NCBI RefSeq assembly: GCF_900104685.1
Contig: NZ_LT629755.1
Coordinates: 806,001-870,000, forward strand
DNA length: 64,000 nucleotides
From: Agromyces flavus
Lineage (GTDB): Bacteria; Actinomycetota; Actinomycetes; Actinomycetales; Microbacteriaceae
Reading direction: 5' to 3'
Shown here: piece after piece, positions 1 to 64,000 of the stretch
Layout: every line of letters starts with the position of its first letter
How positions within the stretch are numbered: the first letter of the stretch is position 1
Made by a program: the position numbers and the translations under genes
The notes under the pieces: model-generated
Seen by the model: the letters and a program-made list of their open reading frames with translations, nothing else
The model's database searches: none
What the model was told of the DNA's origin: nothing

Positions 1-12
1 CCGAGGGCGACC

Positions 13-34
13 GGATACCACGTCGTCGCAACGT
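13..34 (+). promoter_or_regulatory. Partial SARP-type promoter of the first small lipoprotein
   Basis: The 8-mer GGATACCA (13–20) is followed by 8 bp, the hexamer CAACGT (29–34) and 7 nt before the ATG at 42. The two complete sites at 4710–4764 and 5369–5423 have the same 8-mer to hexamer distance. In those sites two more 8-mers lie 22 and 33 bp upstream; here they would fall left of the window, so only the 3' end of the site is visible. Confidence 0.55.
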
Positions 35-41
35 GGATGGC

Positions 42-371
42 ATGAACACCGCAACGACCACCCTTCGCCTCACCGCCGCTGCCGCATTCGTGGCACTGGC
101 GGGCACGCTCGCCGGGTGCGCGGCCGCCGAGAACGCGGCCGTGTCCGGGCCAGCCGCGGGCAACGCCGCGAACCGGGCTCCCGTTTCGGCCGCCCTCCAC
201 CTTGCACTCGCCCGCTCGGCCGCCGACCGTTACGTGAGCGAACTCGAGGTGCGCCACGACCTCGCGACGCGGTCGCTCCACGAGGCCGCCGACCGCTACC
301 TGAACGACCTCCTCGTCCACGCACGCATGGCCGCCGAGGGCGATGCACCCGGCTGGTCCGCCGGAGACTGA
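42..371 (+). CDS. Small secreted lipoprotein with AADRY repeats
   Basis: A 109-residue protein with a lipoprotein signal peptide: Thr/Arg-containing n-region, Ala-rich core, and lipobox L-A-G-C with the lipidated Cys at residue 26. The mature part is Ala-rich and carries two copies of a short motif, A-A-D-R-Y-x-x-x-L, near residues 60 and 82. This recalls the A-E-R-R-L motif of the lipoproteins at 4771 and 5430, and all three begin Met-Asn-Thr. I chose ATG 42 over the in-frame GTG at 33 because it gives a clean signal peptide and sits 7 nt after the -10-like hexamer. It converges on the regulator gene ending at 413 across a shared hairpin. No known family is recognised; function unknown, with a role as partner or target of the adjacent regulator inferred from context. 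Confidence 0.7.
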   Translation: MNTATTTLRLTAAAAFVALAGTLAGCAAAENAAVSGPAAGNAANRAPVSAALHLALARSAADRYVSELEVRHDLATRSLHEAADRYLNDLLVHARMAAEGDAPGWSAGD

Positions 372-378
372 ACGACCC

Positions 379-408
379 GAAGGGGGCCGGCGGCGGGCGG
401 CCCCCTTC
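379..408. terminator. Bidirectional hairpin between convergent lipoprotein and regulator genes
   Basis: A perfect 11-bp stem (379–389 with 398–408) around an 8-nt GC-rich loop lies between the lipoprotein stop (371) and the regulator stop (413, minus strand). There is a short T run on the plus side only, so termination strength is uncertain. Confidence 0.65.
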
Positions 409-412
409 TCCG

Positions 413-3400
413 TCAACCTTCCGCGTCGACGGCGGCGCTGGCTTCGTCGAGGATCCAAGCGCAGGTGGCGACCTGCGGCTCCTCTCCGAAGTACGCCTTC
501 CACTCGAGTTCGCTGAGCTCGCGACCGACCAGGCGGCACGCTGCCTGGGCGAGCCGCTCGGGTCGGATGTCCCAGATGAGGACGCCGTACTCCGAGTTGG
601 TGGCAATTCGGGTGCCGTCGCGGCTGATGAAGCTCGCCGGGAAGTCCTGCCCGTCCTGAGCGACCACGCGGAGGGGCGTGCCCAGGCGGCGGGCGTCGCC
701 CATGTCGTAGAGCGAGAGACGGTTGTCCCAGTCGTCCATCAGGAGCAGGTCCTCGCTTGCCGTGAGCTGCATGGCCCGGGCGGCGACGCCTGACGTGGGC
801 AACGCCGCGAGCGCCTCGAGCTCGGCGTCGCTGCGCGTCAGGCGTGCCGTGCTCGCACTCAGCAATTCCGCCTCGCCGGTCGCGACGACGGGACCGTCGT
901 CGGCGAGCCCGCGCGCGAGTTCCTCGCCGGTGTAGAGGTCGAACATGGCGGTGAGCATCCGCAGCTCGTCAGGATCGAACCAGTTCACCGCGACGCGGCG
1001 TCCATCGCCGAGTTCCGCGACGCTGCCCGACCACTGAGCGAGCTGAACCCCCGGAACGACCATCGGCGACCCGATCGCCTCGCCCGTACCGGGATCCACC
1101 GCGGTGACCCGTTCGCCATCGACCACGAACGCCAGCGGGCCATTGCCTCCCGAAAGCGTCGACACGAGCCCGTCCTCGGAGAGCGGAGGCAGGCTCCTCG
1201 ACTCCTCGGTCAGCACGTCGACGACCGTCGGATCGCCATCCGGATGCCAGGCGAACGCGTGCTGGTCGTCGGCCCACACCAGCGCGTCGTACGACTGGCC
1301 GAGGGGACGATCCGCCTCCACGTCCCAGAGTTGCACGCCGCCGACGTTCTCCTCGGGACGCCAGCCCGCCGGCGCCGTGACGACGAGCCGTCCGCCGTCG
1401 CCGAACCCGTCGACCACCATTCGGCCCGGCGCGACCCGCGTCGTCACCGATGGAGCCTGATCCAGGCGCCAATGGGCGAGGAACGGGCCCTCACGCTCGG
1501 CGATCGTCAGGAACTCGTCGTCATCGAGCAGGTCGAGGCTCCTCGTCCAGTCGGACAGGCTCGGGAACGATCGGCCGGTGGGTTGACCGGTTGCGAGATC
1601 GTACTCGAGGATCGTGCCGGGGACGTCCCGGCACAGCAGCGTCCCCGAGGCCGGCGGAACCACGGCATCCAGGCAGGTCGTCGGGTCGACCTCGCGCTGC
1701 CAACGCAGTTCGCCGGTCCGTCGGTCGACAAGACCGAGACGTTCCATGCCGGCGGCGAAGATCAGGTCGTCGTCCACTTCCAGGACGACCCACTCGTTCA
1801 TGGCATCGGGCAACTCGACCCGGTCGATCACCTCGAACGTCGTCGGATCGTGCACGATGATGCTCCCGGGGCCACCGACGAGATACGTGCCGTCGCTCGC
1901 GATCGAGACCGTGGTGTAGCGTCCCTCGACCCCCTGGTACTTCTCCGGCGGACCCGGCAGGGGAGTCAGCAGCCGGCCGGTGGCCGTGTCGATGACGATC
2001 AACTCGCCGGTGATCGGATGGATCAGGGCGACCCTCGAGCCGTCGGGGGTGATCGCGAACGCGTTGCCCGTTCGTGAGTCCAGTTCGATCGTGTCGACCA
2101 GACGGTCTCCGCTGCGCAGGTCGATGAGGTCGATGAAGTTCAGGCAGCACGACTCCGGATCGTCGGGATCGCGGTTCCAGGACGTCTGGACGGCGGCGAC
2201 CGACCCGTCGGCGCTGACGCGCACGGTACGCGGGAACCAGGTGGACTCCGACTTCACCTCGACGGGGAGTTCGCGGACCTCGCTGCTCGTGTCGATGTCG
2301 ACGATCGAGACCACCGGCTTCCTCGAGCCCTCGTCCGACGAAACGTCACGTACGAGGATCGCCGTACGAGTGCCCGGAATCGGGGCGCCCACCAGCCTGT
2401 CGCCGTGGGCGAACCGGAGCCGCGAGGCCAGGCCGTCGCCGACGGCGACGGTCCCCCAGAGCGCCGAATAGGAACGGGAGTCGTCGGGCCACCGCCGATG
2501 GAGTTCCGCCGCGAGCAACGCCGCCACACCCGGGTCGGACTCGCGCAGCGCGAGCGAGGTCGAGGTGAGGGCTTCGATCTGCCGGTCGAGAGCGCTCTGC
2601 TCGGCCTCGTCGCTTTTCACGAAGACGAAGGCTGACGCGATGACCGTCACGACCACCAGCGCGGCGGCTGCGATGAGCGCCCAACGCAGCCTCAGGTTCT
2701 GCCGACGGTCCCGTCGGGCGCGTTCGGCCTCCATGCGACGCTCGCTCTGGTCGCGGTCGAGCGAAGCGTCGAGAAAATCGCGTTCCACCTCGGTGAGGTC
2801 GGGTGAGGATGTCTCGCGCCAGTCGATCGTGGCCTGGAGGCGGCCGCCCCGATACAGTTCATCGTCAGGCCGCCCGTCGGCGTTCCACGTCTCGGCGGCC
2901 GCCGCGATCGCGGCCAAGGTACGTGCACTCTCGGCGTCCTCCTCCAGCCAGGAGCGCAGGCGCGGCCAGGCGGTCGCGAGCGATTCATGTGCGACGGCGA
3001 CGGAGTCCGCCTCCGCGCTGACGAGTCGCGAACCGGCGAGCATCGCCAGCACTTCGTCGCGGGCGGCATCCGCCCGGAGCGGCTTCGCTGCGGCGCGGCG
3101 TCGAACCGGACTGCCGTCGGGTGCCAAGGCGACGAGCCGCATCAGCACGGATCGGCAGAGGGCGCGCTGTGTCGCGTCCATCGACTGGTAGAGCCGGTCC
3201 GCCGACTGGGCGATGGCGCCGGAGATGCCGCCCGACGCCTCGTACCCCGCGACCGTGAGCGTCGCGCCCTCGCGCCGGAGCCAGGTCTCGACGAGCGCAT
3301 GAGACATGTGCGGGAGCGCCCCCGGCTCGCCCGCCGCATCCCGCACGATCACCTCGACGAGTCCGGGCTCGAGACGGAGTCCCGCGCGCCGGGCCGGCTC

Positions 3401-4657
3401 CTCGATCGCGGCCTTGAGCGCATCCGGCCCCATGGGTCCGAGGAGATGCACTCCCTCGGCGACGAGTCGCGCGAGCTCGGGATGTGCCGCGCAGTCGTCC
3501 AGGAAGTCCGACCGGACCACGACGACGACGTTCGTGCCTGCCTCGACGGCGTCGACGATCGCAGTCGCGGTCCCGTCGACGTCCGAACGCCCGGCGTGGA
3601 AGACCTCCTCGAACTGATCGATGACGATCACGTCAGCTCCGCCCGACGATCCGGCCGCGTCCCGAACGCGGATGTCGACGTCATGTGCGGGCGTGAAGAT
3701 CGCCACACGGTCGCCGCGCCGTTGCAGGGCCGGAACCACTCCGGCTCGCACGAGCGAGGACTTGCCGCTGCCCGATGCGCCGGAGATCGCGAGGAACGGT
3801 GCTCGTGCGAGCCGTGCGAGCGCCGCGGCGATGTCCGCGTCGCGCCCGAAGAAGTCGTCCGCATCCTCGACGCCGAACGGATGTAGCCCGTGATAGGGGC
3901 AGGCGGGGCTCACGTCGCCAGGCGCATCGGGCGGCGCGAGCGTGGGATCGTGGCGGAGAATCGCCAACTTGAGCGACTCCAACTCCTCGCCGAGGTCGAT
4001 GCCGAGCTCATCTCCGAGGCGCTCGCGCGCCGCTCGGATCGCGGCGAGGGCGTCCGCCTGACGCCCGCTCCGGTACAAAACGGTCGCGAGCAGCACCCAT
4101 CGCGACTCCCTGAGCGGTGACTCGCGAACGAGTCGCTCCGCCTCGGGGATCACCGCGCGATGGTCGCCGAGGCGCAACCGCTCGCCAGCCAGTTCCTCGT
4201 CGACATCCGACCGGATCTCGGCGAGCCGATCGGCTTCGGCGGCTCCGGGCGGCCAGCCCGCGAGGTCGGGGTACGGCCTGCCACGCCAGAGCGCGAGCGC
4301 GCGCTGGAACCCGTCGACGGCTCGCGCGGGGTCGCCGTCGAGGGCGTGCCCGCGCGCCGCCGTGACCAGCCGCTCGAAGCGCACCGCATCGATCGAGTCC
4401 GGATCGATGTCGAGACGATAGCCGCCCGCCTCGGTCCGGATGGCGCGAGTCCCGAGCGTGCGGCGGAGGCGCGTGATCGTCGCCTGCACCTGCTTCGGCC
4501 AGGTGGACGCGACCTGCTCGGGCCACAGCGCGTCGGCGAGTTCATCCAGGCTCGCGACTTCGCCCGAACGTGCCACGAGCACCGAGAGGACGATGCGTTC
4601 TCTCGGGCTGATCGGCCCTTCGTCGACTTCCACGGGGCCGAGTACCCGGACGCCCAT
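413..4657 (-). CDS. Membrane-anchored SARP/BTAD–STAND ATPase–beta-propeller regulator
   Basis: A 1414-residue one-protein signalling chain. Residues 1–85 form an OmpR-like winged helix and about 90–235 a bacterial transcriptional activator (BTAD) domain, the SARP/AfsR combination. Residues 252–640 are a STAND-type ATPase with Walker A G-A-S-G-S-G-K-S (293–300) and Walker B V-I-V-I-D-Q-F-E-E (343–351). An Arg-rich stretch (646–658) precedes one membrane helix (about 660–680), which by the positive-inside rule puts the N-terminal half in the cytoplasm. The remaining ~735 residues are WD40/PQQ-like propeller repeats, probably outside the cell, ending in A-C-R-L-x-x-R-E-L and E-W. The start at 4657 is used because a longer frame would run through the promoter repeats and into the divergent lipoprotein. 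Probable target: the lipoprotein promoters carrying 11-bp-spaced repeats on either side. The domain calls are solid; the ligand and regulon are inferred. Confidence 0.85.
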   Translation of the reverse strand: MGVRVLGPVEVDEGPISPRERIVLSVLVARSGEVASLDELADALWPEQVASTWPKQVQATITRLRRTLGTRAIRTEAGGYRLDIDPDSIDAVRFERLVTAARGHALDGDPARAVDGFQRALALWRGRPYPDLAGWPPGAAEADRLAEIRSDVDEELAGERLRLGDHRAVIPEAERLVRESPLRESRWVLLATVLYRSGRQADALAAIRAARERLGDELGIDLGEELESLKLAILRHDPTLAPPDAPGDVSPACPYHGLHPFGVEDADDFFGRDADIAAALARLARAPFLAISGASGSGKSSLVRAGVVPALQRRGDRVAIFTPAHDVDIRVRDAAGSSGGADVIVIDQFEEVFHAGRSDVDGTATAIVDAVEAGTNVVVVVRSDFLDDCAAHPELARLVAEGVHLLGPMGPDALKAAIEEPARRAGLRLEPGLVEVIVRDAAGEPGALPHMSHALVETWLRREGATLTVAGYEASGGISGAIAQSADRLYQSMDATQRALCRSVLMRLVALAPDGSPVRRRAAAKPLRADAARDEVLAMLAGSRLVSAEADSVAVAHESLATAWPRLRSWLEEDAESARTLAAIAAAAETWNADGRPDDELYRGGRLQATIDWRETSSPDLTEVERDFLDASLDRDQSERRMEAERARRDRRQNLRLRWALIAAAALVVVTVIASAFVFVKSDEAEQSALDRQIEALTSTSLALRESDPGVAALLAAELHRRWPDDSRSYSALWGTVAVGDGLASRLRFAHGDRLVGAPIPGTRTAILVRDVSSDEGSRKPVVSIVDIDTSSEVRELPVEVKSESTWFPRTVRVSADGSVAAVQTSWNRDPDDPESCCLNFIDLIDLRSGDRLVDTIELDSRTGNAFAITPDGSRVALIHPITGELIVIDTATGRLLTPLPGPPEKYQGVEGRYTTVSIASDGTYLVGGPGSIIVHDPTTFEVIDRVELPDAMNEWVVLEVDDDLIFAAGMERLGLVDRRTGELRWQREVDPTTCLDAVVPPASGTLLCRDVPGTILEYDLATGQPTGRSFPSLSDWTRSLDLLDDDEFLTIAEREGPFLAHWRLDQAPSVTTRVAPGRMVVDGFGDGGRLVVTAPAGWRPEENVGGVQLWDVEADRPLGQSYDALVWADDQHAFAWHPDGDPTVVDVLTEESRSLPPLSEDGLVSTLSGGNGPLAFVVDGERVTAVDPGTGEAIGSPMVVPGVQLAQWSGSVAELGDGRRVAVNWFDPDELRMLTAMFDLYTGEELARGLADDGPVVATGEAELLSASTARLTRSDAELEALAALPTSGVAARAMQLTASEDLLLMDDWDNRLSLYDMGDARRLGTPLRVVAQDGQDFPASFISRDGTRIATNSEYGVLIWDIRPERLAQAACRLVGRELSELEWKAYFGEEPQVATCAWILDEASAAVDAEG

Positions 4658-4709
4658 GGCCGCAGTCTTCGCCTCGCGAGGAAGCGATGTCAACGTCCCG
4701 GTTCGAGGG

Positions 4710-4764
4710 GTATACCGGATGTATACCGTTCGCACGTCGAGCGCATACCGCCAGGAGCGACGCT
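4710..4764 (+). promoter_or_regulatory. SARP-type direct-repeat promoter of the second lipoprotein
   Basis: Direct repeats GTATACCG at 4710 and again at 4721 (11 bp apart), then GCATACCG at 4743 (22 bp further). Eight bp after the last repeat lies the hexamer GACGCT (4759–4764), then 6 nt and the ATG at 4771. There is no recognisable -35 box. SARP proteins of the AfsR type are known to bind direct repeats at 11- or 22-bp spacing ending about 8 bp before the -10, and this site fits that rule exactly. It lies in the divergent region shared with the regulator gene. Confidence 0.75.
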
Positions 4765-4770
4765 GCGAGC

Positions 4771-5130
4771 ATGAACACCAAGACCGGAACCCGCGCCGCC
4801 GCTGCACTCGCCGCTGCCGCGCTCATCGCCTCGCTCGCCGGCTGCGCCGGCACGGCCTCGAAGGTCGACACGTCCTCGAAGGAGCGATCGCTCACCGATG
4901 TCGCCGAGCGACAACTCGCATTGCGACCGAGTTCCCGAACGGATGTCGCTGAACGACGTCTCCTGCTCGGTGAGCCCCCGGTGAACGGCGGTGCTTCGGT
5001 GACCGCACCGCGCACGCCGGCACCTGCGCTCCCCGACGTCGCCGAGCGACGCCAATGGATGCGCGGCGAACTGAACGAGTCGACTGCGATCCCGGACGTC
5101 GCGGAGCGGCGCCTCTGGATCTCGCACTGA
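4771..5130 (+). CDS. Small secreted lipoprotein with four D-V-A-E-R-R repeats
   Basis: A 119-residue protein with signal peptide and lipobox L-A-G-C (Cys 25). The mature chain holds four copies of a D-V-A-E-R-(R/Q)-x-(L/W)-(L/M/I) motif starting at Asp 43, 58, 89 and 109. They are separated by poorly conserved linkers rich in Pro, Thr and Ser. The last copy ends two residues before the C terminus. Spaced identical short peptides in a secreted carrier recall either repeated docking motifs or peptide precursors; neither is shown. It is divergent from the SARP/STAND regulator (113 bp between the starts) and is followed by a hairpin at 5140–5174. The predicted transcript starts at or near the ATG, so it may be leaderless. 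No known family is recognised. Confidence 0.75.
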   Translation: MNTKTGTRAAAALAAAALIASLAGCAGTASKVDTSSKERSLTDVAERQLALRPSSRTDVAERRLLLGEPPVNGGASVTAPRTPAPALPDVAERRQWMRGELNESTAIPDVAERRLWISH

Positions 5131-5139
5131 ACGGACGCG

Positions 5140-5174
5140 GACGGCGGGGCGGGTGACGTGCCGGTCCCGCCGTC
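5140..5174. terminator. Hairpin after the second lipoprotein
   Basis: A perfect 9-bp stem (5140–5148 with 5166–5174) with a 17-nt loop follows the stop codon at 5130. Its position mirrors the hairpin at 379–408 after the first lipoprotein: both sit where a lipoprotein gene converges on the tail of a regulator gene or its remnant. Confidence 0.5.
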
Positions 5175-5264
5175 GGTGTCGTCGCCCGTCGAGCGGCGCA
5201 GACGACACGTACTCGGCGCGATGGTCAGCCTCCGGCGAAACTGCACGTCGAGCGAGAGGAGCCC

Positions 5265-5345
5265 CAGATCCGCGAGGGAGGTCAGCCACTCGTCGTGGGT
5301 GAGGTCGCGACTGGCTATCCGGCACGCCGGATCCGCATGTGACGA
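5265..5345 (-). pseudogene. Remnant of the C-terminal tail of a second SARP/STAND regulator
   Basis: Read on the minus strand, this stretch gives P-A-C-R-I-A-S-R-D-L-T-H-D-E-W. It matches the end of the intact regulator (A-A-C-R-L-V-G-R-E-L-S-E-L-E-W) in spacing and chemistry. Only about 25–35 codons are recognisable. Immediately upstream (5369 onward) the next lipoprotein promoter begins, so almost all of the original gene is missing, and the frame downstream of the match has no stop near where the intact gene has one. The order lipoprotein, hairpin, regulator tail, promoter repeats, lipoprotein is the same as at 42–4771, which fits a tandem duplication followed by deletion. Confidence 0.6.
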
Positions 5346-5368
5346 TGTCAACGATCGTGGAGCCTGAG

Positions 5369-5423
5369 CCATACCCATTCCATACCGATCGCGTCACAGC
5401 TCCATACCGGCGCGCACGAGCAT
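5369..5423 (+). promoter_or_regulatory. SARP-type direct-repeat promoter of the third lipoprotein
   Basis: Direct repeats CCATACCC (5369), CCATACCG (5380) and CCATACCG (5402) have starts offset by 0, 11 and 33 bp, exactly as at 4710–4750. Eight bp later comes GAGCAT (5418–5423), then 6 nt to the ATG at 5430. The conserved part of all repeats in the window is ATACC. Confidence 0.75.
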
Positions 5424-5429
5424 GCGGTC

Positions 5430-5672
5430 ATGAACACCACGAAGCGCACATGGAAGACCGCCATCGGCATCGCCCTCGCCGCGACGCTGACCACCGGCCT
5501 CGGCGCCTGCGCCGGGACCACCACCCCCGGCTTCTCATTCGCCGAGCGCCGCGCGAGCGACATCAGCCACGAGGTGGAGCGTGCCCAGAACCGGGTCGAG
5601 GCGTTCGCGCCGCGGGCCGAGTATCGCGACCAGGCCGAGCGCCGTCTCGACCTCGACCTCGCCGGCCGTTGA
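5430..5672 (+). CDS. Small secreted lipoprotein with A-E-R-R motifs
   Basis: An 80-residue protein beginning Met-Asn-Thr, with signal peptide and lipobox L-G-A-C (Cys 27). The mature part is only about 53 residues, mostly charged, and contains F-A-E-R-R-A (37–42) and D-Q-A-E-R-R-L (67–73), related to the D-V-A-E-R-R repeats of the lipoprotein at 4771. Its upstream region has the same three-repeat promoter. It has lost its neighbouring regulator gene (only a remnant lies at 5265–5345), so if expressed it probably depends on the intact regulator at 413–4657. Function unknown; not a family I recognise. Confidence 0.65.
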   Translation: MNTTKRTWKTAIGIALAATLTTGLGACAGTTTPGFSFAERRASDISHEVERAQNRVEAFAPRAEYRDQAERRLDLDLAGR

Positions 5673-5712
5673 CACCCGCACGCACCAGCGCTGAGCGCGT
5701 CATCCGGATCGC

Positions 5713-5718
5713 TAGTCT
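5713..5718 (+). promoter_or_regulatory. -10 box TAGTCT of a leaderless start
   Basis: TAGTCT ends 6 nt before the ATG at 5725, the spacing expected when transcription begins at the start codon. No ribosome binding site precedes the ATG. Confidence 0.5.
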
Positions 5719-5724
5719 GGTGGC

Positions 5725-6204
5725 ATGAGCCGCCAACCTGACGACGAGGATGACGCGCTCCGCTGGGAAGGCGACGACGACGGGTCGCTCGCGCCGGGCT
5801 GGAAGAAGGTCGGGACGCCTGTACCGCTCGCCTCGGCAGGCGCGACGGATGCCGCGACGTCCAGCTCGCCCGATGACGCGGTCGACGACACCGCCGACGA
5901 AGACGGCGCGCCCGCCCAGCCCGGCTCGGCTGAGCTCGTGCTGCTCGGCGTGTTCGGAGGCGTGTACCTCCTCTACACGCTCGGCTGGATCCTGAGCGTG
6001 CTGCGCGTGCAGAACACCGCCTCGGATCCGCTCGGCCAATTCATGTTCGCGCTCGGACTCTGGCTCGCCGTGCTCGCGCCGGCGCTGTGGTTCGGGGTGA
6101 CCTTCGCCCTGACGCGCGGCCGCACCCGAGCTCGCATCGTCTGGCTCCTGATCGGCGCCATCGTGCTGCTGCCCATCGCGTTCGTGGCGGGGGTGACCGC
6201 GTGA
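5725..6204 (+). CDS. Membrane protein with acidic N terminus, unknown function
   Basis: A 159-residue protein. Residues 1–68 are hydrophilic and rich in Asp, Glu, Ser and Pro and look disordered. Three hydrophobic helices follow at about 71–93, 105–128 and 138–159, so the N-terminal tail is probably cytoplasmic. It starts 6 nt after a TAGTCT hexamer (leaderless start likely) and overlaps the next gene by 4 bp, so the two are probably translated together. Homologous-looking membrane proteins occur near serA in related actinobacteria, but I do not know a function. Confidence 0.7.
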   Translation: MSRQPDDEDDALRWEGDDDGSLAPGWKKVGTPVPLASAGATDAATSSSPDDAVDDTADEDGAPAQPGSAELVLLGVFGGVYLLYTLGWILSVLRVQNTASDPLGQFMFALGLWLAVLAPALWFGVTFALTRGRTRARIVWLLIGAIVLLPIAFVAGVTA

Positions 6205-6563
6205 GCACCGGCGACGAGGTCACCGCGACCGCCCCCGCACGCCGCACGCCGTTCTGGCTCGAGCTGACGCTCGCCATCGCGTTCGGCCTGTTCTTCGCGT
6301 ACGACGCCTGGGAGGCGGTCGGCAACCTCATCGGCATGACGCAGGTCGCCTCGGCGCTCGAGACCTCGATCAACGGCGTCGGATGGCTCGTCCTCATCGC
6401 CGCCGCGGTCCTCCCCGTCGTGCTCTTCGCCGCCGCGTTCCTGCTCGGCCGCCGACGGACAGCGCCCGTCCAGGCAGCCCTGTACCTCTGCGGACTCGCG
6501 GTCTCGGCGGCGCTCTACCTCGACATCCTGCTCATGTTCGGCCCCGGCGCGCTGCTCGCCTGA
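6201..6563 (+). CDS. Small three-helix membrane protein, unknown function
   Basis: A 120-residue protein starting at GTG 6201, chosen because GTG overlaps the previous stop as GTGA, a usual sign of translational coupling. Three hydrophobic segments lie at about 18–40, 59–83 and 92–113, with short loops. It pairs with the membrane protein at 5725, and the two could form a small complex, but nothing else in the sequence points to a role. The serA gene follows after a 166-bp gap that has its own TAGGCT -10-like element near 6632. Confidence 0.65.
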   Translation: MSTGDEVTATAPARRTPFWLELTLAIAFGLFFAYDAWEAVGNLIGMTQVASALETSINGVGWLVLIAAAVLPVVLFAAAFLLGRRRTAPVQAALYLCGLAVSAALYLDILLMFGPGALLA

Positions 6564-6729
6564 GCGCAGCGAGACCCACGCCGTGCTCGTCTGCGCGCGT
6601 CACACGATTCGGGAGCGGCGCCACCGCTGAAGTAGGCTGGCCGCGTCATCCGCGCCCCCGACGTCGTCGGCGCGACGTTTCCGCGGTGCGATCGCGCCGC
6701 AGCTTCCAATCGCAGTGAGGACCCGTCCG

Positions 6730-8322
6730 TTGAGCAAGCCGGTCGTGCTGATCGCCGAAGAACTCTCGCCCGCCACCGTCGACGCCCTCGGGCCCGATTT
6801 CGAGGTCCGCAACGTCGACGGCACCGACCGCTCGGCGCTGCTCGCCGCGCTCGCCGACGCGAACGCCATCCTCGTGCGCTCGGCGACGAAGGTCGACGCC
6901 GAGGCGATCGCAGCCGCGCCGAAGCTCAAGGTCATCGCGCGTGCCGGCGTGGGCCTCGACAACGTCGACATCAAGGCCGCGACGACGGCCGGCGTCATGG
7001 TCGTGAACGCGCCGACGTCGAACATCATCTCGGCGGCCGAGCTCACGGTCGGCCACATCCTCAGCCTGGCCCGCCACATCCCGGCCGCGCACGCAGCGCT
7101 CGCGCAAGGGGAGTGGAAGCGCTCCGCCTACACGGGCGTCGAGCTCTACGAGAAGACGGTGGGCATCATCGGCCTCGGTCGGATCGGCGCACTCATCGCC
7201 GCCCGTCTGCAGGCGTTCGGCGTCGAGGTCATCGCCTACGACCCCTACATCACCGCCGCCCGGGCGCAGCAGCTGGGCGTGCAGACGGTCACGCTCGACG
7301 ACCTGCTCGAGCGCAGCGACTTCATCACCATCCACATGCCGAAGACCCCCGAGACGACCGGCATGATCAGCACCGAACAGCTGGCCAAGATGAAGCCGAC
7401 CGCCTTCATCGTCAACGTCGCGCGCGGCGGCCTCATCGACGAGGACGCGCTCCACGACGCGCTGGCCGCGAAGACCATCGCCGGCGCCGGCCTCGACGTC
7501 TTCGTGCAGGAGCCGCCGAAGGAGTCGCCGCTGCTCGCGCTGCCCAACGTGATCGTCACGCCGCACCTCGGCGCGTCGACCGACGAGGCGCAGGAGAAGG
7601 CCGGCATCTCGGTCGCGAAGTCGGTGCGCCTCGCGCTCGCCGGCGAGCTCGTGCCCGATGCGGTCAACGTCGCCGGCGGCGTCATCGACCCGTACGTGCG
7701 TCCCGGCATCCCGCTCGTCGAGAAGCTCGGTCAGCTCTTCGCCGGCCTCGCGCAGGGTCCGCTCGAGAGCCTCGACGTCGAGGTGCACGGCGAACTCGTC
7801 GACTACGACGTGAGCGTCCTCAAGCTCGCCGCGCTCAAGGGCCTCTTCACGAACGTCGTGAGCGAGACGGTCTCGTACGTCAACGCGCCCCTGCTCGCCG
7901 AGCAGCGCGGCGTCGCGGTCCGCCTCATCACCGACGCCGAGAGCCCCGAGTACCGCAACGTGATCACGTTGCGCGGCGCCCTCGCGGACGGCACGCAGGT
8001 GTCGGTCTCGGGCACGCTCACCGGTCCGAAGCAGATCGAGAAGCTCGTGGGCATCAACGGCTACGAGATCGAGGTGCCGATCGCCGACCACCACATCGTC
8101 ATGATCTACACCGATCGCCCCGGCATCGTCGCGGTCTACGGCGGCGAGTTCGGCGAGGCCGGCATCAACATCGCCGGCATGCAGATCGCCCGTCGCGAGG
8201 CCGGCGGTCAGGCGCTGTCGGTGCTCACCGTGGACTCGCCGGTCCCGGCCGAGGTGCTCGAGCGCGTGCGCACGGCGATCGACGCCGCCGTGTTCGTCGA
8301 GGTCGACATCACGGAGTCGTAG
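6730..8322 (+). CDS. serA: D-3-phosphoglycerate dehydrogenase
   Basis: First step of serine biosynthesis: oxidation of 3-phosphoglycerate with NAD. The protein has 530 residues, the usual size of the long actinobacterial form. It has the 2-hydroxyacid dehydrogenase fold with the NAD motif G-L-G-R-I-G, the N-V-A-R-G-G catalytic Arg region, the H-L-G-A-S-T region with the catalytic His, an intervening allosteric substrate-binding domain, and a C-terminal ACT domain (M-I-Y-T-D-R-P-G-I), which in this family senses serine. The start is TTG 6730, preceded by GTGAGGA at 6714–6720; the GTG at 6715 lies inside that binding site. The 3' end overlaps the convergent TetR gene by 14 bp. Confidence 0.95.
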   Translation: MSKPVVLIAEELSPATVDALGPDFEVRNVDGTDRSALLAALADANAILVRSATKVDAEAIAAAPKLKVIARAGVGLDNVDIKAATTAGVMVVNAPTSNIISAAELTVGHILSLARHIPAAHAALAQGEWKRSAYTGVELYEKTVGIIGLGRIGALIAARLQAFGVEVIAYDPYITAARAQQLGVQTVTLDDLLERSDFITIHMPKTPETTGMISTEQLAKMKPTAFIVNVARGGLIDEDALHDALAAKTIAGAGLDVFVQEPPKESPLLALPNVIVTPHLGASTDEAQEKAGISVAKSVRLALAGELVPDAVNVAGGVIDPYVRPGIPLVEKLGQLFAGLAQGPLESLDVEVHGELVDYDVSVLKLAALKGLFTNVVSETVSYVNAPLLAEQRGVAVRLITDAESPEYRNVITLRGALADGTQVSVSGTLTGPKQIEKLVGINGYEIEVPIADHHIVMIYTDRPGIVAVYGGEFGEAGINIAGMQIARREAGGQALSVLTVDSPVPAEVLERVRTAIDAAVFVEVDITES

Positions 8323-8863
8323 CCAGCCGCTCGAGCAGCGCCACGAGCGCATCGAGTTGCGCCGGCGGTGGCGCGTCGACCCCGAGCTCGGGGTCCTGGC
8401 CGTGCAGCGCCGAGTCGTAGTAGAGCCCGTCGCCGATCAGCGTGATCGCGAGGGCGACCGTCGGGTCGGCGACGTGTCGTCGCACGGCCTCGAGCCAGCG
8501 CTGGCGCACCGACCGTATCGTCTGCGCGGCGGATTCGTGTCCGGCCTGCGCCAGCCTGGTCGCGGCGACCCCGGCGCGGTCGAGCGGCCCCCCGACCGTG
8601 ACGGACGAACGCACGTAGTACGCGACGGGCCCTTCAGGAGCGAGCTCCAGCACGGTGATGTCCTCGTCGACGAGGCGTGAGAACCGCTCGAGGACGCCCT
8701 CGACGAGCGCCTCCCGATTCGCGAAGTGGTAGAGCAGGCCGCCCTTCGAGACGCCGGCAGCCTTCGCGGTCGCGTCGAGGGTCGCCGCGCGTTCGCCGGC
8801 TTCGATGAGGATGCCCTCGAACGCGTCGAGGACGGCGTCGCGGGCAGCAGGAGGGCGGCTCAT
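8309..8863 (-). CDS. TetR-family repressor of the adjacent MFS exporter
   Basis: A 184-residue TetR protein: N-terminal helix-turn-helix with A-A-G-V-S-K-G-G-L-L-Y-H-F at about 36–48, then a ligand-binding helical domain. It is divergent from the MFS gene at 8944, with a 24-bp near-palindrome in the 80-bp gap, so it most likely represses both genes until an exported compound binds it. The start at 8863 sits 7 nt after TACGAT on the minus strand, pointing to a leaderless mRNA. The 3' end overlaps serA by 14 bp, tail to tail. Confidence 0.85.
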   Translation of the reverse strand: MSRPPAARDAVLDAFEGILIEAGERAATLDATAKAAGVSKGGLLYHFANREALVEGVLERFSRLVDEDITVLELAPEGPVAYYVRSSVTVGGPLDRAGVAATRLAQAGHESAAQTIRSVRQRWLEAVRRHVADPTVALAITLIGDGLYYDSALHGQDPELGVDAPPPAQLDALVALLERLATTP

Positions 8864-8870
8864 GGCTCCG

Positions 8871-8876
8871 ATCGTA
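8871..8876 (-). promoter_or_regulatory. -10 box TACGAT of the TetR gene
   Basis: On the minus strand TACGAT is followed by 7 nt and the ATG (8863–8861), a leaderless arrangement. It lies about 28 bp from the palindromic operator at 8905–8928, which would then cover the -35 region. Confidence 0.5.
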
Positions 8877-8904
8877 GCGACCGGCGGCCTCAGTGGGATC
8901 TGAT

Positions 8905-8928
8905 ACTCTACCGTCCAGACGGTATAGT
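8905..8928. promoter_or_regulatory. TetR operator overlapping the MFS -10 box
   Basis: A perfect inverted repeat TACCGTC/GACGGTA with a 2-bp centre (8909–8924), extended to 24 bp with one mismatched pair. Its right arm overlaps TATAGT (8923–8928), a good -10 hexamer for the MFS gene starting at 8944. Repressor bound here would block that promoter directly. Confidence 0.75.
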
Positions 8929-8943
8929 TATAGGAACCCGATC

Positions 8944-10530
8944 ATGAACCACGAGACGAACACGACCGCCCTTGCAACCCCGGATGTCGCGGCATCCGCC
9001 ATCACGCACGCCGACCCCGGCCGAACCGCGGCGGGCGGGTCGCGCCGTCGCTGGCTCGCGCTCGCCGTGCTCATGCTTCCCGTGATGCTCGTCTCGGTCG
9101 ACAACACGGTCCTCAGCTTCGCGCTGCCCGAGATCGCACGCGATCTCGGCCCGACCGCCGCCCAGCAGCTCTGGATCATCGACGCGTACCCGCTCGTGCT
9201 CGCGGCGCTGCTCGTCGCGATGGGAAGCGCCGGCGATCGCTTCGGCCGCCGGCGCATGCTGCTCATCGGCTCGGTGGGCTTCGCACTGGTCTCGATCGCG
9301 GCCGCCTTCGCGCCGACCGCCGAGACGCTGATCGCCTCGCGTGCGGCGCTCGGCTTCTTCGGCGCCATGCTCATGCCCTCGACGCTCTCGCTGCTCCGCT
9401 CGGTCTTCGTCGACCGCGAGCAGCGACGCGTCGCGATCGCGATCTGGGCGTCGGGGTTCGCGGCCGGCAGCGCGCTCGGCCCGATCGTGGGCGGCGTGCT
9501 CCTCGAGCACTTCGCGTGGGGCTCGGTCTTCCTGCTCGCGGTCCCCGTGCTCGTCCCGTTGCTCGTGCTGCTGCCCCTGCTCATCCCCGAGAGCCGCGAC
9601 CCCGCGCCGGGGCGGATCGACGTGCCCAGCATCCTCCTCTCGCTTACCGCGATGGGCGGCACGGTCTACGGCATCAAGCACCTCGCCACCGAGGGCATCG
9701 ACCCGATCGGACTTGCCGCCGTCGTCGTCGGCCCGGCGCTCGGGGTCGTGTTCGTCCGCCGGCAGCTGCGAGCCGAGACGCCGATGCTCGACATGCGCCT
9801 CTTCCGCACCGGCTCGTTCGGCGGCGGCGTGCTGGTGAACCTGCTCAGCGTCATCGCGCTGGTCGGATTCCTCTTCTTCGTGTCACAGCACCTGCAGCTC
9901 ATCGCGGGGCTCTCGCCGGTCGAGGCCGGGCTCGCGCTGACCCCCGGGCTGGCGATGATGATCATCGCCGGGCTCTCGGTCGTTCCGCTGGCCCGGCGCA
10001 TCCGGCCGCGCGTGCTGGTGCCGGCGGCACTCGTGATCTCGGCGGGCGGCTACCTGGTCGTCGCGCTCGCCGCGGAGACGGGCGTCGGATGGCTCATCGC
10101 CGCGTTCGTGCTGCTCGGCCTCGGCATCGGCGTTGCCGAGACGGTCTCGAACGAGCTCATCCTCTCGAGCGCTCCACCGGCCAAGGCGGGAGCGGCGTCC
10201 GCAGTGTCCGAGACGGCCTACGAGCTCGGCGCGGTGCTCGGCACGGCGCTGCTCGGGAGCATCGTGGCGGCCTGGTACCGATCGGCCATCGAGCTGCCGT
10301 CGTCGCTGACGACGGCCGAAGCGGATGCCGCGCGCGAGACGCTCGCTGGCGCGGTCACCGTCGCCGAGTCGCTCTCCCCGGCCGATGCCGCGGCGCTCGC
10401 GACCTCGGCCGCACACGCATTCGACGGCGGAGTGGTCGTGACGGCGTTCATCGGCGTCGCCCTCATGGTCGCCGCGGCGATCGTCGCGGCGACCACGCTG
10501 AACGAGCCGAAGCGCGCCGCCTCGGAGTGA
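8944..10530 (+). CDS. MFS drug exporter, DHA2 (14-helix) type
   Basis: A 528-residue proton-driven efflux pump of the QacA/SmvA-like DHA2 group. After a 35-residue cytoplasmic tail come about 14 membrane helices. The loop motif G-D-R-F-G-R-R-R follows the second helix (motif A), and helix 1 has the D-N-T-V-L sequence (motif D1) typical of multidrug exporters. The ATG at 8944 is used because the upstream in-frame extension would cover the operator and -10 box. It is controlled by the divergent TetR at 8309–8863. The substrate is unknown; quaternary ammonium or antibiotic-like compounds are typical for the group. Confidence 0.9.
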   Translation: MNHETNTTALATPDVAASAITHADPGRTAAGGSRRRWLALAVLMLPVMLVSVDNTVLSFALPEIARDLGPTAAQQLWIIDAYPLVLAALLVAMGSAGDRFGRRRMLLIGSVGFALVSIAAAFAPTAETLIASRAALGFFGAMLMPSTLSLLRSVFVDREQRRVAIAIWASGFAAGSALGPIVGGVLLEHFAWGSVFLLAVPVLVPLLVLLPLLIPESRDPAPGRIDVPSILLSLTAMGGTVYGIKHLATEGIDPIGLAAVVVGPALGVVFVRRQLRAETPMLDMRLFRTGSFGGGVLVNLLSVIALVGFLFFVSQHLQLIAGLSPVEAGLALTPGLAMMIIAGLSVVPLARRIRPRVLVPAALVISAGGYLVVALAAETGVGWLIAAFVLLGLGIGVAETVSNELILSSAPPAKAGAASAVSETAYELGAVLGTALLGSIVAAWYRSAIELPSSLTTAEADAARETLAGAVTVAESLSPADAAALATSAAHAFDGGVVVTAFIGVALMVAAAIVAATTLNEPKRAASE

Positions 10531-10546
10531 GGGGCGCCCTTCGGGG

Positions 10547-10562
10547 CCGGTCGATCGACCGG
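10547..10562. other. 16-bp perfect palindrome between convergent genes
   Basis: CCGGTCGATCGACCGG has no loop and no T run. It sits between the MFS stop (10530) and the stop of the DUF6458 gene (10564). It may act as a weak bidirectional stop, but nothing further supports that. Confidence 0.3.
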
Positions 10563-10563
10563 G

Positions 10564-10827
10564 TCAGTACGTCGTGCCGTCGTCCGTCTGGGACGTCTCG
10601 TTGCGCGTGACCCGCGAGCCCGTGGCCGGGTCGACGGTCGTTCGCGAGGTGGAGACCGCGCTGCGACGGCGTACGAGCAGGATGATGCCCAGGATGATCA
10701 CCACGGCGCCGGCGGCCATCAGGATGTAGCCGACCATCTGCAGGTTGATCCAGTCCACTGCCACGTTGAGCGCGAACGCGAACACGGCGCCGATGGCGAA
10801 GAGGACGATTCCGAGACCGAGACTCAT
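10564..10827 (-). CDS. DUF6458 family small membrane protein
   Basis: An 87-residue protein with two membrane helices (about 2–21 and 30–52) joined by a short loop with V-D-W-I-N-L-Q-M-V-G-Y, which is the hallmark of the DUF6458 family of actinobacteria. A hydrophilic Ser/Thr/Arg-rich tail of about 35 residues follows. AAAGG precedes the ATG at 10827. Function unknown. It is divergent from leuB. Confidence 0.8.
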   Translation of the reverse strand: MSLGLGIVLFAIGAVFAFALNVAVDWINLQMVGYILMAAGAVVIILGIILLVRRRSAVSTSRTTVDPATGSRVTRNETSQTDDGTTY

Positions 10828-10963
10828 GACGGTGCCTTTCACTCGGGCGGCGGGGAGCGCCGCGATCGGCGGCTGGCGATCACCCGCCACCTGAGGCCGA
10901 GTGTAGTGAGCGAGCCTCCGGGCGGACAGTACGCTGGGAGGGCTGGCGGACGAAGGAGTGTTC

Positions 10964-12034
10964 ATGGTACAGACGGTCAGGCTCGCGGTGATCCCGGGCG
11001 ACGGGATTGGTCCCGAGGTGGTCGGCGAGGCGCTCAAGGCGCTCGACGCCGCCACGAGCGGAGCCGACGTCGAGTTCGAGCGCACGCAGTTCTCGCTCGG
11101 CGCCGCCCGCTTCCTCGACACCGGCGACGTGCTGACCGACGACGACCTCGACGCCATCAAGGGCCACGACGCGATCCTGCTCGGCGCGGTCGGCGGCGTG
11201 CCGGGCGACCCGCGGCTCGCGGGCGCGAACATCGAGCGCGGCCTGCTCCTGAGGTTGCGGTTCGAACTCGACCACTACGTCAACCTGCGCCCGAGCGTGC
11301 TGTACTCCGGCGTCGTGAGCCCGCTCGCCGACCCCGGCGACGTCGACTTCGTCGTGGTCCGCGAGGGCACCGAGGGACCGTACGTCGGCAACGGCGGCGC
11401 CATCCGCGTCGGCACGCCCGCCGAGGTCGCGAACGAGGTCTCGGTCAACACCGCCTACGGCGTCGAGCGCGTCGTGCGCTATGCGTTCGCCGCGGCATCC
11501 GCCCGCGCGAAGAAGAAGCTGACGCTCGTGCACAAGACCAACGTGCTCGTGTTCGCCGGCTCCCTCTGGAAGCGCACGGTCGACGCCGTGGCATCCGAGT
11601 ACCCGGATGTCGCGGTCGACTACCTGCACGTCGACGCCGCGACCATCTTCCTCGTCACGGATCCTGCTAGATTCGACGTCATCGTCACGGACAACCTCTT
11701 CGGCGACATCCTCACGGACCTGGCCGGCGCGATCAGCGGCGGCATCGGCCTCGCGGCCTCGGGCAACATCAACCCCGACGGCCGGTTCCCGAGCATGTTC
11801 GAGCCGGTGCACGGTTCCGCGCCCGACATCGCCGGGAAGGGCATCGCCGACCCGACCGCCGCGATCCTCTCGGTCGCCCTGCTGCTCGACCACCTCGGTC
11901 ACGGCGGGCCCGCCGAGCAGGTGCGCCAGGCGGTCGCCGCCGACATCGCCGACCGTGGCGACGCGCGGCGCTCGACCTCCGAGATCGGCGACGCGATCGC
12001 CGCACGCATCGGCGCCCCCGTGGGCGCCCACTGA
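10964..12034 (+). CDS. leuB: 3-isopropylmalate dehydrogenase
   Basis: Third step of leucine synthesis: NAD-dependent oxidative decarboxylation of 3-isopropylmalate to 2-oxoisocaproate. The protein has 356 residues with the family start [10 protein letters not shown], the substrate-binding Arg region (L-R-P-S-V-L), and [11 protein letters not shown] near residue 243. ATG 10964 is chosen over GTG 10958 because GAAGGAG (10952–10958) sits 5 nt before it. It is followed after 25 bp by ilvE, which uses the product, so the two form a branched-chain amino acid operon. Confidence 0.95.
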
Positions 12035-12059
12035 CTTCCGCTCCCGAAGGAGGAACACC

Positions 12060-13178
12060 TTGACCACCTCGAACCTCACCCTCAAGTCGCCCTCGGCCGC
12101 CGGTCTCGTCTGGCAGGTCACGCGCAACGACGCCGCCAAGTCGGCCGCCGAGCGCGAGGCGGTCCTCGCCGATCCCGGCTTCGGCAACCACTTCACCGAC
12201 CACATGGTCGACATCTGCTGGTCCGAGAAAGGCGGATGGCACCGTCCGCGCGTCTCCCCGTACGGGCCGATCCAGCTCGACCCGGCGGCGGCGGTGCTGC
12301 ACTACGGGCAGGAGATCTTCGAGGGCCTCAAGGCGTACCGGCACGCCGACGGCTCCATCCGCACGTTCCGCCCGTACGAGAACGCGGCGCGCATGCAGCG
12401 CTCGGCGCGGCGGATGGCGCTGCCGGAGCTGCCCGTCGAGTACTTCATCGACTCGCTCAAGCAGCTCATCGCGGTCGACGCCGACTGGGTGCCGAGCGCC
12501 CCCGAGACGAGCCTGTACCTGCGTCCGTTCATGTACGCCAAGGAGGCGTTCCTGGGAGTGCGCCCGGCCAAGAAGGTCGCGTACTACCTCATCGCGAGCC
12601 CGGCGGCCGCGTACTTCCCGGGCGGTGTGCAGCCCGTGAACATCTGGCTGTCGACGCACTACGCGCGCGCCGGCAAGGGCGGCACGGGTGCGGCGAAGAC
12701 GGGCGGCAACTACGCCTCCAGCCTGCTGCCGCAGGCCGAGGCGTATGAGAAGGGCTGCCAGCAGGTGCTCTTCCTCGACGAGGGCAAGTACCTCGAGGAG
12801 CTCGGCGGCATGAACGTCGTGCTGGTCAAGAAGGACGGCACGCTCGTCACGCCCGAGTCCGACTCGATCCTCGAGGGCATCACGCGCGACTCGATCCTGC
12901 GCCTGGCGGCCGACCGAGGCCACCAGGTCGAGCAGCGCCGCGTCACGCTCGACGAGTGGCGCGAGGGCGCGGCCTCCGGCGACATCGTCGGTGCGTTCGC
13001 GTGCGGCACCGCGGCGGTGGTCGTGCCGATCGGCCGACTGCTCGCCGAGGACTTCGAGATCGTGCACTCGGGCGCGCGAGCGGAAGAGCTGGCGCTCTCG
13101 CTGCGCGAGGAGCTGACCGGCATCCAGTACGGCCGCGTCGAGGACCGGCACGGCTGGATGGTGCGCCTGGACGCGTGA
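12060..13178 (+). CDS. ilvE: Branched-chain amino acid aminotransferase
   Basis: A fold-IV PLP enzyme that transfers amino groups between glutamate and the 2-oxo acids of Leu, Ile and Val. The 372 residues match the usual length. Family motifs include G-Q-E-I-F-E-G-L-K-A-Y-R, the PLP lysine in K-T-G-G-N-Y-A, and Y-L-E-E-L-G-G-M-N. The start is TTG 12060 after GAAGGAGGAA (12046–12055). It follows leuB by 25 bp and overlaps the next gene by 4 bp. Confidence 0.93.
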   Translation: MTTSNLTLKSPSAAGLVWQVTRNDAAKSAAEREAVLADPGFGNHFTDHMVDICWSEKGGWHRPRVSPYGPIQLDPAAAVLHYGQEIFEGLKAYRHADGSIRTFRPYENAARMQRSARRMALPELPVEYFIDSLKQLIAVDADWVPSAPETSLYLRPFMYAKEAFLGVRPAKKVAYYLIASPAAAYFPGGVQPVNIWLSTHYARAGKGGTGAAKTGGNYASSLLPQAEAYEKGCQQVLFLDEGKYLEELGGMNVVLVKKDGTLVTPESDSILEGITRDSILRLAADRGHQVEQRRVTLDEWREGAASGDIVGAFACGTAAVVVPIGRLLAEDFEIVHSGARAEELALSLREELTGIQYGRVEDRHGWMVRLDA

Positions 13179-13651
13179 ACGCGTCGAGCAACGGCGTCGC
13201 GGTCTCGGCGCGCATCCGCGCGTTCGAGGCCGCCGACACCGAGCCCGTCGTCGCACTCTGGCGGGCGGCGGGGCTCGTCGTGCCGTGGAACGACCCGTAC
13301 CGCGATATCGAGCGGAAGTCGACGGTGCAGCCCGAGCTCTTCCTCGTCGCCGAGGCGGCGGGTGCCGTCGTGGGCACGGCCATGGTCGGCTACGACGGTC
13401 ACCGCGGCTGGGTGAACTACCTCGCGGTCGACGCCACGCGGCGCGGCTCCGGGCTGGGCCGACAGCTCATGGCCGAGGCCGAGCGACTGCTCGTCGAGCG
13501 CGGCTGTCCGAAGCTCAACCTGCAGGTCCGATCGACGAACACCAGCGTGATCGAGTGGTACCGCACGCTCGGGTACGAGCCCGACGGGGCGGTGTCGCTC
13601 GGCAAGCGGCTCATCCCCGACGTCGCCGGGCCGATCGACGCCGCCACGTAG
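13175..13651 (+). CDS. GNAT acetyltransferase, YpeA-like
   Basis: A 158-residue GCN5-type N-acetyltransferase. The acetyl-CoA loop reads R-R-G-S-G-L-G-R-Q-L-M (about 89–99), followed by N-L-Q-V-R and the Y-R-T-L-G-Y-E helix. The N-terminal W-R-A-A-G-L-V-V-P-W-N-D-P pattern is that of the YpeA family. GTG 13175 overlaps the ilvE stop, so translation is probably coupled. The substrate is unknown; the link to ilvE may be only positional. Confidence 0.85.
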   Translation: MNASSNGVAVSARIRAFEAADTEPVVALWRAAGLVVPWNDPYRDIERKSTVQPELFLVAEAAGAVVGTAMVGYDGHRGWVNYLAVDATRRGSGLGRQLMAEAERLLVERGCPKLNLQVRSTNTSVIEWYRTLGYEPDGAVSLGKRLIPDVAGPIDAAT

Positions 13652-13654
13652 GCT
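13649..13654 (+). promoter_or_regulatory. -10 box TAGGCT of a leaderless start
   Basis: TAGGCT overlaps the stop of the GNAT gene and ends 6 nt before the ATG at 13661. It implies a separate, leaderless transcript for the FAH-family gene. Confidence 0.5.
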
Positions 13655-13660
13655 GGCGGC

Positions 13661-14434
13661 ATGAAGGTCGCGCGCTTCGCCCACGGTGAGTCCATCTCGT
13701 TCGGCATCGTCGACGAGGAGGAGCACGAGCTCGTCGTGCTGAAGTCCGATCCGCTCTTCGCGGGGTACGATCCGACCGGCGAGCGGGTGCCGCTCGGCGA
13801 GGCGCGACTGCTCGCGCCCGTGATCCCGCGGTCGAAGGTCGTCGCGGTCGGCAAGAACTACCGCGAGCATGCCGAGGAGATGGGCGGCGAGGCGCCGACC
13901 GAGCCCCTGCTGTTCCTCAAGCCCAATACGTCGGTGATCGGTCCGGGCGACGCGATCGTCCTGCCGCCCGAGAGCGCGCAGGTCGAGCACGAGGGCGAGC
14001 TGGCGGTCGTGATCGGACGCGTGGCGCGCCGCGTGAGCGAGGCCGACGCGGCATCCGTGATCTTCGGCTACACCATCGCGAACGACGTGACGGCACGCGA
14101 CCTGCAGCGGCGCGACGGCCAGTGGACGCGTGCGAAGGGATTCGACACGTTCTGCCCGCTGGGCCCGGTGATCTCGACCGAGATCGACCTCGAGCGCGGC
14201 GTCATCGAGACCGCGGTGAACGGCGAGCGACGCCAGCGCGGCAGCTTCGCCGACATGGTGCACTCGGTGTCGACGATCGTCGCGTACGCCTCGAACGTGT
14301 TCACCCTGCTGCCCGGGGACGTGATCCTCACGGGCACGCCGGCAGGCGTCGGGCCGATCGAGGACGGCGATCGAGTCGAGGTCACCGTTTCGGGGCTGGG
14401 GACGCTCGCGAACCCCGTGCGCGTGCCGGCGTAG
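13661..14434 (+). CDS. Fumarylacetoacetate hydrolase (FAH) family protein
   Basis: A 257-residue protein with the FAH fold. Landmarks are V-G-K-N-Y-R-E-H (62–69 region), the metal-binding acidic residues in V-E-H-E-G-E-L, N-D-V-T-A-R-D-L-Q, and the C-terminal G-D-V-I-L-T-G-T-P-A-G-V-G. Members act as acylpyruvate hydrolases, oxaloacetate tautomerases/decarboxylases or ring-cleavage hydrolases. Nothing nearby fixes the substrate, and in related actinobacteria the gene sits near gltX as a housekeeping enzyme. Confidence 0.88.
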   Translation: MKVARFAHGESISFGIVDEEEHELVVLKSDPLFAGYDPTGERVPLGEARLLAPVIPRSKVVAVGKNYREHAEEMGGEAPTEPLLFLKPNTSVIGPGDAIVLPPESAQVEHEGELAVVIGRVARRVSEADAASVIFGYTIANDVTARDLQRRDGQWTRAKGFDTFCPLGPVISTEIDLERGVIETAVNGERRQRGSFADMVHSVSTIVAYASNVFTLLPGDVILTGTPAGVGPIEDGDRVEVTVSGLGTLANPVRVPA

Positions 14435-14454
14435 CGGACGCCCGGCAGGACGGC

Positions 14455-15039
14455 TCAGGCCCCGGGTGCGCCCAGACCTGCGGAGATGAGGTCGGCCAGT
14501 TCGGGCAGTCCGGCGGGCTCCTCGCGCGGATCGGACCCCCGGTCGGCGGTCGCGGATGGCGCGGCGGCCGTGATGATCGCGACCCATGCCGCGGCGGCGG
14601 TGCGCAGGCGACGTGCGGCGATCGGATGGATCACGCTCGCGCCGAGCACGCGTTCGACGATGTTCTGCAGCTGCCGGCGGTAGTCGCCGAGCCTCGCGCG
14701 CACCTCGGGATGCGTGCGCTCCTCCCGCCAGACGATGACGCGTCGCACCTCGGACGCCTCCTGGAGTTCGTGGAGTCGGCGCGTGACGTTGAGCAGGGTG
14801 CGGGCCGGATCGCCCGGCGCCACGAGGTCGGTCGTGTCGATCGGATCGAGGTCGAGGCGCTCGGTCACGAGCGCGCGGAGTAGATCGGTCTTGCTGGGGA
14901 AGTAGTAGAAGAGCAGGCCCTTCGGAACGCTCGCGAGGTCGGCGATCGCGGCCGTGGGCGTCGCGTCGAAGCCGCGCTCCGCGAAGAGGCGCTCGGCCGC
15001 ATCGAGGATGCGCGTCCGCGTCTGCGGGTTGCGGGTCAT
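14455..15039 (-). CDS. TetR-family transcriptional regulator
   Basis: A 194-residue TetR protein with helix-turn-helix around residues 27–47 (A-I-A-D-L-A-S-V-P-K-G-L-L-F-Y-Y-F) and a variable ligand domain. A good binding site GGGAGG precedes the ATG. It follows the SPW protein gene in the same direction with a 64-bp gap, so the two may be cotranscribed and it may control that gene. The ligand is unknown. Confidence 0.85.
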   Translation of the reverse strand: MTRNPQTRTRILDAAERLFAERGFDATPTAAIADLASVPKGLLFYYFPSKTDLLRALVTERLDLDPIDTTDLVAPGDPARTLLNVTRRLHELQEASEVRRVIVWREERTHPEVRARLGDYRRQLQNIVERVLGASVIHPIAARRLRTAAAAWVAIITAAAPSATADRGSDPREEPAGLPELADLISAGLGAPGA

Positions 15040-15103
15040 GGGGCCTCCCGAGCGAGCGACGAGGGCGCCGGTCGCATCCGCCGCCCCCGCTGCTCGTGCC
15101 GTG

Positions 15104-15460
15104 TCAGTGCGGGATCGCCTGGTCGTGCATGTGCATCGCCGGCCTGATGGCCAGCGCCGCGACGATCGCCGCGACGGCGCCGCCGATCCACGAGATCCAC
15201 GCGGTGGTCCCCATCTCGGAGGCGTAGCCGCCGATCCATGGGGCGATGAAGAGCAGTACGCCGAGGCCGAGCTGCACGTATTCGGTGGCGACCAGGCCGG
15301 GCATCGCGAGGTTCACGAGGCCGGAGGCGACCAGCAGGACGCCGAGCACGAGCATCCAGACCATCGAGGCGCCTTCGCGCTCCAGGAAGATTCCGGACAG
15401 GGCGACGACGGCGCCCACGCCGACGGCGACCCAGTCCTCCCAACGCGTCCATTTCCGCAT
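15104..15460 (-). CDS. SPW repeat membrane protein
   Basis: A 118-residue protein with four hydrophobic helices in two similar halves. Each half has a Trp-rich start (R-W-E-D-W and I-A-P-W-I-G-G), the pattern of the SPW repeat family of bacterial membrane proteins. AAGGAGG lies 9 nt before the ATG at 15460. The C-terminal tail has H-M-H-D-Q. Function unknown; it is probably transcribed with the TetR gene at 14455. Confidence 0.75.
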   Translation of the reverse strand: MRKWTRWEDWVAVGVGAVVALSGIFLEREGASMVWMLVLGVLLVASGLVNLAMPGLVATEYVQLGLGVLLFIAPWIGGYASEMGTTAWISWIGGAVAAIVAALAIRPAMHMHDQAIPH

Positions 15461-15568
15461 TCGAACTCACCCTCCTTCGACAGGTGGCGACTCCCGATCC
15501 GGGGGTCCATTTGCGACGCTATTCCCGACTGACCGCCCGGTCAAGATCCGACCGGACGATCGGCGCGA

Positions 15569-16639
15569 TCAGCGGCCGAGCGCGCGGGCGGCGAGGTCGA
15601 CGTCGTCGAGGTCGTTCCACAGGTGGAACGCCACGCGCGCCCGTCCGGCACGTCCGGACGCCGTGATGCCCGCCGCGGTCAGGCGCGCGAGGTCGGTTCC
15701 GTCGGCGTCGGCCCACGTCACGATCGCGCTCGGCGCCGAGGGGAGGTCGAGGCGCTCGCGGAACGCGGCGGCGAGTGCCAGGTCATGCTCGCGGACCGCC
15801 GACATGTCGAGGCTCGCGGCGAGTCCGAGCGCAGCCTCGGCGCCGGCCCACGCGTGCCACGCGGGCGAGACGTCGAACCGGCGCGCGCCCGCGGCGAGGT
15901 GCAGATCGGGCCCGTAGCACGACGCCCACGGATCCTCGCCGGAGTACCAGCCGGCGGTGAGCGGGACGAGCTCGTCGAGCGCCCGGTCGCTCACCGACAT
16001 GAACGCAGCGCCACGCGGCGCCGACAGCCACTTGTAGGCGTGGCACACGATCAGGTCGGCGTCCAGGCCGTCCGTCGGCATCCAGCCCGTGGCCTGCGTG
16101 GTGTCGATCAGCACCAGGGCACCGACCGACCGGGCGGCGGCGATGACGGATGTCGCATCCGCGAGCTCGCCCGTGGCCGACTGCACGAGCGAGAACGCGA
16201 CCAACCACGTGCGAGGTCCGATCGCGTCGGCGAGTCGGTCGATCGGGGCGTGCCGCACGCTGAGGTCGCCGCGCGCGAGGAAGGGGGCGACCACCGAGCT
16301 GAAGTCGCCGTCGACGCACACGATCTCGGCGCCCGAGGGTGCCGAGGCCGCGGCGAGGGAGACGAACGGTGAGATCTGCGAGCCGACCGCGACGCGATCG
16401 GGCGATGCGCCCAGCAGTGTCGCCGCGTGGCCGCGGGCGCGTTTCACGACTCCGGTGTACTCCGCAGCGGACGCCGACCCCGAGGACCAGCGCGCGAGGT
16501 CGTGCTCGAGCGCCTCGACGGTCGCCGCGGCGGGGATGCCGAGCGTGCACGCGGCGAGATAGCCGCGGCCGGCGGCGAAGCGCAGTTCCGGCAGGGCACG
16601 CGAAGCGGTTCGAGCGGTGGATGGGGTCTCGGTTCGCAT
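15569..16639 (-). CDS. Class V aminotransferase family protein
   Basis: A 356-residue PLP enzyme of the cysteine desulfurase/isopenicillin N epimerase-like group. The PLP lysine lies in C-H-A-Y-K-W-L-S-A-P-R-G, and D-T-T-Q-A-T-G-W supplies the PLP-binding Asp region. It lacks the cysteine-bearing loop that would mark a desulfurase. I used the ATG at 16639; an in-frame ATG at 16663 is possible, and neither has a clear binding site. It is divergent from a LysR regulator with an inverted repeat between them, so it is probably that regulator's target. The substrate is not known. Confidence 0.8.
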   Translation of the reverse strand: MRTETPSTARTASRALPELRFAAGRGYLAACTLGIPAAATVEALEHDLARWSSGSASAAEYTGVVKRARGHAATLLGASPDRVAVGSQISPFVSLAAASAPSGAEIVCVDGDFSSVVAPFLARGDLSVRHAPIDRLADAIGPRTWLVAFSLVQSATGELADATSVIAAARSVGALVLIDTTQATGWMPTDGLDADLIVCHAYKWLSAPRGAAFMSVSDRALDELVPLTAGWYSGEDPWASCYGPDLHLAAGARRFDVSPAWHAWAGAEAALGLAASLDMSAVREHDLALAAAFRERLDLPSAPSAIVTWADADGTDLARLTAAGITASGRAGRARVAFHLWNDLDDVDLAARALGR

Positions 16640-16697
16640 GTGGACCAGCCTGCGCCGCGACATCCGATTCGTCGAGACCTGCCTCTGGATCGATTGC

Positions 16698-16712
16698 ATA
16701 AGCAGGGCTTAT
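16698..16712. promoter_or_regulatory. LysR-type box ATAAGC-N3-GCTTAT
   Basis: A perfect 6-bp inverted repeat with a 3-bp centre in the 82-bp gap between the aminotransferase (minus) and the LysR gene (plus), fitting the T-N11-A form of LysR sites. Its right arm overlaps TATCGT (16710–16715), the likely -10 of the regulator gene, so the regulator would repress itself and act on the divergent gene. Confidence 0.65.
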
Positions 16713-16715
16713 CGT
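16710..16715 (+). promoter_or_regulatory. -10 box TATCGT of the LysR gene
   Basis: TATCGT ends 6 nt before the ATG at 16722, with no ribosome binding site between them, so the mRNA is probably leaderless. It overlaps the LysR box. Confidence 0.5.
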
Positions 16716-16721
16716 TGGGTC

Positions 16722-17711
16722 ATGCCCGCCGCCGCAGACCCGATCCATCCCGGCGCCGCCGATCTCGACGCAATGAGCCTGATCGTGCTCCGAGCGGTGG
16801 CCGACCACGGCACCATCACCGCAGCCGCCGCCGCGCTCGGCTTCAGCCAGCCCGCCCTGAGCCAGCAGATGCGCCGCGCCGAGGCGCGCGCCGGCATGGC
16901 GCTCGTCGAGCGCACGGGGCGCGGCATCCGCCTGACCGCGGCCGGCCGGCTGCTCGCGAGGCACGGCACGACGATCGCCACCACGCTCGAAGCCGCGCGC
17001 GGCGAGCTCGCGGAGCTCCGCGGACTCCGGTCCGGCCGCGTGCGGCTGATGGCGTTCCCCTCGGCGTCGCCGACGGTCGTCCCGGAGTTCATGGCCGAGA
17101 TGGCCGCGCAGCACCCGGGCGTGCAGGTGAGCTTCGTCGAGGCCGAGCCGCCCGAGGCGGTGCGAGCGGTGCGCGAGGATCGTGCCGACCTCGCGCTCAC
17201 CTTCAGCTATCCCGGCGACCGCAGCGACCCGCACCGCGAGAGCGCCCGCGGACTCGAGGTCGGCGCGATCGGCGTCGACCCGATGCACGTCGTGCTGCCG
17301 GCCGACCATCCGCTCGCCGCGCGCGACGCCGTCGACCTCGCCGACCTCGCGGGGGAGCGGTGGATCGCCGGCTGTCCCCGGTGCCGCGGCCACCTGCTCG
17401 AGCTGTGCGACGTCGCCGGCTTCGAGCCGACCATCGCGGTGGAGACCGACAACTTCGTCGCCGTCGAGGAGCTCGTCGCGAGCGGTTTGGGCGTCGCGGT
17501 GCTGCCCGGACTCGCGGTGGAGTCGGCGGGTGCCCGGCCCGGAGTCGCGGTGCGCGCCACCGTCAACGACGACCGGCGCACCCTGCACCTCGTCGCGGCC
17601 AGGGGCGGCACAGGGATACCGGCCGTGGCGGTCGCCGCCGACCTCCTCACCCGTCTGGTGGGCCGTCGGACCGCGCGATCCGCGGGCCGTAACATTGACG
17701 GCGATGCCTGA
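16722..17711 (+). CDS. LysR-family transcriptional regulator
   Basis: A 329-residue LysR protein. The winged helix-turn-helix lies at about residues 15–75 ([15 protein letters not shown]), followed by a substrate-binding domain with the typical end [15 protein letters not shown]. The cluster [12 protein letters not shown] in the effector domain is unusual and could bind a thiol or metal. It probably regulates the divergent aminotransferase. The ATG at 16722 fits the leaderless promoter. It overlaps gltX by 8 bp. Confidence 0.88.
17690..17695 (+). promoter_or_regulatory. -10 box TAACAT ahead of gltX
   Basis: TAACAT lies inside the end of the LysR gene, 8 nt before the gltX ATG at 17704. It gives gltX a likely promoter of its own with almost no leader. 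Confidence 0.45.
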
Positions 17712-19221
17712 TACGACCGACCTCACGACCACCGCGACCGGCAGCGACATCCGCGTGCGCTTCTGCCCGTCGCCCACCGGCACCCCGCACGTCGGCCTGG
17801 TGCGCACGGCCCTCTTCAACTGGGCGTACGCGCGCCACACCGGTGGCACGTTCGTGTTCCGCATCGAGGACACCGATGCGGCGCGCGACACCGAGGAGAG
17901 CTACGAGCAGATCATCGACGCGCTCACCTGGCTCGGCCTCGAGTGGGACGAGGGCATCGGCGTCGGTGGGCCGCACGCACCGTACCGGCAGTCGCAGCGC
18001 CTCGACATCTACCGCGACGTCGTCGAGCGGTTGAAGGCGGCCGGGCACGTGTACGAGAGCTACTCCACGGCCGACGAGATCGACGCGCGCAACGAGGCGG
18101 CGGGCCGCCCGAAGCAGTTCGGGTACGACAACTTCGATCGCGACCTCACCGACGAGCAGCGGGCGGCGTACCGGGCCGAGGGACGCGAGCCCGCGCTGCG
18201 GCTGCTGGTGCCCGACGACCTCGACCTCGGCTTCGACGATCTCGTGCGCGGGCCGATCGACTTCCCGGCCGGATCGACCACCGACTTCGTCGTCGTGCGC
18301 CCGAACGGCGCGCCGCTGTACACGCTGGTGAATCCCGTCGACGACGCGCTCATGGGCATCACGCACGCCCTCCGCGGCGAGGACCTTCTCTCGTCGACCG
18401 CGCGGCAGATCGCCCTCTACCACGCGCTCATCGACGTCGGCGTGGCGAGCTCCATCCCGCGGTTCGGCCACCTGCCGTACGTGATGGGCGAGGGGAACAA
18501 GAAGCTCTCGAAGCGCGATCCCGAGTCGAACCTCTTCCACCACCGTGACCGCGGCTTCATCCCCGAGGGCCTGGTGAACTACCTCTCGCTCCTCGGCTGG
18601 GGCTTCTCGGCCGACCGCGACGTGTTCAGCCGCGACGAGCTCGTGGCGAAGTTCGACGTCGCCGACGTCAACCCCAACCCCGCCCGTTTCGACCTGAAGA
18701 AGGCCGAGGCGATCAACGGCGACCACCTGCGCCGGCTGGATGTCGCGGACTTCGCCGCACGCACGGTGCCGTACCTGCAGTCGGCCGGCGTCGTCGATTC
18801 GCCCCTCACCCCGAGCCAGGAGGCGATCCTCGCCGAGGCCGCACCGCTCGTGCAGGAGCGCATCGCCCTGCTCGGCGAGGCACCTGGCATGCTGGGCTTC
18901 CTGTTCACGGATGCCGCGACCCTCGAGTACGACGAGGCGGCCGTCGGGTCGCTTCCGGCCGACGCTCCCGCGGTGCTCGCGGCCGCGCGCGAGGCGCTCG
19001 AGCGGCTCCCGGGCGAGTCGTGGACGACCGACGAGATCGAGGAGGCGCTGCGCGACGCGATCGTCGACGGACTCGGCCTGAAGCCCCGTGTCGCCTTCGG
19101 CCCGATCCGCGTCGCGATCTCCGGACGACGCGTCTCGCCGCCGCTCTTCGAGTCGATGCAGATCCTCGGCCGCGTCGACTCGCTCGAGCGGATCGACCGC
19201 CTCGCGGCGCTCATCGGCTGA
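17704..19221 (+). CDS. gltX: Glutamyl-tRNA synthetase
   Basis: A 505-residue class I aminoacyl-tRNA synthetase. The HIGH motif appears as T-P-H-V-G-L, and the KMSKS motif as [17 protein letters not shown] in the catalytic domain and the anticodon-binding C-terminal domain are typical. Actinobacteria generally lack glutaminyl-tRNA synthetase, so this enzyme probably also charges tRNA-Gln with Glu, for amidation by GatCAB. The tRNA-Gln gene sits 86 bp downstream. The start ATG overlaps the LysR stop by 8 bp. Confidence 0.95.
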
Positions 19222-19244
19222 CGCGCCCGGGTGCCCTCGCCGTT

Positions 19245-19273
19245 TTGGCGAGCGTCCGACCGTAGGCTAGAGT
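19245..19273 (+). promoter_or_regulatory. Promoter of tRNA-Gln
   Basis: TTGGCG (19245–19250), 17 bp, TAGAGT (19268–19273), then 34 bp to the mature tRNA 5' end. Confidence 0.6.
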
Positions 19274-19307
19274 TACATGTCGGCCCGGGAACTCGTTCCG
19301 GGGCCAT

Positions 19308-19379
19308 TGGGGTATGGTGTAATTGGCAACACGGCTGATTCTGGTTCAGTTGTTCTTGGTTCGAGTCCAGGTACCCCAG
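19308..19379 (+). tRNA. tRNA-Gln (CTG anticodon)
   Basis: A 72-nt cloverleaf. The acceptor stem pairs 19308–19314 with 19372–19378. The anticodon stem is GCTGA/TCAGT with loop TTCTGGT and anticodon CTG. The T loop is TTCGAGT. The discriminator is G (19379), and the CCA end is not fully encoded. It lies just after gltX. Confidence 0.93.
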
Positions 19380-19386
19380 CAGTGAG

Positions 19387-19412
19387 AAAGCCCCGGTCAC
19401 GCCCGGGGTTTT
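19387..19412 (+). terminator. Terminator of tRNA-Gln
   Basis: A 10-bp stem (AAAGCCCCGG with CCGGGGTTTT, one G-T pair) with a 6-nt loop, ending in TTTT. It starts 8 nt after the tRNA. Confidence 0.85.
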
Positions 19413-19514
19413 CGCGTATCTGGAGCGATCCTCCCGGCATGTCCGATTCAGCTGGTCTGTGCCGCTTTCGACGGAGCATCTCGCAGCTTCGGCCGATGTT
19501 CCGCGCGGGGCGGT

Positions 19515-20666
19515 TCAGCCGCGAGGCAGGCCCTGGAACTCCGAGAAGAGCCCCATGAGTTCGTCGTCGACCTCGCGCTGCGTGAGCAGGATGCCGATGG
19601 TGCCATCCGGGTCGACGTGGAAGGTCGTCCCCTGCCCTCCCAACCAGGTGTACCGTCCGCGGTGTGGGCCACTCGTCGCCACGCTGACGCCATACCCCCA
19701 CCCCGTCTCGTCCCAGAACGTCGGGGAGAAGAAGCTGTCGGGCGCCTTGGCGGCCGCGGGAGTCTGGTCGCTGACCATCGCAGCGGCCAGCTCGATCGGA
19801 AGCATCCGCTCGCCTCGTGCCGGTCCGGTCTGCGCGACGCCGCCGTGCACCAGCATCCGCAGGAATCCCAGGTAGTCCTCGGCGGTCGACACCAGCTCGG
19901 AGTGACTCTCCTCGAACGGTGGGTCGCCAACGTGGAACCCCCCACCGGCCGGCTCGGTCTCAGTGGGGCCCATCTCCGTCTGCCGGTACGCCGCCGGAAG
20001 CCGATGCACCTTCTCGACGGGTACGCGGAATCCGGTGTCGACCATGCCGAGCGGGCGGAACAGATCGTCGCGCAGTTGATCGCGGGCAGGCCGACCGGTG
20101 ACGCGCGAGATCAAGATGCCGAGGATGGCGAAGGAGTGATGGTACCGCCATCCCTCACCCGGCTGGAACGCGAGCGGCAGGTCGGTGAGCCGTGACAGCC
20201 ACTCCTGTGAGCCCAACATGACCGGACCCACGCCTGCATCGGTGCCGTTCTCGACCATCGCGCGCCGCAGCGGGGAGTCGACGAGGATCATTCCGTATCC
20301 GCTGGTGTTGGTGAGCAGGTGCCGCAACGTGATCGGCCGCGCCGCAGGCACCGTGTCGGACAATGCCGCCGTGGGCGAGACCAGCACGCGACGGTCGGCC
20401 AGTTCGGGCAGCCATCGCACGAGCGGGTCGTCCAAGCCCAACCGTCCCATCGCGACCAGACGCAGGGCGGACGCGCTGGTGATCGCCTTCGTCATCGACT
20501 GGATGCGCATGATCGCATCCGGCCGCATCGGGGGTCCCTCCACTGCCATCGAGCCGACTGCGACCGTGTCGGGCGGGTGATCGGCGGAACCGAGGAGGGC
20601 AACGGCGCCCAGAATGGTCCCCCGCTCGACGTGTGAGACCAGGAGCTCCTGCAACGGCGTGCTCAC
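19515..20666 (-). CDS. Beta-lactamase-fold serine hydrolase
   Basis: A 383-residue protein of the class C beta-lactamase/DD-peptidase/esterase family. The nucleophile motif S-x-x-K appears as S-M-T-K near residue 56. The second motif, normally Y-x-N, reads Y-H-H, so Asn is replaced by His, which argues against standard penicillin recognition. The C-terminal H/K-x-G motif may be L-G-G-Q-G. There is no signal peptide. The start is GTG 20666, because GATACT lies 7 nt upstream on the minus strand. It lies 58 bp after the ATP-grasp gene and probably belongs to that operon. It is likely an esterase or amide hydrolase acting in the same unknown pathway. Confidence 0.8.
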   Translation of the reverse strand: MSTPLQELLVSHVERGTILGAVALLGSADHPPDTVAVGSMAVEGPPMRPDAIMRIQSMTKAITSASALRLVAMGRLGLDDPLVRWLPELADRRVLVSPTAALSDTVPAARPITLRHLLTNTSGYGMILVDSPLRRAMVENGTDAGVGPVMLGSQEWLSRLTDLPLAFQPGEGWRYHHSFAILGILISRVTGRPARDQLRDDLFRPLGMVDTGFRVPVEKVHRLPAAYRQTEMGPTETEPAGGGFHVGDPPFEESHSELVSTAEDYLGFLRMLVHGGVAQTGPARGERMLPIELAAAMVSDQTPAAAKAPDSFFSPTFWDETGWGYGVSVATSGPHRGRYTWLGGQGTTFHVDPDGTIGILLTQREVDDELMGLFSEFQGLPRG

Positions 20667-20724
20667 ACCCGGGAGTATCCCACGGCGCCCCCTACATGGC
20701 ATGGCGGCCGTACGGCGGAGTGGA

Positions 20725-21723
20725 TCAGGACCCCGCGACCACCCGGCGCTCCAGGGCTTCGATAACGGTCTCGGCGATGTCGATGTCGTAGAGCCGCTCG
20801 ACGCTCTGGAACCCGCCGGGGCTCTCCGGGTTGATCTCCACGATCTTGTCACCGATCACGTCGATGCCCACGAGGAACATGCCATCGGCGACGAGCTTGT
20901 CGCCGATCGCCTCGACGATGCCGAGCTCGGCCTCGCCGATCTCGAGGGGCACCGACCGACCACCCTTGCTGATGTTGGCGCGCGGGTCATTGCCGGTGGG
21001 CACGCGACGGAAGGCGGCCTGCCTGCCGTCGCGCTCGAGGATGCGACCCTCCAGCAGGAAGATCCGGGCATCGCCGTCTTCGCCTCCGTCGATGAACTCC
21101 TGGACGATGGCGTAGCCCTCCTGCAGCACCGCCTCCGTCATCTGCGTCAGGTTGGTCTCTCCCGGGCCCTCGATCATGAAGACGTTGCGACCCTTGGCCC
21201 CGTACAGCGGTTTGACGACGGAGCGGCCGATCTCGTCGACGAACCGCTCGATCGCTTCGGGATCTCGCGTCACCAGGGACCGTGGTCGGACCGACTCGGG
21301 GAATTCCTCGAGGTAGAGCTTGCTGGTAGCGCGATGGAGATTCACGGGGTCGTTGACCACCGTCACGCCTCGGTCGGCAAGCATCCGTCCGAACACCACG
21401 CCCATCGGGCTGGCCCACGGTCGCTCCTGCAGGTCGTCGATCGACTCGTTGCGCAGGACCAGCGCGTCCAGGTCGTCCATGACGACGCGCTCGGCGTCAC
21501 GCGCCTTGATCCCTTCCATGAAGCTCGCCAGGGTGTCGTCGCTCTTCCACCTCGCAGCGCGAGCCATGGCCGCGAACTGCCCGTCGCTGCTGCCGAGCTC
21601 GAAGTCCCCGACGCCGACGTACCAGGTCTCGTGACCGCGCCTGGATGCGGCCCTGGCGAGCCGGGTGGTCGCGTATTCGTCGATCTCGGTGTCGACGTCG
21701 TTGACCAGGAAAGCGAGCCTCAT
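20725..21723 (-). CDS. ATP-grasp ligase, glutathione synthetase (GshB)-like
   Basis: A 332-residue cytoplasmic enzyme. The N-terminal part has the GshB-type domain start (M-R-L-A-F-L-V-N-D). The ATP-grasp part includes the phosphate-binding loop K-P-L-Y-G-A-K-G-R-N-V-F and the metal-binding I-V-E-I-N-P-E-S-P-G-G, which is how glutathione synthetases end. Such enzymes join a carboxylate to an amine with ATP. Actinobacteria of this group use mycothiol, so classical glutathione synthesis is unlikely. The ATG overlaps the DUF1704 stop as ATGA, and this pairing with DUF1704 recurs in other bacteria. The substrate is unknown. Confidence 0.85.
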   Translation of the reverse strand: MRLAFLVNDVDTEIDEYATTRLARAASRRGHETWYVGVGDFELGSSDGQFAAMARAARWKSDDTLASFMEGIKARDAERVVMDDLDALVLRNESIDDLQERPWASPMGVVFGRMLADRGVTVVNDPVNLHRATSKLYLEEFPESVRPRSLVTRDPEAIERFVDEIGRSVVKPLYGAKGRNVFMIEGPGETNLTQMTEAVLQEGYAIVQEFIDGGEDGDARIFLLEGRILERDGRQAAFRRVPTGNDPRANISKGGRSVPLEIGEAELGIVEAIGDKLVADGMFLVGIDVIGDKIVEINPESPGGFQSVERLYDIDIAETVIEALERRVVAGS

Positions 21724-22901
21724 GCCGCCACTCCTTCCTCGTAGAGATCGGTGACCGACGCGCCCTCGCGCAGACGTGCCAGACGCTCCTGCGCACCGGG
21801 CACATCCAGCCAGCGTGGCCGGATCCACGGCGGATGGAGCACCTCGCGATCGAGCAGGTCCTGCACCAAGGGGATGTGGTCCAAGGCGAGCTTGCCGACC
21901 AGCAGGACGTCGAGGCGATTGCCCTCGGCAAGTGCGTCGAGGATCCGCGTGATTCCGCGCAGGTAGATCGCATCCTTCACCGAGCCGCCTCCGACGACGA
22001 CGCGAATGGCGATCGACCACGCGGTCCGCGCCGGGATGCGATGTTCGGCCCGCAGCGACTCGAAGATGTCGAGGAAGCCCGCGCCGTCGAGCACCTTGCC
22101 GACCGCGACCACTCGCGCCGCGAGCACACGCAGCCGCCGCGGGTCCAAGCCACCCGTCAGGTACTCGGCGAGCACCGCGAGGCCCTCCTGGGTCTCGTCG
22201 TAACCGGGAAGGCCGATGGTGAGCAGCTCCAACGGCTGCCGGGCACCGTTCTGGTAGGTGACGACGTGGGTGCCGACCTCGTGGTGCAGCAACGGCTCGA
22301 CACGGTCGGCCCGGAACGCCGCGGACTCCGGGATGAGCAGGTGGCCGAACGACACCATGAGCTCGGAGATGTCGTCGCGCACCTCGACGCGGACGGGGAA
22401 GTCCGGATACACGGCGCGGTAGCGCTCGAACTCCGCACGGGCGGCGTCGGCGAACGCCCCGGCGGTGACGGTCTGGGTGCTCGGCGCCTGCGGGGGGATG
22501 GTCTCGAGCAGTTCCTCCGCCGCCGCGGCCAGCGCAGGGGCCACCGTTCCGTAGAGCTGCAGCGACCCGTAGAGGAACCGCGACGTGTCGCGGTCCTCCA
22601 ACGCGGTGATCTGCCGGGCGATCTCGTCCCGCTTCGCTCGGAAGAGGGAATGCAGCGCCGGATCGTCGACATTCTCGACCTCGAGGTTGTACAGGTCACG
22701 CCGCGTCAGGTCGGGGTCGAAGTCCAACGGCCGCAGCCGCAGCGTGGGGGCCGTGCCGAAGTCACTCCGTTCGAAGTCCGCCCACGCCTCCGCGGAGTTG
22801 AGCGGAGTCACGTTGACGAGCAGATCCACGCGGCGCTCGATCTCGGTGAGCCGCGAGTCGATCTCGAACGCGGGCGCCAGCTGGTCGGTCGGCGAGGACA
22901 T
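21720..22901 (-). CDS. DUF1704 (QEGLA-motif) metallopeptidase-like protein
   Basis: A 393-residue protein of the family long annotated as flavohemoglobin expression-modulating, now related to the MATCAP tyrosine carboxypeptidases. The zinc motif H-E-V-G-T-H lies near residue 228 inside L-L-H-H-E-V-G-T-H-V-V, and the signature Q-E-G-L-A follows about 31 residues later, supplying the third ligand. By family knowledge it may trim a C-terminal amino acid from a peptide or protein. It is the first gene of an operon with an ATP-grasp ligase (4-bp overlap) and a serine hydrolase. It starts 6 nt after TATGTT, so it is probably leaderless. Confidence 0.88.
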   Translation of the reverse strand: MSSPTDQLAPAFEIDSRLTEIERRVDLLVNVTPLNSAEAWADFERSDFGTAPTLRLRPLDFDPDLTRRDLYNLEVENVDDPALHSLFRAKRDEIARQITALEDRDTSRFLYGSLQLYGTVAPALAAAAEELLETIPPQAPSTQTVTAGAFADAARAEFERYRAVYPDFPVRVEVRDDISELMVSFGHLLIPESAAFRADRVEPLLHHEVGTHVVTYQNGARQPLELLTIGLPGYDETQEGLAVLAEYLTGGLDPRRLRVLAARVVAVGKVLDGAGFLDIFESLRAEHRIPARTAWSIAIRVVVGGGSVKDAIYLRGITRILDALAEGNRLDVLLVGKLALDHIPLVQDLLDREVLHPPWIRPRWLDVPGAQERLARLREGASVTDLYEEGVAA

Positions 22902-22907
22902 GGCACG

Positions 22908-22913
22908 AACATA
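22908..22913 (-). promoter_or_regulatory. -10 box TATGTT of the DUF1704 operon
   Basis: On the minus strand TATGTT is followed by 6 nt and the ATG (22901–22899). No ribosome binding site is present. Confidence 0.5.
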
Positions 22914-23090
22914 CTCACGCGTCGTGGGTCCGACTCAACCCCTTGCACGGTCCGAGCTCGACGGTTCCGGCGGTGTCGACTCCTTCCATGCGACTCGCGC
23001 GACCAGAACGAGCTGAGTGGCGATCTCTCACACAGCAGGCGATGCTTCGGGGCCTTACCGGACCGTGAGCGTGTCGGGAGGCCTGAGCGG

Positions 23091-26000
23091 TCAGTCGGTC
23101 TGCGCCCGGTCCGAACACTCCGCCGGCGTCGCGTCCGGAACCATCGCGGTGAGGCTCCGCAGCGTCGGCACGCCATCGCGAAGAGACGGACAAAGCTGGG
23201 TCGCGATCGCGCGGTCGAGGCTTCCGGTGCTGTATCCGGACAATGCCCAGCCGAGCGGCGGCACGACCGCGGGCTCGGTCGATGGTGCGACGACGACGGT
23301 CAGGGCGGGCAACACGTCGTGGATATCGTCGATGGCCTGACTCGCGGCATCCGATCCTGTGCCAACCGTTCCGAAGGCGCCGCCGATGCGTTGGATCCAG
23401 GCCGACTGCGCCGCCTGCTTCGACGCCGCCGCGAACCCGACGACGGGGACCAGCGGCTCGGCGGAGACCGCGTCCAGGTCCTCCCGAAGGTCGTATCCCG
23501 CCGAGTTCTTCATGAACACCAAGACGGGAACGATCGGATTCGCATCATCGTGTTCCATGTTCCATTCGGCGATCGCATCGGCAATCGTCGGTGCGAGATC
23601 GGCGGCGGTGCCGAGTCCCGATCCCTCGGCATATCCTCCGTCGATCAGCTGCAGGTCTTCCGTGCCGCATCCGTCGCGCTCGCCCAGGCGAGCGGCCGGC
23701 GTGATGATCGGGAACCGGGCGGACAGCATGGCCGAGGTCGCCCAATCCATTCGGGCGAAGCAGCCCGAGCCCATCGGGAGCGTGGCCGCGGGCGACATCG
23801 CGCCCGATGCGCACGTGAGTTCGCCCGACCCGGCGACGTGACTCGCGACGAGCAGCTTGCACTTGCTCCGCGCGTCGGTCGAATTCAGCACCGGGATGCC
23901 GATGCGATCCGACGCCGCGAGCGCAACCGGATCCGCGAGGCCGGGAACCGCGTCGATCCACGTCTGCTCGATGAGCGCGGCACGATCCTGCCATGCCGTC
24001 TTGTTCTTCCACAGTGATGGGAAGTGGACGCCGGTGTCGGTTGCGAGCAGGTCGCCGACGAGCAGAGCCGCGACGCCGGTCCCCACGGTCGTCGGACCGG
24101 CCAGTTTTCGCAGATCCGCTTTCGCGCCGGATTCCTTCGTGCTGGCAGCGGTGGCGGCAAGGCCCACCGAGCCGCCGCTGACACCGCTGCTCAAGAGGAT
24201 GGAGTCGGCCAGACATCCACCATGGTCGCGAAGGGCCTCGAGTGCTCGGGTCGTCCAGTACGCGGCGCGGATGCCTCCGCCCTCGGCGACCACGACCACC
24301 GCCGGGATGAACGTCTCGCCCCCGTTGGTGCCGGCAAGGCATCCGGCTTCGGCGAGCGCGGCCAGGCGTGTATCGACCACCGAACGGAAGCCCTCATCTT
24401 CCCCTGCGTCATCGGTCTGGGACGCCTCGACGGCTCCCCGGGCGGCGTGCAGCGCCGGGTCGTCGCGGTCGACCAGCGCCAGGATCATCGACACGATCAG
24501 CGGAATCGTGATCGCGAGCGTCAGCACCGGATTCGCGCGCAAGCGCATCACGCGGAAGAGCGGCGCCGGCTGCCGGTCCTGCACCGCCACCGTGAACGCG
24601 CCGAGCACCGCGCCCCACGCAGTGAGCGCGAGCACGGTGACGGCAGCCCCGCCGAGCAAGGTTGCTAGCTGGATCGGGAAAAACGCGAGGAACGCGAGGA
24701 TGGCCACGCCGGCGAGGAAGAAGATTACGAGGAGGGTCCGGTGTCGATGAGCGAGCGCGGCATCCTCCGGGCGGTCGAGGCGCTGCGCCGGATCGAGGAG
24801 CGGATCCGGAACGGCGTGCCACAGCACGATCCTCGGCGCCGCCATCACCACGACGACGCCAGTGATGAGCGCAGCCAGAGATCCGGCGTACGGCCAGCCT
24901 CCGCCGCTGAGACCGGGCCCGGCGAGCACAGGCGCGGTGAACGACCGTATCAACCCGAGCCCGCCGATGCCCACGGTCGCCGCGGCGGTCAGGTCGCCGA
25001 CCAGCCATGCGTACTCCGCACGCACTGGATAGTCGACGCGTCCATCGATGTTCGACGGCCACCATGCCGTGACGAAGTACGAGGCGATCACGATCGCCGG
25101 AATGGCGAGGAACACCGCGGCGATCGGCGCGAACCCCGCATCACCGGTCGTTCGCAGGGTGAGGAGGAAGAGGACGACCCAGATTCCGATCGGCACCAGC
25201 CACCAGATCACGTCGCGGCCGCTCGTCGGCACGGCGTAGGAGTTGAATCCGTCCGCCGCCGACACCAGCGCGCGAGAGCGCGCGCGCCCCAGCACGAGCG
25301 CGCACAGCGCTGCCACACCGACCGCGGCGCCGGCGGCGATCGCATGACCCAGACCGGGCCAACCCATACCGACCCACTGACGTTGAATGTCGGGGAGCTG
25401 GTCGAGCACGCCGTCGGATGGGATGCATGCGAACAGGAAGAGCCCCGCGATCAGGAATGCCGACAGACGATGCACCCAGAGTGCCTGGCCGATTCGCACT
25501 GAGAGCTCTGCGATGAACCCTCGCGATCCCGAACGGCGTACGCCCTCCACGTGATCACGCAGGAGGAGTACGACGAGCAGCGCGAGGAACACCCACTTCC
25601 CGGTGGAAGCGCATGCCACCAGCACGCCGAACAGCTCGGATGTCACGATGACGTGGCCTGCCCCGCCAGACGCGAGGAGGATGGCGCCGATGACGAGCAG
25701 TACGAACTCGACCGCCTCGAAAACGACGGCTGCCACGAGCGTGGCGCTCGCTGCCGGTCTCCGGGCCGGGGTCATGCGCTTGATCAGGCGGCGGAAGATC
25801 CAAACGTAGACCACGATGATCAGCAGGTCGACTGCGAGCGAGATCCCGATGAGCCAGGCCACCGATCCCGTGCCGGCTGCGGCGTTCGACGCCCAGTAAC
25901 CCCACGCTTCTCGGCTCGCCAGCGCGAACGGCCCGATCACGCTGCCGAGCGGGGAGCCGGCACCATCCTGACTCAACGATCCGGCGATCAGTCGATCGAT

Positions 26001-26147
26001 TTCGAGCACGATGATGAACGCGGCCAGCAGGAGGAACACCGCCGTCAACACCCGGGCGGCACGCGGCCTGCGTGCGTCCACCCACGCGCTTATCGAGTCC
26101 GACGGCAGTTCGGGTGCCGGCGCGGCGGCACCATCGCTGACAGTCAT
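23091..26147 (-). CDS. Large membrane protein with C-terminal patatin-like phospholipase domain
   Basis: A 1018-residue protein. The first ~590 residues carry about 12–13 hydrophobic helices in no known transporter pattern. The C-terminal ~400 residues form a patatin-type hydrolase: glycine-rich oxyanion loop E-G-G-G-I-R (about 620), nucleophile elbow G-V-S-G-G (about 656) and catalytic Asp in D-G-G (about 835), giving a complete Ser–Asp dyad. Several cysteines in the hydrolase half suggest it may face outward, but the odd helix count makes topology uncertain. Patatins release fatty acids from phospholipids. GGGGGGA precedes the ATG at 26147. It is monocistronic, 190 bp upstream of the DUF1704 operon and divergent from an MFS gene. 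Confidence 0.85.
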   Translation of the reverse strand: MTVSDGAAAPAPELPSDSISAWVDARRPRAARVLTAVFLLLAAFIIVLEIDRLIAGSLSQDGAGSPLGSVIGPFALASREAWGYWASNAAAGTGSVAWLIGISLAVDLLIIVVYVWIFRRLIKRMTPARRPAASATLVAAVVFEAVEFVLLVIGAILLASGGAGHVIVTSELFGVLVACASTGKWVFLALLVVLLLRDHVEGVRRSGSRGFIAELSVRIGQALWVHRLSAFLIAGLFLFACIPSDGVLDQLPDIQRQWVGMGWPGLGHAIAAGAAVGVAALCALVLGRARSRALVSAADGFNSYAVPTSGRDVIWWLVPIGIWVVLFLLTLRTTGDAGFAPIAAVFLAIPAIVIASYFVTAWWPSNIDGRVDYPVRAEYAWLVGDLTAAATVGIGGLGLIRSFTAPVLAGPGLSGGGWPYAGSLAALITGVVVVMAAPRIVLWHAVPDPLLDPAQRLDRPEDAALAHRHRTLLVIFFLAGVAILAFLAFFPIQLATLLGGAAVTVLALTAWGAVLGAFTVAVQDRQPAPLFRVMRLRANPVLTLAITIPLIVSMILALVDRDDPALHAARGAVEASQTDDAGEDEGFRSVVDTRLAALAEAGCLAGTNGGETFIPAVVVVAEGGGIRAAYWTTRALEALRDHGGCLADSILLSSGVSGGSVGLAATAASTKESGAKADLRKLAGPTTVGTGVAALLVGDLLATDTGVHFPSLWKNKTAWQDRAALIEQTWIDAVPGLADPVALAASDRIGIPVLNSTDARSKCKLLVASHVAGSGELTCASGAMSPAATLPMGSGCFARMDWATSAMLSARFPIITPAARLGERDGCGTEDLQLIDGGYAEGSGLGTAADLAPTIADAIAEWNMEHDDANPIVPVLVFMKNSAGYDLREDLDAVSAEPLVPVVGFAAASKQAAQSAWIQRIGGAFGTVGTGSDAASQAIDDIHDVLPALTVVVAPSTEPAVVPPLGWALSGYSTGSLDRAIATQLCPSLRDGVPTLRSLTAMVPDATPAECSDRAQTD

Positions 26148-26350
26148 GCGTCCCCCCGTCTGCGTGACTTGGCCGGATCTTACGCCGAGCGCTCATCGTG
26201 CGATGCGCCCCGATCGGGGGCAATCCGGCCTTCGGCCCGCGCGCCCCCCGGGTGATGGCCCGACCAGCTGAGCGTGCCCGGGAATGCCCGGAGCATCCTC
26301 GCGTTGGCCATAGGTGGGGCCGCTCCGCGCGGCTGCCCAGGAGGAGGAAC

Positions 26351-27802
26351 GTGACCGAGCAGACCGCCGTGGGATTCCGCTCCGAACGTGGACCTGTGCT
26401 GATCGCGCTGATGCTGTGCACCGGGCTGGTGGCGATCGAGGCGACGATCCTCGCGACGGCCGTGCCGTCGATCGTGGCCGACATCGGCGGCTTCGCGCAG
26501 TTCCCGTGGCTGTTCTCGATCTACCTGCTCGCCCAGGCCGTCTCGGTGCCGGTCTACGCCAAGCTCGCCGACACCGTCGGTCGCAAGCCGATCATCCTCG
26601 TCGGCGCCGGCACCTTCCTCCTCGGTTCGATCCTCGCCGGCTTCGCATGGGACATGACGTCGCTCATCGTCTTCCGTGCGATCCAGGGTCTCGGCGCCGG
26701 AGCCGTGCTTCCGGTGTCGATCACGATCACCGGCGACATCTACACGGTGCGCGAGCGCGCCCGGGTGCAGGGCTACATCGCGAGCGTCTGGGCCGCGTCA
26801 TCCGTCATCGGGCCCTCGCTCGGCGGCGTTTTCGCCGAGTTCCTCTCGTGGCGCTGGATCTTCTTCGTCAACATCCCGCTGAGCATCCTCGCGGCATGGA
26901 TGCTCATCCGGAACTACCACGAGACCGTGGAGCGCAAGAAGCATCGCATCGACATCGCCGGAGCGGTCGTGCTCACCGCCGGGCTCACGCTGCTCATCCT
27001 CGCCGTCCTCGAGGGTGGGCAGGCCTGGGCGTGGAGCTCGTGGCAGTCGATCGGCGCGTTCGCCGTCGCGGCGCTGCTCCTCGTGGCGTTCGTGCTCATC
27101 GAGCGGCGCGCAGCCGAGCCGGTGCTGCCGCTCTGGGTGTTCTCGCGACGGCTCATCGTCACGACCTCGCTGATGTCGTTCGGCGTCGGCGCGGTGCTCG
27201 TCGGCCTGACCTCGTACGTGCCGACGTTCCTCGAGGTGTCGGCGGGCGCGACGCCGCTCATCTCCGGACTCTCGGTCGCGGCCCTCACGCTCGGCTGGCC
27301 GATCTCCGCGTCGCAGTCGGGTCGCCTCTTCCTACGCATCGGCTTCCGCAACACCGCGTTCCTCGGCCTCGGCATCGCCGTGCTCGGCACCGTCGGGCTC
27401 ATCGCAGCCACGTTCGTGCCGAACCCGGTGACGACGGCGATCGCGTGCTTCGTCGTCGGCCTGGGCCTCGGGCTCGTGGCATCGCCGACGCTCATCGCCG
27501 CCCAGTCGTCGGTCCCGTGGTCCGAGCGGGGCGTCGTCACCGGCGCGAACATGTTCCTGCGCTCGATGGGCAGCGCCGTCGGAGTCGCGATCTTCGGTGC
27601 CGTCGCCAACGCGATGATCGACGCCTCGGGGCTCGGCGCGCACTCCGCCGCGGCGATCCAGGGCGCGTCGGCCGCGGTGTTCATCGGCGTGGCGATCGCG
27701 GCGGTCGCGACGATCGCGGGCGCCGTCGCGATGCCCCGCGCGCACGTCGACGACATCGAGCACCGCCCGGCGGAACACGAGCCGACCGCCGCCGCGGGCT
27801 GA
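26351..27802 (+). CDS. MFS multidrug exporter, DHA2 family
   Basis: A 483-residue pump with about 14 helices. Helix 1 contains A-I-E-A-T-I-L-A-T-A-V-P, and motif A reads K-L-A-D-T-V-G-R-K after helix 2. The proline/glycine pattern G-P-S-L-G-G (motif C) after R-V-Q-G-Y-I-A marks drug:H+ antiporters. GTG 26351 is chosen for the strong AGGAGGAA immediately upstream (26342–26349). The substrate is unknown, and no regulator gene is adjacent. Confidence 0.9.
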   Translation: MTEQTAVGFRSERGPVLIALMLCTGLVAIEATILATAVPSIVADIGGFAQFPWLFSIYLLAQAVSVPVYAKLADTVGRKPIILVGAGTFLLGSILAGFAWDMTSLIVFRAIQGLGAGAVLPVSITITGDIYTVRERARVQGYIASVWAASSVIGPSLGGVFAEFLSWRWIFFVNIPLSILAAWMLIRNYHETVERKKHRIDIAGAVVLTAGLTLLILAVLEGGQAWAWSSWQSIGAFAVAALLLVAFVLIERRAAEPVLPLWVFSRRLIVTTSLMSFGVGAVLVGLTSYVPTFLEVSAGATPLISGLSVAALTLGWPISASQSGRLFLRIGFRNTAFLGLGIAVLGTVGLIAATFVPNPVTTAIACFVVGLGLGLVASPTLIAAQSSVPWSERGVVTGANMFLRSMGSAVGVAIFGAVANAMIDASGLGAHSAAAIQGASAAVFIGVAIAAVATIAGAVAMPRAHVDDIEHRPAEHEPTAAAG

Positions 27803-27985
27803 CGGGGATCCGCCCTGCGGAACGCCCGGAGGAGTGCGGGGGCCGCGTGGTTCGCTCCTCGCGTTCCGGCGTGCCGACGCCCCGGCTGGACAACTCCCGC
27901 CGGCTGAGGTTCCATGGTTCTCGGGGGTCGGAACGGCCCCCGAACAGGTGCCGGGGCGACCGGTGCGGGAACTCGGAGGTGGTCG

Positions 27986-30295
27986 ATGGAGCCCGGGTTC
28001 CGCAACATGCGCAACCGCGACTTCCAGGAGACGCGGACGCCGGTCGGCGTCGTCGGCGGCTTCGTCGGACTGGTGGCGGCGAGCGCTGCAGCGGCCCTGC
28101 TCCTCACGGCGGCGGTGACGCCGGCCATCGCGGCGGTCGGGGTCGCGACATCCAGCACCATCTCGATGTTCGAGAACCTGCCGAGCTACCTCGAGATCGG
28201 CGAGCTCTCCGAGAAGAGCAACATCTACGCCACCCAGTCCGACGGCAAGGCCGTGCTGCTCGCGTCGTTCTACGACCAGAACCGCGTCGAGGTGGGCTGG
28301 GACCAGATCAACCAGTACGTGAAGGACGCCGCGATCGCCGGTGAGGACCCGCGGTTCTACGAGCACAGCGGTGTCGACCTGCAGGGCACCATGCGCGCCG
28401 CCGCCACCACCGCGACCGGCCGCGAGACGCAGGGCGGTTCGTCGATCGCCCAGCAGTACGTCAAGAACGTGCGCGTTCAGGAATGCGAGCGCAATGCGGC
28501 CTCGCCCGAGGAGGCCGACGGCTGCTACGACGCGGTCACCGAGACCACGATCGACCGCAAGCTCAAGGAGATGCGGCTCGCGATCGGCATCGAGAAGCGG
28601 TACACCAAGAGCGAGATCCTGCTCGGCTACCTCAACATCGCCGGATTCGGCGGCACCGTCTACGGCATCGAGGCCGCCGCGAACTACTACTACGGCATGT
28701 CCGCGGCGAGCGTGAGCCTGCCGCAGGCGGCGTCGCTGCTCGCGATCGTCAACAATCCCGGGAAGTTCCGGCTCGACCAGCCGGACAGCGAGACCAACGG
28801 CGCGGCGAACGGATACGCCGAGAACACCGGGCGCCGCAACTACATCCTGCGCAGCATGCTCGAGGAGCAGAAGATCACCCAGGCCGAGTACGACGCCGCA
28901 GTGGCCACGCCGGTCGAGCCGAGCATCCACGAGCCGAGCACGGGATGCCAGACCGCCGGCGGCAGCGCGTACTTCTGCGACTACGTCAAGAACATCCTCC
29001 AGAACGATCCGACGTTCGGCGAGGACCAGGAGACCCGGATGCTCAACTTCCGGCGCGGCGGCTACGACGTCTACACGACGCTCGACCTCGACCTCCAGCA
29101 GGCCGCGGTCCGTGCGATCGGCACGCATGTGCCGGCGACGTATCCCGGATGGGACGTCGGCGGCGTCATCTCGAGCGTGCAGGTGGGCACGGGTCGCGTG
29201 CTCGCGATGGCCGAGAACCGCGTCTACAGCCAGGATCCCGCCGTGCTCGCCAAGGGACCGCAGTTCACGAGCATCAACTACAACACCGACTTCGCCTACG
29301 GCGGATCGCGCGGCTTCCAACCCGGATCCTCGTACAAGGTCTTCACGCTCGCCGAATGGCTGAGCTCCGGGCACGGCCTCGGTGAACGAGTGGACTCGGC
29401 GCCGAAGAGCAACTGGGGCACGTTCCAGGACAGCTGCCTCGGTCCGCACTTCGCAGGAGACTGGAATCCGCGCAACGACGCGAACGAATCCGGCGGCAAC
29501 TACAGCGCGATGGAATCGACCATCGGCTCGATCAACACGGGCTTCATCGGGATGGCGAAGGAGCTCGACCTCTGCAACATCCGCAAGCGTGCCGAGGCCT
29601 TCGGCGTGCACCGCGCCGACGGGGACCCGCTCGTGCAGGGGCCCTCTTCGGTGATCGGGACGAACGAGGTGGCACCGCTCAGCATGGCCGTGGCCTTCGC
29701 CGGCATCTCGAACAACGGCAAGACCTGCACCCCGATCGCCATCGATCGGATCGTCGGTCGTGACGGCAACGAGATCCCGGTGCCCAAGACGACGTGCACG
29801 CAGTCGGTGACGCCCGAGGTGGCGGCGGCGATGCACACCGCGCTCGGTGCGGTGATGACGAGCGGCACGGCGCAGGCCTCGAACAACGCCACCGTGCCAT
29901 CCGTGCCGCTCATCGGCAAGACGGGCACCACCGACGGGGCGAAGGACACCTGGATGGTCGGCGCGAGCTCGAAGGTCGCCACGGCGGTCGCCGTCCTCAG
30001 CGTGAACGGCGACGCCAACCAGCGTGGGATCTCGTTCGACACCGGCAGTGCGGCGACCGCGCGCCACCGCATGTGGCCCGAGGTCATGTCCGTGGCCGCG
30101 GCGAAGTACGGCGGCGATCCCTTCACCCAGGCCGGCATGGGTCCGGTGACCGGACCGGGGTCCTCACCCGACGGGTCCGGGGATGACGGCGGCGATGGCG
30201 GCGGCGACGGCGGCGGCGGCGACGGTGGCGGCGGCGACGGACCAGGCAACAACGGCAACGGCAACGGCAACGGGAACGGCCGCGGCAACGACTGA
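27986..30295 (+). CDS. Class A penicillin-binding protein (glycosyltransferase/transpeptidase)
   Basis: A 769-residue bifunctional cell-wall polymerase. A short cytoplasmic N terminus and one membrane anchor (about 20–50) are followed by a family 51 glycosyltransferase domain with E-D-P-R-F-Y-E-H and Q-G-G-S-S-I-A-Q-Q-Y. The transpeptidase domain has the nucleophile S-S-Y-K, then S-I-N and K-T-G-T-T-D-G. The last ~40 residues are low-complexity Gly/Asp then Gly/Asn, probably a flexible tail in the wall. ATG 27986 is chosen because GGAGGT lies 5 nt upstream; an ATG at 27914 would add a non-conserved stretch. It polymerises and cross-links peptidoglycan outside the membrane. Confidence 0.92.
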   Translation: MEPGFRNMRNRDFQETRTPVGVVGGFVGLVAASAAAALLLTAAVTPAIAAVGVATSSTISMFENLPSYLEIGELSEKSNIYATQSDGKAVLLASFYDQNRVEVGWDQINQYVKDAAIAGEDPRFYEHSGVDLQGTMRAAATTATGRETQGGSSIAQQYVKNVRVQECERNAASPEEADGCYDAVTETTIDRKLKEMRLAIGIEKRYTKSEILLGYLNIAGFGGTVYGIEAAANYYYGMSAASVSLPQAASLLAIVNNPGKFRLDQPDSETNGAANGYAENTGRRNYILRSMLEEQKITQAEYDAAVATPVEPSIHEPSTGCQTAGGSAYFCDYVKNILQNDPTFGEDQETRMLNFRRGGYDVYTTLDLDLQQAAVRAIGTHVPATYPGWDVGGVISSVQVGTGRVLAMAENRVYSQDPAVLAKGPQFTSINYNTDFAYGGSRGFQPGSSYKVFTLAEWLSSGHGLGERVDSAPKSNWGTFQDSCLGPHFAGDWNPRNDANESGGNYSAMESTIGSINTGFIGMAKELDLCNIRKRAEAFGVHRADGDPLVQGPSSVIGTNEVAPLSMAVAFAGISNNGKTCTPIAIDRIVGRDGNEIPVPKTTCTQSVTPEVAAAMHTALGAVMTSGTAQASNNATVPSVPLIGKTGTTDGAKDTWMVGASSKVATAVAVLSVNGDANQRGISFDTGSAATARHRMWPEVMSVAAAKYGGDPFTQAGMGPVTGPGSSPDGSGDDGGDGGGDGGGGDGGGGDGPGNNGNGNGNGNGRGND

Positions 30296-30427
30296 GCGAC
30301 GCGCCTCCGACGCCTCGTGATCGGCGGGATTCCGTGGCATCCCTGATGACGCGATGGCCCGCGCGTGCCACGCTGGATCCCACACGGCGCCGGACCCGGT
30401 CCGGCACGTGGCATCCGGAGCATCGCG

Positions 30428-31417
30428 ATGGACGGTCGGAACGAGGTCGACGTCCGCGTCCCCGAATCCCACGAGGACACGGGACCCGGTGCGCCTCCGG
30501 CCACCACGACGAACGCCCCGGACGAAGCACCTCCGACTGACGCGCCGCCGCCGTCTCCGCCACCCGCCTCGACGTCCAAGGTGGTCATCGAATGGCTCGG
30601 CGTGCTGCTGCCGTTCACGACGGTGCTCACCGCGCTGGCGTTCTGGTTCGGCTGGACGCTGACGAACGCGCGCAGCCGGTACCTCGGCGTCGATGCCAGC
30701 GTGTTCGGCTTCACACCGACTGACTACATCCTGCGCAGCGCCGACGCGGTCATCGTGCCGGTGATCCTCATCTGCCTCGCCGGGCTGCTGTGGGTGAGCC
30801 TGCTCGCCGGCGTCAATGTGCTGCTCGACCGCCCCGCGATGCGGTCCCCGGTCCGCATCGGCGCCATCATCGTGTTCGCGGTCTCGCTGTTCGGGCTGAT
30901 CGTGGCGCTGCGCGCCATGTTCGTCGGATTCGCACCAGGCACGCACTACCTCGCGGCGCCCCTCCTCCTCGGGGTCAGCGCGACGCTCGCGGGCACGGCC
31001 GCGTCGGTGTTGCGGCGGACCGCGTCCGATCCGAACCTTCGGCTCGCGCGGCTCTGGGGCCGCAGCGGCGTGATCCTCACCGCGACGATCGTCGTCGCGA
31101 GCCTGTTCTGGGCGTCGACCCTCTACGCCGACGCCCTCGGGCGCGGGCGCGGGCGCGATGTGGAGCAGCAGCTCGAACGTCTTCCATCGGTCGTGGTGTA
31201 CAGCGCCGCACCGCTCGGGCTCAGCGCGCCCGTGGAATCCGAGCCCGTCGAGGACGGCGGGCGCTATGCGGTCCGGTACGAGGGACTGCGCCTGCTGCTG
31301 AAGTCGGATGGCTCGTACTTCCTGCTGCCCGACGGATGGCGCAGCGGGGACGGTCCCGTGATCGTGCTGCGCGATGAGGCGGACATCCGACTCGAATTCA
31401 CGGCTGGAGGTGGATGA
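30428..31417 (+). CDS. Five-helix membrane protein, unknown function
   Basis: A 329-residue protein with a Pro/Ala/Thr-rich cytoplasmic N terminus of about 50 residues. About five hydrophobic helices lie between residues 52 and 235, and a C-terminal domain of about 95 residues contains a Y-A-V-R-Y-E-G-L-R-L-L segment. Many bacterial membrane proteins of this build act as small accessory proteins; I cannot assign a family. GGAG lies 7 nt before ATG 30428. The lipoprotein gene begins 1 bp after its stop, so the two are an operon and probably work together at the membrane. Confidence 0.7.
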   Translation: MDGRNEVDVRVPESHEDTGPGAPPATTTNAPDEAPPTDAPPPSPPPASTSKVVIEWLGVLLPFTTVLTALAFWFGWTLTNARSRYLGVDASVFGFTPTDYILRSADAVIVPVILICLAGLLWVSLLAGVNVLLDRPAMRSPVRIGAIIVFAVSLFGLIVALRAMFVGFAPGTHYLAAPLLLGVSATLAGTAASVLRRTASDPNLRLARLWGRSGVILTATIVVASLFWASTLYADALGRGRGRDVEQQLERLPSVVVYSAAPLGLSAPVESEPVEDGGRYAVRYEGLRLLLKSDGSYFLLPDGWRSGDGPVIVLRDEADIRLEFTAGGG

Positions 31418-31418
31418 C

Positions 31419-32069
31419 ATGAACGACATCCCACGTAAGGCGAGTGCGGCCGCCGTTGCACTGATGGTCGCGCTCCTCGGCGGGTGCGCGACGGCCGACC
31501 CGCTCGCGCAGCCCGGTGCCGAACGGTCCGGCGAGCCGACTCCGGCACCTGACCCGGACCCGAACCCGGCTCCCGAACCCGAACCGGAGCCCGAGCCGCT
31601 TCCGGTCGAGACCAACGAGGTGCGCCTGACCTGGGTCGAGACCGGCGGGGCGTCCCGTCCGAGGGTCGAGTTCCCCGACGGCATGCCCTACTTCGCGCAC
31701 TTCGACGTGAACCCCGACGGCAGCGACCCCGTGACGATCGAGTCGATCGCCATCGGTCCGGAGCAGGAGTTCTCGATCGACAGCGACGGATGCAGCGGCG
31801 CGATCGTCTCGACGGAGGAGGCCTGTGCCATCACCTTGGCCTTCACCGCCGGCGGGGTCGGCGTGTTCCAGACCGTCCTCAGGGTGAAGCCCGTGGGCGG
31901 CCCGGCAGCCGACATGACGGTCGCGATCGAGGTCGTGGACGAGTCGCCCGATCCGGATCCGGATCCCGACGGCACGGATGGAACGGATGGCACCGACGGT
32001 ACGGACGGCACCGACGGCACCGACGGCACCGACGGCACCGACGGCGAGGAGGACGCCTCGCTCGACTGA
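31419..32069 (+). CDS. Lipoprotein with acidic repeats and DGT tail
   Basis: A 216-residue lipoprotein with lipobox L-G-G-C (about residue 24). A Pro/Glu/Asp stalk (about 37–60) follows. Then comes a domain of about 115 residues that resembles the immunoglobulin-like fold of choice-of-anchor or ASPM/SPD2 domains, with F-x-V-x-P-D-G-S-D-P-V-T-I-E-S-I and a paired Cys. The C-terminal tail is eight copies of Asp-Gly-Thr (DNA at 31968–32045), likely to vary in number between strains. GGAGG lies 8 nt upstream of the ATG. It is cotranscribed with the membrane protein at 30428. Function unknown. Confidence 0.72.
   Translation: MNDIPRKASAAAVALMVALLGGCATADPLAQPGAERSGEPTPAPDPDPNPAPEPEPEPEPLPVETNEVRLTWVETGGASRPRVEFPDGMPYFAHFDVNPDGSDPVTIESIAIGPEQEFSIDSDGCSGAIVSTEEACAITLAFTAGGVGVFQTVLRVKPVGGPAADMTVAIEVVDESPDPDPDPDGTDGTDGTDGTDGTDGTDGTDGTDGEEDASLD
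31968..32045 (+). repeat. 9-bp tandem repeat encoding Asp-Gly-Thr
   Basis: Eight full units plus two codons of a GAC-GGC-ACC-type 9-mer; the 3' half is nearly identical at the DNA level. In-frame slippage would change the tail length of the lipoprotein without breaking it. Confidence 0.8.
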
Positions 32070-32083
32070 GCGGGCGCCCTCCT

Positions 32084-32101
32084 GCGGCCGATCATGGCCG
32101 C
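32084..32101. terminator. Weak hairpin between convergent genes
   Basis: GCGGCC and GGCCGC pair around a 6-nt loop between the lipoprotein stop (32069) and the heptad-protein stop (32113). There is no T tract on either strand. Confidence 0.35.
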
Positions 32102-32112
32102 GGAGCCGATGG

Positions 32113-33753
32113 TCAGGCGGATGTCACCGCGAGCCGGCTGTGACGGACCCGGTGCACCGCCCACGCGGCGAGCGCTGCGAACACGAGCGCCCCGAAGACG
32201 AGCATCCACGGCAGGAGTGCGCCGGGGGAGACGCCCTGCGTCCCCGCCGCGAGCTGTGCCGAGCCCGCCGCGAGCTGTCCGTTGCCGTCGCTGAGCTGCG
32301 CCGCGCCATCGGAGAGGTCGGTCGCGCCCGTGGCGAGGACGATGCTCCCGTCGGCGAGGGTCTGCGTGCCGACCGCCAGCTCCGACGAGCCGGAGGCGAG
32401 TTCGTCCAAGCCGTCGGAGAGGCCCCGTGCGCCCGTCGAGAGCGCACCCGTGCCCGTGGCGAGCTCGCTCGCGCCGGTCGAGAGGCGCTGCGCTCCCGCG
32501 GCCAGCTCCGCGGAGCCGCTCGCGAGCTTCTCCGTGCCGGCGACCAGTTCGTCCACCTTCACGTCGAGCGTCGCGGTGCCGCCGCGCAGGTTCGCCGCGC
32601 CGCTGCTGACCTGGGCCGCACCCGCGGCCACCGCGGACGCGCCGTCGGCGACCTTGCGGGTGCCCGCCGAGAGCTCGGCGGTGCCGGCGGCGAGCCGGCT
32701 CGATCCGGCGGCGGCGGCGTCCGCGCCATCCGACAGCGTCGTCGCGCCGGACCGCAGCGCCACCGCGCCTCCGTGCGCCGAGTGGACGCCCGCGGCGAGC
32801 GTGTCGAGGCCGGCACGCGTGGACTCGGCGCCCGCGGCGACCGACTTGGAGCCGGCCGAGACCGCGCCCGCGGCCCCCGACAGCCCCGCGGCCGAGTCGC
32901 GGAGCGCGGCCGCCTGCGCGACGAGCGCCGCATCGGCCCCCGCATCGACGAGCGCGGCGTGGAATGCCGTCAGCGCGGCGGAGAGATCAGCGCTGCCCGC
33001 AGCGACACCTGACGCGCCGTCGCGGACGGATGCCGCTCCGGCCGCGAGGGTGACGGAGCCCTGGGCGAGTGCCGCCGCACCCGCGTCGGCCTGCTGGAGC
33101 CCCGTGGCCAGGGCACCCGCGCCCGCATCGAGCTTGCCCGCACCGTCCGCCAGTGCGCGGACGCCCGCGTCGAGTGAGGCCGCGCCGCCGGCGATGGTGC
33201 CGGCGGCCGCGCTCGCGCTCGCCGCGCCGCCGGCGAGCGCGCCGGCGCCCGACGAGGTGCGGCCGGCGCCGTCCGCGAGGCGTGCCGCGCCGTCGTTCGC
33301 CCGGGTGATTCCATCGGACAGCAGGTTCGAGCCGCTCGCGGCACGCTCCGCGCCCGCCGAGAGGTCGTTCGCACCCGAGGCGCTGCGTGCGGCACCGTCC
33401 GACAACTCGACGGCGCCCGCGGCGGCCTTCGCGGCGCCCGCCTCGACCTTCGCGGCGCCGGCTGCGGCGCTCTCGGCCCCGTCGGCGACCTTGTCGGCGC
33501 CTGCGGCCGCCGTCTCGGCGCCGTCGCTCACCTCGCCGGCGCCCGCGGCGAGCCGTTCGGCGCCGTCGGCCAGTTCGGAGGATCCGGCGTCGGCCTGTCC
33601 GGCGCCGTCGGAGAGGCTCTTCGCCCCTGCCGAGATTGTGTTGGTGGTGAGCAGGAAGAACGCCGCCAGGGCGATGAGCGCGATCGTCACGGCGATCGCC
33701 GCGATCCGCACGCCCACGCCGTGCCGGTGCGGCGCGTGGTCGATTCTCGTCAT
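32113..33753 (-). CDS. xxxLxxG heptad-repeat rod protein anchored at both ends
   Basis: A 546-residue protein. One membrane helix lies near the N terminus (about 15–37) and one near the C terminus (about 513–535). Between them are roughly 65 consecutive heptads of the form x-x-x-(L/A)-x-x-G, rich in Ala, Ser and Asp, broken only once near the middle by a longer helical segment. This heptad is the one found in YhgE/Pip-type phage-receptor proteins and some MMPL-associated proteins, but there it forms only part of the protein. Here no other domain is present, so it would stand as a rod or loop outside the membrane. AGGAG precedes the ATG. Function unknown. Confidence 0.78.
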   Translation of the reverse strand: MTRIDHAPHRHGVGVRIAAIAVTIALIALAAFFLLTTNTISAGAKSLSDGAGQADAGSSELADGAERLAAGAGEVSDGAETAAAGADKVADGAESAAAGAAKVEAGAAKAAAGAVELSDGAARSASGANDLSAGAERAASGSNLLSDGITRANDGAARLADGAGRTSSGAGALAGGAASASAAAGTIAGGAASLDAGVRALADGAGKLDAGAGALATGLQQADAGAAALAQGSVTLAAGAASVRDGASGVAAGSADLSAALTAFHAALVDAGADAALVAQAAALRDSAAGLSGAAGAVSAGSKSVAAGAESTRAGLDTLAAGVHSAHGGAVALRSGATTLSDGADAAAAGSSRLAAGTAELSAGTRKVADGASAVAAGAAQVSSGAANLRGGTATLDVKVDELVAGTEKLASGSAELAAGAQRLSTGASELATGTGALSTGARGLSDGLDELASGSSELAVGTQTLADGSIVLATGATDLSDGAAQLSDGNGQLAAGSAQLAAGTQGVSPGALLPWMLVFGALVFAALAAWAVHRVRHSRLAVTSA

Positions 33754-33912
33754 TGAGGCTCCTGTGGTCCGGGCACGACGAAGCGGCCCGGGTCGGGGGG
33801 TGCAGGACGACGGCGCGGTGGTGCGGGCGCGCCGCCACTCGTGACGCAACGCGGAGGCCTGCGGCCGCGACATCCGGCCCCCGGCGCCCCGATGCGCGCG
33901 AAAGTGGCACGA

Positions 33913-33941
33913 ATCTGGCAGAGGCGTTGTGGACTCGTCAA
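33913..33941 (-). promoter_or_regulatory. Candidate promoter of the heptad-repeat gene
   Basis: On the minus strand TTGACG (33941–33936) is followed by 17 bp and CCAGAT (33918–33913). It would give a leader of about 150 nt before the ATG at 33753. The -10 is a weak match. Confidence 0.4.
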
Positions 33942-34012
33942 CGCAACGCCGGAAAGTTGGGCGGAATCCGCCAAGGGCCGGTCAGGGTCGGCGGCCGGCC
34001 GTTGTGGGACCG

Positions 34013-34657
34013 CTACAGGTCGAACGAGTCGCCCGGCTCGAGCGCGAGGTACTCGCCGCCGTGCTGCTCGGTCGCCCACTTGAGCCGGGCGTTCGAGAGG
34101 TCCTTTCCCGCGCGGGAGAGCACCATCTCGTGGGTGGGGAAGGCCCGCCGCGGCGCGACCGCCATGATGTAGTCCATCGCCTCGGCGATCTTCATCCAGG
34201 GTGCGCCCGCCGGGGCGGCCAGCGCTTCCACTTGGACGTCGTGCGGGACCGCGAACGAGTCGCCCGCGTAGTAGAGCGCGTCGTTGACGAGGACGCCGAC
34301 GTTGTCGATGACGGGGATCGACGAGTGGATGATCGCGTGCCGGCCGCCGAAGAACCGCATCCGAAACGGGCCGACCTCGAACTCGTCTCCGGGTGCGACG
34401 CGCTCGACCTCGACACCGGCCTCGGCGGCCGCGTCGGCCATCCCGGCCGGGCCGAACACCCGCACCTCGGGATTGCGGTCGCGGATGCGGCCGAGCTGCT
34501 CGGGCGTCCAGTGGTCGTCGTGCTGGTGGGTGACCACGACCGCGAGCGCGCCGGAGGCTTCGGTGATCGGAGTCGTGAACTTGCCCGGGTCGATGAACAG
34601 CCGGTTGCCGGAGTGCTCGACGACGAGGGCGGCATGCTCGAGCTTGGTGACGCGCAT
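34013..34657 (-). CDS. MBL-fold metal-dependent hydrolase, UlaG-like
   Basis: A 214-residue enzyme of the metallo-beta-lactamase superfamily. The metal-binding H-x-H-x-D-H motif appears as T-H-Q-H-D-D-H-W near residue 52, with a second His in G-G-R-H-A and D in Y-Y-A-G-D-S-F. There is no signal peptide. The closest style is the L-ascorbate-6-phosphate lactonase (UlaG)-like group, whose members have varied substrates. It is divergent from the diacylglycerol kinase-family gene with a 60-bp gap. Confidence 0.88.
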   Translation of the reverse strand: MRVTKLEHAALVVEHSGNRLFIDPGKFTTPITEASGALAVVVTHQHDDHWTPEQLGRIRDRNPEVRVFGPAGMADAAAEAGVEVERVAPGDEFEVGPFRMRFFGGRHAIIHSSIPVIDNVGVLVNDALYYAGDSFAVPHDVQVEALAAPAGAPWMKIAEAMDYIMAVAPRRAFPTHEMVLSRAGKDLSNARLKWATEQHGGEYLALEPGDSFDL

Positions 34658-34717
34658 GGTCAGAGCCAACACCGTGTCCGGAGCACGCGCAACGGGGTTG
34701 CCTGCCACAATCGCAGC

Positions 34718-35620
34718 ATGACGCGTGGCCCCCGCCGACTCCTCATCGCGGTGAACCCGTACGCCTCGTTCGGGCGCAACCGCTGGGTCGGGCCGGCGGT
34801 GGCCGAGCGCCTGGCCGACGAGGGGTACGAGGTCGCCCTGCTCCGCGAGGAGAACTTCGAACTGCTGCGCCGCGAGACGCAGTCGGCGTTCGAGCAGGGC
34901 ACCGACGGGCTCGTCGTGGTCGGCGGGGACGGCATGGTCTCCATGGGCGTCAACATCCTCGCGCGCACGGGCGTGCCGCTCGGCGTCGTCGGAGCCGGCA
35001 CCGGCAACGACTTCGCACGGGCGCTCGGCCTGCCGCACGAGCAGCCCGAGGCGGGCATCGACGCGCTGGTCGAGGCGTTGAAGCGGCCGCCGCAGACCAT
35101 CGACCTCGGGTTGGTGCATCACGGCGAGCTTCGCACGTGGTTCGCGTGCGTCCTGTCGGCGGGCTTCGACGCGGTGGTCAACGAACGGGCCAACCGGATG
35201 GTGCGACCGCGCGGTCCGAGCCGGTACACGCTCGCGCTGGTCCGCGAACTCGCGACGTTCCGCCCCCGCAGGTACGTCATGACGCTCGACGGGGCCCACC
35301 GCGCGCAGTCCGCGATGCTCGTGTCCATCGCCAACACGCCCTCGCTGGGCGGGGGCATGCGCATCGTGCCGCACGCCGACCTCTCCGACGGGCTGCTCGA
35401 CGTCTTCATCGTGCATCCGCTCTCGCGCCTCGGGCTGATCTCGGTGTTCCCGCGCGTGTTCGCGGGCGAGCACGTCGACCATCCGGCCGTCGAGTTCGTC
35501 CGGGCCCGCCGGGTGCGGCTCGAGGCCGACGGCATCGTCGCGTACGCCGACGGCGAGCGGATCGGGGCATTGCCGATCGAGGTCGAGGTCGTGCCCGGCG
35601 CGTTGTCGGTGTTCGCCTGA
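34718..35620 (+). CDS. Diacylglycerol kinase-family lipid kinase
   Basis: A 300-residue protein with the DAGK catalytic domain: the nucleotide-binding G-G-D-G-M near residue 68 and G-T-G-N-D-F-A-R near residue 93. The C-terminal domain has G-G-G-M-R-I-V-P-H-A-D-L-S-D-G-L-L-D, the usual end of the DgkB/YegS group. It phosphorylates diacylglycerol or a related lipid at the membrane, returning it to phospholipid synthesis. ATG 34718 lies 6 nt after CACAAT, which may be a weak leaderless promoter. Confidence 0.9.
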   Translation: MTRGPRRLLIAVNPYASFGRNRWVGPAVAERLADEGYEVALLREENFELLRRETQSAFEQGTDGLVVVGGDGMVSMGVNILARTGVPLGVVGAGTGNDFARALGLPHEQPEAGIDALVEALKRPPQTIDLGLVHHGELRTWFACVLSAGFDAVVNERANRMVRPRGPSRYTLALVRELATFRPRRYVMTLDGAHRAQSAMLVSIANTPSLGGGMRIVPHADLSDGLLDVFIVHPLSRLGLISVFPRVFAGEHVDHPAVEFVRARRVRLEADGIVAYADGERIGALPIEVEVVPGALSVFA

Positions 35621-35650
35621 CCCGCCCGATCGACGGGCCAGCCGCTCGAT

Positions 35651-35680
35651 TTGGAATGCGCGCAACCCGTATGACATACT
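35651..35680 (+). promoter_or_regulatory. Promoter of tRNA-Glu
   Basis: TTGGAA (35651–35656), 18 bp, CATACT (35675–35680), 17 bp before the tRNA. Confidence 0.6.
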
Positions 35681-35697
35681 CGAACACGTTGCGACGA

Positions 35698-35773
35698 GGC
35701 CCCATCGTTTAGCGGCCTAGGACGCCGCCCTCTCACGGCGGTAGCGCGGGTTCAAATCCCGCTGGGGTCACCA
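35698..35773 (+). tRNA. tRNA-Glu (CTC anticodon)
   Basis: A 76-nt cloverleaf including an encoded CCA. Acceptor arm GGCCCCA (35698–35704) pairs with TGGGGTC (35763–35769). The anticodon stem is CCGCC/GGCGG with loop CTCTCAC and anticodon CTC. The T loop is TTCAAAT, and the discriminator is A. Confidence 0.95.
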
Positions 35774-35780
35774 ACACACC

Positions 35781-35814
35781 GAAACGCCCTCGGCAGTCAT
35801 GCCGGGGGCGTTTC
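35781..35814 (+). terminator. Terminator of tRNA-Glu
   Basis: Long stem GAAACGCCC.CGGCA with TGCCGGGGGCGTTTC and a short loop, ending in TTT. It starts 8 nt after the tRNA. Confidence 0.8.
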
Positions 35815-35855
35815 GTCATGTTCGGCGCGTCGCCGATCGACCGCTAGACTCGTCC

Positions 35856-35979
35856 GAGCGAAGGGGAGTATCCCGCCGGGGTTCGCGCCCCGGGCCACGA
35901 TCGTCAGTACGAGCGCCGCCGATGCCGCTCCGGTCGCGGCGGCGCACCACGGGTGCAGCCGGGAGAGACTTTCGGGCTC
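35856..35979 (+). ncRNA. yybP-ykoY (Mn2+) riboswitch
   Basis: The region carries the conserved blocks of this riboswitch class in order: AAGGGGAGTA (35861–35870), then TCGTCAGTACG (35891–35901) in the first arm, and CCGGGAGAGACT (35959–35970) closing the second arm. P1 forms from GAGCGAAG (35856–35863) with the complementary TTTCGGGCTC (35970–35979). Two GC-rich hairpins fill the arms. The element class is known to bind Mn2+ and commonly precedes TerC-family genes, as here (GTG at 36013). The short distance to the start suggests control of translation or of an early stop. Core motifs are clear; the exact ends are estimated. Confidence 0.8.
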
Positions 35980-36012
35980 CACCGTCCCTGCTCACCCTTC
36001 GAAAGGCGCCTC

Positions 36013-37077
36013 GTGACCCAGCTTCCCCTCTGGTTCGAAGTCGGCTCGCTCATCGTGCTGACCCTCATCCTCGTCGCCGACCTGCTGCTCGTGATCAAGC
36101 GGCCGCACGTGCCGTCGTTCCGCGAGTCGACGCTCTGGGTCGTCTTCTACATCGTGCTCGCGCTCATCTTCGCCGGGCTGATGTTCGTGATCGGCGACGC
36201 CGAGCACGGGGCGCAGTTCCTGGCCGGATGGCTCACCGAGTACAGCCTGTCGATCGACAACCTGTTCGTGTTCGTCATCATCATGGCCAGGTTCGCGGTG
36301 CCGAGGAAGTACCAGCAGGAGGTGCTCATGGTGGGCATCATCCTCGCCCTCGTCCTGCGCGGCATCTTCATCCTGCTGGGGGCGCAGCTCATCGCGAACT
36401 TCAGCTGGATCTTCTACATCTTCGGCGCGTTCCTGCTCTGGACGGCGTTCAACCAGGCCTTCGGCGACCACGAGGACGACGGCAAGGACTCGGCCCTCAT
36501 CCGCGTGCTGCGCCGTCGGCTGCCGATCACGAACGACTACGACGGCATCAAGCTCCGCACCGTGATCAACGGCAAGCGGTTCTTCACGCCCATGCTGATC
36601 GTGTTCGTCGCCATCGGCACGACCGACCTGATCTTCGCGCTCGACTCCATCCCGGCGATCTTCGGCATCACGCAGAGCCCGTTCATCGTCTTCACGGCGA
36701 ACGTGTTCGCCCTGATGGGCCTGCGGCAGCTGTACTTCCTCCTCGGCGGCCTGCTGGAGCGCCTCGAGTACCTCAAGTACGGCATCGCGTTCATCCTCGC
36801 GTTCATCGGCGTGAAGCTCGTGCTCCACGCGATGCACGAGAACGAGCTGGCGTTCATCAACGGCGGCGAGCACATCGAGTGGGCGCCCGACATCTCCACG
36901 TGGACCTCGCTCGCCGTCATCATCGGTGCCATGGCCGTGGCGACCGTCGCGAGCCTCGTCAAGGCGAACCTCGACGCACGCCGCCGCGGCCACACGCTCG
37001 GCGAGGAGATCCCGCACTTCACCGAGGAGGGCGACCGCGCCGAGCGCGCGAGCGACGAGACCTCCGCTCCGCGCTGA
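36013..37077 (+). CDS. TerC-family integral membrane protein (probable Mn2+ exporter)
   Basis: A 354-residue protein with eight or nine helices and the TerC hallmarks: S-I-D-N-L-F-V-F in the third helix and G-T-T-D-L-I-F-A-L-D-S-I-P-A in the second half, whose acidic residues are thought to bind metal. The C-terminal ~40 residues are hydrophilic. GTG 36013 is supported by GAAAGG 6 nt upstream. Together with the upstream Mn2+ riboswitch this points to manganese efflux, probably to protect metalation of exported proteins as described for TerC/YkoY homologues. Confidence 0.9.
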   Translation: MTQLPLWFEVGSLIVLTLILVADLLLVIKRPHVPSFRESTLWVVFYIVLALIFAGLMFVIGDAEHGAQFLAGWLTEYSLSIDNLFVFVIIMARFAVPRKYQQEVLMVGIILALVLRGIFILLGAQLIANFSWIFYIFGAFLLWTAFNQAFGDHEDDGKDSALIRVLRRRLPITNDYDGIKLRTVINGKRFFTPMLIVFVAIGTTDLIFALDSIPAIFGITQSPFIVFTANVFALMGLRQLYFLLGGLLERLEYLKYGIAFILAFIGVKLVLHAMHENELAFINGGEHIEWAPDISTWTSLAVIIGAMAVATVASLVKANLDARRRGHTLGEEIPHFTEEGDRAERASDETSAPR

Positions 37078-37186
37078 GCCTCTCCACAGACGCGGTCGCG
37101 ATGCGCGGCAGGCGCCCGGCGCTTGCTAGCGTTGAGCGACTGCGCCCTCGGCGACGGCCCGAACCCTTCAGAGAGGATCCGATCTC

Positions 37187-38080
37187 GTGACGTCTGATGG
37201 CAGCGGTGTCGTCCCCATCCCGAGCGGTTCGGCGCGCATCGCGCACAGCGCCCGCACGCACGTGGGCAACGTCCGCTCGGTGAACGAGGATGCGCTGCTC
37301 GCGCACGCTCCGGTCTACGTGGTCGCCGACGGCATGGGCGGCCATGCTCGTGGCGATGCGGCGAGTCGGGCCGTGGTCGACACGTTCACGCGTCACCTCG
37401 ACACCGGACGGCCGTCGACGCCCGAGCAGGTACTCGATGCCATCCACAGCTCCAACGAGGTGGTCCGGGCGCTCTCGGCCGACGGCGACGAGGGAACGGC
37501 GGTCGCCGGCACCACGGTGGCCGGGGTGGTGCTGGTCGACGCCGGTGAGGGTCGCGGTCTGCACTGGATGGTCTTCAACGTCGGCGACTCGCGCGTCTAC
37601 GCGTGGGACGGCCGGAGGCTCGATCAGGTCACGGTCGATCATTCGGCGGTGCAGGAGCTCGTCGACGCCGGCCTGATCAGCAGCGATGACGCCGAGCGTC
37701 ATCCCGACCGCAACGTCATCACGCGCGCGATCGGCGCCGACGACGTCGTCGAGCCCGACGTGTGGCTCATCCCCGCGGCCGGGCGCCAGGTGTTCCTGAT
37801 CTGCTCCGACGGACTCTCGAAGGAGGTGGGCGACGAGCGCATCGCGCAGATCCTCGCGGGTCACGCGATGCACGCCGCGGGTCTCGCGGGCGAGCTCATC
37901 GAGGTCGCCCTCGCGGCGGGGGCGCGCGACAACGTGACGGCCGTGGTCGTCGAGTCCGATCTCGGCGGCGAGTCCGACGACGGCGGCGCGACGCGCGATC
38001 GCGACGCGGCGCTGCCCGCCGAGGTCGAGCAGACCAGGCCGAGGGGAACGGGGGACCAGGGTGGCGGAGTACCTGCCTGA
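37187..38080 (+). CDS. PP2C-family Ser/Thr protein phosphatase
   Basis: A 297-residue cytoplasmic phosphatase. PP2C metal and catalytic motifs are all present: A-D-G-M-G-G-H, G-D-S-R-V-Y, C-S-D-G-L-S-K and D-N-V-T-A-V. The last ~35 residues are disordered and charged. AGAGAGGATC precedes GTG 37187. It opens a cluster with a Ser/Thr kinase and three FHA proteins and would reverse their phosphorylation. A TAGCGT -10-like element near 37128 could start the transcript. Confidence 0.92.
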   Translation: MTSDGSGVVPIPSGSARIAHSARTHVGNVRSVNEDALLAHAPVYVVADGMGGHARGDAASRAVVDTFTRHLDTGRPSTPEQVLDAIHSSNEVVRALSADGDEGTAVAGTTVAGVVLVDAGEGRGLHWMVFNVGDSRVYAWDGRRLDQVTVDHSAVQELVDAGLISSDDAERHPDRNVITRAIGADDVVEPDVWLIPAAGRQVFLICSDGLSKEVGDERIAQILAGHAMHAAGLAGELIEVALAAGARDNVTAVVVESDLGGESDDGGATRDRDAALPAEVEQTRPRGTGDQGGGVPA

Positions 38081-39248
38081 CGACCGGGGGCGCTGGCTCG
38101 TCGCCGTTCGCGGTGATGCGCTGCTGATGCTGCCGGCCGAGCGCCGCGACGATGTCGTGGCCCTGTGGGCGGGCCTCGACGCCCCGGATGCCGCGGCTCG
38201 CGTGATCGACCGACTGGCGGGTGGCGGCGTGACCGCCACGCCGAGCTTCGCGCTCGTCGTCCGCGAGCGCGCCGACGGTTCCGCGCGTGCCGTGGTACGC
38301 GGTCCGCTCACCGTGCGACTCGGCGAGGTCGACGTGTCCGGCGCGCAGGTGTCCACATGGCAGGAGCGCGTCGGCGACGCGTCTCGCGTGCACGTGTCGG
38401 CCGACGGGGTCGGCGACACGGCGCGCGAGGCCTCCGCGGCGGCGCGCCTTCCCCTCGTTTCCGGGATCGTGGCCGCCGCCGCGATCGACTGGTCGGTATC
38501 TGCGTCGCCGGCACCGACCGACCCGGCCCTGGTCGGGTCGGCGGAGGCCGGCGAACCGGTCGCGCCGGTCACGGCGCCCGTCGAAGCCGAACGGCCCGAC
38601 GAGCGCACCATGGTGCCCGAGGACACGGTCGTGGGGTTCTCGCGCACCGAGCGACCGCGCATCCCGCGCGGCCCCGCCCCCGCCGAGTCCGCCGTGCCGA
38701 CGACGGTGATCGTGCCGCCCCCGGGAATCGCCGTGGACGCCTCCGCCGCGCCGCCGGCGATCTCGTCTCCGTCGTCGGCCATCGTCGCACCGACCGCGCT
38801 CGGCGACCACGACGGGCTCACGGTCGCCAGCGCCGACATCCGTCGCCTCCGCGAGGAACGCCGCCGCGATGACCCCGCCGCACGTGCGTCCGACGCGCCC
38901 GACGCCGCGGCCGCGCTCGCACTCAGGCTGCCCGACGGGTCCATCGAGCCCATCGTCGGCGAGCTCGTGCTCGGACGCGCGCCCGTCATCGGCCGGGTGA
39001 CCGGGTCGCGGATGCCCCGTCCGGTCGTGATCGGCGCCGGCGATCCCGACATCTCGCGCACCCACCTGCGCGTCGCCGTCGAGGGCGGCACGGCCGTCGT
39101 CACCGACCTCGAGTCCCGCAACGGCACGCACATCGTCGCGCCCGGTCAGGCACCCCTGCGCCTCCGTCCGGCGGAGTCGACCCCGGTGCTGCCCGACACG
39201 GTCATCGACCTCGGCGGGGGATGGACCATCCAGGTGGTGGTGCGCTGA
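38061..39248 (+). CDS. FHA-domain protein, first of three in the cluster
   Basis: A 395-residue protein with an N-terminal domain of about 110 residues (no family recognised) and a Pro/Ala-rich linker of about 170. A C-terminal FHA domain (about 295–395) has the phosphothreonine-binding pattern G-R-A-P, I-S-R-T-H-L-R-V and S-R-N-G-T. It overlaps the phosphatase gene by 20 bp and the kinase gene by 1 bp, so all three are translated together. It probably docks on the neighbouring kinase after phosphorylation. Confidence 0.88.
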   Translation: MAEYLPDDRGRWLVAVRGDALLMLPAERRDDVVALWAGLDAPDAAARVIDRLAGGGVTATPSFALVVRERADGSARAVVRGPLTVRLGEVDVSGAQVSTWQERVGDASRVHVSADGVGDTAREASAAARLPLVSGIVAAAAIDWSVSASPAPTDPALVGSAEAGEPVAPVTAPVEAERPDERTMVPEDTVVGFSRTERPRIPRGPAPAESAVPTTVIVPPPGIAVDASAAPPAISSPSSAIVAPTALGDHDGLTVASADIRRLREERRRDDPAARASDAPDAAAALALRLPDGSIEPIVGELVLGRAPVIGRVTGSRMPRPVVIGAGDPDISRTHLRVAVEGGTAVVTDLESRNGTHIVAPGQAPLRLRPAESTPVLPDTVIDLGGGWTIQVVVR

Positions 39249-40927
39249 TGCGCCGCACGCCGTCATCGCCGCCCGACCTGCCCGGCTACACGCCGCTCGG
39301 CCTGCTCGGGTCCGGCGGCTTCGCCGACGTCTTCCTCTACGAGCAGCGACTGCCGCGACGCAAGGTCGCCGTGAAGGTGCTCCTGGCCGACGACATCGAC
39401 GCGAGCACGCGGGCGCAGTTCGTCGCCGAGGCCAACCTGATGGCGCGCCTCTCGGCGCACCCGTTCATCGTCACGATCTTCCATGCCGACGTGTCCGCCG
39501 ACGGTCGACCGTACTTCGTCATGGAGTACTGCTCGGGCCCGAGCCTCTCCGAACGGTACAAGCGGCAGCCGCTCAGCGTCGAGGATGCGCTGCGCACCGG
39601 CATCCGCCTCTGCGGCGCCGTGGCCACCGCCCACGCCGCCGGCATCCTGCACCGCGACATCAAGCCCGCGAACGTGCTCACCAACGACTACGGCTGGCCG
39701 GCGCTGAGCGACTTCGGCATCTCGTCCGACCTCGAGGGCGACCTGCCGGTGCACACCGTGTCGTTCCTGGCCGACCCTGCCGCGACGGGCTCCGGCACGG
39801 GCTCCGACCGAGCCGCGGTCGGCATGAGCGTGCCGTGGTCGCCTCCCGAGCTGTTCGAGGACGACCCGCGACCCGATACGCGCAGCGACGTCTTCGCGCT
39901 GGCGGCGACCGTGCACACGCTCCTCGCGGGGCGCACGCCGTTCGAGATCCCGGGCCGCTCCAACGGGCCGCTCGACCTGATCGGACGGATCGAGCGCGGC
40001 CGCATCACGCCCGTCGGTCGCGACGACGTGCCGGCGAGCCTCGAGACGGTCCTCGCGACCGGAATGGCCGTGCGGCGCGAGGATCGCTACCAGAGCGCGG
40101 TCGAGTTCGGACGCGCCCTGCAGCGCATCGAGCTCGAGCTCGGATACTCGGTCACGGGCATCGAGGTGCCGAGCCTGCCGGGCGCCTCGCCGGCCGCCGA
40201 GCCGCGCGGTGCGGCACCCACCGGCGGCGACGCCGACGGCGACGGAGAGGCGGCGACGCGGGCGCGATCGGTGCGCGTCGTGCACGCCGATGCACCGCCG
40301 GCGTCGGTCACGCCACCGACCCCGGATGCCGCGCAGGTGCAGGCGCTCGGCGACGACGTGACGCGCGCGCGCAGCGTCCGCCAGGTCGACGCCCAGGCGC
40401 CTGCCGCGTCGACCGCCGTGGTCGACGATGGCACGGTGCTGCGTGGTGGCGCGGGCGCGATGACCCGCGAGTCGACGACGACGGAGACGCCCGCTCCGCC
40501 CGCCCCGTCCGGCCGCCGCAGGGGCGTCGTGATCGCGATCGCCGCCGCCGCGTCGGCCGCGCTGCTCGTCGCGATCGGCGCCGCGGTCGCGCTCGGTGGT
40601 GCGCTCGGCGGACCGGGCGGCGAGGAGCCCGCTCCGACCGACGCGCCATCCCAGGATGCCGTCATCGCGGCGCGGGTGCCCGCGCCCGAGGTGGCCGACG
40701 GGGTGCGCGCCGCCGATGGGAGTGTCGTGTTCGCCGTCACGCACGCCGACGCCGAGGAGGGCGACCGCTACCGATGGCACCGCGCCGACGGCTCCGGGGC
40801 GACGGCCGTGGCGACCGGACCCGAGATCGTCGTCGAGGGCGTCGCCGGCGGCGCGACCGTGTGCATCGAGGTGCAGGTCCAGCGGGGCAGCAAGACGTCC
40901 GAGCCGGTCACGGGGTGCTCGTCATGA
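39248..40927 (+). CDS. Membrane Ser/Thr protein kinase (PknB-like)
   Basis: A 559-residue protein. The kinase domain spans about 14–290, with glycine loop L-G-S-G-G-F-A-D-V (20–28), ATP lysine K43, catalytic H-R-D-I-K-P-A-N (Asp 137) and D-F-G (Asp 155). An S/T-rich cytoplasmic linker leads to one membrane helix (about 426–452). The outer part is only about 100 residues with a fibronectin-like fold, not the PASTA repeats of PknB. Its substrates probably include the FHA proteins of this cluster. ATG 39248 overlaps the previous stop as TGATG. Confidence 0.93.
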   Translation: MRRTPSSPPDLPGYTPLGLLGSGGFADVFLYEQRLPRRKVAVKVLLADDIDASTRAQFVAEANLMARLSAHPFIVTIFHADVSADGRPYFVMEYCSGPSLSERYKRQPLSVEDALRTGIRLCGAVATAHAAGILHRDIKPANVLTNDYGWPALSDFGISSDLEGDLPVHTVSFLADPAATGSGTGSDRAAVGMSVPWSPPELFEDDPRPDTRSDVFALAATVHTLLAGRTPFEIPGRSNGPLDLIGRIERGRITPVGRDDVPASLETVLATGMAVRREDRYQSAVEFGRALQRIELELGYSVTGIEVPSLPGASPAAEPRGAAPTGGDADGDGEAATRARSVRVVHADAPPASVTPPTPDAAQVQALGDDVTRARSVRQVDAQAPAASTAVVDDGTVLRGGAGAMTRESTTTETPAPPAPSGRRRGVVIAIAAAASAALLVAIGAAVALGGALGGPGGEEPAPTDAPSQDAVIAARVPAPEVADGVRAADGSVVFAVTHADAEEGDRYRWHRADGSGATAVATGPEIVVEGVAGGATVCIEVQVQRGSKTSEPVTGCSS

Positions 40928-41640
40928 GGCCGCTCCGTGTCGAGTACTGCGGCGAGTGGTACACCGTCGAGGCCGATCGCACGTTCACGATCGGCCGCGA
41001 ATCCGATCTCACGATCGACGACAACCCCTACCTGCACCGCACCTTCCTCACCCTCTCGAGCGAGTTCGGGCTCTGGTGGCTCTCGAACGTCGGCCAGCTC
41101 CTATCGGCGACGGTCTCGGATGCCACGGGCAGCGTCCAGGCCTGGGTCGCTCCCGGCGCGAAGCTGCCGCTCGTGTTCCAGGCCGTGCACGTCATGTTCA
41201 GTGCGGGCGCGACGACCTACGACTTCACCATCCACGCCGAGGAGGACTTCTACAACACCTCGCTCACCGCCGCGCCCGCCGACGGCGGCACCACGATCCT
41301 GCCGGTGACCCTCACGACCAGCCAGCGACAGCTCGTCGTCGCGCTCGCCGAGCACGTGCTGTCGCAGCCCTCGGCCGGGCGTGCGACCGTACCCTCCTCG
41401 GCCGAGGCCGCGGCACGCCTCGGCTGGAGCATGACGACGTTCAACCGCAAGCTCGACAACGTGTGCGAGAAGCTCGACAAGATCGGCGTCGACGGCCTGC
41501 GCGGCGGTCGCGGCAAGCTCGCGGTCAACCGCCGTGCGCGGCTCGTGGAGTACGCCGTGGCGACGCGGCTGGTCAGCACCGACGACCTCGTGCTGCTCGA
41601 CGGCGACGGCTCCGACGGCGGTCGGCCGACCTCCGCCTGA
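40924..41640 (+). CDS. FHA–helix-turn-helix protein
   Basis: A 238-residue protein with an N-terminal FHA-like domain (residues 1–100: T-I-G-R-E-S-D-L-T-I-D-D-N at 17–29, but the usual S-R-x-H is N-P-Y-L-H-R). A region of about 90 residues follows with a helix-turn-helix (A-A-R-L-G-W-S-M-T-T-F-N-R-K-L-D) of the kind used to bind DNA. It overlaps the kinase gene by 4 bp (ATGA). A phosphorylation-controlled transcription factor for the cluster is the likely role, and a palindrome ahead of the next gene at 41696–41709 is a candidate site. Confidence 0.75.
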   Translation: MRPLRVEYCGEWYTVEADRTFTIGRESDLTIDDNPYLHRTFLTLSSEFGLWWLSNVGQLLSATVSDATGSVQAWVAPGAKLPLVFQAVHVMFSAGATTYDFTIHAEEDFYNTSLTAAPADGGTTILPVTLTTSQRQLVVALAEHVLSQPSAGRATVPSSAEAAARLGWSMTTFNRKLDNVCEKLDKIGVDGLRGGRGKLAVNRRARLVEYAVATRLVSTDDLVLLDGDGSDGGRPTSA

Positions 41641-41695
41641 CCGGAACCGAGGGCGGAGGCCGCTCTCCGATTCATGCATTCCGATGGGCAGGAGT

Positions 41696-41730
41696 CCCCA
41701 TTTCTGGGGTTCGCGCGACCGTGTTAGCGT
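41696..41730 (+). promoter_or_regulatory. Palindrome and -10 box ahead of the giant surface-protein gene
   Basis: CCCCA-TTTC-TGGGG (41696–41709) is followed 15 bp later by TAGCGT (41725–41730), a -10 fit; the palindrome covers the -35 position. It is the only sizeable gap (162 bp) in the cluster, so it probably holds a regulated internal promoter. Confidence 0.5.
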
Positions 41731-41802
41731 GATGCCCGGCCCGCCGGTCTCGGCGGCGCCATCCGACGCCCTACCGACGGACGGCACCCGGGGGAGACGA
41801 GC

Positions 41803-44800
41803 TTGGTCACGTTGAGGTCCTGGGTGCGCTCGCGCCGGAACGTCGCCTCCGCGACCGCCCTCGCCGTGCTCGCCGGGGTGCCGATCGGCATCGCCGTGAT
41901 CCACCAGGGGTTCCCGGTCACCGACCCCGACCTGCGCGCCCGCGAGGTGTGGGTCACCAACGCCGAGGAACTGCTCGCAGGCCGGCTCAACCGGCAGATC
42001 GAGGAGCTCGACGCGGCCGTGGCCACGGCGACGAACGAGATCGACGTGTTCCAGGACGGCGAGGACGCGTTCCTGTTCGATCCGAGCGTGGGATCGGTCG
42101 AGCGGATCGACCCGTCGTTCACGACGCTCGTGCAGCGTATCGACGTGCCGCCGGCGTCGTCGCTCGCCTACGGCGGAGACATCCTGGCCGTGCTCTCGCC
42201 CGAGGGCGAGCTCTGGCGCGTGCCCGCCGCGGCCGAGCTCTCGTTCGACTACCGCGGCACCGACCCCATCGCGAAGCTCGGCGACGACGCCGAGGTCGCG
42301 GTGAGCGCGACCGGAACGATCTTCGCCACCTCGCCCGGCGACGGCGAGCTCATCGCCCTGAAGAAGGACGCGATGGAACCCGAGGTTCGCGAGCTCGCCG
42401 AGGTGGGCCGGCACCAGATCGCCGCGGTCGGCGAGCGCGCGGTCGTCTTCGACGTCGAGGGCAACGCGGTCCTCGTCGACGGGCGGCGGATCGAACTGCC
42501 CGAAGCGGCGCTGCGACTCCAGCAGTCCGGACCCGAGCGCGACCGGGTGGTGCTCGCGACCGCGACCGACCTGCTCGACGTGCCGCTCGGCGGCGGCGAG
42601 ATCCTCACCATTCCCAGTGGCGCCGAGGTCGCCGCCGAGAGCCCAGACGAGGTCGCGGCGCCCGTGCGACTCGGGTCCTGCGTCCACGGCGCGTGGGCCG
42701 CCGGCCAGCGGTACGTCGCCGCATGCGACGGACAGGAGCCGGAGTCCGTGGCGATCGAGCAGCCGACCGCGGGATCCCGCCTCGAGTTCCGTGTCAACCG
42801 CGACGTGATCGTCCTGAACGACCTCACCAACGGCAACTCCTGGCTCGTCGACTCCGATCTGCGGCTCGTCGACAACTGGGAGGAGGTCACCCCGCCCGAG
42901 GAGAGCGACGAACTCGAGGGCGACGAGAAGTCGGCGCAGCAGACCTTCGAGGACACGCTGGCGGAGCGGACCGACGTCAATCGGCCGCCCGTCGCGCGCG
43001 ACGACGACTACGGGGTGCGCCCCGGGCGCACCACGGTGCTCGAGGTGCTCGAGAACGACACCGACCCCGACGGCGACGTGCTCACGATCGCCTCCACGTC
43101 CGAGGTGTCGTCCGCCTCGGGTGGGCTCGAGCTGATCGACGGCGGCCGCGCGCTCCAGTTCTCGCCGGCCGAGGGCGCGGCGGGCAGCGTGTCGTTCCGG
43201 TACGGCGTCGACGACGGTCGCGGCGGCGTGTCCGAGGCCGCGGTGAACGTGCGGATCGTCCCGCAGAGCGAGAACGCCGCCCCGGCCTCGATGCGAAGCG
43301 GCGCGATCAGCGTCGAGCAGGGCCAGAAGATCTCGTACAACGTCCTCGCCGACTGGAACGATCCCGACGGCGACGACCTCTACCTCGTGAACGCCTCGCC
43401 GACCGGCGGCGACACTGTGCGGTCGAGCCCCGACGGGTACGTGACCTTCGAGCACCGGTCGGCCGAGCTCGGCACCAAGGAAGTCCAGTTCACCGTCTCC
43501 GACGGGCAGACGACGGCGGCCGGCACGCTGACCGTCGAGGTGAAGCCGACGGGCACGCTGAATCCGATCGGCACGCCCGATTTCGCGCGCGTCTTCGTCG
43601 GCGAGACCCAGCTCATCGAGCCCCTTGCGAACGACCTGTCTCCCTCCGGCGCCGGGCTCGAACTGCTGGCCGTCGCCGAGGTCCCGGATGACGCGCTCGT
43701 CACCCCCAACCCCGAGCGCGGCACGATCGCCTTCGCGGCGCAGGCGCCCGGCGAGTACGTGTTCCTCTACGACGTCGGCGCCGGCGCGTCGGTGAGCAAG
43801 GGGCTCGTCCGCGTGCAGGCCGTCGAGAAGCCGGCGGAATCGCCGCCGCCCATCGCGGTCAAGGACACGGCGTACCTGCGTGCCGGCGAACCGCTCACCG
43901 TCCCGGTGCTCGCCAACGACGTCTCGCCGTCGGGACGGGTGCTGGCGGTGCAGTCGATCGACGACGCCGATGCCGAGGGACTCGTCTCGGTCGAGATCCT
44001 GACGAACACGGTGCTGCGCATCACCGCGTCCCAGGCGGTCGACACCCAGCTCCAGGTGGCGTACACGGTCTCCGACGGCGTGAACTCGTCGACGGCGACC
44101 GTGACGGTCGTGCCCGTTCCGCCGCTCGTGAAGCACCAGCCGCCCGTCGCCGTCGACGACGGCGCGATCGTGCGAGCGGGCGACATCGTGACCGTGCCGG
44201 TGCTCGAGAACGACTACCACCCCGATGCGGCCAAGCTGCACGTGCAGCCCGACCTCGTCGAGGTGGAGGCACCCGACGGCCTCGCCTTCGTGGACGGCGA
44301 CACGGTGCGGTTCCAGGCGCCCGAGGAGCCCGGCGTCTACAGCGCCGTGTACACCGTCGGCGACGACTACGAACAATCGGCTCGCGCCGCCGTCCGGTTC
44401 ACGGTCGTCGCGAAGGACGCGGGTGAGAACCGCGCGCCCCTGCCCACGCCGCTCACCTCGCGCACGTTCGCGGGCTCGGCGGTGAAGATCGACGTGCCGC
44501 TCGACCAGCTCGATCCCGACGGCGACTCGGTGACCCTCGCGGGCATCGACGCCGCTCCCGAACTCGGTCGCGTCATCGAGCGGACGAGCACGTCGATCAC
44601 CTACGAGGCGCTGACGGGCTCCGCGGGCACCGACGAGTTCACCTACGAGGTGCGCGACACCTTCGGGGCGACGGCGACCGGCACCATCCGCATCGGAGTC
44701 ATCCCGCGCCCCGAGGTGCAGCTGCCTCCCAAGGCGGTCGACGACACGATCGAGATGAAGCCCGGCCGCACCGCGTCGGTCGAGGTGCTCCTGAACGACT

Positions 44801-47148
44801 CCGACCCGAGCGGCTACCGGCTGCACGTGGCCGACCTCCCCGAGGTCGACGACGGCATCGAGGCCGAGATCCGCGATCGCCGCCGCATCGTGGTCACCGC
44901 CCCGGAGCAGGAGTCGGCGTACACGATCCGCTACGAGATCTCGAACGGGCACGGCGGTGCCGACACGGCGTTCCTGCAGGTCGCGGTCACCGAGGATGCC
45001 GTCATCGAGCCGCCGACGGCGGAGGACCAGGTGATCGAGCCCGAGCAGGTCATCGACGGCGAGCCCATCACGGTCGACCCGCTCTCCGACGCGACGAACC
45101 CCGGCGGGCTCGTCGAGGACCTCGCCGTCACGGTCGAGGGTCCCAACGCCGGTCGCGCCGAGGTCGGTTCCGACGGCACCATCCAGGTCACGCCGGGTCG
45201 CGAGCGGTACGCCGTCGCCTACCGCTTGACGAACGAGCTGGACGACCTCTCGGCCATGGCGTTCGTGATCGTGCCGCCCGTGCCGTCCGGCGACGACACC
45301 GTCGAGGAGACCCAGCGTCCGAAGACGCCCGAGGAGCTGCTGGCCGAGGAGAAGGCCAAGTTCCCGGCGCCGTACCTCAAGCAGCTCGGCGAGATCATCG
45401 TGCCGATGAACGGGCGGATCAGCTGGAACGTCGACGACCTCGTCGAGGTGCCCTCCGGCAACCCCGCGCTGATCCTCAACGCCACCTCCACCAACTCGAG
45501 CGAATCGCCGTTCGTGAGCGGTACGGCACTCCAGTTCGTCCCCGCCGCCGACTACCGAGGCCCGGCGGCGGTGACCTTCGAGGTGACCGACGGCGCGAGC
45601 GCCGACGACCCGGTGGGCCGGACCGCCATCCTCACGATCCCGATCACCGTGGGCGACCCGAACTTCAACGACGCGCCGCCGACGTTCACGCCGAGGAGCG
45701 AGACGATAGAGGCGGGCGAGGCGCCGCTCGACGTCGACCTGCGGTCCTCGACCGACCACCCGAACCCCGACAACATCCAGCGCGTCGAGTACCGCAACCT
45801 CACGGGCGCCACGGCAGACGTGCAGGCCGAGATCGTCGAGGGCTCGATCCTGCGGGTGTCGTCGCCGCTCGGCGTGCAGCCCGGCACCGAGGTGCGCATC
45901 GCGTTCGACGTCGTGTTCAACGAGTTCACGGTTCCCGGATACGTCGACGTGAAGGTCGTCTCGTCGACGAGGGCGATGCCGCAGGCGAACGACGACGGGC
46001 CGTTCGAGATGCAGCGTGCCGACACGCAGACCATGGACGTGCTCGCCAACGACTTCAACCCCTTCGCGCCCGATGCGCCGCTCCGGGTCGTCGACGCGCA
46101 GATCGACCAGCAGAGCGTGGGCGCGAACGCGTCGGTGAGCTTCACCGACTCGAACGTCACGGTCCGCACGGGCGCGGCGTTCACGGGCACGCTGAGCGTG
46201 ATCTACCGGATCCAGGACGGCACGAGGGATCCGGCGCGCGAGACGCAGGGTCGCATCACGGTGGTCGTCAGGGACGAGCCCGACAAGCCGGCGGCGCCGA
46301 CGATCGTGAACCACGGTGACAGCACGATCACGATCCGGTGGAGTGCGCCGGCGAACAACAACTCGCCCATCTCGGCGTACGAGGTCGAGTACAACGGGCA
46401 GACGAGGTCCTTCGGCGCCGGCGATGCGGGCGTGAACCAGCAGTTCGGCGGGCTCCGGAACGGAACGGCCTACGACTTCCAGGTCCGCGCGCAGAACGGG
46501 ATCGGCTGGAGCGAGTGGTCCAGCCCGTCGGCGTCGGAGACGCCGTACGGCGTGCCGAGCCCACCGCGCAACGTCACCGCGAGCGCCGCCGGAACCGCAC
46601 CGACCACCGTGAACGTCGACTGGAACCCGCCGAGCGACACCGGCGGCGGCGGCGTGCACTACGAGGCGCGCATCGACGGCAACGGCTGGAAGACGGTGAA
46701 CGGCACGTCGACCTCGTTCGGGAACATCGGCGCGGGAACGCACCGAGTCGACGTGCGCGCCGTGAACAACAACGGCGGCGGCACCAGCACCATCGAATCG
46801 GCCAACGTGGGCGTGCAGAACCCCCAGCCCTCGGGCTCGATCGGCAAGGGCGGCAGCCGGGCGTGCGACAGCGGCGGGGGCGGGTGCGCGAACGTTCGCA
46901 TCTCGTGGAGCAACATGGACCCCGGTCGATACCAGGTGTACGTGACCGTGAACGGCTCGTGGAGCAACTGGAAGGGCACCTACGACGTCGCCGCCGACGG
47001 ACGGCTCGAGCTGCAGAACCACCTGGGCGTGCGCCCGGCCGGCGAGACGATCGCCGTGCGCTTCGAGAACGTCAGCGGCGGCACCTCGCGCACCCTCGGA
47101 GCGATCAGCGGCTCGCAATGGAACAACATCCCGTACAACACGTGGTGA
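41803..47148 (+). CDS. Giant surface protein of Ig/cadherin-like repeats
   Basis: A 1781-residue protein. An N-terminal membrane helix (about 14–34) is followed by a region of about 350 residues with propeller-like short strands. About 11 bacterial Ig/cadherin-like domains (about 392–1490) each open with a P-P-x-A-x-D-D/V-L-x-N-D pattern. Two fibronectin type III domains follow (about 1493–1660), then a C-terminal domain with C-D-S-G-G-G-G-C and W-S-N-W-K. The product would be an anchored rod more than 40 nm long outside the cell. The start is TTG 41803, 6 nt after GGGGAG. Neighbours (MoxR, DUF58, FHA) suggest assisted assembly. Function unknown; adhesion or envelope spacing is inferred. Confidence 0.88.
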   Translation: MVTLRSWVRSRRNVASATALAVLAGVPIGIAVIHQGFPVTDPDLRAREVWVTNAEELLAGRLNRQIEELDAAVATATNEIDVFQDGEDAFLFDPSVGSVERIDPSFTTLVQRIDVPPASSLAYGGDILAVLSPEGELWRVPAAAELSFDYRGTDPIAKLGDDAEVAVSATGTIFATSPGDGELIALKKDAMEPEVRELAEVGRHQIAAVGERAVVFDVEGNAVLVDGRRIELPEAALRLQQSGPERDRVVLATATDLLDVPLGGGEILTIPSGAEVAAESPDEVAAPVRLGSCVHGAWAAGQRYVAACDGQEPESVAIEQPTAGSRLEFRVNRDVIVLNDLTNGNSWLVDSDLRLVDNWEEVTPPEESDELEGDEKSAQQTFEDTLAERTDVNRPPVARDDDYGVRPGRTTVLEVLENDTDPDGDVLTIASTSEVSSASGGLELIDGGRALQFSPAEGAAGSVSFRYGVDDGRGGVSEAAVNVRIVPQSENAAPASMRSGAISVEQGQKISYNVLADWNDPDGDDLYLVNASPTGGDTVRSSPDGYVTFEHRSAELGTKEVQFTVSDGQTTAAGTLTVEVKPTGTLNPIGTPDFARVFVGETQLIEPLANDLSPSGAGLELLAVAEVPDDALVTPNPERGTIAFAAQAPGEYVFLYDVGAGASVSKGLVRVQAVEKPAESPPPIAVKDTAYLRAGEPLTVPVLANDVSPSGRVLAVQSIDDADAEGLVSVEILTNTVLRITASQAVDTQLQVAYTVSDGVNSSTATVTVVPVPPLVKHQPPVAVDDGAIVRAGDIVTVPVLENDYHPDAAKLHVQPDLVEVEAPDGLAFVDGDTVRFQAPEEPGVYSAVYTVGDDYEQSARAAVRFTVVAKDAGENRAPLPTPLTSRTFAGSAVKIDVPLDQLDPDGDSVTLAGIDAAPELGRVIERTSTSITYEALTGSAGTDEFTYEVRDTFGATATGTIRIGVIPRPEVQLPPKAVDDTIEMKPGRTASVEVLLNDSDPSGYRLHVADLPEVDDGIEAEIRDRRRIVVTAPEQESAYTIRYEISNGHGGADTAFLQVAVTEDAVIEPPTAEDQVIEPEQVIDGEPITVDPLSDATNPGGLVEDLAVTVEGPNAGRAEVGSDGTIQVTPGRERYAVAYRLTNELDDLSAMAFVIVPPVPSGDDTVEETQRPKTPEELLAEEKAKFPAPYLKQLGEIIVPMNGRISWNVDDLVEVPSGNPALILNATSTNSSESPFVSGTALQFVPAADYRGPAAVTFEVTDGASADDPVGRTAILTIPITVGDPNFNDAPPTFTPRSETIEAGEAPLDVDLRSSTDHPNPDNIQRVEYRNLTGATADVQAEIVEGSILRVSSPLGVQPGTEVRIAFDVVFNEFTVPGYVDVKVVSSTRAMPQANDDGPFEMQRADTQTMDVLANDFNPFAPDAPLRVVDAQIDQQSVGANASVSFTDSNVTVRTGAAFTGTLSVIYRIQDGTRDPARETQGRITVVVRDEPDKPAAPTIVNHGDSTITIRWSAPANNNSPISAYEVEYNGQTRSFGAGDAGVNQQFGGLRNGTAYDFQVRAQNGIGWSEWSSPSASETPYGVPSPPRNVTASAAGTAPTTVNVDWNPPSDTGGGGVHYEARIDGNGWKTVNGTSTSFGNIGAGTHRVDVRAVNNNGGGTSTIESANVGVQNPQPSGSIGKGGSRACDSGGGGCANVRISWSNMDPGRYQVYVTVNGSWSNWKGTYDVAADGRLELQNHLGVRPAGETIAVRFENVSGGTSRTLGAISGSQWNNIPYNTW

Positions 47149-47188
47149 TCCACGTGACCGGTACCCGGCTGCAGAACAAGGAATGAAC

Positions 47189-48157
47189 ATGCCAGTGACC
47201 CAAGACCAGGCCCTGTGGTTCCAGGACGCCTTCTCGAAGCTCGTCGACAACGTCGACCGCGCCATCCTCGGCAAGCGCGACATCATCGAACTCGTCGTGA
47301 CCGCGATGCTCTCCGAGGGGCACGTGCTGCTCGAGGACTTCCCCGGCACCGGCAAGACCGTGCTCGCGAAGGCGCTCGCCAACACGCTCGACGGCACCCA
47401 CTCGCGCATCCAGTTCACGCCCGACCTTCTGCCTTCCGACGTGACGGGCGTGACCATCTACGACCAGGGCAAGGGCCAGTTCGAGTTCCACCGCGGGCCG
47501 ATCTTCGCCTCCATCGTGCTCGCCGACGAGATCAACCGGGCCAGCCCGAAGACCCAGTCCGCGCTGCTCGAGGTCATGGAGGAGGGCCGCGTCACGGTCG
47601 ACGGCGTGAGCTACGAGGTCGGCAGTCCGTTCATGGTCATCGCGACCCAGAACCCCGTCGAGCAGGCCGGCACCTATTCGCTGCCCGAGGCGCAGCTCGA
47701 CCGGTTCCTCATCAAGACCTCGCTCGGGTACCCCGACCACGACACGGCCGTCACGCTGCTGCTCGATTCCGCGAACCGGGCGCGGGCCTCGAAGGTGTCG
47801 CCGATCATCGCCTCGAGCTCGGTCACGACGATGGCCCGTCTCGCCGCCGATGTCCACGTCGACGCCGCCGTGCTGTCGTACCTGAACCAGATCGTGTCGG
47901 CCACCCGCGAGCACCGCGACTCGGCGCTCGGCGTCAGCATGCGCGGCGCGCTCGCGCTCGCGCGCGCGGCGAAGACGTGGGCCATCTCGCGCGGCCGCAC
48001 GTACGTCACGCCCGACGACGTGCGCGAGCTGGCCGTGCCGGTGCTCGCGCACCGCATCATCGTCGACCCCGAGTCCGAGTTCGCCGGCGTCACGGCCGAC
48101 GAGATCGTCTCGAAGGTGCTCGTCGACGTCGCACCGCCGGCGTACCGGGCGGCATGA
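47189..48157 (+). CDS. MoxR-type AAA+ ATPase
   Basis: A 322-residue AAA+ chaperone-like ATPase. Walker A is G-T-G-K-T, Walker B is V-L-A-D-E-I-N-R-A, sensor 1 lies in A-T-Q-N-P-V-E, and the MoxR signature is G-T-Y-S-L-P-E-A-Q-L-D-R-F. Members usually act with a DUF58 or VWA partner to fold, activate or load metal into protein complexes. ATG 47189 is chosen over ATG 47183 because AAGGA (47178–47182) directly abuts the first and lies 6 nt before the second. It overlaps the DUF58 gene by 4 bp. Confidence 0.92.
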   Translation: MPVTQDQALWFQDAFSKLVDNVDRAILGKRDIIELVVTAMLSEGHVLLEDFPGTGKTVLAKALANTLDGTHSRIQFTPDLLPSDVTGVTIYDQGKGQFEFHRGPIFASIVLADEINRASPKTQSALLEVMEEGRVTVDGVSYEVGSPFMVIATQNPVEQAGTYSLPEAQLDRFLIKTSLGYPDHDTAVTLLLDSANRARASKVSPIIASSSVTTMARLAADVHVDAAVLSYLNQIVSATREHRDSALGVSMRGALALARAAKTWAISRGRTYVTPDDVRELAVPVLAHRIIVDPESEFAGVTADEIVSKVLVDVAPPAYRAA

Positions 48158-49464
48158 CGCTCGACACCGACACTCCGGCCACGCCCGCGACACCTCCGTC
48201 GCAGGCGCGCATCGCGCTGCGCTCCGTGCGCCGCTCGATCGCGGCATCCGCTCGCACCGGGCTCGCATCGGCGAGACGCGCCGGTGACCGGGTGGCCGCA
48301 TTCGCCGAGCCGGTGACCGGCGTCGTCAGCCCGGTCGGATGGCTCGTGCTCGTCGCCGCGGTGGTCGCGCTCGGGCTGGCATGGGCCCTCGGATGGATCG
48401 AGCTCGCGTTCGTCGGGGCGACCCTGCTGGCTGCCCTGCTCCTCGCCGTGCCGTTCGTCTTCGGCCGCATGCGGTACCGGGTCGAGATCGAGCTGCAGCC
48501 CCGGCGAGTCGTCGCGGGGGAGCGCGCCCTCGGCCGGCTCGTCGTGCACAACGTCGCCGACGCGACATCCGTGCCCTCGCAGCTCGAGCTGCCCGTCGGT
48601 CGCGGACTCGCGGAGTTCGTGATCCCGTCGATCCCCGCCGGTGGGCAGCACGAGGAGCTGTTCGCCGTGCCGACGCAGCGGCGCGCCGTCATCACGGCCG
48701 GACCCGCGGCGTCCGTTCGTGGCGACCAGCTCGGCCTGCTGCGCCGCGAGGTGCGCTGGACCGAGCCGGTCGAGCTGTTCGTGCACCCCGTGACGGCGCG
48801 CCTGAAGCCGTCGGCCGCAGGCCTGGTACGCGATCTCGAGGGCGAGATCACCAAGACGATCACCGACAACGACATCTCGTTCCACGCGCTGCGTGCGTAC
48901 GAGCCCGGTGATGCGCTGCGGAACGTGCACTGGCGCACGTCGGCGCGCACCGGGCAGCTCATGGTGCGCCAGTACGAGGAGACCCGACGGTCGCAGTTGC
49001 TCCTGGTGCAGGCGACGAACCGCGCGCACTATGCGTCCGACGAGGAGTTCGAGCTGGCCGTCTCGGTCCTCGCGTCGCTCGGCGTGCAGGTGATCCGGGA
49101 TGCCACGCGGCTCGCGACGGCGACGGATCGGCTGCGGCTGAACACGGCGACGCCCACCGCGCTGCTCGACGACACGAGCCGCATCGCGCCGGTCGAATCG
49201 GGCGCCCTGCCCGTGCGCGACGTGGTCCGCGAGGCGGCGAAGCGCGTGCCGACCCCGAGCGTCGTCATCGTGGTCGGCGGCTCGATCGCGCCGCTGGCCG
49301 AGTTCCGCGCCGTCGAGACCGTGTTCGGGTCCGACACGCAGATCCTCGTGTTCCGGGCCGAGCTCGGCGCCGCCTCGCGCATCACGCGCGTCGGCGAGTC
49401 GACGGTCGTCACGGTCGGCACGCTCGACGAGCTGTCCCGCCTGGTGCGGAGGGTCCGCCCGTGA
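48154..49464 (+). CDS. DUF58 membrane protein
   Basis: A 436-residue protein: a Pro/Ala N terminus, two membrane helices at about 63–110, a beta-sandwich region, and the DUF58 motif Y-E-P-G-D-x-x-R-x-x-H-W-R-T-S-A-R-T-G near residue 250. DUF58 proteins belong with MoxR ATPases, forming a chaperone pair that is often found next to a TgpA-like transglutaminase, as here. The start overlaps moxR as ATGA and the end overlaps the next gene by 4 bp. Confidence 0.88.
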   Translation: MTLDTDTPATPATPPSQARIALRSVRRSIAASARTGLASARRAGDRVAAFAEPVTGVVSPVGWLVLVAAVVALGLAWALGWIELAFVGATLLAALLLAVPFVFGRMRYRVEIELQPRRVVAGERALGRLVVHNVADATSVPSQLELPVGRGLAEFVIPSIPAGGQHEELFAVPTQRRAVITAGPAASVRGDQLGLLRREVRWTEPVELFVHPVTARLKPSAAGLVRDLEGEITKTITDNDISFHALRAYEPGDALRNVHWRTSARTGQLMVRQYEETRRSQLLLVQATNRAHYASDEEFELAVSVLASLGVQVIRDATRLATATDRLRLNTATPTALLDDTSRIAPVESGALPVRDVVREAAKRVPTPSVVIVVGGSIAPLAEFRAVETVFGSDTQILVFRAELGAASRITRVGESTVVTVGTLDELSRLVRRVRP

Positions 49465-51764
49465 CGCGCATCCCGCGCACCGCGCTCGCCGACCTCGGCG
49501 TGCTGTCGCTGTTGTCGCTGCTCGCCATCGCGGGCTTGGAGACGAGTTTCGGCGGGCTGGACTTCCTGCTCGCCGCCGTCGCCGGCCTCGTGGTCGGCAC
49601 GCTCGCCGCGGTGCTCGGCACGTTGTGGCGGTTGAACGTCCTCACCACGGTCCTGCTCGGGATCGCGCTGTACTTCCTCGTCGGCACGCCGTTCGTGATG
49701 CCCGACGCGGCGCTGTTCGTCGTGCTGCCGAGCCTGACGTCGCTCGCGGGTCTCGCGATCGGCGCGGTCCACGGGTGGGCCGACATCCTGACGATCTCGG
49801 CACCGGTCGAAGCGCCCGCGTACGTCGCCGCCGTGCCGTACGCCGCCGCGACCGTCGTGTCGCTCGTCGGCGGCATGCTCGTGCTGCGCTGGCTCTCGGT
49901 GAGGCGCTCGCCGCTGCGCGGGGCCGTGCTGCTCATCGGGCCCGTGGTGCTGTTCCTCTCCGGCATCCTGCTCGGCACCGACGAGTCGTTCCTCGCCGCG
50001 ATCCGCGGCGTCGCGTTCGCGGCGGTCGCGCTGACGTGGATCGCCTGGCGCCGGGGTGCGCAGGTCGAGACGGCCGGGGATGGCGCGACCCGCCTGCGCC
50101 GGCGCAAGCTGACCGGTTCGGCCGCGGTCGTGGCCGGGGCCGTCATCGTCGGCGCGGTGGCGGGACTGGCGCTGGCGCCCATCGCGCCCCAGCGCTTCGT
50201 GCTCCGCGACGAGGTCGTCCCGCCCTTCGACCCGCTGCAGTTCGCGAGCCCGCTGGCGGGGTTCCGCGAGTACACCAAGGACCTCGCCGAGGAGCCGCTG
50301 TTCACGGTCGCGGGCCTCGAGCCCGGAGACACCGTGCGGCTCGCGGGGATGGACTCGTACACGGGTCGCCTGTGGAACGTCGCCGGGCCCGAGCAGGCCG
50401 CGACCGACGGCGGATACGCGATCGTGGGCACGACCCTGCCCGCGCCCGAGCTGGCCGACCTCGGCAGCTCCCGATCGGTCGAGGTCGAGGTGCTCGCGTA
50501 CGACGACGTCTGGCTGCCGACCGTCGGGTACGGCTCCGAGCTCGAGCTGCTCGACGCGGATGCCGCCGAGCGCGCCGGCGACCTGCGCTACAACGCGGCG
50601 GCGGGCACCGCGGTGCTCACGAGCGGCGTCGCGGAGGGGGCACGCTACCGCCTCGAGTCGCGGATCCAGCGCGAGCCCGACGACGAGGACCTGGCCGACG
50701 TCCCGGTCGCGCAGCTGACCCTGCCGATCGTCGAGAACCTGCCCGACGTCGTCGCGGCGAAGGCCGACGAGTACGCCGGCGAGGCGGCCAGCCCCATCGA
50801 GCAGCTGCGGGCCATCGAGCGCGGGCTCAAGACCAACGGGTTCCTCAGCCACGGCCTCGCCAGCGACGCCGTCCCCTCGCGCGCGGGCCACGGGGCCGAC
50901 CGGCTCATCGAGCTGTTCACGCGCACGCAGATGGTCGGCGACGCCGAGCAGTACGCCGCGGCGATGGCCCTGATGGCACGTCACCTGGGCTACCCGTCGC
51001 GCGTGGTCATGGGCTACGCCCCCGAGGTCGCCGACGGCGCCGGCGAGGTCGAGGTGCTCGGGTCCGACGTGACGGCCTGGGTCGAGGTGCCGTTCGAGGG
51101 CGTCGGCTGGGTCTCGTTCCGGCCCACGCCCGACAACGTGGATGTGCCCCAGGAGCAGACGCCGAAGCCGAAGTCCGAGCCGCAGCCGCAGGTGCGCCAG
51201 CCGCCGCGTGCCGAGCAGGCCGAGGACGAGCTCCTCACCACGGTCGAGATCGACGACACCGACGACGACGACCGCGACCGGCCCTTCCAGCTGCCCGCGT
51301 GGGCGTGGGCGATCATCCTGAGCGTGAGCATCCCCGCTGCGATCGTGCTGCTGCCGATGCTCGCGGTCGCGCTCGCCAAGCGCCGGCGGCGCGCGATCCG
51401 TCACCGCGGCACCGGCGACCGGCAGGCGGCCGGCGCCTGGGAGGAGCTCGTGGACCGATACGCGGAGCTCGGCTTCGAACCGCCCGAGCGCTCCTCGAGG
51501 CTGCAGACCGCGCGCGCGCTCGAGCGCCAGCTCGACGAGCAGGGCCTCGGAGAAGTGCGGACCGGCGAGGACGGCGTGCGCCTCTCGACGCTGGCCGCGA
51601 CCGTCGACCGCGACGTGTTCGGCGCGGGCGACCTGGCGCCGGCGTCGGTCGACCGGCGATGGTCCGAGGCGGATGCCGCGGCGGCGGCGGTCGCGGCGGC
51701 CGCTGGCCGGCTGCGGCGGTTCGTCTCGCGGTACCGGATGCGTCGCCGCGGACGCGGCGGTTAA
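49461..51764 (+). CDS. TgpA-like transglutaminase-fold membrane protein lacking its catalytic triad
   Basis: A 767-residue protein with about six helices in the first 240 residues, an outer transglutaminase-fold region and one helix at about 615–637 leading to a cytoplasmic tail. In active relatives the triad is Cys in G-x-C-x-x-Y-A, His in H-A-W-V-E-V and Asp in D-P-T. Here the matching positions read G-D-A-E-Q-Y-A (Ala 495), T-A-W-V-E-V (Thr 538) and F-R-P-T (Arg 554), so all three residues are lost while the surrounding fold motifs are kept. It is therefore probably a structural or binding part of the MoxR/DUF58 unit. It overlaps the genes on its 5' side by 4 bp. Confidence 0.85.
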   Translation: MTRIPRTALADLGVLSLLSLLAIAGLETSFGGLDFLLAAVAGLVVGTLAAVLGTLWRLNVLTTVLLGIALYFLVGTPFVMPDAALFVVLPSLTSLAGLAIGAVHGWADILTISAPVEAPAYVAAVPYAAATVVSLVGGMLVLRWLSVRRSPLRGAVLLIGPVVLFLSGILLGTDESFLAAIRGVAFAAVALTWIAWRRGAQVETAGDGATRLRRRKLTGSAAVVAGAVIVGAVAGLALAPIAPQRFVLRDEVVPPFDPLQFASPLAGFREYTKDLAEEPLFTVAGLEPGDTVRLAGMDSYTGRLWNVAGPEQAATDGGYAIVGTTLPAPELADLGSSRSVEVEVLAYDDVWLPTVGYGSELELLDADAAERAGDLRYNAAAGTAVLTSGVAEGARYRLESRIQREPDDEDLADVPVAQLTLPIVENLPDVVAAKADEYAGEAASPIEQLRAIERGLKTNGFLSHGLASDAVPSRAGHGADRLIELFTRTQMVGDAEQYAAAMALMARHLGYPSRVVMGYAPEVADGAGEVEVLGSDVTAWVEVPFEGVGWVSFRPTPDNVDVPQEQTPKPKSEPQPQVRQPPRAEQAEDELLTTVEIDDTDDDDRDRPFQLPAWAWAIILSVSIPAAIVLLPMLAVALAKRRRRAIRHRGTGDRQAAGAWEELVDRYAELGFEPPERSSRLQTARALERQLDEQGLGEVRTGEDGVRLSTLAATVDRDVFGAGDLAPASVDRRWSEADAAAAAVAAAAGRLRRFVSRYRMRRRGRGG

Positions 51765-51774
51765 GGTGGGGGGC

Positions 51775-52380
51775 GTGAGCGAGCCCGACTTCATCGTGCC
51801 GCCGCCCGGGCTGGTGCCCGACGCGCCGGACAAGGGGACCACCACCGGCGCGACTCCGGATCGGACCATCCGCGCGCCCGACCGGCTCCCCGTCTTCCGC
51901 CCGGTGACGCCCGTCGCACCGCCCCCGCGAGCGACGCGGCCCGCCCTGCCGACTCAGCCCCCGGGTGAGGCGCCCGTGCCGTCCTCGATGGCGGCCGCGC
52001 CAGCCGCGCCGGCTGCGCCGGCGCGGCCGCGGGCATGGCGCCTCCGTAGCGCCGACGGGATCGAGTTCGTGGTGCACGATCGTGTGGTCGCGGGCCGCGA
52101 TCCGCAGCCCGACACCGTCCCGGGCGGCGGCACGCCGGTCGCGATCCTCGACACCCTTCGTTCCGTCTCCAAGACGCACGTCCTGCTGGTGGTCGAGGTC
52201 GATCGGCTCCTCGCGACCGACCTGCGGTCCACGAACGGGGTGCGGATCTGGCCGGAAGGCGGAGATCCCATCGAGCTCGAGCCCGGCATCCCCACCCCGG
52301 TTCCGGCCGAAGCGGTGCTGCTGCTCGGTGATGTCGCGTTCCTGGCCGACGTCGCACCCGAGCAGGACGAGGTCCCGTGA
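51775..52380 (+). CDS. FHA-domain protein, third of the cluster
   Basis: A 201-residue protein with a Pro/Ala-rich N terminus of about 85 residues, then an FHA domain. The pattern is V-A-G-R-D-P-Q-P, S-V-S-K-T-H-V-L-L, and D-L-R-S-T-N-G-V, so the phosphothreonine-binding Arg, Ser and Asn are kept. GTG 51775 is preceded by AAGGTGGGG, which can also be read as TAAGGT plus 7 nt. It ends the cluster, 10 bp after the transglutaminase-fold gene, and probably binds a phosphorylated partner made by the kinase at 39248. Confidence 0.85.
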   Translation: MSEPDFIVPPPGLVPDAPDKGTTTGATPDRTIRAPDRLPVFRPVTPVAPPPRATRPALPTQPPGEAPVPSSMAAAPAAPAAPARPRAWRLRSADGIEFVVHDRVVAGRDPQPDTVPGGGTPVAILDTLRSVSKTHVLLVVEVDRLLATDLRSTNGVRIWPEGGDPIELEPGIPTPVPAEAVLLLGDVAFLADVAPEQDEVP

Positions 52381-52467
52381 CGGATCGTGCTCGCCCGCAC
52401 CGGTCCGCGTGTCGCCGCTGACAGGACGGCGACACGCGTCGGCCGGCCGTGTTCCCGCGCACAGAAG

Positions 52468-52502
52468 GGGTGGAAACGTATCCGGCGGATACCTTTCCAC
52501 CC
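52468..52502. promoter_or_regulatory. Large palindrome upstream of leuC
   Basis: Two 16-bp arms (52468–52483 and 52487–52502) pair with a single mismatch around a 3-bp centre. There is no T tract, so it is unlikely to be a simple terminator for the FHA gene. It lies about 160 bp upstream of the -10 box of the leu leader. An IclR-type regulator (LtbR/NdgR) is known to control leuCD in other actinobacteria, but no such gene is present here, so the binder is unknown. The rest of the 52381–52660 gap shows no convincing gene. Confidence 0.45.
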
Positions 52503-52663
52503 GCATTCGAGGAACCGTGACCGAGGTCGCGTGCGAGCGCGCTCCGAACGTCGCGAGGTGTCGATAGCCTCGTCGACATGGGCGCATCTCGAATCCGGAT
52601 GGAGCACGTCGGGATGACGTCCATGCCTACGCCGGCGGGGCGGGGATCGCGGCCGCAGGGTGA

Positions 52664-52669
52664 TACCCT
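52664..52669 (+). promoter_or_regulatory. -10 box TACCCT of the leu leader
   Basis: TACCCT ends 7 nt before the GTG of the leader peptide, so the mRNA would start at or next to the start codon. No matching -35 box is visible. Confidence 0.5.
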
Positions 52670-52676
52670 TGCGAAC

Positions 52677-52727
52677 GTGCTCAGCGGCCGGCTCCTCCTT
52701 CTCCGCCGCGACGGGGCCTCGTTCTGA
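52677..52727 (+). CDS. leuL: Leucine leader peptide
   Basis: A 16-codon frame starting at GTG, encoding M-L-S-G-R-L-L-L-L-R-R-D-G-A-S-F. Codons 6–9 are four successive Leu codons (52692–52703). The following 11-bp perfect hairpin (52706–52745) begins just after these codons and includes the end and stop of the peptide. When leucyl-tRNA is scarce, a ribosome would stall on the Leu codons and change folding of the hairpin before leuC. The gene is too short to score by homology, but the codon run, the hairpin and the position before leuCD make it convincing. Confidence 0.75.
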   Translation: MLSGRLLLLRRDGASF

Positions 52728-52745
52728 CGGCCTTCCCCGTCGCGG
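52706..52745 (+). promoter_or_regulatory. Attenuator hairpin of the leuCD leader
   Basis: CCGCGACGGGG (52706–52716) pairs perfectly with CCCCGTCGCGG (52735–52745) with an 18-nt loop that contains the leader stop codon. There is no T run after it, so it may act by hiding the start region of leuC (ATG 52791) or through an alternative fold rather than as an intrinsic terminator. Confidence 0.6.
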
Positions 52746-52790
52746 AGTTCGTCGTCGGCTGCCACACCCGTCACGAGGAAGAACGCATTC

Positions 52791-54302
52791 ATGACCGCGG
52801 AAGCGACTGAGCAGTACCCGAACATCCCCGATCGCCCGCGCACCCTGGCCGAGAAGGTCTGGGACGCGCACTTGGTGAAGAAGGGCGAGGACGGCACGCC
52901 CGACCTCATCTACATCGACCTGCACCTCGTGCACGAGGTCACGAGCCCTCAGGCGTTCGACGGCCTGCGGATGGCGGGCCGCCCCGTCCGCCGGCCTGAT
53001 CTCACGATCGCGACCGAGGATCACAACACCCCGACGCTGGACATCGACAAGCCGATCGCGGACCCCACGAGCCGCACCCAGATCGAGACGCTGCGCCGCA
53101 ATGCCGCGGAGTTCGGGGTGCGCATCCACTCGCTGGGCGACAAGGAGCAGGGCATCGTCCACGTCGTCGGGCCCCAGCTCGGCCTCACGCAGCCCGGCAT
53201 CACCGTCGTCTGCGGCGACAGCCACACCTCGACGCACGGCGCGTTCGGCGCGATGGCGTTCGGCATCGGCACGAGCGAGGTCGAGCACGTGCTCGCCACG
53301 CAGACGCTGCCGCTCAAGCCGTTCAAGACCATGGCGATCACGGTCGAGGGCGAGCTGCGTCCGGGCGTGACCGCGAAGGACATCATCCTCGCCGTGATCG
53401 CGAAGATCGGCACGGGCGGCGGGCAGGGCTACGTGCTCGAGTACCGCGGCAGCGCCATCCGCTCGCTGTCGATGGACGGCCGCATGACCATCTGCAACAT
53501 GTCGATCGAGGCCGGTGCCCGCGCCGGCATGGTCGCGCCCGACGAGACGACCTTCGCGTACCTGCAGGGTCGCGCGCACGCGCCGCAGGGCGAGGACTGG
53601 GACGCTGCCGTCGAGTACTGGCGCACCCTGCCCACCGACGAGGGCGCCGTCTTCGACGCCGAGGTGTTCATCGACGCGAACGAGCTCGAGCCGTTCGTGA
53701 CCTGGGGCACGAACCCGGGCCAGGGCGTCTCGCTGAGCGACGTCGTGCCCGACCCGGCCGCGATCGACGACCAGCACGAGCGTGCCGCGGCCGAGCGCGC
53801 CCTCGAGTACATGGACCTCGCGGCCGGCACCCCCCTGAAGGACATCAGGGTCGACGCGGTCTTCATGGGCTCGTGCACGAACAGCCGGATCGAGGACCTG
53901 CGGGCGTTCGCGTCCATCGTCAAGGGTCGGAAGAAGGCCGACGGCGTGCGCGTCATGGTCGTGCCCGGTTCGGCGCGCGTGCGGCTCGAGGCCGAGGCCG
54001 AGGGCCTCGACAAGGTGTTCGAGGAGTTCGGCGCCGAGTGGCGCTTCGCCGGCTGCTCGATGTGCCTCGGCATGAACCCCGACCAGCTGGCGCCCGGCGA
54101 GCGCTGCGCCTCCACCTCGAACCGCAACTTCGAGGGGCGGCAGGGCAAGGGCGGTCGTACCCACCTGGTTTCACCGCTCGTCGCGGCCGCGACGGCCGTG
54201 CGCGGCACGCTGTCCAGCCCGTGGGACCTCGAGCAGGAGTCATCCGGAGGTCTCGATGCGGGCCCCGCCTACTCGACCACCGGCGCGAAGGGCGGCATCT
54301 GA
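52791..54302 (+). CDS. leuC: 3-isopropylmalate dehydratase, large subunit
   Basis: A 503-residue aconitase-family enzyme, isomerising 2- to 3-isopropylmalate in leucine synthesis together with LeuD. The [4Fe-4S] cysteines lie in G-S-C-T-N-S-R and G-C-S-M-C-L-G-M-N. Family motifs H-E-V-T-S-P-Q-A-F and G-D-S-H-T-S-T-H-G are present. GAGGAAG precedes the ATG at 52791. It is controlled by the upstream leucine leader and followed immediately by leuD. Confidence 0.95.
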
Positions 54303-54303
54303 C

Positions 54304-54921
54304 ATGGAGAAGTTCAGCACCGTCACCGGCGTCGCCGCCCCGCTGCGCCGTTCGAACGTCGACACCGACCAGATCATCCCGGCGGTGTTCCTCAAGCGCG
54401 TCACCAAGACCGGCTTCGACGACGCCCTCTTCCAAGCATGGCGGCAGGACCCGGAATTCGTGCTCAACCGCCCGGAGTACGCGGGTGCGTCGATCCTCGT
54501 CGCCGGTCCCGACTTCGGCACGGGGTCGAGCCGCGAGCACGCCGTCTGGGCGCTGCGCGACTTCGGCTTCCAGGTCGTGATCTCGAGCCGGTTCGGCGAC
54601 ATCTTCCGCGGCAACGCGGGCAAGCAGGGCCTGCTCGCCGCGCTCGTGGCCTACGAGGACGTCGAGCGCATCTGGGAGGAGATCGAGGCGCAGCCGGGAA
54701 TATCCGCGACCGTCGATCTGGTTGAGCGTACGGTGAGCATCGGCTCACTCACGGTTTCATTCGACATCGACGATTACACTCGGTGGCGGCTCTTGGAGGG
54801 ACTCGACGACATCGGGCTCACCCTCCGGGACGAGCCGGCCATCGCCGAGTTCGAGTCGCACCGTGAGGCGTGGCGGCCGACGACGCTCCCGATCCGGGAG
54901 CCGGCAGAGACAGGGAACTGA
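54304..54921 (+). CDS. leuD: 3-isopropylmalate dehydratase, small subunit
   Basis: A 205-residue swivelling-domain partner of Leu[11 protein letters not shown] near the N terminus and [11 protein letters not shown] near residue 70 bind substrate. ATG 54304 lies 1 nt after the leuC stop, so they are coupled. It is followed directly by murA with no gap (stop at 54921, GTG at 54922). Confidence 0.95.
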
Positions 54922-56292
54922 GTGAACACACTCGTGGATGACGCGAAGCAGCACGGTACGGCGGTCGGCCTCCCGGTCGACCGCATCACGATCAACGGCG
55001 GCAAGCCGTTGCGCGGCCGGATCGAGTTGAAGGGCGCGAAGAACCTCGTCACGAAGGCGATGGTCGCGGCGATCCTCGGCGACACCCCGAGCGTGCTGAA
55101 GGACGTCCCCAACATCAGCGACGTGCGCATCGTGCGCGGGCTGCTCGAGGTGCACGGCGTGACCGTGACCGAGGGCGCCGACGAGGGCGACCTCGTGCTC
55201 GACCCGTCGGCCGTCGAGACGGCGCACATGGCCGAGGTCGATGCGCACGCGGGCTCGAGCCGCATCCCCATCCTGTTCTGCGGGCCGCTGCTGCACCGCC
55301 TCGGCGAGGCGTTCATCCCCGACCTCGGCGGCTGCCGCATCGGCGACCGGCCGATCGACTACCACCTCGAGGTGCTCCGCAACTTCGGCGCCATCGTCGA
55401 GAAGCTCCCGAGCGGCATCCGCATGTCGGCCCCCAACGGCCTGCACGGGGCGAAGGTCTCACTGCCGTACCCCAGCGTGGGCGCGACCGAGCAGGTCCTC
55501 CTCACCGCGGTGCTCGCCGACGGCATCACCGAGTTGTCGGGCGCGGCGATCGAGCCCGAGATCATGGACCTCATCAACATCCTGCAGAAGATGGGCGCCA
55601 TCATCTCGGTCGACACCGACCGCGTCATCCGCATCGAAGGCGTCGAGAAGCTGCAGGGCTACACGCACCGCGCGCTCTTCGACCGCAACGAGGCCGCGAG
55701 CTGGGCGGCCGCGGCGCTCGCGACCGAGGGCGACATCTTCGTCGGCGGCGCGCGCCAGGCCGAGATGCTCATGTTCCTCAACGTGTTCCGCAAGGTCGGC
55801 GGCGCGTTCGACATCCACGAGGACGGCATCCGCTTCTACCACCCGGGTGGCGAGCTCAAGCCGGTCATCATCGAGACCGACGTGCACCCGGGCTTCATGA
55901 CCGACTGGCAGCAGCCCCTCGTGGTCGCGCTGACCAAGGCCAAGGGCGTCTCGATCGTGCACGAGACCGTGTACGAGCAGCGCTTCGGCTTCGTCGACGC
56001 GCTCGTCGAGATGGGCGCGTCGATCGAGGTGCACAAGGAGTGCCTCGGCGGTCGCCCGTGCCGGTTCGGCCAGCGCAACTTCAAGCACTCCGCGGTAATC
56101 TCGGGCCCGTCGCAGCTGCACGGCGCCGACATCGAGGTGCCCGACCTGCGCGGCGGGTTCAGCCACCTCATCGCGGCGCTGACCGCCGAGGGGCGCTCGA
56201 CCGTGTCGAACGTCGGGATCATCGCACGCGGCTACGAGAACTTCATCACCAAGCTGGAGCTGCTCGGAGCGGACTTCGCGCTCGAAGGATAA
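54922..56292 (+). CDS. murA: UDP-N-acetylglucosamine 1-carboxyvinyltransferase
   Basis: First committed step of peptidoglycan synthesis: transfer of enolpyruvate from PEP to UDP-GlcNAc. The 456 residues are slightly longer than the usual 420–430, with about 15 extra at the N terminus. K-G-A-K-N matches the UDP-GlcNAc site. The catalytic loop reads D-L-G-G-C-R-I-G-D-R-P with the catalytic Cys kept, unlike mycobacteria where it is Asp; fosfomycin sensitivity of this enzyme is therefore predicted. AGGG lies 6 nt before GTG 54922. Transcription probably continues from leuCD. Confidence 0.94.
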   Translation: MNTLVDDAKQHGTAVGLPVDRITINGGKPLRGRIELKGAKNLVTKAMVAAILGDTPSVLKDVPNISDVRIVRGLLEVHGVTVTEGADEGDLVLDPSAVETAHMAEVDAHAGSSRIPILFCGPLLHRLGEAFIPDLGGCRIGDRPIDYHLEVLRNFGAIVEKLPSGIRMSAPNGLHGAKVSLPYPSVGATEQVLLTAVLADGITELSGAAIEPEIMDLINILQKMGAIISVDTDRVIRIEGVEKLQGYTHRALFDRNEAASWAAAALATEGDIFVGGARQAEMLMFLNVFRKVGGAFDIHEDGIRFYHPGGELKPVIIETDVHPGFMTDWQQPLVVALTKAKGVSIVHETVYEQRFGFVDALVEMGASIEVHKECLGGRPCRFGQRNFKHSAVISGPSQLHGADIEVPDLRGGFSHLIAALTAEGRSTVSNVGIIARGYENFITKLELLGADFALEG

Positions 56293-56299
56293 TGGGTCA

Positions 56300-57076
56300 G
56301 TGCCCCGACATGACCCCGCCGCCGCGCCTGCGGTGAAGCGCGGCGCCGAGAAGCGCCGTCCCTCGTTCTTCTGGGTGCTGGCCGCGCTCATCCTCCCGCT
56401 CTGGAACCTGTCGGTGAAGTACCGCTTCCACCATGGCGAGCGGATGCCGCAGTCCGGCGCGTTCGTGCTGTCGCCGAACCACTACAGCGAGGTCGACCCC
56501 CTGGTGATGGGGGTCGCCTCGTGGAAGCTCGGCCGCGCGCCGCGGTTCCTCGCGAAGGCGTCGCTGTTCAAGAATCCCGTGCTCGGTTGGTTCCTGCGCA
56601 CCTCGGGCCAGATCCCGGTCGAGCGCGCGGGCAGCCAGAGCCACGCGGCGATCCGCGCGGCCGAGCGCCTCGTCGAGGAGGGGCGCATGGTCATCGTCTA
56701 TCCCGAGGGCTCGCTCACGCGCGACCCCGAGATGTGGCCGATGCGTGGCAAGACCGGCGCGGTGCGCATCGCGCTCGAGCGCGGCATCCCGGTCGTGCCG
56801 GCCGCGCACTGGGGCACGCAGGCGATCCTGCCGCGATACGGCAAGAAGCTCAGCCTGTTCCCGCGCAAGACCGTCGACGTGATCATCGGCGAACCGCTCG
56901 ACCTCTCGGCCTACGTCGACAAGCCGCTCGACACCGCGAACCTCACGGCGGCCACCAACGAGCTCATGGACGCGATCGCGGCGCTGCTCGGCGAGCTTCG
57001 CGGTGAGACACCGCCGGCAGAACGCTGGGACCCCGTCAAGCACGGCCAGAAGGAGACGGGGCGCCTCGATGGCTAG
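56300..57076 (+). CDS. 1-acylglycerol-3-phosphate O-acyltransferase (PlsC-like)
   Basis: A 258-residue membrane-associated acyltransferase with one N-terminal hydrophobic helix (about 24–42). Motif 1 H-x4-D appears as N-H-Y-S-E-V-D (about residues 60–66). Motif 3 reads Y-P-E-G-S-L-T-R-D, and V-P-A-A-H-W-G-T forms motif 4. It adds the second fatty acid to lysophosphatidic acid in phospholipid synthesis. It starts 7 nt after the murA stop and overlaps gpsA by 8 bp, so glycerophospholipid and wall genes share this operon. Confidence 0.88.
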   Translation: MPRHDPAAAPAVKRGAEKRRPSFFWVLAALILPLWNLSVKYRFHHGERMPQSGAFVLSPNHYSEVDPLVMGVASWKLGRAPRFLAKASLFKNPVLGWFLRTSGQIPVERAGSQSHAAIRAAERLVEEGRMVIVYPEGSLTRDPEMWPMRGKTGAVRIALERGIPVVPAAHWGTQAILPRYGKKLSLFPRKTVDVIIGEPLDLSAYVDKPLDTANLTAATNELMDAIAALLGELRGETPPAERWDPVKHGQKETGRLDG

Positions 57077-58205
57077 GACGCCGGGCCGACGTGCGCCCGG
57101 CAGGCGCGTGGCCGTGCTCGGCGCCGGAAGCTGGGGCACCACCTTCGCCAAGATCCTCGCCGACGGCGGCGCCGACGTCATGCTGTGGGCTCGCCGGCCC
57201 GAGCTGGCTCGCGAGATCCAGGAGGCGAAGCGCAACAGCGACTACCTCCCCGGCATCAACCTGCCGATCGGACTGCGCGCCACGAGCCGGCTCGACCTCG
57301 CGCTCGCGGGCGCCGAGCAGGTGTACGTGTGCGTGCCGAGCCAGACGCTGAGGCAGAACCTGATCCAGGCCGAACCGCACCTGCACGCGAACGCCGTGCT
57401 CGTGTCGCTCATGAAGGGCGTCGAGAAGTCGACCGGCCATCGCATGAGCGAGGTGATCGCCGAGATCCTGCCGATCGCCGAATCGCAGATCGCGGTGATC
57501 TCCGGACCCAACCTCGCGCTCGAGATCGCACGCGAGCAGCCCACGGCCGCCGTGGTGTCCTCGACCAGCATGGAGACGGCGCAGGCCGTCGCATCCGTGG
57601 CCCGCAACAAGTACTTCCACTCGTTCGTGAACACGGATGTCATCGGCACCGAGTTCGGCGGCGTACTGAAGAACCTCATCGCGGTCGCCATCGGCATCGT
57701 CGACGGGGCCGGCTACGGCGAGAACACGAAGGCGTCGATCATCACGCGCGGCCTGGTCGAGATGACCGACTTCGCGGTCGCCTACGGCGCGCACCCCGAC
57801 ACGCTCTCGGGCCTCGCCGGCCTCGGCGACCTCATCGCGACGTGCCAGTCGCCGCTGTCGCGCAACAACACCGCCGGGCGCCTGCTCGGCCAGGGCTACA
57901 AGCTGCCCGAGGTCGTCAACCAGATGCAGCAGACCACCGAGGGACTCGCCTCGGTCGGTCCGATCCTCGAGCTGGCGCGCGCCAAGGGCGTCGGGATGCC
58001 CATCGTCGAGCAGGTCCGCCAGGTGCTGGCGGGAACGCTCGCACCCAAGGACATCGCGCCGCACCTCACGACCGACGACGAGCCCAAGGGCGAAAGGACG
58101 ATGGATGGACAAGCTCAGGGTGGTTCTGCTCTTCGGCGGGCGGTCAAGCGAGCACTCGATCAGCTGCGCAACGGCGGGCGGGGTGCTGTCGGCGATCGAC
58201 CGTGA
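57069..58205 (+). CDS. gpsA: Glycerol-3-phosphate dehydrogenase [NAD(P)+]
   Basis: A 378-residue enzyme making sn-glycerol-3-phosphate for phospholipids. The NAD(P) motif is G-A-G-S-W-G-T-T (about 21–28). The catalytic lysines are in L-M-K-G-V-E-K and G-V-L-K-N. The usual length is about 335; the core ends near 58080, and the last ~40 residues come from reading through the start region of ddl in another frame, overlapping it by 101 bp. Those residues are Arg/Gly-rich and unlike the family, so a real stop shift is possible. The 5' end overlaps the acyltransferase by 8 bp. Confidence 0.92.
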   Translation: MARTPGRRAPGRRVAVLGAGSWGTTFAKILADGGADVMLWARRPELAREIQEAKRNSDYLPGINLPIGLRATSRLDLALAGAEQVYVCVPSQTLRQNLIQAEPHLHANAVLVSLMKGVEKSTGHRMSEVIAEILPIAESQIAVISGPNLALEIAREQPTAAVVSSTSMETAQAVASVARNKYFHSFVNTDVIGTEFGGVLKNLIAVAIGIVDGAGYGENTKASIITRGLVEMTDFAVAYGAHPDTLSGLAGLGDLIATCQSPLSRNNTAGRLLGQGYKLPEVVNQMQQTTEGLASVGPILELARAKGVGMPIVEQVRQVLAGTLAPKDIAPHLTTDDEPKGERTMDGQAQGGSALRRAVKRALDQLRNGGRGAVGDRP

Positions 58206-59199
58206 CCGGTTCGAGGTGATCCCGGTCGGGATCACCCGCGAGGGCGCCTTCGTGCTCGAGAGCGACGACCCCGCACGCTTCGCGCTCGACCCCGAGCACC
58301 TGCCCGAGGTGGCCGACGACGGCTCGCGCGTGCGGTGGCCCGAGTCGGCGGCGAGCCGTGAGCTGCGGGTCGTCGGGGCGGATGGCACGGAGTCCTCGCT
58401 CGGCGACGTCGACGTGGTGTTCCCGATCCTGCACGGTCGGTTCGGCGAGGACGGCACCGTCCAGGGGCTCTTCGAGCTCCTCGGGCTGCCCTACGTCGGC
58501 AACGGGGTGCTGGCGTCGGCCATCGGCATGGACAAGCACGTCACGAAGACGGTGCTCGAGGGCGCCGGCATCCCGGTCGCGCCGTGGGTGACCCTGACCC
58601 GAGCGGCGTGGGACGGCGACCGCGAGCTCTGGGAGCGTCGGGTACGCAGCCTCGGGCTCCCCGCCTTCGTCAAGCCCGCGCGCGGGGGCTCGTCGGTCGG
58701 CGTGAGCAAGGTGTCCGACTGGAGCGAGCTCGACTCCGCGCTCGACGTCGCGTTCGCCGAGGACCGAACCGTGCTCGTCGAGGCCGCTGTGGTGGGCCGC
58801 GAGATCGAGTGCGGCGTGCTCGAGTCGCGCGACGGCGGGCCGGCCCGCGTGAGCGTGGCGGGCGAGATCGTGCTCACCGGGCGCGAGTTCTACGACTTCG
58901 AGGGCAAGTACCTCGACGGCGCGGGCGTCGAGCTCGTCTGCCCGGCCGACCTCGGCGACGGCGAGGCCGGCGAGCTTCAGCGCGTCGCGCAGCGCGCGTT
59001 CGCCGCGATCGGCGGCGAGGGGCTCGCGCGCGTCGACGTCTTCCACACCGGCGACGAGTTCGTCGTCAACGAGGTCAACACGCTGCCCGGGTTCACGCCG
59101 ATCTCGATGTTCCCCACGTGCTGGACGAACTCGGGCGTGAGCTATCCCGAGCTGATCGCCGAGCTCATCGAGCTCGGCGTCGCGCGCGGCGCCCGGTAG
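58105..59199 (+). CDS. ddl: D-alanine–D-alanine ligase
   Basis: A 364-residue ATP-grasp enzyme making the D-Ala-D-Ala dipeptide of peptidoglycan. Landmarks are L-L-F-G-G-R-S-S-E-H-S-I-S at the N terminus, H-G-R-F-G-E-D-G in the active site, the loop K-P-A-R-G-G-S-S-V-G-V and N-E-V-N-T-L-P-G-F. The ligase-type active-site Tyr is kept (Y-D-F-E-G-K-Y), as in D-Ala:D-Ala enzymes. The ATG at 58105 is in a different frame from gpsA and lies 101 bp inside it, with GAAAGGACG just upstream. Confidence 0.94.
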   Translation: MDKLRVVLLFGGRSSEHSISCATAGGVLSAIDRDRFEVIPVGITREGAFVLESDDPARFALDPEHLPEVADDGSRVRWPESAASRELRVVGADGTESSLGDVDVVFPILHGRFGEDGTVQGLFELLGLPYVGNGVLASAIGMDKHVTKTVLEGAGIPVAPWVTLTRAAWDGDRELWERRVRSLGLPAFVKPARGGSSVGVSKVSDWSELDSALDVAFAEDRTVLVEAAVVGREIECGVLESRDGGPARVSVAGEIVLTGREFYDFEGKYLDGAGVELVCPADLGDGEAGELQRVAQRAFAAIGGEGLARVDVFHTGDEFVVNEVNTLPGFTPISMFPTCWTNSGVSYPELIAELIELGVARGAR

Positions 59200-59206
59200 C
59201 CGCGGG

Positions 59207-59716
59207 TCACTGCTCCGCCGGCAGCTCCTCGAGGTCGGTGCACCCGCCCTCGGCGGGGATCGCCGCGACGGCGGGGGAGAGGTCGGTGATGACGGTGGTG
59301 CCCGCCACGACGTCGTTGTCGACGACCACCTCGACCGCGGGCGTGCGTCCGTAGGTCGTGAAGCGGTAGCGCGGCGCGTCGGACTCGTCGATGATCCAGT
59401 CGACGTCGTCGACGCTCACGCAGCGGAGCGTCGTCGGGCCCGGCGGCTCGACGCCGCAGCGCAGCAGCACCGATGCGGGCGAGCCCCACGCGCCGGTGCC
59501 CTGGGCGTTGGTCTCGCGCTCGGCCTGGCCGGCGACCTCGTCGGGCAGCCGCACCACGACCGCTGCGCAGTCGGGGTCGGCGGCGTCGGGCGCCGGATCG
59601 AACGGCACGGGCTGGCTGCAGGCGGTGAGCGCCGTCAGGGCGGCGACGGCGACGGATGCCGCGGCGACGAGCCTCGGCAGCGCGCGCGGGGCACGGCGGG
59701 AGCGGGGAGCGGACAT
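59207..59716 (-). CDS. DUF3515 lipoprotein
   Basis: A 169-residue lipoprotein with a long basic n-region and lipobox L-T-A-C (about Cys 35), followed by P-V-P-F-D-P-A, the start typical of the actinobacterial DUF3515 family. Four later cysteines suggest two disulfides outside the membrane. The gene converges on ddl and is divergent from thiL; across actinobacteria the same pairing with ddl and thiL is conserved. Function unknown. Confidence 0.88.
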   Translation of the reverse strand: MSAPRSRRAPRALPRLVAAASVAVAALTALTACSQPVPFDPAPDAADPDCAAVVVRLPDEVAGQAERETNAQGTGAWGSPASVLLRCGVEPPGPTTLRCVSVDDVDWIIDESDAPRYRFTTYGRTPAVEVVVDNDVVAGTTVITDLSPAVAAIPAEGGCTDLEELPAEQ

Positions 59717-59723
59717 CGCCTCC

Positions 59724-59733
59724 ACGCTACCGT
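59724..59733. promoter_or_regulatory. Back-to-back overlapping -10 boxes of DUF3515 and thiL
   Basis: Minus-strand TAGCGT (59729–59724) lies 7 nt before the DUF3515 ATG, and plus-strand TACCGT (59728–59733) lies 7 nt before the thiL ATG. The hexamers share 2 bp, and the whole gap is 24 bp. Polymerase can occupy only one at a time, so the two genes are probably expressed in competition. Confidence 0.55.
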
Positions 59734-59740
59734 GGGAGCC

Positions 59741-60739
59741 ATGGAGCCCCCTGCGCACGAGTCCTCGCCCACGATCGGCGAGCTCGGCGAGTCGGCGGTG
59801 CTGGCGCGGGTGCTCCCGAGGCTGCGCTCGGGCGACGCATCGCTGCTCGGCCCCGGCGACGACGCAGCCGTGGTCGCGGCGCCCGACGGCCGGTACGTGG
59901 TGACGAGCGACATGATGGTGCACGGCCCCGACTTCCGACTCGCCTGGTCGACGCCGCACGACCTCGGCTGGAAGGCCGCAGCCACCAACCTCACCGACGT
60001 CGCGGCGATGGGCGCGCGGCCGACCGCGCTCGTGGTCTCGATCGCGGCGCCGACCGACCTGCCGGTCGCCATGCTCGAGGGCATCGCCGACGGCCTGCGC
60101 GATGCGCTGGCCGAACTCGCGCCGGGAGCGGGCGTGGTCGGCGGCGACCTGTCCGCGTCGCACGCGCTGACCATCGCGGTCACCGCGTTCGGCGATCTCG
60201 AGGGACGCGCGCCGGTGCTCCGATCCGGAGCTCGACCGGGCGACCTCATCGGGCACGCCGGCGCACGCGGCGACGCGGCGCGCGGGCTCGCGCTGCTCTT
60301 CGCCGAGGCGCGGGATGCCGCGGGCGAGCCGGATGCCGCGCGAGCCGCCGCCGTGCGCGACCGCCATCCGGAACTCGTGGGCGCCCAACTCTCGCCGAGG
60401 CCGCCGGTCGCGGCCGGTATCGCCGCCTCGCTCGCGGGGGCGACCGCGATGCTCGACGTGAGCGATGGGCTCGCCCGAGACGCGCGGCGCCTCGCGGAGG
60501 CGAGCGGAGTCGGCGTCGACTTCCGGAGTGACGCGCTCGGCGCCGACCCGCTCATCGCGCTCGCCGGCGCCGAGGACCACGGGCTGCTCGCCGCGTTCCC
60601 GCCGGGCGCCGCGCTGCCGCATCCGTTCGAGGTCATCGGCACCGCCACCGGAGAGGCCGGCCGGCTGACGCTCGACGGCGAGCCGGTCGACACCAGCGGC
60701 TGGGACCCCTACTCCGGCTGGGACGGCGTCTCGGGCTGA
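59741..60739 (+). CDS. thiL: Thiamine-monophosphate kinase
   Basis: A 332-residue enzyme phosphorylating thiamine monophosphate to the active diphosphate. Motifs: G-D-D-A-A-V-V near residue 35, D-V-A-A-M-G-A near 88, the G-G-D near 132, and D-V-S-D-G-L-A near 240. It starts at ATG 59741, 7 nt after TACCGT; the in-frame GTG at 59732 lies inside that hexamer. Its end overlaps the convergent rsmD by 31 bp. Confidence 0.92.
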   Translation: MEPPAHESSPTIGELGESAVLARVLPRLRSGDASLLGPGDDAAVVAAPDGRYVVTSDMMVHGPDFRLAWSTPHDLGWKAAATNLTDVAAMGARPTALVVSIAAPTDLPVAMLEGIADGLRDALAELAPGAGVVGGDLSASHALTIAVTAFGDLEGRAPVLRSGARPGDLIGHAGARGDAARGLALLFAEARDAAGEPDAARAAAVRDRHPELVGAQLSPRPPVAAGIAASLAGATAMLDVSDGLARDARRLAEASGVGVDFRSDALGADPLIALAGAEDHGLLAAFPPGAALPHPFEVIGTATGEAGRLTLDGEPVDTSGWDPYSGWDGVSG

Positions 60740-61311
60740 GCCGTCGCGGGCGCAGCGGAGGCCCACCAGAGGGTCGTCTCGCCGTAGTCGCGACGGCGCT
60801 CGGGCGAGATCCCGCGCGGCCACGTCGGCTCGGGGGAGCGCGAGCTGCGCTCGACCACCACGGTCGCATCGTCGGCGAGCCTCGGCGCGAGCAGTTCGAG
60901 GTCGCGGGCGAGCTCACGCTCGCCGAGGTCGTACGGCGGGTCGATGAACGCGAGGTCGATCCCGCCCGGCGCCGATTCGAGGTACGTCGGCACGCTGCGG
61001 ACCTCGACCCGGATGCGCGGCGCGCGGCGCCGCACGGCCCGCGCCACGGCCGTCGCATTGCGCCGGCACACGTCGGCGGCCGCCTTCGCCCGTTCGACGA
61101 GCACCACCTCGCTCGCGCCTCGGCTCGCGGCCTCGAGGCCGAGGGCGCCCGATCCGGCGTAGAGGTCGACCACGACCGCCCCGTCGATCGCGTCGCGTGC
61201 CTCGAGCGCCGAGAAGATCGCCTCGCGCACCCGGTCGCTCGTCGGCCGCGTGCCGGACCTGGGCACGGCCAGCGTGAGCGAGCCGGCGTCGCCGGCGATG
61301 ATGCGGGTCAT
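60709..61311 (-). CDS. rsmD: 16S rRNA (guanine(966)-N(2))-methyltransferase
   Basis: A 200-residue RsmD. The SAM site is D-L-Y-A-G-S-G-A-L-G-L-E-A-x-S-R-G-A, the catalytic motif is D-P-P-Y-D, and the N terminus begins R-I-I-A-G with G-x-R-P-T-S-D-R-V-R-E. It has an Ala/Pro-rich tail of about 12 residues that overlaps thiL in the opposite strand. It starts 8 nt after TATGCT on the minus strand. It methylates G966-equivalent in 16S rRNA. Confidence 0.92.
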   Translation of the reverse strand: MTRIIAGDAGSLTLAVPRSGTRPTSDRVREAIFSALEARDAIDGAVVVDLYAGSGALGLEAASRGASEVVLVERAKAAADVCRRNATAVARAVRRRAPRIRVEVRSVPTYLESAPGGIDLAFIDPPYDLGERELARDLELLAPRLADDATVVVERSSRSPEPTWPRGISPERRRDYGETTLWWASAAPATAQPETPSQPE

Positions 61312-61319
61312 GTCTCGGG

Positions 61320-61325
61320 AGCATA
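61320..61325 (-). promoter_or_regulatory. -10 box TATGCT of rsmD
   Basis: On the minus strand TATGCT is followed by 8 nt and the rsmD ATG (61311–61309). No ribosome binding site is seen. Confidence 0.45.
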
Positions 61326-61359
61326 ACGGGCGCCCCTCCGGCGCTGCCATGATGGAGAC

Positions 61360-62178
61360 GTGGAAGACATGACCGACGCCCTGCACGCCGATCCGTCCCG
61401 CCACCGGGGGCACGAACAGCAGACGATCGACCGACTCTGGGACTTCGCCGATCCGGCGGCGAGCGAGGAGCGCTTCCGCGCGGCCGCCGCCGACGAGGAG
61501 CACTCGGCGCACGAACGCGCCGTGATGGCCACGCAGCTCGCGCGCGCGATCGGCATCCAGCACCGCGACGACGAGGCGCTCGCCGTGCTCGCCGAACTCG
61601 AGGCCGCCGAGCGCGAGGGCGAGACGCCCGAGGAGTCGGCCGAGCTCGTGGCGCGCATCGCGCTCGAGCGAGGCCGCATCGCCGCGGCATCCGAGCACGG
61701 CGACGAAGCGGTGCCCTACCTCACCCGGGCCGTCCGCGAGGCTGCGCTCTCCGGATCGACCTTCCTCGTCCTCGACGCACTCCACATGCTCGCGCTCAAC
61801 GACACCGGCCACGAAGAGGAGTGGGCCGCCGAGGGCTTCGACATCCTCGACGGCGTGCGCGACCCGCGACTCAAGCGCTGGGGCGTCGCGCTGCACAACA
61901 ACCTCGGTTGGACCAAGCACGATCGCGGCGATGCGGGGGCTGCGCTCTACCACTTCGAGAAGGCCGTCGAGGCGGCCGACCAGTACGGCACCGCCGGCCA
62001 GCAGCACGTCGCCCGCTGGTCCGTGGGCCGGGCGCTCCGCAGCCTCGGCCGCACCGACGAGGCGCTCGAGCTGCAGCGGGAGCTCGCGCGCGCGCGGCCC
62101 GACGACACGTACGTCCAGGCCGAGATCGAGGCGCTCACCGCCGCGACGACGGAGGCGGAGCCTACGATCGAGCCATGA
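61360..62178 (+). CDS. Tetratricopeptide-repeat protein
   Basis: A 272-residue soluble protein made of helical hairpins of the TPR type, rich in Ala, Glu and Arg. Recognisable repeats include H-N-N-L-G-W-T-K-H-D-R-G-D-A-G-A-A-L (about 177–195) and the C-terminal A-L-R-S-L-G-R-T-D-E-A-L. It starts at GTG 61360 with GGAG upstream and overlaps recG by 4 bp (ATGA), an arrangement conserved in related actinobacteria. It probably binds a partner protein; no catalytic residues are visible. Confidence 0.75.
   Translation: MEDMTDALHADPSRHRGHEQQTIDRLWDFADPAASEERFRAAAADEEHSAHERAVMATQLARAIGIQHRDDEALAVLAELEAAEREGETPEESAELVARIALERGRIAAASEHGDEAVPYLTRAVREAALSGSTFLVLDALHMLALNDTGHEEEWAAEGFDILDGVRDPRLKRWGVALHNNLGWTKHDRGDAGAALYHFEKAVEAADQYGTAGQQHVARWSVGRALRSLGRTDEALELQRELARARPDDTYVQAEIEALTAATTEAEPTIEP
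62163..62168 (+). promoter_or_regulatory. -10 box TACGAT of recG
   Basis: TACGAT lies inside the end of the TPR gene, 6 nt before the recG ATG at 62175. The sequence TACGATCGAGCCATG is nearly identical to that before the TetR gene at 8863. It gives recG an additional leaderless promoter. Confidence 0.5.
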
Positions 62179-64000
62179 CGGCCGAACGCGTGGCGGAGGG
62201 GGCACTGACGCTCGACAGCCGGCTGACGACCGCGCTCGGCGGTCGGACCGCCCAGGCACTGCAGCGCGCATGGGGCTACACGACCGTGGGCGACCTGCTC
62301 GCGCACTACCCCCGGAGGTACGCGACCCGCGGCGAGCTGACCGCACTCGCCGAGCTTCCGCTCGACGAGAACGTCACGATCGTCGCCGAGGTGCTCGAGG
62401 TCCGCGAACGCACGATGCGCTCGCGCCGCGGATCGATCCTCGAGGCCAAGATCTCCGACGGCACCGGCATCCTCACGCTCACCTTCTTCAACCAGAAGTG
62501 GCGGGCCAACGAGCTGCGGCCCGGCGTCCGCGGCATGTTCGCCGGCAAGGTCTCCGACTACCGCGGCGCCCGCCAGCTCGCTCATCCCGACTACCAGCTC
62601 TTCGACGAGGCGCAGCCGGTCTCGGGTGCGGATGCCGCGGCGGTGCGCTGGGCGACCGCCCCGATCCCGATCTACCCCGCGACGGGCAGCCTGTCGAGCT
62701 GGCAGGTGCAGAACGCGGTCGCGCTCATCCTCGACGGGCTCGGCCCCGTCGAGGATCCGCTGCCCGACGGCGTGCGGAGCGCACGCGGCCTGCTCACCCA
62801 TCGCGAGGCGCTCGAGCTCGTGCACCGGCCCGAACGCGACGTCGACTGGAAGGCCGCACGGCGCACGCTCCGCTTCACCGAGGCCTTCGTGCTGCAGACG
62901 GCGCTGCTCGAGCGACGTGCGGCGGCACGTGCGCACGAGGCGGTCCGTCGCGAGCCCGCTCCCGGCGGCCTCCTCGAGCGCTTCGAGGCGGCGCTGCCGT
63001 TCGAACTGACCGACGACCAGCACGCGGTCGGCGCCGAGATCCTCCACGACCTCGCCGAACCGGTCCCGATGAACCGGCTCGTGCAGGGCGAGGTCGGCTC
63101 GGGCAAGACCGTGGTGGCACTCCGGGCGATGCTCGTGGTCGCCGAGTCGGGCGGCCAGGCGGCGCTCCTCGCGCCGACCGAGGTGCTCGCCGCGCAGCAC
63201 CTGCGGTCGATCGTGCGCATGCTCGGTCCCGAGCTCTCCGCCGAGGTGATGCCGACGCTGGTCACCGGGCAGCTGCCCGCCGCCGACCGGCGCAAGGCGG
63301 CCCTGCGCGTGGCCGCCGGCCAGGCGCGGATCGTCGTCGGAACCCACGCGCTGCTGGGCGACACGACCTCGTTCGCCGACCTCGGGCTCATCGTCGTCGA
63401 CGAGCAGCACCGGTTCGGCGTCGAGCAGCGCGAGGCGCTCCGCCTCAAGGGCCGCCATCCGCACGTGCTCGTGCTCACGGCGACGCCGATCCCGCGCACG
63501 GTGGCGATGACCGTCTTCGGCGACCTCGACGTGTCGACCATCCGCGAGCTGCCGGCCGGCCGTGCGGGAATCCAGACGCACGTCGTGCCGCTGGCCGAGC
63601 GGCCCGCCTGGCGCGCCCGGGTGTGGGAGCGGCTCGCCGAGGAGCTCGCACAGGGTCGCCAGGGCTTCGTCGTCTGCCCGGCGATCGATGCGAAGGTCGC
63701 CGAGGAGGCCGACCCGCCCGAGGGCGAGCCGGCGCCGACCGCGGGCCCCGCGGCATCCGTCGCCTCGGTGCTCGCCGAGGTGCGGGCGAACCCGAACCTG
63801 GCCGACGCGCGCGTCGCACCGCTCCACGGCCGCATGGCCGCCGACGAGAAGGACGACGTGATGCGCTCCTTCGCGGGGCACGATCTCGACGTGCTCGTCG
63901 CGACCACGGTGATCGAGGTGGGCGTCGACGTGCCCAACGCGAGCACCATGGTCGTGGTCGACGCCGACCGGTTCGGGGTGTCGCAGTTGCACCAGCTCCG
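62175..64000 (+). CDS. recG: ATP-dependent DNA helicase RecG (5' part, runs off the window)
   Basis: The first 608 residues of a superfamily 2 helicase that remodels stalled replication forks. An N-terminal wedge/OB-fold region (about 55–150) is followed by the helicase core: V-Q-G-E-V-G-S-G-K-T (motif I), A-P-T-E-V-L-A (Ia), V-D-E-Q-H-R-F-G (II, DEQH form), T-A-T-P-I-P-R-T (III) and V-A-T-T-V-I-E-V-G-V-D-V (V). The full protein is usually about 720–740 residues, so about 120–130 are missing at the right edge. It overlaps the TPR gene by 4 bp. Confidence 0.95.
   Translation, partial: MTAERVAEGALTLDSRLTTALGGRTAQALQRAWGYTTVGDLLAHYPRRYATRGELTALAELPLDENVTIVAEVLEVRERTMRSRRGSILEAKISDGTGILTLTFFNQKWRANELRPGVRGMFAGKVSDYRGARQLAHPDYQLFDEAQPVSGADAAAVRWATAPIPIYPATGSLSSWQVQNAVALILDGLGPVEDPLPDGVRSARGLLTHREALELVHRPERDVDWKAARRTLRFTEAFVLQTALLERRAAARAHEAVRREPAPGGLLERFEAALPFELTDDQHAVGAEILHDLAEPVPMNRLVQGEVGSGKTVVALRAMLVVAESGGQAALLAPTEVLAAQHLRSIVRMLGPELSAEVMPTLVTGQLPAADRRKAALRVAAGQARIVVGTHALLGDTTSFADLGLIVVDEQHRFGVEQREALRLKGRHPHVLVLTATPIPRTVAMTVFGDLDVSTIRELPAGRAGIQTHVVPLAERPAWRARVWERLAEELAQGRQGFVVCPAIDAKVAEEADPPEGEPAPTAGPAASVASVLAEVRANPNLADARVAPLHGRMAADEKDDVMRSFAGHDLDVLVATTVIEVGVDVPNASTMVVVDADRFGVSQLHQL

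Follow-up and report, generated by a model that had tools for sequence, protein, structure and literature searches.

The left end of the window (the whole 64,000-nucleotide stretch of Agromyces flavus DNA analysed) carries a very large regulator gene, R4, among three tiny genes, LP1–LP3. It raises the question of whether a single protein can sense outside the cell, switch state at the membrane and activate the promoter of a small exported protein beside it. The earlier note had proposed such a system, with the lipoproteins as its regulon.

Architecture and topology of the regulator

The genes, domains and remnants concerned are as follows.

42..371, plus strand: LP1, lipoprotein with two AADRY repeats, paired with R3, a frameshifted regulator (open reading frame, array position, homologues).
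413..4657, minus strand: R4, regulator of 1414 aa with SARP head, nSTAND1, membrane helix and tandem beta-propellers (open reading frame, Pfam, family alignment, AF2).
569..2437, minus strand: R4 tandem beta-propellers, residues about 741–1363, predicted outside (AF2, PDB matches, cysteine pattern).
2618..2683, minus strand: single membrane helix of R4, residues about 659–680, with a basic stretch on its N-side (alignment of 39 regulators).
2864..3898, minus strand: nSTAND1 NTPase of R4, residues 254–598 (Pfam PF20703, E 2e-101).
3956..4612, minus strand: SARP head of R4, OmpR-type DNA-binding domain at residues 16–82 and BTAD at 89–234 (Pfam PF00486, PF03704).
4771..5130, plus strand: LP2, lipoprotein with four DVAERR/DVAERQ repeats, partner of R4 (open reading frame, homologues).
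About 5262..5327, minus strand: R5 remnant, a C-terminal piece of a regulator, 22 residues long and identical to R1 at 15 of 21 positions.
5430..5672, plus strand: LP3, lipoprotein with AERR motifs and no regulator of its own, resembling the partner of G044b (open reading frame, array position).

The domain order first read from the letters alone, a SARP head followed by a STAND ATPase, a membrane helix and a propeller, is borne out by Pfam, the family alignment, an AF2 model and PDB matches. Both Pfam models of the head (Trans_reg_C at 16–82, and BTAD) score above cut-off, which identifies R4 as a SARP, and the PF20703 match together with the P-loop GASGSGKSS identifies a STAND NTPase. Translation likely starts at the ATG at 4657; a longer frame reaching 4807 would overlap both the operator and LP2. 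Residues 690–1414 were modelled with AF2 as tandem beta-propellers (pLDDT 88.5), Pfam finds no TPR match in this C-terminal part, and the PDB matches of the propeller region include WDR5–peptide complexes. R4 falls below the cut-off of the NCBIfam AfsR model NF053617 (130.8 bits against 1430), and a comparison with PADLOC defence families returned weak ATPase matches alone (mad8 E 1.3e-6, mad3 E 9e-4). The predicted domains support a one-component transmembrane regulator.

The propellers probably lie outside the cell, judging from basic residues ahead of the helix, from conserved pairs of cysteines and from even outer cysteine counts. Basic residues occupy the N-side of the helix in all 39 aligned regulators; the Arg-rich stretch pointed out earlier is RRDRRQNLRLR, directly ahead of the R4 helix. 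One cysteine pair is conserved in 38 of 38 aligned regulators and another in 97%, and the outer part has an even number of cysteines in 38 of 39, compared with 18 of 39 when the inner part is counted. Among more distant relatives, counted only when near full length, 3 of 11 have an odd outer count. The outer propeller of the earlier note is thus favoured by the basic flank, the cysteine pairs and the even counts, and the three odd counts among distant relatives speak against it.

A five-unit array and its small exported proteins

The edge of the window cuts an array of five units, R1–R5, each consisting of a regulator and, in four of the five, a divergent gene for a small exported protein. Open frames persist in R1, R2 and R4; R3, which lies immediately beyond the left edge of the window, is frameshifted, and R5 is nearly deleted. 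Four of the five BTAD matches in this genome fall inside the array, and the sequences themselves document its origin by tandem duplication. Array position assigns LP1 to R3, LP2 to R4 and LP3 to R5. The regulon reading gains from the operators described below, and the ownership of all three lipoproteins by a single regulator has to be given up.

All three tiny lipobox genes noticed earlier are present on the plus strand, and each encodes a signal peptide and a lipobox cysteine, recognised by pattern and inspection, making LP1–LP3 predicted lipoproteins. None of them matches Pfam or NCBIfam above cut-off. The protein P0025 exceeded the Pfam cut-off for HK97-gp10_like (22.0 against 21.4 bits) with no stretch significant alone, and we took this as chance; PF28408, listed for the same protein, was not reproduced in our Pfam search.

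Because some partners of homologous regulators look secreted and have no lipobox, "exported repeat protein" fits the partners better than "lipoprotein". They reuse the motifs AERR, ADRY, DPRGxH, DxLSPL and LRQ (LRQxxEED). By our own patterns, written after the sequences had been seen, a partner holds at most four copies of one motif, and an internal repeat is found at p<=0.05 in 18 of 36 partners, the other 18 having no significant one.

Operators and promoters

The following elements precede the genes above.

15..19, plus strand: last ATACC of the LP1 operator, whose upstream copies, at spacings 9, 11 and 21, lie left of the window.
29..34, plus strand: LP1 -10 box, CAACGT.
4689..4693, minus strand: TTGAC box (GTCAA on the plus strand) of the regulator's own promoter.
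4712..4749, plus strand: LP2 operator, ATACC at 0, +11 and +33.
4759..4764, plus strand: LP2 -10 box, GACGCT.
5371..5408, plus strand: LP3 operator, ATACC at 0, +11 and +33.
5418..5423, plus strand: LP3 -10 box, GAGCAT.

The two exact triple-repeat operators in the window compare with none in 100 dinucleotide shuffles. The lipoprotein promoters carry ATACC repeats, then an xAxxxT -10 box leading to a predicted nearly leaderless start. In 24 of 26 distinct exact sites (25 from the genus and one from another genus, one of 27 rows having been dropped as a duplicate) an A stands at +11 and a T at +15 past the last ATACC, with the ATG 21–22 nt away. The tally of promoter gaps left out 8 of 28 cases with another apparent gap (three in which an earlier ATG had been taken, two with LpqN-like partners, and G015a, G040 and G021), and 2 of 36 partner promoters (G036b, G007) break the -10 rule. 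On the regulator side, GTCAA lies 30–37 nt upstream in 43 of 44 regulators.

Other units use the half-sites GATATC (six units) or GAGTACC (three), and 9 of 9 inspected have 11/21 or 11/22 spacing together with the A at +11 and T at +15; G024 has only two exact half-sites, 32 bp apart. Their SARP heads differ in one segment, and this segment, differing between half-site classes, is presumably the recognition helix.

In published SARP sites, as described in PMC10936776, the repeats follow each other at 11 or 22 bp, and 8 bp lie between the 3' one and the -10 element. The operators here show this layout, with spacings of 11 and 22 bp and a distance of about 8 bp between the last repeat and the -10 box; LP1 and the GATATC units have a spacing of 21 in place of 22. 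ATACC operators and xAxxxT boxes in a SARP-like arrangement before the LP genes thus argue strongly for the lipoproteins as a regulon, as first proposed.

Distribution across genomes

Failure of the gene pair to recur in other genomes would, according to the earlier note, refute the proposal. The pair recurs: a divergent reading frame with the lipobox pattern lies beside 36 of 44 regulators (43 from the genus and one from another genus, with the C-terminal fragment G011:C668 dropped; row L122, where the neighbouring regulator had been read, the same as for L139, was dropped from one count). Eight of the 44 have no lipobox partner. Among regulators without one, R2 of A. flavus, G019d and G012a are long open frames next to leftover operator repeats, and a regulator can therefore outlive its partner.

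Regulators are patchy in the genus, occurring in 24 of 60 Agromyces genomes at E<=1e-100. The exact operator was found in 15 of 60, against 0 of 60 for a reversed-pattern control; all 15 belong to the 24 genomes that have a regulator (P about 2.5e-8, genomes taken as independent), and all 25 exact sites of the genus lie <=1.25 kb from a regulator. Three of 149 genomes in a sample of the phylum had a regulator match, A. flavus included; one of the other two has GATACC repeats and no recognised partner, and the second has neither.

The literature describes SARPs as activating antibiotic biosynthesis (PMC10936776), and a regulator of this kind might control genes elsewhere, for instance in secondary metabolism, with the lipoproteins as bystanders. 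We consider such a chance neighbourhood very improbable, given that triple operators with no or one mismatch occur at array loci only across the 60 genus genomes and that 24 of the 26 exact sites precede a small exported-protein reading frame. With two mismatches the triple site gave 34 matches, mostly uninspected, against 17 for the reversed control, and these count against a private target.

The genus scan was a search for triple sites, and lone or paired half-sites elsewhere might be extra targets.

Does the exported protein pair with the propeller?

Since triple operators with at most one mismatch turned up only at array loci in the 60 genus genomes, input and output may be one molecule. 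On this tentative reading, the exported motif-repeat protein would be the ligand of the propeller in a positive-feedback circuit like peptide quorum sensing, its repeated motifs clustering STAND receptors multivalently. A regulator adjoining an exported-protein gene matches the arrangement of peptide autoinduction systems, as in Rgg–SHP (PMC3150281), and the motif copies, the internal repeats in half of the partners and the WDR5–peptide matches are in keeping with such a ligand; the half without a significant repeat is not. The partial Mantel correlation between lipoprotein and propeller given the head was 0.25 (0 of 2000 permutations), but that between lipoprotein and head given the propeller was equally high at 0.26. 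Rank correlations between lipoprotein and regulator divergence in 14 windows were weak and flat along the protein (rho 0.01–0.17 for 18 units chosen by eye, 0.19–0.28 for 29 units). In both kinds of test, the two LpqN-like partners and all units with regulators <1000 aa were left out. Because the Mantel values are alike and the rank correlations flat, we do not claim co-variation of partner and propeller. The mosaic G019b, whose propeller and head belong to different clades, has a DPRG partner of the head's class, which, as far as these sequences go, speaks against simple receptor–partner pairing. The persistence of regulators without partners, and of partners without regulators, also weighs against a ligand.

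Alternatively, the propellers may sense an outside threat or the state of the envelope (phage, toxin, glycan, antibiotic), with the repeat lipoprotein as an effector that blocks entry or binds the invader. We hold this possible but doubtful. Patchy presence, tandem gain and loss and shuffled motif modules fit the birth and death typically seen in conflict genes, some small repeat lipoproteins are known to keep phage DNA from entering, and the orphans LP1 and LP3 were kept after regulator loss; against it, LP1–LP3 have no match in PADLOC, nor do LP1–LP3, P0015 and P0056 in PHROGs. It seems rather unlikely that the regulators are sensors of envelope homeostasis with a structural lipoprotein as ordinary output, its motifs binding cell-wall or membrane components: the motifs are of several unlike kinds, follow similar signal peptides and turn over fast, which does not look structural.

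Proposed mechanism and implications

With high probability given its sequence, each unit is a one-component transcription activator that spans the membrane and has a target of its own. The DNA itself shows the pairing, the tandem duplication, the operators with their -10 boxes and the predicted fold, and we infer activation, signal direction and cross-regulation. Tandem propellers outside would receive the signal and the STAND ATPase inside would switch state. SARP heads would then bind side by side on direct repeats spaced by one and two turns of the DNA, making up for the absent -35 contact, and transcription of the divergent small exported protein would start; with ATACC as half-site, the transcript would have almost no leader. 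Because the operators have this half-site in common, LP1 and LP3, each left without a working regulator of its own by the break in R3 and the near-complete deletion of R5, would probably come under R1, R2 and R4 as well. The exported proteins would most likely be output and also modulators of the receptors, in positive or negative feedback.

STAND switches are common in bacteria, and few of their ligands and outputs are known. Here the likely output can be read from DNA as one promoter, one target and a visible operator code, and an outside-sensing STAND receptor could therefore be tested directly by reporter. Agromyces arrays supply naturally occurring variants of receptor, operator and partner, and a partner that proved to be the ligand would make this a new bacterial signalling architecture, with receptor and transcription factor in a single chain. 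A bolder reading, which we entertain with considerable doubt, is an undescribed signalling class of Apaf-1-like STAND receptors split across the membrane, with a promoter-binding head, gated by multivalent motif-repeat proteins that the cell itself or neighbouring cells display. The ligand gene would adjoin that of the receptor and be activated by the receptor; arrays would diversify by tandem duplication and shuffling of the five motifs above, and strains would gain a combinatorial code on their surface by which kin or density could be recognised.

Comparison with known systems

ToxR/CadC-type proteins are one-component membrane regulators whose head binds DNA inside the cell and whose sensor faces outward, as proposed for R4, but they have other sensor folds and neither an ATPase switch nor a SARP activation domain. 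Apaf-1 is soluble. In the apoptosome it works with procaspase-9 (PDB entry titles), whereas R4 has a helix between ATPase and propellers and a DNA-binding head. STAND conflict systems of multicellular bacteria (eLife 52696, 70394) have STAND and propeller parts in common with R4, and by word counts their main texts leave SARP and BTAD unmentioned. The literature search, with subscription papers and preprints outside its scope, found no description of a transmembrane SARP with an exported partner.

The SARP-LAL regulator PimR, as described in PMC5930380, likewise has a main operator of three direct heptameric repeats upstream of a unique target gene, but its repeats are evenly spaced by 4 nt, its C-terminal half is another, and its target is another regulator. 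The regulator gene of Rgg–SHP adjoins a small exported peptide gene in reported positive feedback (PMC3150281), whereas Rgg is a regulator of the RRNPP family with peptides that are described as re-imported (PMC7564271).

The closest known system is AfsR–AfsS of Streptomyces coelicolor. Like the R4 units, AfsR is described as a large SARP with a STAND-type ATPase, acting on direct repeats 11 bp apart with a suboptimal -10 (PMC10936776), and the product of its target gene, afsS, is 63 aa long and contains three repeats of 12 aa (PMC10936776, PMC2267785). As described, however, AfsR consists of SARP, NOD, arm and TPR domains with no propeller, in contrast to the propellers of R4, and is pleiotropic; AfsS is described as a sigma-like regulator, whereas the LP partners are predicted exported proteins.

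Layout of the regulator array

The Agromyces flavus genome is a single contig (C1) of 3.69 Mb, and the window (C1:806001-870000) covers the end of a tandem array of regulators that each combine a SARP head, an nSTAND1 ATPase, a membrane helix and beta-propellers. Three further regulators lie to the left of the window, on the same strand as R4, the regulator inside it:

C1:792528 to about 796754, same strand as R4: R1, partner a divergent small lipoprotein
C1:796868-797239, divergent from R1: the R1 partner, a small lipoprotein
C1:797282 to about 801550, same strand as R4: R2, without a partner
C1:801651 to about 805927, same strand as R4: R3, frameshifted, partner the small lipoprotein LP1

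The R3 frameshift falls directly past the membrane helix and splits SARP-STAND-TM from the propellers. Regulators truncated close to this point were also seen in two genus genomes (G031 and G003). Inside the window are R4 with the small lipoprotein LP2, and LP3, which adjoins an R5 remnant of 22 residues. The arrangement of R1–R5 thus implies a basic unit of a regulator and a divergent exported protein, tandemly duplicated. The array holds four of the five BTAD matches in this genome. Between the array and serA (window 5725-6563) lie two small membrane-protein genes, h1 and h2, for which no accepted family match was found; of the 32 fetched loci L067-L098, 18 have h1 next to the regulator.

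Operators and promoters

Upstream of both LP2 and LP3, ATACC occurs at 0, +11 and +33, with the pattern ending 21 nt 5' of the ATG. This triple pattern has two matches in the window versus none in 100 shuffles, and three genome-wide when as many as two mismatches are allowed. Exact copies were found in 15 of 60 genus genomes (reversed control, 0) and in five of 398 family genomes, of which four belong to the same genus (control, 1 match). Each of the 25 exact genus sites has a regulator no more than 1.25 kb away, and the 15 operator genomes all fall among the 24 of 60 that carry one (E<=1e-100). A one-mismatch site was found once in the 60 genomes, in an array, as are the exact matches. Two-mismatch sites numbered 34, and the reversed control gave 17; six of the 34 are identical in sequence, and two of them, in G029 and G056, lie 0.5–4 kb from a regulator. 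LP1 is preceded by four ATACC at spacings of 9, 11 and 21.

Downstream of the last ATACC, position +11 is A and position +15 is T in 20/20 promoters with a 21–22 nt gap (eight of 28 promoters were left out of this count) and at 24 of 26 distinct exact sites (27 rows, one a duplicate). Of the two sites that deviate, one had no gene that could be found behind it, and the other is the first of an overlapping pair. Measured from the ATG, these bases are A-11 and T-7, one base further where the gap is 22 nt, and are the predicted -10 box of a transcript with next to no leader. According to the AfsR paper (PMC10936776), SARP repeats are in general spaced by 11 or 22 bp, and 8 bp separate the 3' repeat from the -10. 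GTCAA, a putative TTGAC box for the regulator's own gene, lies 30–37 nt upstream in 43 of 44 regulators; this set comprises all but one of the 44 genus matches, plus one regulator from another genus.

Other clades use GATATC (spacing 11/21) or GAGTACC (11/22) half-sites, and A11/T15 is kept in 9/9 such units examined. GATATC units have a more distant ATG (54–55 nt), and one of the six has only two exact half-sites. The heads of these other clades carry QQVRNAVAKIRSKL in place of KQVQATITRLRRTL in R4, a differing segment that we take to be the recognition helix. At L087 (G046), a GAGTACC operator and a -10 box that fits lie 5' of an apparently non-exported ORF that looks like a glyoxalase-fold protein. 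A distant relative at L096 (G019:C16) has TAAC repeats 11 bp apart, and its adjoining ORF looks like an exported PD40-type protein.

Exported partners

A divergent lipobox ORF lies beside 36/44 regulators; 34 of these partners are 47–147 aa long and two are 253 and 284 aa. The partners in L016, L017, L019 and L026 look secreted, lacking a lipobox. Internal repeats reached p<=0.05 against 60 shuffles in 18 of the 36 and did not in the other 18. Short motifs exceeded their shuffled counts for ADRY type (10 vs 0.84), AERR (9 vs 0.42), DPRG (5 vs 0.00) and DxLSP (3 vs 0.40), while LRQ was absent from the 36 (0 vs 0.00). Of seven motif patterns, at least two occur together in 22 of 138 distinct sequences from a wider set; P0056 (ADRY, DPRG and DxLSP) and P0063 (ADRY and four LRQ) are examples.

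LP2 has 13 further homologues (E<=0.001), and the three with an organism name are all Agromyces; an ADRY profile search gave 81 matches. With the regulator as query, 20 named loci comprised Agromyces (11), Actinotalea (2), Demequina (1) and six in which the match is confined to the ATPase part. A C-terminal GR or GH, noticed in the partners of L069, L071, L077 and L080-L082, is common across motif classes (10/36 units; 29/81 ADRY-profile matches). The small partners of family f17 (L131, L134, L135, L140, L142) share a C-terminal segment like IDDNxxExLQxGxGLLAGxALAG. P0016, an ADRY-class partner named 'Streptomyces sp. ISL-90', is nearly identical to the partner of G048, and its source genome is possibly misnamed.

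Proposed circuit and possible signal

A predicted circuit in which each regulator would activate its divergent exported protein is well supported by these sequence patterns. That the partner is also the ligand of the propellers is a tentative reading, which we rate somewhat below an even chance; its strongest argument is the confinement of all 25 exact triple sites and the one-mismatch site in the 60 genomes to arrays. A receptor for which a single exported motif protein is the sole visible output makes either its own ligand or an effector.

Several units argue against a strict pairing of one receptor with one ligand. R4 is a mosaic whose head and ATPase are closest to R1 and the ADRY clade and whose propellers resemble the GATATC clade, and in G019b the propeller comes from another clade and the partner belongs to the class of the head. 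No partner lies beside R2 and two other regulators, and neither LP1 nor LP3 still has a working regulator of its own. Since units of the array share the ATACC half-site, cross-regulation among them would be expected, and the partners may perhaps form a common pool.

The regulator–partner system is real, recurrent and coherent, and no description of it was found in the literature searched. Its nearest described relation is AfsR–AfsS; if the partner proves to be a ligand, the system would become categorically new.
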